Shown piece by piece: positions 1 through 19,970 of a stretch of 19,970 bases of DNA. The notes beneath the pieces were generated by a model. That model saw only the letters and a list, made by a program, of their open reading frames with translations, ran no database searches and was not told the DNA's origin. Position 1 is the first letter of the stretch, and every line of letters starts with the position of its first letter. The stretch comes from a bacterium (lineage in GTDB: Bacteria > JAMCPX01), in the NCBI GenBank assembly GCA_021789095.1, contig JAJYJX010000020.1:1-19970 (forward strand). Direction: 5' to 3'. The translations under genes and the position numbers were made by a program.

Positions 1-49
1 GTGCGTGAGTATTTTTCAATGCCTGCATGATTATGTATATATACCTCAC
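1..49 (-). CDS. 5' end of an unidentified gene, cut by the left edge
   Basis: On the minus strand a GTG codon at 49-47 opens a frame with no stop down to base 1 (peptide begins MRYIYIIMQALKNTHA). A strong Shine-Dalgarno GGAGG (complement of 57-61) sits 7 nt upstream, which is what supports a real start here. An ATG at 28-26 in the same frame has no comparable ribosome site. Only about 16 residues are visible, so the product cannot be named. The gene begins about 55 nt downstream of tRNA-Ser on the same strand. Genes at that position are sometimes integrases, but nothing in these residues shows that. Confidence 0.5.
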   Translation of the reverse strand, partial: MRYIYIIMQALKNTHA

Positions 50-70
50 AATAGAACCTCCGGAAAATTG

Positions 71-196
<126 letters not shown>

Positions 197-204
197 TATC
201 ATTT

Positions 205-234
205 TAAGTATGATACTCGTGCATACAAAGTCAA
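205..234 (-). promoter_or_regulatory. candidate promoter of tRNA-Ser
   Basis: On the minus strand TTGACT (complement of 229-234) is followed after 18 nt by TACTTA (complement of 205-210), about 8 nt before the tRNA 5' end. The -35 box is one base from consensus; the -10 box is poor. Position relative to the tRNA is the main support. Confidence 0.35.
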
Positions 235-249
235 CCAGTATGATGTAAC

Positions 250-422
250 CCCCGTTAGAAAGTCTTCCCTAGGCGGATCAGTCCTCTGTCTGAGACGTGC
301 CTGCATGCAGAGGTATATCGTATGCTTCAATAGATATGCGTTATGGCACGCAGGCGTGGCTTCATCCTGTCAGACGTATAAAAGGGTTTAGACCACATAA
401 AAGGCGGGATTTTCTAACGGGG
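250..422. repeat. 173-bp segment with perfect 12-bp terminal inverted repeats (MITE/REP-like)
   Basis: CCCCGTTAGAAA at 250-261 is repeated exactly in inverse orientation as TTTCTAACGGGG at 411-422. The 149 bp between carry no convincing gene. They contain a degenerate direct repeat (CTGTCTGAGACGT at 286-298, CTGTCAGACGT at 367-377), the palindrome CTGCATGCAG near 301-310, and the arms CCTCTG and CAGAGG. The segment fills most of the space between the divergent tRNA-Ser promoter and the promoter of the plus-strand cluster. I see no clear target-site duplication. A small non-autonomous element is the simplest reading; a structured regulatory region is the alternative. Confidence 0.5.
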
Positions 423-432
423 TCATTTTTCT

Positions 433-461
433 TTGACAGTTGGAATATTATGCATTACTTT
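433..461 (+). promoter_or_regulatory. candidate sigma-70 promoter for the 484-2461 cluster
   Basis: TTGACA at 433-438 matches the -35 consensus exactly. It is followed after 17 nt by TACTTT at 456-461, a weak -10. A start near 468 would leave a short leader that still holds the Shine-Dalgarno GAGGAGG just before the ATG at 484. The -35 box lies 10 nt beyond the right inverted repeat of the 250-422 segment. Confidence 0.45.
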
Positions 462-483
462 CTAATCATAGAGGAGGTTTACT

Positions 484-972
484 ATGGCAGCAAAACAGGC
501 AAATCTTTTAAACGTGGTAAGGCAGTTCAGGGACGAGGCACAGGTTATTGTGAAGAAGACACAGTCACAGCTTCAGGATCTGGTTGTAAAAACTCAAAAG
601 GATATTGTTAAGCTGGCGATTAACAACCCGGGGATCAAAAAGATTGTGAAAAAGGTAGAAGCTGAAGAGAAAAGGTATGAGAAAGTTTTTGCCGATGTAC
701 AGGACAGAGCCCTGAAACTTTACAAAAATAAGGCAGAGAATATTGTATCTGATATTAAAGACAGGGTCGAGGGGTACAGAAAACAGGCACAAAAACTCTA
801 CAAAGAGGCAACTTCAAAAAAACCGTCAGCTGTAAAGTCACTTGCTTCATCAAATGTAAAAGCAAAAAGGAGATCAAAACCCAGGAAAGTAAGGATGGAA
901 AATAAGAATAAACTGTTAGCAAATCCATGGCTTTTGCGCCAGGATCAAAACCTAGGGAAATCAGGAAAGTAA
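484..972 (+). CDS. lysine-rich helical protein of unknown function (phasin- or histone-like character)
   Basis: The gene starts at an ATG with a strong GAGGAGG ribosome site 5-6 nt upstream and encodes 162 residues. Residues about 5-115 are highly charged and lack proline except at one NNPG turn, which suggests long amphipathic helices or a coiled coil. Residues about 112-162 form a basic tail (KAKRRSKPRKVRMENKNK) that looks disordered. There is no signal peptide or membrane segment, so it is probably cytoplasmic. The overall look resembles phasin-family or DNA-binding tail proteins, but I do not recognise a specific family. It is the first gene of a plus-strand cluster with lptE and holA. 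Part of the tail coding sequence is imperfectly duplicated in another frame near the 3' end, so the true C-terminus may have shifted. Confidence 0.75.
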   Translation: MAAKQANLLNVVRQFRDEAQVIVKKTQSQLQDLVVKTQKDIVKLAINNPGIKKIVKKVEAEEKRYEKVFADVQDRALKLYKNKAENIVSDIKDRVEGYRKQAQKLYKEATSKKPSAVKSLASSNVKAKRRSKPRKVRMENKNKLLANPWLLRQDQNLGKSGK

Positions 973-977
973 GGATA
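870..977 (+). repeat. imperfect direct repeat at the 3' end of the helical-protein gene
   Basis: GATCAAAACC begins at 872 and again at 943, each followed by AGG, then AAAGTAAGGAT. The second copy carries 9 extra nt inside. The offset of 71 nt is not a multiple of three. The first copy therefore reads SKPRKVRME in the gene's frame, while the second reads SKPREIRKVRIE in another frame, within a small open frame at 927-1004. Confidence 0.6.
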
Positions 978-1074
978 GAGCCGTCAGAACCAACAAGCAT
1001 GTAATACAAAAGGGACAGTGCATCTCCGGACATTCATACAATGCATCAGGATTAATGGTTTATATAAGCTACAG

Positions 1075-1599
1075 GTGAAGAAATTTAACAGGAAGTTCTG
1101 CATTCTCATAATTATAATTACAGTATCTCTGTCCGGGTGCGGTTACCACTTCGGCAGGGGTACAGGAGCAGTGCCCTTAAAAGTAACAAAACTTTATGTG
1201 CCTGTGTTTACAAATCTGACAAACGAAGTTGCCATTGAGGATTTCTTCACATCTGCGATGAGAAAAACCATAGCCGATTCATCCGATGCAGAACTTGTTT
1301 CAAAAGCAGATGCAGAGGGCATTGTTGATGGCACGATAACATCGTACAGTTCTGTACCCGTGTTCTTCTCGGGCGCCGGCATAGCCAGTGTTTACCGATT
1401 AACAATAACAATCAATATAAAACTTGTCCAGATTATAACGAGTAAAACGCTGTGGGAGATGAAAGGACTCACAGAAAGTCTCGATTTCTATCCCGTAAAC
1501 GACCCCCTGCTTACAAAAGAAAGAGAACACAATACTATAGACTTGCTCGCAGTGTCACTATGCCAGCGGGCTTTCGACGCAATGCACAGTAATTTTTAA
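1075..1599 (+). CDS. lptE: LptE-type outer-membrane lipoprotein (LPS assembly)
   Basis: LptE is the outer-membrane lipoprotein that plugs the LptD barrel and helps insert lipopolysaccharide into the outer leaflet. From the GTG at 1075 the product is 174 residues, close to the usual family size. It starts with a basic MKKFNRKF, a hydrophobic stretch, and a lipobox LSGC with the lipidated Cys at residue 22, followed by GYHFGRG. The motif VPVFTNLTNEVAIEDFFTSAM matches the LptE core. A GTG at 1018 in the same frame would add 19 residues before the signal peptide, and I prefer 1075 because it gives a normal lipoprotein signal. Neither start has a good ribosome site. holA follows after 7 nt, a common pairing. 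LptE sequences are divergent, so the family call rests on motif and context. Confidence 0.85.
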   Translation: MKKFNRKFCILIIIITVSLSGCGYHFGRGTGAVPLKVTKLYVPVFTNLTNEVAIEDFFTSAMRKTIADSSDAELVSKADAEGIVDGTITSYSSVPVFFSGAGIASVYRLTITINIKLVQIITSKTLWEMKGLTESLDFYPVNDPLLTKEREHNTIDLLAVSLCQRAFDAMHSNF

Positions 1600-1606
1600 G
1601 GAAACT

Positions 1607-2461
1607 ATGAACAGCATCCATTTAATTGTAAGTAAAGACAATTCATACAACACAGCTCTGACAAAGAGACTGGTGGGACAGCACGCCGTCAAATCTGATG
1701 CAGTAGATGTTTTTGAAGGGAAAACGATCGAATTGCAGCAGCTTGACAATGCCCTTTACACCGATTCCCTTATATCGAGAACCAGGGCCATAGTTATTCA
1801 TAATATAGAACACATGAAGCCTGATGCAATTGAAGCCATAATCAAGTTTTCGGATTCGCCGCCGGAACACATACTCCTGGTAATGACCTCTGAGAATGCG
1901 GATGCATTGAAGCAGAACAAATTTGAAACATTGCATTCCTTAAAGACCTTAAAAAGGCATATATCATTAAATCAGACCACTTATTCACTGATCCAGGATT
2001 ACATAAAATCGCATAATACAAGGATTACAAGAGCTGCAGTAGATATGCTTGTCAGCATCTTTGAAGTATCCACCTGGGGAATTGTAGAAAATGAAATGAA
2101 CAAACTGTCAACATATGCAGGTAATAATGGTGTTATAGACGAGAATGCTGTCAGTGAACTCACCTTTAATCTAAACAAGACCGATACGTTCAAATTTGTT
2201 AACGAAATACTTGCTCACAAGGAAAAGGAAGCATTAAAGGACCTGAAGGGCATAAAGGAAACAGGCGTCGATAATATTATGGTAATTGGTGCACTTGCAT
2301 GGAAATTCAGGCAGCTCCTGATCAGATCCAACAATGAAGACTTCACGAAAGGAATCAGGCTCCTCTATGAATACAACCTTAATATAAGAAAGGGCAAGAT
2401 AAGCAATACCATAGCCCTTGATAAACTAACTATTGAGCTTTTGAGAGCGAAGCTTTATTGA
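1607..2461 (+). CDS. holA: DNA polymerase III, delta subunit
   Basis: The delta subunit is the clamp-loader component that opens the beta sliding clamp during replication. The 284-residue product is somewhat shorter than the roughly 340 residues of E. coli HolA. It shows the expected layout: an N-terminal AAA+-like region (HLIVSKDNSYNT, later ILLVMTSENADALKQ), a central helical region starting at the lysine-rich SLKTLKRHI, and a C-terminal helical collar domain (VNEILAHKEKEALKDL, then WKFRQLLIR). The helix LNIRKGKI and the closing LDKLTIELLRAKLY are typical of the C-terminus. A ribosome site AAGGA lies 4 nt before the ATG. It sits 7 nt after lptE, an order common in Gram-negative genomes. Its last 32 bp overlap the end of rpsT on the other strand. 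Confidence 0.9.
   Translation: MNSIHLIVSKDNSYNTALTKRLVGQHAVKSDAVDVFEGKTIELQQLDNALYTDSLISRTRAIVIHNIEHMKPDAIEAIIKFSDSPPEHILLVMTSENADALKQNKFETLHSLKTLKRHISLNQTTYSLIQDYIKSHNTRITRAAVDMLVSIFEVSTWGIVENEMNKLSTYAGNNGVIDENAVSELTFNLNKTDTFKFVNEILAHKEKEALKDLKGIKETGVDNIMVIGALAWKFRQLLIRSNNEDFTKGIRLLYEYNLNIRKGKISNTIALDKLTIELLRAKLY
2390..2420 (-). terminator. weak candidate terminator for rpsT inside holA
   Basis: On the minus strand, starting 10 nt past the rpsT stop, AAGGGC and GCCCTT can pair around an 18-nt loop, followed by TCTTATATT. The stem is only 6 bp and the T-tract is interrupted, so this is tentative. The sequence is also holA coding sequence. Confidence 0.22.
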
Positions 2462-2738
2462 ATCTTAAATACAGCCGTGAGATCTTCCTGCTTGCTGTTT
2501 GCTTTTTCAATATACCTTTAGAAGAAAGGTGTCCGACAAAAGACGCCAGTTCATTTAAAAATGTTTTAGCTTTTTCAATCTCCTTGTTCTGAAGCATAAC
2601 ATTGAACTTGGTAATCTCTGTTCGTAAAGCAGCCAGAGCGGACGTGTTCATTTTCCTTTTCTTAATGTTTTGCCTCTGTCTTTTTAAAACCGATTTGGAT
2701 TTCTTAGGCGGCTTTCTTGCCTTACCTGTCTGTGCCAT
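2430..2738 (-). CDS. rpsT: 30S ribosomal protein bS20
   Basis: bS20 binds 16S rRNA early in 30S assembly. The 102-residue product is very basic and has the family signature: KSVLKRQRQNIKKRKMNTSALAALRTEITKF in the N-terminal half and GILKKQTASRKISRLYLRFNK near the end. It is about 15 residues longer than E. coli S20, mainly through an N-terminal MAQTGKARKPPK-type extension and a short C-terminal tail. A GGAGGT site lies 10 nt before the ATG. It is the last gene of the minus-strand array, 88 nt beyond the M23 gene, with its own promoter-like sequence. It converges with holA, and the two coding ends share 32 bp. Confidence 0.95.
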   Translation of the reverse strand: MAQTGKARKPPKKSKSVLKRQRQNIKKRKMNTSALAALRTEITKFNVMLQNKEIEKAKTFLNELASFVGHLSSKGILKKQTASRKISRLYLRFNKASLSKAQ

Positions 2739-2772
2739 CTATATTTTTACCTCCATTAAAATTTGGAACTTG

Positions 2773-2799
2773 GTTATCATTTAAGAGTGTCGGTGTCAA
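2773..2799 (-). promoter_or_regulatory. candidate promoter for rpsT
   Basis: In the 88-nt gap upstream of rpsT the minus strand has TTGACA (complement of 2794-2799) and, 15 nt on, GATAAC (complement of 2773-2778). The -35 box is perfect; the -10 matches four of six bases with short spacing. This would let rpsT be expressed separately from the long upstream array. Confidence 0.45.
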
Positions 2800-2826
2800 G
2801 GACATGCACGGTATGGTTACTCTATT

Positions 2827-3588
2827 TTACCTGTTCACTGCCGGCAAATAATCAAGCGGATTTTGGGGTATTGCACGCAGCCTGATCTCGAAATGCAGGT
2901 GCGGTGTTGTTGCATAGCCTGTTTGCCCTACCTTTCCAATAACCTGTCCCTGTCTGATGTCCTGTCCCTTCTTTACAAGGTTTATGCTGTTATGAGCATA
3001 CACTGTTACAAACCCGTCTCTGTGCTTTATTATAACCATGTTACCATAACCCCTTATGGTATCGTTGCTGTAGATCACGCTGCCTGACGCTGCAGCCTTA
3101 ACAGGCGTCCCCTCAGACGCCTTTATGTCTATACCATCATGCCTTGATCCGTTTGATGTACTGAACGTCTGCAAAAGCTTACCCTGTAACGGCCAGATAA
3201 ATGTCATAGCAGCAGTGTTGTGTGCAACAGAGCTGCCTGTTCTCTGTTTGGCAATATTACCGGCACTGCTTAACTGCTTATTGCCTGCTTTCTTGACTGC
3301 ATTTTGTCCGTGTTGTCCATGAGTTGTTTCAACAGTAGGCGGTACATATAAAACCTTTTCAGCGCCTGGAATAAAAATCTTTTGCCCGGGCTTTAATTCT
3401 GTTGTATCGGTTATGTTGTTCATCTTTTCAATATCCCCAATCTGCACATTGTAAATCCTTGCGATATTGTAAAGCGTCTGCCCTTTTTCAACCGTGTGAT
3501 ACACTCCGTAAGGCACACCGCATGAAACAACAACAACCAGTACCGCCGATATAAACAGTATATAATATTTTTTACTTTTTCCACCCAT
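2827..3588 (-). CDS. nlpD: LysM and M23 peptidase lipoprotein (NlpD-like)
   Basis: This is a predicted cell-envelope murein hydrolase or hydrolase activator. From the ATG at 3588 it has 253 residues. A short signal peptide ends in the lipobox VVSC (Cys 23). A LysM peptidoglycan-binding repeat follows (about residues 30-75, YHTVEKGQTLYNIARIYNV to LKPGQKIFIPG), then a low-complexity linker. The C-terminal LytM/M23 domain spans about 130-248. The zinc and catalytic residues of active M23 enzymes are present: H150 and D154 (HDGID), H199 (YAH), and H230 and H232 (HLH). E. coli NlpD has lost such residues and only activates amidases, so this one may cut peptidoglycan itself. A GTG at 3594 is an alternative start. 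The ATG is preferred because AGG lies 5 nt upstream. The start overlaps the end of pcm by 17 nt. Confidence 0.88.
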   Translation of the reverse strand: MGGKSKKYYILFISAVLVVVVSCGVPYGVYHTVEKGQTLYNIARIYNVQIGDIEKMNNITDTTELKPGQKIFIPGAEKVLYVPPTVETTHGQHGQNAVKKAGNKQLSSAGNIAKQRTGSSVAHNTAAMTFIWPLQGKLLQTFSTSNGSRHDGIDIKASEGTPVKAAASGSVIYSNDTIRGYGNMVIIKHRDGFVTVYAHNSINLVKKGQDIRQGQVIGKVGQTGYATTPHLHFEIRLRAIPQNPLDYLPAVNR

Positions 3589-4234
3589 ACTCACCTATTA
3601 ACTTCACAAACCTGCACCCTCCCAGTGACTCCTCTTTAAAACTCTTGCCCTGGTTTGTTACCTTCATAAGGGTCTGGACATACTCACTGCCTATGGGTAT
3701 GATAAGCCGTCCTCCGTCCTTTAACTGCTCTTTGAATGTATCAGGTATATAAGGAGCGGCAGCGGTAACAATAATGCCGTCGTAAGGTGCTTTCTCGGCA
3801 TAACCCTTGGTTCCGTCACCTACAACAATCATTACATTATGATAGCCCAGTGCATCAAGAAGTTTCCTTGCTTTTGATGCGATGGTACCAAGCCTCTCGA
3901 TGGAATAGACCTTTGAGCACAGCTCAGCGAGTATAGCAGTTTGATAGCCGGATCCGGTGCCTATCTCGAGTACGGTATCGTCCTGATGAACATCAAGATG
4001 CTGGGTCATAAGTGCAACAATATACGGCTGCGATATGGTCTGCCCTTCCGCTATTGGAAGCGGATAATCACTGTAAGCCTGGTATACAAGCCCATCTTCT
4101 ATAAAGAGATGCCTGGGTACTGTTCTGAATGCATCAAGGACCGCTGTTGATGTAATTCCCCTGCCAATCAGCTGCTCCTGAACCATCCTCTTCCTTTGCA
4201 GGGCTAAAGCATCAACGTCTTTTTTTTCTATCAA
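3572..4234 (-). CDS. pcm: protein-L-isoaspartate O-methyltransferase
   Basis: Pcm uses S-adenosylmethionine to methylate isoaspartyl residues formed by protein ageing, starting their repair. The 220-residue product has the family motif GQTISQPYIVA (about 64-74), the SAM-binding motif I VLEIGTGSGYQTA (88-100), SIER (111-114), and a late GGRLIIPIG (174-182). The start codon is TTG, placed directly after the TGA stop of surE with no gap. A GGAGG ribosome site inside the last surE codons lies 6 nt upstream and decides this start. The nearest in-frame ATG is 16 codons further in and would remove the conserved N-terminal helix. The arrangement predicts translational coupling to surE. Length matches the family. 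Confidence 0.95.
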   Translation of the reverse strand: MIEKKDVDALALQRKRMVQEQLIGRGITSTAVLDAFRTVPRHLFIEDGLVYQAYSDYPLPIAEGQTISQPYIVALMTQHLDVHQDDTVLEIGTGSGYQTAILAELCSKVYSIERLGTIASKARKLLDALGYHNVMIVVGDGTKGYAEKAPYDGIIVTAAAPYIPDTFKEQLKDGGRLIIPIGSEYVQTLMKVTNQGKSFKEESLGGCRFVKLIGEYGWKK

Positions 4235-4984
4235 TCACAGCCTCCAACCTGCTATTTCTTTCAGGAAAGCATACGCTGTAAAATCCAGTTGTATGGGTGT
4301 TATCGAGATATATCCGTCACGCACTGCCTGAATATCAGAGTTTTCTATAGGTTTATCCCCAAGTATATCGCCTCCTATCCAGTAATACTTCTCACCCCTG
4401 GGATCCACTTTCTCTATTATTAAATCACCGTACTGCCTCTTGCCCTGTCTTGTAAATTTGTAACCTTTAATATTTCCGCCAGGTATATTGGGGACATTTA
4501 CGTTCAAAAGTATATTTGGCGGCAGCGGGCGCCTGATGATCTGCTTTACAAGCTTTAAAGTAATGTCCCTTGCAGGTTTAAAATAAACCTTGTTTCTGCC
4601 TGCCACTGAAATGGCAATAGCAGGAACACTCTGCAGTGTCGCTTCTATAGCAGCTGCAACAGTACCTGAATATGTTATATCATCTGCAAGGTTTGGCCCC
4701 ATGTTTATGCCTGATACAACCAGCTGCGGCCGTACCCTGAGTAATCCGTTCAGCGCAAGATTTACACAATCCGTTGGCGTTCCGTTAACGGCATAGATCT
4801 GGTGTCTCCCCATCCTTTTTGCCCTTAAGGGCCTGTGAAGCGTCAAAGAATGGCTGGTTGCACTTTTCTCGCTGACAGGAGCCACAACATAAACATTGCC
4901 AATTCTGCCCATCTCGCTTGCAAGTGCTCTTAAGCCGTGGGAATATACACCATCATCATTTGTTACGAGGATATTAATTGCCAT
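4235..4984 (-). CDS. surE: 5'/3'-nucleotidase SurE (survival protein)
   Basis: SurE is a metal-dependent phosphatase acting on nucleoside monophosphates and other small phosphates, linked to stationary-phase survival. From the ATG at 4984 it has 249 residues, the usual length. The active-site residues are present: D10 and D11 in TNDDG, S41 in the loop before SLTL, and N94 in SGINMG. VNGTPTDCV (66-74) and YSGTVAAAIEA are further family motifs. The frame stays open upstream, but that part overlaps tRNA-Pro and is not family-like. Only a weak GGA lies before the ATG. It starts 14 nt after the tRNA and abuts pcm, reproducing the known surE-pcm-nlpD order. Confidence 0.96.
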   Translation of the reverse strand: MAINILVTNDDGVYSHGLRALASEMGRIGNVYVVAPVSEKSATSHSLTLHRPLRAKRMGRHQIYAVNGTPTDCVNLALNGLLRVRPQLVVSGINMGPNLADDITYSGTVAAAIEATLQSVPAIAISVAGRNKVYFKPARDITLKLVKQIIRRPLPPNILLNVNVPNIPGGNIKGYKFTRQGKRQYGDLIIEKVDPRGEKYYWIGGDILGDKPIENSDIQAVRDGYISITPIQLDFTAYAFLKEIAGWRL

Positions 4985-4998
4985 GAAAGAATCCAAAA

Positions 4999-5073
4999 TC
5001 GGGGCGACCCGATTCGAACGGGCGACCTCTCGCACCCCAAGCGAGTGCGCTAGCCAGACTGCGCCACGCCCCG
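4999..5073 (-). tRNA. tRNA-Pro (anticodon GGG)
   Basis: The minus strand folds into a 75-nt cloverleaf. The acceptor stem is CGGGGCG/CGCCCCG. The D arm is GCGC...GCGC. The anticodon stem CTCGC/GCGAG has the loop TTGGGGT, giving anticodon GGG for CCC/CCU codons. The T arm is GCCCG-TTCGAAT-CGGGT, with discriminator A. The first pair is C-G, typical of bacterial proline tRNAs. CCA is not encoded, since ATTTTGG follows, and must be added by nucleotidyltransferase. The tRNA lies 6 nt after the merR-like stop and 14 nt before surE, on the same strand. Confidence 0.97.
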
Positions 5074-5079
5074 ATGAAA

Positions 5080-5427
5080 TTAAGTTCCACTCAGCATCTT
5101 TCTGAGGTCTAACAACTGTTGTTTTAGCATATCAAAATTTTTTTTCAATCGTTTGCCGTCCTTATTATCTGTGTCCTGCGTCTTTTCCGACAATCTTCTT
5201 TTTGCGCCTGACAACGTCAGACCTTCTTCATATATAAGCTTCTTCAGGAGAATGATAATTTCGAGATCCTTCTTTTTGAACAATCTATAGCCGGTCGGTG
5301 TAATTATCGGCTTTAAAATCGGAAGTTCAGAAACCCAGTAGCGTATAATATATTCCTTAACGCCCGATATCCTGCTTACTTCACCAATCTTGAAGTAATC
5401 TTTGTTTTTGTAATCATGCTCCATCAT
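5080..5427 (-). CDS. MerR-family transcriptional regulator
   Basis: The 115-residue protein carries an N-terminal MerR winged helix-turn-helix (about residues 12-80: YFKIGEVSRISGVKEYIIRYW, then TGYRLFKKKDLEIIILLKKLIYEEGLTLSGAKRRL). A short lysine-rich coiled-coil tail follows (about 88-112) that could mediate dimerisation. It has no effector domain and no cysteine sensor pattern, so its signal is unknown. Two adjacent ATGs (5427 and 5424) are possible starts. Neither has a clear Shine-Dalgarno, and the start overlaps the end of ihfA by 14 nt, suggesting translational coupling. A small MerR-like gene between ihfA and surE is, to my knowledge, a recurrent arrangement in Deltaproteobacteria. Its target is not known to me. 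Confidence 0.9.
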   Translation of the reverse strand: MMEHDYKNKDYFKIGEVSRISGVKEYIIRYWVSELPILKPIITPTGYRLFKKKDLEIIILLKKLIYEEGLTLSGAKRRLSEKTQDTDNKDGKRLKKNFDMLKQQLLDLRKMLSGT

Positions 5428-5731
5428 CTTGGGATGATGCGATCTGTTTGTTTTCCTTCAGCAGTTTCTTAAGGGATGTTCCTGCTCTGTAAACGACAAC
5501 TTTTCTGGCAGAGATCATCATCGGTCTGTCGGTCTGGGGATTCCTGCCCAGCCTTTCTTTTTTTGATCTTGCATAAAAGGCACCTATACCTTTTATCTTC
5601 ACCTTTTCTCCCGCAATGATATCTGTCTTTATAAGATCAAAGAATGTATCAACAATCTCGGTTGCATCCTTCTTGGAGAATCCTATGTTTTTATATATAA
5701 GTTCTGCAAGTTCCGCCTTTGTTACCGACAT
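5414..5731 (-). CDS. ihfA: IHF/HU-family DNA-bending protein, IHF-alpha type
   Basis: The protein belongs to the HU/IHF family, which bends DNA and organises the nucleoid. It has 105 residues. The start MSVTKAELAELIYKNIGFSKKDATEIVDTFFDLI matches the helical dimerisation part of IHF-alpha. GEKVKIKGIGAF (41-52) is the beta-saddle start, with GIGAF where many family members have GFGNF. The DNA-binding arm includes GRNPQT (62-67), whose P65 is the residue that intercalates in DNA. A tail SARKVVVYRAGTSLKKLL follows. Position directly after pheT is the classic location of ihfA. An AGGAGG site lies 5-6 nt before the ATG, and the gap to pheT is 11 nt. Confidence 0.92.
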   Translation of the reverse strand: MSVTKAELAELIYKNIGFSKKDATEIVDTFFDLIKTDIIAGEKVKIKGIGAFYARSKKERLGRNPQTDRPMMISARKVVVYRAGTSLKKLLKENKQIASSQDDGA

Positions 5732-5742
5732 AAAAGCCTCCT

Positions 5743-8118
5743 TTATACTTTAAGTTTAACATTGTAATTGCCTGTTATGTATTCCATGACAGCCTTCATA
5801 AGGCGATCAACCTCTTCGTCCTTTAATGTCCTGTCTTCTGCCCTGAAAATAAACCTATACGTTATACTATGCTCTGATATATTCTTTTTGTCAACATACA
5901 GATCAAACGGGAATATTTCTGCGAGAAGAGGCATGCCGAGTGATCTTATACCGCTTATGATGTTCTGGGACGGAAGCGAAACCGGTTTTACAATCGTCAG
6001 GTCCCTTGCAATATGCGGATACCGTGGAACACCTGAATAGCTCGTGTAAGCAGATGCATCCGCCAGCAGTGGTTCAACTGCGACATCGAATACAAAAAGC
6101 TGCTGGGTTATGTCGTACTTTTTCAATACATGGCCAGCAACCTCTCCTGCAAAGCCTATATAATCGCCCTTATATTTAAATAACGCGGTATTATCCTGTG
6201 CAAGGAAATCAGGTGTCCCGGATTCAACTGTAAGACCGTTGCTTAATTTTAACAGATCGGCAATGCCTTCTACAATACCTATGGCATCAAAAAGATCCAC
6301 ATTCTCGTGCATGTATGCCCATTGAAACGGATAGCGCATGCCTGTTAAAAGCCCCGTAATGTGAAGCTGCTCCTCATATCTGTTGTCGGTTTTGAAATAG
6401 ACCTTGCCTGTTTCAAAAATCCGCTGGTTTTCAACCTGCCTGAAAATATTGAACTGCGCATTCTTTATAAGCTGCGGAACAAGGCTTGTGCGCATAAGCA
6501 TTGTCTGTTCATTGAGCGGGTTCGAAATACTGACAGCTTTATCTCCGACTACAGCATGATCGTTCTCACTGTAGAAGCTGTAATTAATAACTTCATCAAA
6601 GCCGTTTGACAGGAGATAATTCCTTATCAATCCCGTATACATATATTCAGACGGCATGTCTACATTGAATGTCTGTCTCAACGGGAGCAGAGACGGTATC
6701 TTATCATAGCCCGTGATTCTTGCTATCTCTTCGGCAAGGTCCGCGGTATGTACCAGATCCAGCCTGAACGAAGGCGGTTCCACCGATAGTGTTTTCGCGT
6801 GAACCCTTTTTACACTGCAGTATGTCGATTTCAGTATGGACTGAACTCTTTTCATATTCAGTGGAAACCCTATGATCGTTTGCAGTGTATCCATTGAAGC
6901 AATGATCTTTATCTTCTTACTTCTTGCTGCTCGGTTATCCACCAGTTTGTACACTTTTGCTCCCGTCATCTGCGAGATCAGGTATGACGCGTAACCAGAC
7001 GCGATCTTAGGAAGCCCTGGATCAATGCCTCTTTCAAATCTGTAGCCGGCCTCTGTCTGCATGCCAAGATTCCTCCCCGTCCTGCGGATAACCGGCGGAG
7101 CAAAGATTGCACTTTCGAGAAGTACATCCTTTGTTTGATCCGTTATGCCGCTGTACCGGCCTCCCATGAGGCCTGCAATGGCTACGGGTTTCTTTTCGTC
7201 TGCAATAACAAGAGTCTGGTTAGAAAGCATCCGCTCCTGATCGTCAAGGGTAATGAGCTTTTCGTTGTGCGCCCGCCTGACCATAATGGTACTTCCGTCT
7301 ACCGTATGCCTGTCAAAAGCATGCAATGGCTGTCCGATCCCGAACATTACATAGTTGGTTATATCAACTATGTTGTTCACGGGCTTTTGTTCTATCTTGC
7401 CGAGCAGTATTCTCAGCCATAATGGAGAGGCACTTATATGCACCCCCGATATAAGCCTGAGCGTGTATCTTGGGCAGTCATGCGGCGATTCTATTCTGAC
7501 CTTGACAGCTGCATTATGGTTATCATGTTTTTTATCATTCAATTCATAGGAAGGATATACAACTTTCAAACGGAACAGTGTTGCAATCTCCCTTGCAAGG
7601 CCGAGATGGCTCAGCACATCAGACCTGTTCGGTGTAACTGCAACATCGATAATCCAGTCGTCCAGCCCGAGTATCGATTTTACGTCTGTTCCCGGGACTG
7701 TTGACTGATCAAATGATATAACGCTGCGTTCGTATCCCGGTATGCCGAGTTCATCCTCTGAAACAATCATACCCGATGACCTCGCAGATTTTATATCTAT
7801 ATCCGCTATGGTCCTGTTATTTATTATACGTGCTCCGGATGGCGCATACGCCACAACCATACCCGCGGACAGTCCCTGTGCTCCGGTAATAGTTTCAAAT
7901 GTTTTGCTTCCGGTGAAAACTTCAGCAAGGTAAAGTTTATCAGAATTTGGATGGGGTTTTATGCCCTGAATTCTCGCTGTTACAATGCCGTCTATATCCG
8001 TATAGAGTTTCCTTGTATATTCAACCTCAAGTCCGGATAATGTAAGCTTGCGTGCAATATCATCCACGGGGGGTATCTTAGAAAGAAACTGCTGGAGCCA
8101 TTTGTATGAGTACAACAT
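5743..8118 (-). CDS. pheT: phenylalanine-tRNA ligase, beta subunit
   Basis: PheT pairs with PheS in the alpha2-beta2 enzyme that charges tRNA-Phe; the beta subunit binds tRNA and edits mischarged tyrosine. The 791 residues match the long bacterial form. An N-terminal EMAP-like tRNA-binding domain covers about 43-150 (GIVTARIQGIKPHPNSDKLYLAEV). The B3/B4 editing region is around 210-380, with VNNIVDITNYVMFGIGQPLHAFD. B5 is around 405-475. A catalytic-like core follows, and the C-terminal anticodon-binding ferredoxin-fold domain covers about 695-791 (YPHIARDLTIV to RLMKAVMEYI). The ATG is 1 nt after the pheS stop, with GAGG 8 nt upstream located in the end of pheS. Confidence 0.97.
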   Translation of the reverse strand: MLYSYKWLQQFLSKIPPVDDIARKLTLSGLEVEYTRKLYTDIDGIVTARIQGIKPHPNSDKLYLAEVFTGSKTFETITGAQGLSAGMVVAYAPSGARIINNRTIADIDIKSARSSGMIVSEDELGIPGYERSVISFDQSTVPGTDVKSILGLDDWIIDVAVTPNRSDVLSHLGLAREIATLFRLKVVYPSYELNDKKHDNHNAAVKVRIESPHDCPRYTLRLISGVHISASPLWLRILLGKIEQKPVNNIVDITNYVMFGIGQPLHAFDRHTVDGSTIMVRRAHNEKLITLDDQERMLSNQTLVIADEKKPVAIAGLMGGRYSGITDQTKDVLLESAIFAPPVIRRTGRNLGMQTEAGYRFERGIDPGLPKIASGYASYLISQMTGAKVYKLVDNRAARSKKIKIIASMDTLQTIIGFPLNMKRVQSILKSTYCSVKRVHAKTLSVEPPSFRLDLVHTADLAEEIARITGYDKIPSLLPLRQTFNVDMPSEYMYTGLIRNYLLSNGFDEVINYSFYSENDHAVVGDKAVSISNPLNEQTMLMRTSLVPQLIKNAQFNIFRQVENQRIFETGKVYFKTDNRYEEQLHITGLLTGMRYPFQWAYMHENVDLFDAIGIVEGIADLLKLSNGLTVESGTPDFLAQDNTALFKYKGDYIGFAGEVAGHVLKKYDITQQLFVFDVAVEPLLADASAYTSYSGVPRYPHIARDLTIVKPVSLPSQNIISGIRSLGMPLLAEIFPFDLYVDKKNISEHSITYRFIFRAEDRTLKDEEVDRLMKAVMEYITGNYNVKLKV

Positions 8119-8119
8119 G

Positions 8120-9151
8120 CTACTGCCTCAGAAATCTCAGGTCGTTCTCGAAAAACATCCTTAGATCGTTAATGTTGTATTTTAACATTGCAAGCCTCTC
8201 AGTCCCTATACCAAAGGCAAAGCCTGTGTAAACATCCGTATCATATTTTACTCTTTTAAAAACTTCGGGATGGACCATACCTGCCCCGAGTATTTCAAGC
8301 CAGCCTGCTGTCTTGCAAACCCTGCATCCTTTACCGTTGCAAAATATGCATCCAATATCAACTTCGGTGCTTGGTTCCGTGAACGGAAAATAACTCGGCC
8401 TGAATCTTATCTTCGTATCAACTCCGAAGAACGCTTTTAAAAAGGTTTCCAGTACACCCTTTAAATGCGTCATGCTTATGCCTTTATCAACAAGTAAACC
8501 CTCCACCTGATGAAACATGGGTGTATGTGTAAGATCCCAGTCTCTTCTGAAAACTCTGCCTGGAGCTATTATGCTTACCGGCGGCCTGCTCCTCTCCATG
8601 ATTCTTATCTGCACAGGAGAGGTTTGCGTCCTTAAAAGAAAACCACCGGAAAGATAGAACGTGTCCTGCATGTCCCTTGCAGGATGTTCCTCCGGCATGT
8701 TCAGAGCTTCAAAATTGTAATAGTCGCGCTCGATTTCCGGACCTTCCGCAATTGAAAAACCCATTGTTGTAAATATGGATACAACCTCTGTTAACGCTTT
8801 TGTAATAGGGTGCATGTGACCATAATTCACTTTTCTGCCAGGGAGTGTTATGTCTTTTAAGACAGCTTTGCCCTGCTTAGGAACCGCACCGTGTATAGCT
8901 TGATACTTTTCCTCAAACAGCTCCTGCAAACGCTGTTTAAACAGGTTAGCCGACTTTCCGAAAACGGGTTTGTCTTCCACAGATAAATCACTGAGTTGTT
9001 TGAACAGGTTCGTCAAGGCACCGGATGATCTTCCCATATATTTGATTCTGAATGACTCAAGATCTTCAGGCGTACCTGCATGCGACAGTTCTTCCTCTGC
9101 CTGCTGTCTTACAGAATCCAATCTTTCCAGTAGTTCATTGAGCGAGGGCAT
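8120..9151 (-). CDS. pheS: phenylalanine-tRNA ligase, alpha (catalytic) subunit
   Basis: PheS activates phenylalanine and transfers it to tRNA-Phe. Its 343 residues fit the family. An N-terminal coiled coil (about 1-90) is followed by a class II catalytic domain. Visible signatures are HPARDMQDTFY (156-166), RTQTSPVQIR (174-183), motif 2 GRVFRRDWDLTHTPMFHQVEG (198-218), and motif 3 FGIGTERLAM (313-322). A four-cysteine knuckle C268, C271, C276, C279 is of a type seen in many bacterial PheS. The ATG lies 3 nt past the rpoC stop. No good ribosome site is seen, so translation is probably coupled to rpoC. Being placed directly after rpoC is unusual; pheST normally follows infC-rpmI-rplT or stands alone. 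Confidence 0.97.
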   Translation of the reverse strand: MPSLNELLERLDSVRQQAEEELSHAGTPEDLESFRIKYMGRSSGALTNLFKQLSDLSVEDKPVFGKSANLFKQRLQELFEEKYQAIHGAVPKQGKAVLKDITLPGRKVNYGHMHPITKALTEVVSIFTTMGFSIAEGPEIERDYYNFEALNMPEEHPARDMQDTFYLSGGFLLRTQTSPVQIRIMERSRPPVSIIAPGRVFRRDWDLTHTPMFHQVEGLLVDKGISMTHLKGVLETFLKAFFGVDTKIRFRPSYFPFTEPSTEVDIGCIFCNGKGCRVCKTAGWLEILGAGMVHPEVFKRVKYDTDVYTGFAFGIGTERLAMLKYNINDLRMFFENDLRFLRQ

Positions 9152-9154
9152 AGT

Positions 9155-12100
9155 TCATACAGGGGTATTTTTGACCTCGGCTTTAGCTTCTTCATAGGAC
9201 GGCTCTATACCGAGTTTGACCTCGCTGTATTCCTCATGACCTGTACCGGCCGGGATCAGCCGTCCCATTATGATGTTTTCTTTTAATCCTCTGAGATAAT
9301 CAATCTTGCCCATGATCGAAGACTCTGTCAGTACCTTGGTTGTATCCTGGAACGATGCAGCGGAAACAAAACTGTCTGTGCTCAGTGATGCCTTTGTAAT
9401 ACCAATGAGCATTGGTTCCGCAACTGCAGGCTTTCCGCCTTTGTTGATCACCTTCTGATTAACATCTTCAAAATGATATTTCTCAACATGCTCTCCCGGA
9501 AGGAAATGGGTATCACCCGGCTCAAGTATTCTGATCCTTCTGACCATCTGCCTGACAATAACCTCTATGTGTTTGTCATTGATTTTGACACCCTGGTACC
9601 TGTAAACCTCCTGAATTTCATTAACAAGGAATTTGGCAAGTTCTTTAACACCAAGCACCCTCAGGATATCATGCGGATTTACCAGGCCGTCTGTAAGAGG
9701 CTCCCCTGCCTTCACATGATCCCCGTCCTGCACGCTTATATGCCTGCCCTTGCTTATATGGTATGTTTTTGATTCACCAATGGACGGCGCAACGATAACT
9801 GTTGTTTTCCCTTTTGCATCATCACTGAAGTGTACTGTACCGTCAATCTCGGATATAACTGCTGATTCCTTTGGCTTACGTGCTTCAAACAGATCAACCA
9901 CTCTTGGAAGACCGCCGGTGATATCTTTGGTCTTTGTTGTTTCACGCGGTATCTTTGCAAGCATATATCCCGCCTTAACCTTCTCTCCATCCTTTACCAC
10001 AAGTTCTGCTTTTATGGGCAATGATATGAACACGGGTGTGTTTGTACCCGGTATTTTAACTGTTACACCGCTCTCGTTCACTATTGATATATGCGGCCTT
10101 TTGTCCGGATCCTTTGATTCTATTATCATCTTTGTTGAACGGCCTGTTTGTTCGTTCCACGTTTCTTCTACAGTTACACCTTCTTCTATATCGCCGTATC
10201 TTACAATACCGCCCGCCTCCGTCAGTATAGGGCTGGCATAAGGGTCCCATGAGGCAAGGATATTCCCTGCCTTTACCTTTAAACCATCTTCTACATTCAG
10301 GTTGGCGCCGTAAACAATCTTATACCGCTCTTTTTCTCTTCCGCTCTCCTCGGCTATTATGACCTCTCCGTGCCTGTTCATGGCAATTATATTGCCGTCT
10401 TCCCTTTTGACAGTTTTCAATCCTATAAACTTAACGATACCGTCATATTTTGCTTCAAGAGAGTTTTGTTCAACCTTTCTGCTTGCAGTACCACCTACAT
10501 GGAATGTCCTCATCGTCAACTGGGTGCCGGGCTCCCCTATGGATTGGGCAGCTATAACTCCTATCGCCTCACCTATGTCAACAAGCTTGCCCCTGGCAAG
10601 ATCCTGGCCGTAACATTTTGCACAGACCCTGCCGCCCCTTGATCTGCATGTCAGCACCGACCGTATGACAACACTTTCCACGCCAGCATCCTCTATCTTT
10701 TTTACAAGTTCATCGGTGATAAGCTCATTTGCCTTTACAAGAATTTCACCTGAAAACGGGTCAACAACATCGGTAAGAACGACCCTTCCGATGATCCTTT
10801 CACCAAGTGTCTGGACAACCTCACCGTCAACGATAAGGGGCGTTATAACAATACCGTCAAGTGTGCCGCAGTCGATCTCCTCTATGATTGCGTCCTGCGC
10901 CACGTCTACCAGCCTTCTTGTCAGATAACCTGAATTTGATGTCTTCAATGCCGTATCAGCAAGACCTTTTCTTGCACCGTGAGTTGATATGAAATACTCA
11001 AGCACATTCAGGCCCTCCCTGAAGTTGGACAGTATGGGTGTTTCCATAATATCACCCGACGGCTTTGTCATGAGACCTCTCATACCCGCAAGCTGTTTTA
11101 TCTGCTCATCACTGCCCCTTGCTCCTGAATCAGCCATGATGTATATAGGGTTGAAGCTCGGCACCTTTCTGTTAACTCCGTCCCTGTTAACGATGATATC
11201 GCCTGCGATTTCTTTTTTCATTTCGATTGCTACGCTCTCGCTCGCCTTTGCCCAGATATCTATGATCTGATTGTGCTTTTCTCCGGAGGACAGGAGTCTT
11301 TCGTTTGCACGCTCTGTAACCTGTCTTACTTCTTCTATTGCTTTCTTGATGATCTCGGATTTCTTGGGCGGTATCTTCATATCGTTAATGGATATGGAAA
11401 TACCTGCCTCGGTAGCCATCCTGAACCCTATATCCTTTAACCTGTCTGCCAGGAGCACGGTTTCCTTTTCACCGGCAATTTTGTAGCAGAGTTCTATCAG
11501 GTTGGCGATCTCCTTCTTGCCCATCACCTTGTTTATGTAATCAAACGCGATCCCTGATGGAAGTACATCAATGAGCAGCGTACGGCCGACCGTTGTATCG
11601 TAAATCTTGCCGTTGAATCTCAATTTTATTTTTGCATGAAGATCCACGACCTTCAGTTCATAGGCTATCCTTACCTCTTCATGACTCGAAAAATATTTCC
11701 CCTCACCTTTCACATATGCACTTGGCTTTGTCATATAGTAAAGCCCCAGAACTATATCCTGAGTAGGGTTTATTATGGGCTTGCCGTTAGCAGGAGAGAG
11801 TATATTGTTTGTGGACATCATCAGTATCCTTGCCTCCGTCTGGGCTTCAATAGACAAGGGAACGTGCACAGCCATTTGGTCACCGTCGAAATCGGCATTG
11901 AACGCCGGGCATACAAGAGGATGCAGTTGTATTGCCTTGCCTTCGACAAGTATAGGTTCAAAGGCCTGTATGCCGAGCCTGTGGAGCGTTGGCGCCCTGT
12001 TAAGGAATACCGGATGCTCGGTTATTACCTCCTCCAGCACATCCCATACTTCTGGCTTTTCTTTCTCCACCATCTTCTTCGCCGTCTTTATTGTAGTGGC

Positions 12101-13273
12101 ATAGCTGTACTCCTCAAGCTTGTTATATACAAATGGCTTGAACAGCTCCAGTGCCATCTGCTTGGGTATGCCGCACTGGTGCAACTTGAGCTCCGGACCA
12201 ACCACGATAACCGACCTTGCGGAGTAATCAACCCTCTTGCCAAGCAGGTTCTGCCTGAACCTGCCGTGCTTGCCCCTTATCGTTTCACTGAGGGATTTCA
12301 ACTCCCTCCTGTTGGCAGCCGTTACTGTCTTGCCTCTCTTGCCGTTGTCGATAAGTGCGTCAACAGCCTCCTGAAGCATTCTCTTTTCGTTCCGGATTAT
12401 AATATCGGGTGCGTCTATCTCAAGAAGTTTTTTCAACCTGTTGTTCCGGTTAATGATCCTCCTGTACAGGTCATTGAGGTCCGCTGAAGCAAAGCGTCCG
12501 CCCTCAAGATGTACAAGAGGCCTTAATTCCGGCGGAAGAACCGGAAGAACTTCCATTATCATCCACTCCGGCTTGTTTCCCGACAACCTGAATCCCTCTA
12601 CGATCTTAAGCCTCTTTGCGAGCTTTTTTTTCTTTTGATCAGAATTTGTACTCTTTATATCCTTGCTGAGGTCCTTGGACAGCTTGTCCAGATTGATCCT
12701 CCCAAGGAGCTCCCTTATTGCCTCTGCTCCCATCTTTGCCGTAAACCCTGCAGGACCGTATTCCTTTATAAGTTCAAGATATCTTTCCTCTTTCAACAGT
12801 TCCTTTTCTTTCAAAGGCGTGTTTTTGGGGTCTATCACTATATACGACTCAAAGTACACAACCCTTTCAAGTTCCCTTGCTGTAAGATTAAGCAGATTGC
12901 CGATAGGGCTCGGTACGCTCTTGAGGAACCAGATATGCGCCACCGGTGAAACAAGCTCTATGTGTCCCATGCGCTCCCTTCTGACTTTTGACTGTATAAC
13001 CTCCACGCCGCATTTCTCACATACAACACCCCTGTGTTTCATACGCTTGTATTTTCCGCATAAGCATTCGTAATCCTTTATAGGTCCGAATATCTTGGCG
13101 CAGAACAAACCATCCCTCTCGGGTTTGAATGTCCTGTAATTGATCGTTTCAGGCTTCTTTACCTCCCCGTGGGACCAGCTGCGTATCTTCTCCGGGGATG
13201 CAATACCAATCCTCACAGCTGCTATTTCACTTGGATTTTTAGGCTTTTCATGCAGGAAAAAACCTTCTTCCAT
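9155..13273 (-). CDS. rpoC: DNA-directed RNA polymerase, beta' subunit
   Basis: RpoC forms the clamp and the catalytic centre of RNA polymerase. It has 1372 residues, against 1407 in E. coli. The N-terminal zinc ribbon uses C70, C72, C85 and C88. The magnesium-binding NADFDGDQM is at 459-467 (D461, D463, D465). Downstream lie the bridge helix and trigger-loop region ([44 protein letters not shown]). The second zinc site is CGTLDG plus [12 protein letters not shown] near residue 880-900. There seven rather than the usual six residues separate the second and third cysteines. C-terminal repeats around [26 protein letters not shown] are intact. A GAGGAGG site precedes the ATG, 15 nt after rpoB. 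No frameshift is seen. Confidence 0.99.
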
Positions 13274-13288
13274 TTTATCCTCCTCTGA

Positions 13289-16200
13289 TCATTCTAATTG
13301 GTCTTTTTCTATTAATTCCATATCCAGTGCCATACTCTTGAGTTCCCTTACTAGTACATTGAATGACTCGGGTATGCCCGGTTCAAAATTATGCTTGCCC
13401 TTTGTTATAGAGTCAAAGATCCTTGTTCTGCCTATTATATCATCTGATTTAACAGTCATCATTTCCTGCAGCGAGTACGCTGCACCGTAAGCTTCAAATG
13501 CCCACACCTCCATCTCTCCCAGCCTCTGGCCGCCGAACTGGGCCTTACCGCCAAGAGGCTGTTGTGTAACGAGAGAGTACGGACCAGTTGACCTTGCGTG
13601 GATCTTTTCTTCAACAAGGTGATGAAGCTTCAGCATGTACATAATGCCGATCGTGATCTTCGCCCTGAACGGCTCGCCTGTTTTTCCGTCATAGAGTGTG
13701 ATGCGGCCGTCTTCAGGCAGGTTTGCGAGTTTTAACAGATCCTTTATCTCCTTCTCGGTTGCGCCGTTGAAAACCTCTGTCGTTATTCTAACGCCGTCTG
13801 TAATCTTTTTTGCAAACTCCACAATTTCATCGTCATCAAGAGAATCTATATATTTCAGCACTCCGCTGTTCTTATAGATATCCATCAGGTAATCTTTCAA
13901 TTTATCAGGGCCGTAGTTTTCTTCAAGATATTCCTGTATCTGTTCCCCCAGTGCTTTTGCGGCCCAGCCAAGGTGCGTCTCGAGTATCTGTCCTACATTC
14001 AGCCTTGATGGCACACCAAGGGGATTCAATACTATGTCAACAGATCTTCCGTCAGGCAAAAACGGCATATCTTCCACTGGTACTATCTTGGAAACAACGC
14101 CTTTATTACCGTGCCTGCCTGCCATCTTGTCGCCTGCGTATAACTTTCTTTTTGTTGCAATAAAGATCTTCACAAGCTTGAACACTCCGACAGGAAGCTC
14201 ATCCCCTCTTTTTAGTCTGTTTACCTTCTGTTCGAATATGGATTTGATCATATCCTTCTGTTCTATGGTTGAGTCTATAATCTTCTTCACCTTCTCCTGC
14301 AGCTTGCTGCCTGCTGCAAAAGATGCCGATGCCCATTTCTCTATGGGTATCTTTTCGATGACCTCCTTTGTTATGACATCACCATGTTTCAGGTGGACCT
14401 TCCTACGTTCATCTGAGAATTTTTCTCCTATCTTCTCGCCCTCAAGAAGCTTGATAAGATGTTCCTTCATTGTATCTTCTATTATGCTTAATTCTTCTTC
14501 CTGATCTGTGTGCAGTTTCATGAGCTCATGATCCCTGGTCTTGTCCTTATCGGGTACGCTTTTTCTCGAGAATATTCTTACGTCAACAACTGTGCCGTGC
14601 ACACCCGGCTTCACCCTCAAGGATGTATCTTTGACATCTCCTGCCTTATCTCCGAAAATAGCCTTGAGCAGCCGCTCTTCAGGGGTTGGCTGGGATTCCC
14701 CTTTGGGCGTAACCTTCCCTACAAGGATATCACCGGGCTTAACTTCTGCGCCTATCCTGATAATACCGTTATCATCCAGATCCTTGAGGCTCTCTTCGCT
14801 TACATTCGGTATATCTCTTGTTATTTCTTCCCTGCCCACCTTCAACTCCCTTGCTGCGCACTCATACTCTTCAATATGAACAGAGGTGAAAATATCCTCT
14901 TTGTTTATTCTTTCGCTGACGAGTATGGAATCCTCATAGTTAAAGCCGTTCCACGGCATAAAAGCCACAAGTACATTTTTACCAAGTGCCAGTTCGCCCT
15001 TTGATACGGCAGCTCCATCAGCTATTATGTCACCCCTTTTAACACGCTGTCCTATCTTCACAACTGGTACCTGGTTCAAACAGGTGCCCTGGTTGGATTT
15101 CTGAAACTTATGAAGGTTGTATATTTTTACCGTTGGCCCCTTGGACCTGTTCATGTATTGAATGACGATCTTTCTTGCATCAACAGAGGTTACAACCCCG
15201 TCATCCTCTGCTGTAATGATAACACCGGAATTCCTTGCGATATAACTTTCTATACCGGTCGCAACAAGAGGGGCCTCGGTCTTTATGAGAGGAACAGCCT
15301 GCCTCTGCATGTTGGAACCCATCAGCGCCCTGTTTGCATCGTCATGTTCCAGAAACGGTATCAGTGCAGCCGCTGCTGAAACAAGCTGTGCAGGAGACAC
15401 GTCCATAAAATCAACCTCATCCTTGTGAACCATAAGGAATTCGCCGTTTCTCCTTGCTGCAACATACTCTTCAATAATCCTGTTCTTGCCATCGAGCACT
15501 GTATTAGCCTGCGCTATCGTTTTGTTCTCTTCGTCTATTGCAGATGTGTACATAAGTTCATCTGTTGCCACACCGTCCCTTATCACCCTGTATGGTGTTC
15601 TCAGGAATCCGAACTCATCCACCTTGGCATACGTGCTCATAGAAGCAATTAAACCGATATTAGGGCCTTCCGGTGTTTCAATCGGGCATATCCTTCCGTA
15701 GTGGGTTGTATGGACATCCCTTACCTCAAACCCTGCCCTCTCCCTTGTTAACCCTCCCGGCCCAAGTGCTGACAACCTTCTTTTATGCGTAATCTCTGCA
15801 AGAGGGTTGGTCTGATCCATAAACTGTGAAAGCTGGCTCCCGCCAAAGAATTCCTTTATTGCAGCGGTTACAGGTTTCGGATTGATCAGTTCGGAAGGCA
15901 TCAGTGTTTGAAGGTCATGTGTAAATTTCTCCTTAACGGTCTTTGCCATTCTTAAAAGTCCGAGCTTGAACTGGTTCTCCATAAGTTCGCCCACTGTCCT
16001 TACACGGCGGTTGCTGAGATGGTCTATATCATCAACTTCACCTTTGCCGTTTTTCAGATCAAAAAGATACTTTACCGTATCAATAATATCCTCTTTTGTA
16101 AGTGTCGTGACATCAAGCGGGATATTCTTGCCAAGACGGCTGTTGATCTTTAATCTGCCAACCCTTGTAAGGTTATACCTCGATTTTGAAAAGAACATCT

Positions 16201-17383
16201 CTTCAAAGAAAAATTGGGCTATTTCGGGTGTATAGGATTCGTTGGGTTTTAACTTGGCATAGAACTCCTCTATCGCTTCCTGCTTTGTGTTTATTTTATC
16301 AAGAAGCATGGTTTCTCTTATACTGCCGCTTATCGAGATATTATCATAATATATAAACTCGAGTTTTTCTATTTTACTGCTTACAATCTTCTCAAAAATA
16401 TCCCTTGTGATGCTCTCGTTGCATTTTAATATTATCTTGCCATCCTTATTCAGCACATCATGCACGGATATCCTTCCATCGATGTCTTCGTATTTTACCG
16501 GTACAGACTTAACTTTATGGGATATTATTCTCCGTGCAAGATTACGCGTGATCTTGGTTCCGGCCGGCACAACGACCTCCCCTGTTGCAGGATCCTGGAT
16601 GTCTACGCTGAACCTCCTGTTCAGCAACAAATCATAATCCAGCTCCATGCTTATACTGTTTTCCCTGATCTTTACAAATTCCGTCTTGTAAAATCTGCGC
16701 AGTATCTCTTCTTCGGTGTAACCCAGGGCCTTAAGAACTACCGTTGCATAGAATTTCTTCTTTTTATCAACTTTCACATACATTATATCCTTTTGATCAA
16801 ACTCAAAATCCAGCCAGGAGCCCTCATACGGGATTATGCGTGCCATATAAAAAGGCCTTCCCGTGCTCTGAATCTTAAGCTTGTCATATTCAAAAAATGC
16901 ACCGGGAGAACGGTGTAACTGGCTTACAATAACTCTCTCTATGCCATTTATTATAAATGTACCGTTTGACGTCATAACAGGGATTTCGCCGAAGAATACC
17001 TCCTGTTCTTTTATATCCCTGACCGTCTTGGTCTTTGTTTCGGGATCAACATCTTTCAGTATAAGTCTGACCATTATTTTCATCGGCATCGTGTACGTCA
17101 AACTCTTTTCCTTGCACTCGTCTACATCGTAAGCCGGCGGATCAAGTATATACCTTACAAACTCGAGGGAAGCGGTTTCATTGTAATCTTTTATAGGAAA
17201 AACAGCATTGAATGCTGCCTGTAATCCGGTGTTCCGGCGCTCTTCAGGCCTAACGTCCGCCTGCAGGAACTGACTGAAAGAATCCAATTGTACCTCGATG
17301 AGATCCGGTATATCCATCAAGGTATGGAATTTCCTGAAATCCTTTCTCGGCACAGAAAACTCATTTAAATCTTTGGCGCTCAT
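13289..17383 (-). CDS. rpoB: DNA-directed RNA polymerase, beta subunit
   Basis: RpoB is the second large RNA polymerase subunit. It has 1364 residues, slightly longer than the 1342 of E. coli. The fork and rifampicin region is clear at about 512-545 ([33 protein letters not shown]). The residues equivalent to E. coli Q513, D516, H526, R529, S531 and L533 are all wild type (here Q520, D523, H533, R536, S538, L540), so the enzyme should be rifampicin-sensitive. [17 protein letters not shown]-like NGFNYEDSI, and [18 protein letters not shown] are further universal motifs. The C-terminal clamp anchor is [46 protein letters not shown] site lies 9 nt before the ATG. It follows rplL after 134 nt containing a hairpin. 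Confidence 0.99.
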   Translation of the reverse strand: [1364 protein letters not shown]

Positions 17384-17448
17384 AAATTATTTACCTCCCA
17401 AAAGGATAAAAATAGCGAACGATAATCACAACGTAAAACACACCTTCT

Positions 17449-17470
17449 CTCTGGAGTTGAAACTCCAGAG
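17449..17470 (-). promoter_or_regulatory. perfect hairpin in the rplL-rpoB gap (attenuator or RNA-processing site candidate)
   Basis: CTCTGGAGTT (17449-17458) and AACTCCAGAG (17461-17470) are perfect inverted complements separated by 2 nt, in practice an 8-9 bp stem with a small loop. The gap of 134 nt (17384-17517) is the longest in the minus-strand array. No T-run follows the stem directly (minus strand AGAAGGTGTGTTTT), so full termination is unlikely. E. coli has an attenuator and an RNase III site in the same gap, and this hairpin is a plausible counterpart. A poor promoter-like TTGTGA-N17-TATCCT lies further downstream, before rpoB. Confidence 0.55.
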
Positions 17471-17517
17471 CACGTTTGCGGAAAGGCATAGATTGGAGAA
17501 TGTACGGCTTTTAATAT

Positions 17518-17943
17518 TTATTTAATCTCTACCTTTGCTCCGACAGCTTCAAGCTGCTGCTTGATCTTTGCCGCATCCTCCTTGGATATACCCTCTTTCA
17601 CAACCTTTGGAGCACCCTCAACAAGTTCCTTTGCTTCTTTCAAACCGAGACTGGTTATGGCTCTGATCTCTTTTATTACCTTAATCTTCTCAGCACCTGC
17701 TTCCGCAAGTGTTACTGTAAATTCGGTCTTCTCTTCTTCCGCCTGCTGAGGCTGTGCTGAAGCCTGGGCCGCAGAAACCGCTGCTCCCATAACAGGCATT
17801 GCTGATGCTTTTATGCCAAACTTATCTTCGAGTGCTTTTACCAGTTCTGCAAGTTCCATAACGTTCATCTTCGATATAGCGGCGAGAATATCGTCCTTGG
17901 TTATTGTTACATTCTTTTCTGCAAGACCTTCCTTTGTAGCCAT
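17518..17943 (-). CDS. rplL: 50S ribosomal protein bL12 (L7/L12)
   Basis: bL12 forms the mobile stalk that recruits translation GTPases, anchored through uL10. It has 141 residues, compared with about 121 in E. coli. The N-terminal dimerisation helices are [31 protein letters not shown] (about 14-44). An Ala/Gln-rich hinge covers about 45-70, and the C-terminal factor-binding domain about 71-141 ([43 protein letters not shown]). Some 11 extra residues ([11 protein letters not shown]) precede the part that aligns with E. coli. The start is supported by a strong AGGAGGT site, and no alternative internal start exists. It is 10 nt downstream of rplJ. Confidence 0.98.
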
Positions 17944-17953
17944 TATCTACCTC

Positions 17954-18478
17954 CTAATTTTTTGTTTGTTTATTTTGTTTTATTCCATTCAATACAGTTA
18001 TTAAGCCTGCTATGGGTGATGCAACAGCGTACACAAACCTTGATATCGGAGCACTTAAAGTATTAACGAGCATGCCTACCAGAGTCTCTCTGTCGGGTAA
18101 TGTTGCCAACAATAATACCCTGTCAGGAACAACAAAATTATTATCAAAAACACCACCCTTAATAACCATAAACGGATGGCTTTTTGAGAATCCGACTATT
18201 TGTTTGGCGACCGCAGCCGGGTCTCCGTAAGAGAACATAACAGCAGTGGAACCTGTAAGCACATTTTTCCCTATTTCAGGCAGTATCCCCTTCGCCGCTA
18301 ACTGAAAGAGCGTATTCTTGACAATCTTAAGATCTCCGTCCTTTGCTCTCAGCTCCCTTCTAAGGTTTGTAAGCTCACCGACTTTCAAACCTTTATATTC
18401 CGTCAGGAATATAGCCCTTGCTTTCATTATTCTTTCCCTTATATCAGAAACGACTTGACCCTTTGACTGTTTATTCAT
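17954..18478 (-). CDS. rplJ: 50S ribosomal protein uL10
   Basis: uL10 binds 23S rRNA and carries the bL12 dimers of the stalk. The 174-residue product has the N-terminal rRNA-binding part (ARAIFLTEYKGLKVGELTNLRRELRAKDGDLKIVKNTLFQLAAKG). Then come LTGSTAVMFSYGDPAAVAKQI and the C-terminal helix that holds bL12 (FVYAVASPIAGLITVLNGI). A GGAGG site lies 7 nt before the ATG. The gap to rplA is only 21 nt, so the long L10-binding leader known upstream of E. coli rplJ is absent here. If autoregulation exists it must act elsewhere. Confidence 0.97.
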   Translation of the reverse strand: MNKQSKGQVVSDIRERIMKARAIFLTEYKGLKVGELTNLRRELRAKDGDLKIVKNTLFQLAAKGILPEIGKNVLTGSTAVMFSYGDPAAVAKQIVGFSKSHPFMVIKGGVFDNNFVVPDRVLLLATLPDRETLVGMLVNTLSAPISRFVYAVASPIAGLITVLNGIKQNKQTKN

Positions 18479-18499
18479 ACCTAAACCTCCGTACGTTTA

Positions 18500-19186
18500 C
18501 TACCTGTACCTGGAAATCTCAACTTTTACACCGGGCCCCATTGTTGTTGATATATATGCATTCTTCAGGAACTGGCCCTTGCTGGTGGACGGTTTGATAG
18601 ATTTTAATTTCTCCATTATCGCGTTAAAATTCTCTGTCAATCTGTCCTCAGGAAATGACTTCTTCCCTATAGCAAGATGAACCACTCCGCCCTTATCATT
18701 TTTTATCTCTACCTTACCTGCCTTTGCCTCTTTCACCGCCCGTACCACATCAAATGTAACAGTGCCAAGTTTGGGGTTCGGCATAAGTTTCTTCGGGCCG
18801 AGTATTTTACCGAGCTTACTCACCATGCCCATCAAGTCGGGCGTTGCGATAACCGTATCAAAATCAATCCACCCGCCGAGAATCTTGTTCACAAGCTCTT
18901 CGGACCCTGCATAATCAGCGCCGACATCCAATGCTTCTTTTTCATTTTTCGTGAATACAAGAACCTTCACCTGCTTGCCCAGACCGTAGGGAAGAACAAC
19001 AGTAGCCCTTACATTCTGATCGGTCTGCTTTGTATCTACGCCAAGATTAACAGAGAGTTCAACTGTTTCATCAAACTTTGGGCCCTTGAGTTTCTTTATA
19101 AGTTCTATACCTTCCTTGAACTCATAGGCCTTGCCACGCTCTACCTGCTTACTTGCTTCATTAAATACTTTTCCGTGTTTTCTCAT
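18500..19186 (-). CDS. rplA: 50S ribosomal protein uL1
   Basis: uL1 forms the L1 stalk at the ribosomal E site and often represses its own operon by binding mRNA. From the ATG at 19186 it has 228 residues, the usual size. Signatures include KFDETVELSVNLGVDTKQTDQNVRATVVLPYGLGK, MGMVSKLGKILGPKKLMPNPKLGTVT, and GKVEIKNDKGGVVHLAIGKKSF. A TTG at 19201 in the same frame would add five residues, but GAGGTG lies 7 nt before the ATG and fixes the start. The gene begins 11 nt after the rplK stop. No L1-operator leader is visible inside the window, since rplK itself follows nusG by 12 nt. Confidence 0.98.
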   Translation of the reverse strand: MRKHGKVFNEASKQVERGKAYEFKEGIELIKKLKGPKFDETVELSVNLGVDTKQTDQNVRATVVLPYGLGKQVKVLVFTKNEKEALDVGADYAGSEELVNKILGGWIDFDTVIATPDLMGMVSKLGKILGPKKLMPNPKLGTVTFDVVRAVKEAKAGKVEIKNDKGGVVHLAIGKKSFPEDRLTENFNAIMEKLKSIKPSTSKGQFLKNAYISTTMGPGVKVEISRYR

Positions 19187-19197
19187 TATAGTACACC

Positions 19198-19623
19198 TCA
19201 AACAACTTCCACGCCCATACTTTTTGCCGTTCCTTCTATGATCTTTACAGCACTGTCTATATCGTACGCATTGAGATCCGCCATCTTTTGCTTTGCTATC
19301 TCAATGAGCTGATCCTTTGTAATCTTGCCGACTTTATTTTTTTTAGGATCGCCGGAACCTTTTTCAAGTTTTATTGCCATTTTTATTAAAACAGATGCAG
19401 GGGGAGATTTTGTAACAAAAGAAAAAGTTCTATCAGAATAGATAGTCACTAATGCCGGTATAATCAAGCCTTCCTGCATCTTCGCTGTCCTCGCATTGAA
19501 TGCCTTGCAGAATTCCATTATGTTAACGCCGTGCTGGCCCAGCGCAGGACCAACAGGCGGTGCCGGATTAGCCTTGCCAGCGGGTATCTGCAATTTTACT
19601 TTTGCAATCGCTGTTTTTGCCAT
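19198..19623 (-). CDS. rplK: 50S ribosomal protein uL11
   Basis: uL11 binds the GTPase-associated region of 23S rRNA and is needed for RelA-dependent stringent control. Its 141 residues match the standard length. The N-terminal domain has [36 protein letters not shown], with the proline-rich thiostrepton-region motif intact. The C-terminal RNA-binding domain includes [20 protein letters not shown] and ends in DAVK-like [19 protein letters not shown]. An AAGGAG site precedes the ATG. It is 12 nt after nusG. Confidence 0.98.
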
Positions 19624-19635
19624 TTTTCTTCTCCT

Positions 19636-19970
19636 TTAGTTCTTCTCAACCTGATTGAAGTTAACTTCTACAGGTGTCGACCTTCCGAAAATACTTACCA
19701 GTACCCTCAACCTTCCTTTATCTGCCTTGACTTCCTCTACGATGCCGTTAAAACTCGCAAAGGGACCTTCTATGACTCTTACACTCTCTCCGGTTTCGAA
19801 TGACAATTTCGGTTTTGGCTTTACCGTTCTCTCATGGATCTCGGCTATCAGTTTATTAACCTCTTCATCTGGCACCGAGGGTATTGATCGTATATCCTTG
19901 CCTCCGCCCACAAAACCGGTAACCATGGGTGTCGATTTTACGATATGAAATGCCTCTTCGGTCGGTTCAA
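19636..19970 (-). CDS. nusG: transcription termination/antitermination factor NusG, C-terminal part
   Basis: NusG binds RNA polymerase and links it to Rho or to the ribosome. Only about 111 C-terminal residues are in the window, and the 5' end is beyond the right edge. The visible frame runs [37 protein letters not shown], the end of the NGN domain. A short linker leads to the KOW domain ([50 protein letters not shown]), with the invariant glycine of the KOW motif present. An internal ATG at 19926 lies inside the conserved NGN domain and is not the start. nusG followed by rplK is the standard order. Confidence 0.97.

Follow-up and report, generated by a model that had tools for sequence, protein, structure and literature searches.

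The window, a stretch of 19,970 nucleotides of a draft bacterial genome (G000), carries pheS directly behind rpoC. This adjacency is very probably one product of a single reciprocal rearrangement in which two near-universal operons traded their tails, in an ancestor shared by genera g1 and g2 of one family. Few gene neighborhoods of bacteria are as conserved as these two, the rpoBC-str and infC-pheST operons. The two new junctions, rpoC-pheS and rplT-rpsL, coexist in four genomes (G000, G001, G006, and G008), both old junctions are found in the close relative G002, and the old rplT-pheS junction is also present in G003. Before the exchange, one operon would have run nusG-rplKAJL-rpoBC and on into rpsL-rpsG-fusA-tuf-S10, and the other tRNAVal-tRNAVal-thrS-infC-rpmI-rplT and on into pheST-ihfA-merR-tRNAPro-surE-pcm-nlpD; afterwards, rpoBC would lead into pheST and the genes behind it, and rplT into rpsL-rpsG-fusA-tuf and onward. 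The earlier note on this DNA had described a fusion of the rpoBC and pheST-ihfA blocks. The adjacency that it described is real but is only half of the event: the same lineage also shows the reciprocal half, in which rpsL-rpsG-fusA follows rplT, and it is this second junction that marks rpoC-pheS as half of an exchange. Two core operons simply traded tails in this one lineage, and the reported fusion shows one side of that trade.

The window operon lies on the minus strand in the order nusG (cut)-rplK-rplA-rplJ-rplL-rpoB-rpoC-pheS-pheT-ihfA-merR-tRNA-Pro(ggg)-surE-pcm-LysM/M23 (nlpD-like), with rpsT nearby. The retained head, whose gene order is identical in G001 and G002, comprises the 3' part of nusG with rplK, rplA, rplJ, and rplL (17518..19968; Pfam), rpoB (13289..17383; 1364 aa, Pfam Rpb2 domains), and rpoC (9155..13273; 1372 aa, all five Pfam Rpb1 domains, 1-5), which closes the head operon nusG-rplKAJL-rpoBC. 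The exchanged tail opens with pheS (8120..9151; 343 aa, Pfam tRNA-synt_2d). The genes previously proposed to follow it agree with their Pfam assignments: pheT (5743..8118; 791 aa, B3_4, tRNA_synthFbeta, and FDX-ACB), ihfA, encoding an IHF/HU-type nucleoid protein (5414..5731; Bac_DNA_binding), the MerR-family regulator gene (5080..5427; MerR_1), surE (4235..4990; SurE), and pcm (3572..4234; PCMT). Additionally, ARAGORN places tRNA-Pro(ggg) between merR and surE (4998..5074), as is also the case in G002 and G003, and the last conserved gene of the tail is the LysM/M23 (nlpD-like) gene (2827..3594), which occupies the same position in those two genomes. The longest surE open reading frame (4235-5035) overlaps the tRNA-Pro gene, and taking its first start would lead to misannotation; the true start is probably near 4990. 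A lysine-rich open reading frame of 162 aa on the plus strand (484-972) has no Pfam match. An Rfam scan of the window and six loci returned tRNAs only, with no L20 or L10 leader at the gathering score.

The distance of 3 nt reported between the rpoC stop and the pheS start is exact, the junction (9149..9160, minus strand) reading ...CCT GTA TGA ACT ATG CCC. A search for kin in the family gave nine genomes in four genera (g1 to g4), and a search at phylum level returned the same nine; placement in the Desulfobacterota, as the earlier note had assumed, is unsupported, with kin dropping from the same family directly to the same domain. Five of these genomes have rpoC directly upstream of pheS, namely that of the window (g1) and G001, G004, G006, and G008 (g2), and the sequence of G007 (g2) is incomplete in this region. 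The g2 spacer between the two genes is about 100 nt (~107 nt). Each genome has one rpoC, one pheS, and one rplT place, except G005 with pheS pieces on two contigs. The same adjacency in four more family genomes makes it neither chance nor the product of a chimeric contig. An assembly or binning artefact, with the window contig C129 fusing two unrelated fragments at the rpoC stop, would fit a window that makes up an entire contig in a draft assembly of 203 contigs, another of which, C128, ends in adapter sequence. Such an artefact is nevertheless refuted by the replicated junctions, since the four other genomes were independently assembled and share 75-80% PheS identity with the window, and a matching reciprocal junction exists in the same lineage; its probability is negligible.

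The arrangement is rare as well as real. Among the 104 genomes of a domain-wide sample that were listed with both a PheS and an RpoC place, the two lie within 5 kb of each other only in G000 and G001, and with the three family members removed, the adjacency occurs in 0/101 of the genomes listed with both PheS and RpoC. In the GTDB r220 collection, where the best PheS match is 59% and no near relative appears, rplT lies upstream of pheS in 76 of 80 named loci, and the remaining 4/80 have none of the reference genes there. The usual neighbors that had been named, rpoC-rpsL and rplT-pheS, are accordingly well founded, with rplT-pheS in 76/76 informative named loci and both junctions in G002. A literature search found neither rpoC-pheS nor rplT-rpsL adjacency named. 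The tie of pheT to ihfA and merR is nothing new, as pheT-ihfA-merR is an ordinary operon tail in many bacteria. Gene identity and order match the canonical thrS-infC-rpmI-rplT-pheST-ihfA(-merR) operon on each side of the breakpoint, but in g1 and g2 that operon is cut after rplT, its head leading to rpsL and its tail standing behind rpoC. Likewise, the head and tail genes of the canonical rplKAJL-rpoBC and str (rpsL-rpsG-fusA-tuf) array are intact and in order, and G002 keeps the standard junction, whereas in g1 and g2 pheS comes after rpoC and the str block stands behind rplT with a promoter-like box. G011, an unrelated genome of another lineage, has both operons on a single strand with about 15 kb between them: on contig C13 (L153, 1915-19865), rpoC-rpsL and thrS-infC-rpmI-rplT-pheS share a strand and fit within about 18 kb, and no fusA or rpsG was found after rpsL on that contig.

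The reciprocal junction was sought through rplT, located in eight family genomes, and rpsL, located in seven. In the derived lineage, thrS-infC-rpmI-rplT leads into rpsL-rpsG-fusA: rplT is followed by rpsL-rpsG in G001, G006, G007, and G008 (all g2), with fusA next where the contig extends (G001, G006, and G008). The rplT-rpsL spacers vary from 79 to 261 nt. The earlier note had called for locating infC-rplT and rpsL-fusA in the genome of the window, and they lie on contigs C128 and C184, respectively. On C128, tRNAVal-tRNAVal-thrS-infC-rpmI-rplT is followed by the opening 37 codons of rpsL, after which the contig ends in AGATCGGAA, while C184 starts inside rpsL and continues through rpsG-fusA-tuf-rpsJ and onward through the S10 and spc genes. 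The two contig ends overlap by 25 nt with one mismatch, and therefore both new junctions, rpoC-pheS and rplT-rpsL, occur in the genome of the window. The terminal AGATCGGAA matches the start of the Illumina adapter and occupies positions 4067-4077 of C128 (L063), directly behind the rpsL fragment; the break between C128 and C184 is probably due to adapter that had not been trimmed. In each of the four genera, thrS is headed by a tRNA-Val pair (cac, gac), before and after the exchange alike (L063, 404-630; L145, 6753-6973; L059, 13304-13494; L060, 6818-7114).

The ancestral state is preserved in the sister genera. G002 (g3) is canonical at both places, with rpoC followed by rpsL-rpsG-fusA-tuf-S10 and with tRNAVal-tRNAVal-thrS-infC-rpmI-rplT followed after 3 nt by pheS-pheT-ihfA-merR-tRNAPro-surE-pcm-nlpD. 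G003 (g4) has the same rplT-pheS junction, also of 3 nt. The ancestral rpoC-rpsL junction is seen in one family member, G002, rpoC of G003 and G005 being cut by a contig end. In a tree of PheS and PheT with ten outgroup loci, g1 and g2 are split from g3, g4, and the outgroups with a bootstrap value of 94. The tree and the canonical order in the sister genera indicate that the derived order arose once, within the family, from the order usual in bacteria. G005 was excluded: PheS on its contig C69 (rplT-pheS) is just 56% identical to that of the window, and a second fragment, 84% identical, lies on C132 (L061 and L062). The two pheS pieces may represent contamination in a draft genome.

The simplest route to these junctions would be one inversion between oppositely oriented operons with breakpoints at rpoC/rpsL and rplT/pheS, for example one symmetric between replichores. 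When two breaks are rejoined crosswise, both new junctions arise at once. An inversion would work if the operons faced opposite ways, as would leading-strand operons on opposite replichores; for operons of like orientation, excision of the intervening segment and its reinsertion would give the same two junctions. One symmetric inter-replichore inversion of the kind described in PMC5850607 and PMC9584773, with breaks inside two leading-strand operons, would produce exactly these junctions, but here the orientation and distance of the operons are not readable from draft contigs. The family genomes are all drafts with the two operons on different contigs, and inversion, translocation, and excision-reinsertion look alike in them. 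Flanks beyond nlpD already differ among G002, G003, and g1/g2 and therefore do not discriminate inversion from the other routes.

Rearrangements can also arise by duplication and differential loss, as argued in PMC7055797 (the SNAP hypothesis), and duplication of one or both regions with differential gene loss could stand in place of a two-break exchange. The g2 rpoC-pheS spacer of ~107 nt and the rplT-rpsL spacers of 79-261 nt leave room for deletion debris. However, both complementary junctions are present, no leftover gene copies were found even though copies could be expected, and the g2 rpoC-pheS spacers, compared with the rplT 3' end in search of a fossil, showed no more resemblance than chance allows (best p about 0.05 over 24 comparisons). 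This route also takes more steps than a two-break exchange and is improbable. Less probable still are two separate moves, of pheST-ihfA-merR-surE-pcm alone to a place behind rpoC, by transposition or horizontal transfer, and of the str block to one behind rplT. Beyond nlpD, gene order does differ among genomes, but separate moves require two independent insertions, each at the breakpoint that the other vacated, and in the tree PheS and PheT fall with those of the family, giving no sign of foreign origin.

The reciprocal exchange may have been tolerated for several reasons. Both breakpoints appear to be intergenic, the str operon appears to have had a promoter of its own immediately before rpsL, and pheST would already have been a promoterless downstream part, readable from the rpoBC transcript instead of that of infC. 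By consensus matching, the rpsL leaders contain TTGACA with a -10-like hexamer 16-18 nt later in G002 (before the exchange) and in G000, G001, G006, G007, and G008 (after it), the -10-like hexamer ending 25-27 nt upstream of the rpsL start codon. Since the box is present before and after the exchange, the str operon carried this promoter-like element along. In G002 the TTGACA box lies only about 11 nt beyond the rpoC stop codon, and so the break was confined to a very short interval adjoining rpoC. A consensus scan found no such box in the g2 rpoC-pheS spacers or in the last 300 nt of the rpoC gene of the window, and therefore the simplest view is that pheST now shares the rpoBC transcript, as it once shared that of infC. 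This reading of pheST from rpoBC is itself a prediction from sequence. Neither promoter nor terminator was seen by consensus at the rpoC-pheS junction, but counts from promoter and terminator scans across the window equal the shuffled expectation. That RNA polymerase expression now governs tRNA-Phe charging and a nucleoid protein is a hypothesis.

The start of pheS in the window differs from those of its neighbors. A ribosome site had been reported as lacking there, and the 19 nt upstream of pheS are predicted to pair with the anti-Shine-Dalgarno sequence at +0.9 kcal/mol, the weakest value among the window genes tested, against -8.7 to -12.0 kcal/mol for rplK, rplJ, rplL, rpoB, rpoC, and ihfA. 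The median at 500 random positions is -2.8 kcal/mol, and pheS of six relatives pairs at -4.1 to -7.6 kcal/mol. A wrong start call is unlikely because family homologues begin at the same methionine. It is in g1, where pheS lies closest to rpoC, that the pheS Shine-Dalgarno sequence has been lost. The missing Shine-Dalgarno sequence and the gap of 3 nt suggest termination-reinitiation, and the window pheS most likely relies for its translation on ribosomes that reinitiate after completing rpoC. Termination-reinitiation needs very short gaps according to PMC6728339 and PMC10666635. The window pheS resembles the coupling described there in its very short gap and missing Shine-Dalgarno sequence, but here the partners are functionally unrelated and rplT has been replaced as the upstream partner by rpoC or a mini-ORF. 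Readthrough of the rpoC TGA, which is in frame with pheS, would yield a fusion protein, as holds for any gap of 3 nt (also rplT-pheS in G002).

A stop codon lies exactly 3 nt before the pheS ATG in 7/7 genomes read. It belongs to rplT in G002 and G003, to rpoC in G000, and to a mini-ORF of 24 codons in G001, G004, G006, and G008. This mini-ORF, with a single in-frame ATG, lies between rpoC and pheS in all four g2 genomes read (L056, L057, L058, and L040). Its peptides differ freely among species (MYSALNEAFGEREISDVYRCSEVA, MYLELNATFGVQERREELQCSEVA, and MHGAFDAVCGLPATRSPQVCQGTA), and its length and stop position are constant, even where TGA is replaced by TAA. The fixed length and stop would fit termination-reinitiation, which is suggestive only, as the four genomes include two that are nearly identical here. 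It is conceivable, though rather doubtful, that pheS, having lost rplT, was re-coupled to a new upstream frame, rpoC in g1 and, in g2, a 24-codon mini-cistron that arose anew, with its length and stop position fixed and its sequence free. If so, synthesis of PheST would depend on the completion of upstream translation and would represent a natural swap of coupling partner.

The rpoC-pheS adjacency is real and rare, and mechanistically it is an ordinary chromosome rearrangement. The tail swap is a rare-event marker uniting g1 and g2. It also profiles a tolerated break, with breakpoints between genes, a putative str promoter that travels with its operon, and a preserved stop-start junction at pheS. 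The states before and after the exchange, found within one family, provide a natural test of how far gene order matters for coordinating the supply of ribosomes, RNA polymerase, and synthetase.
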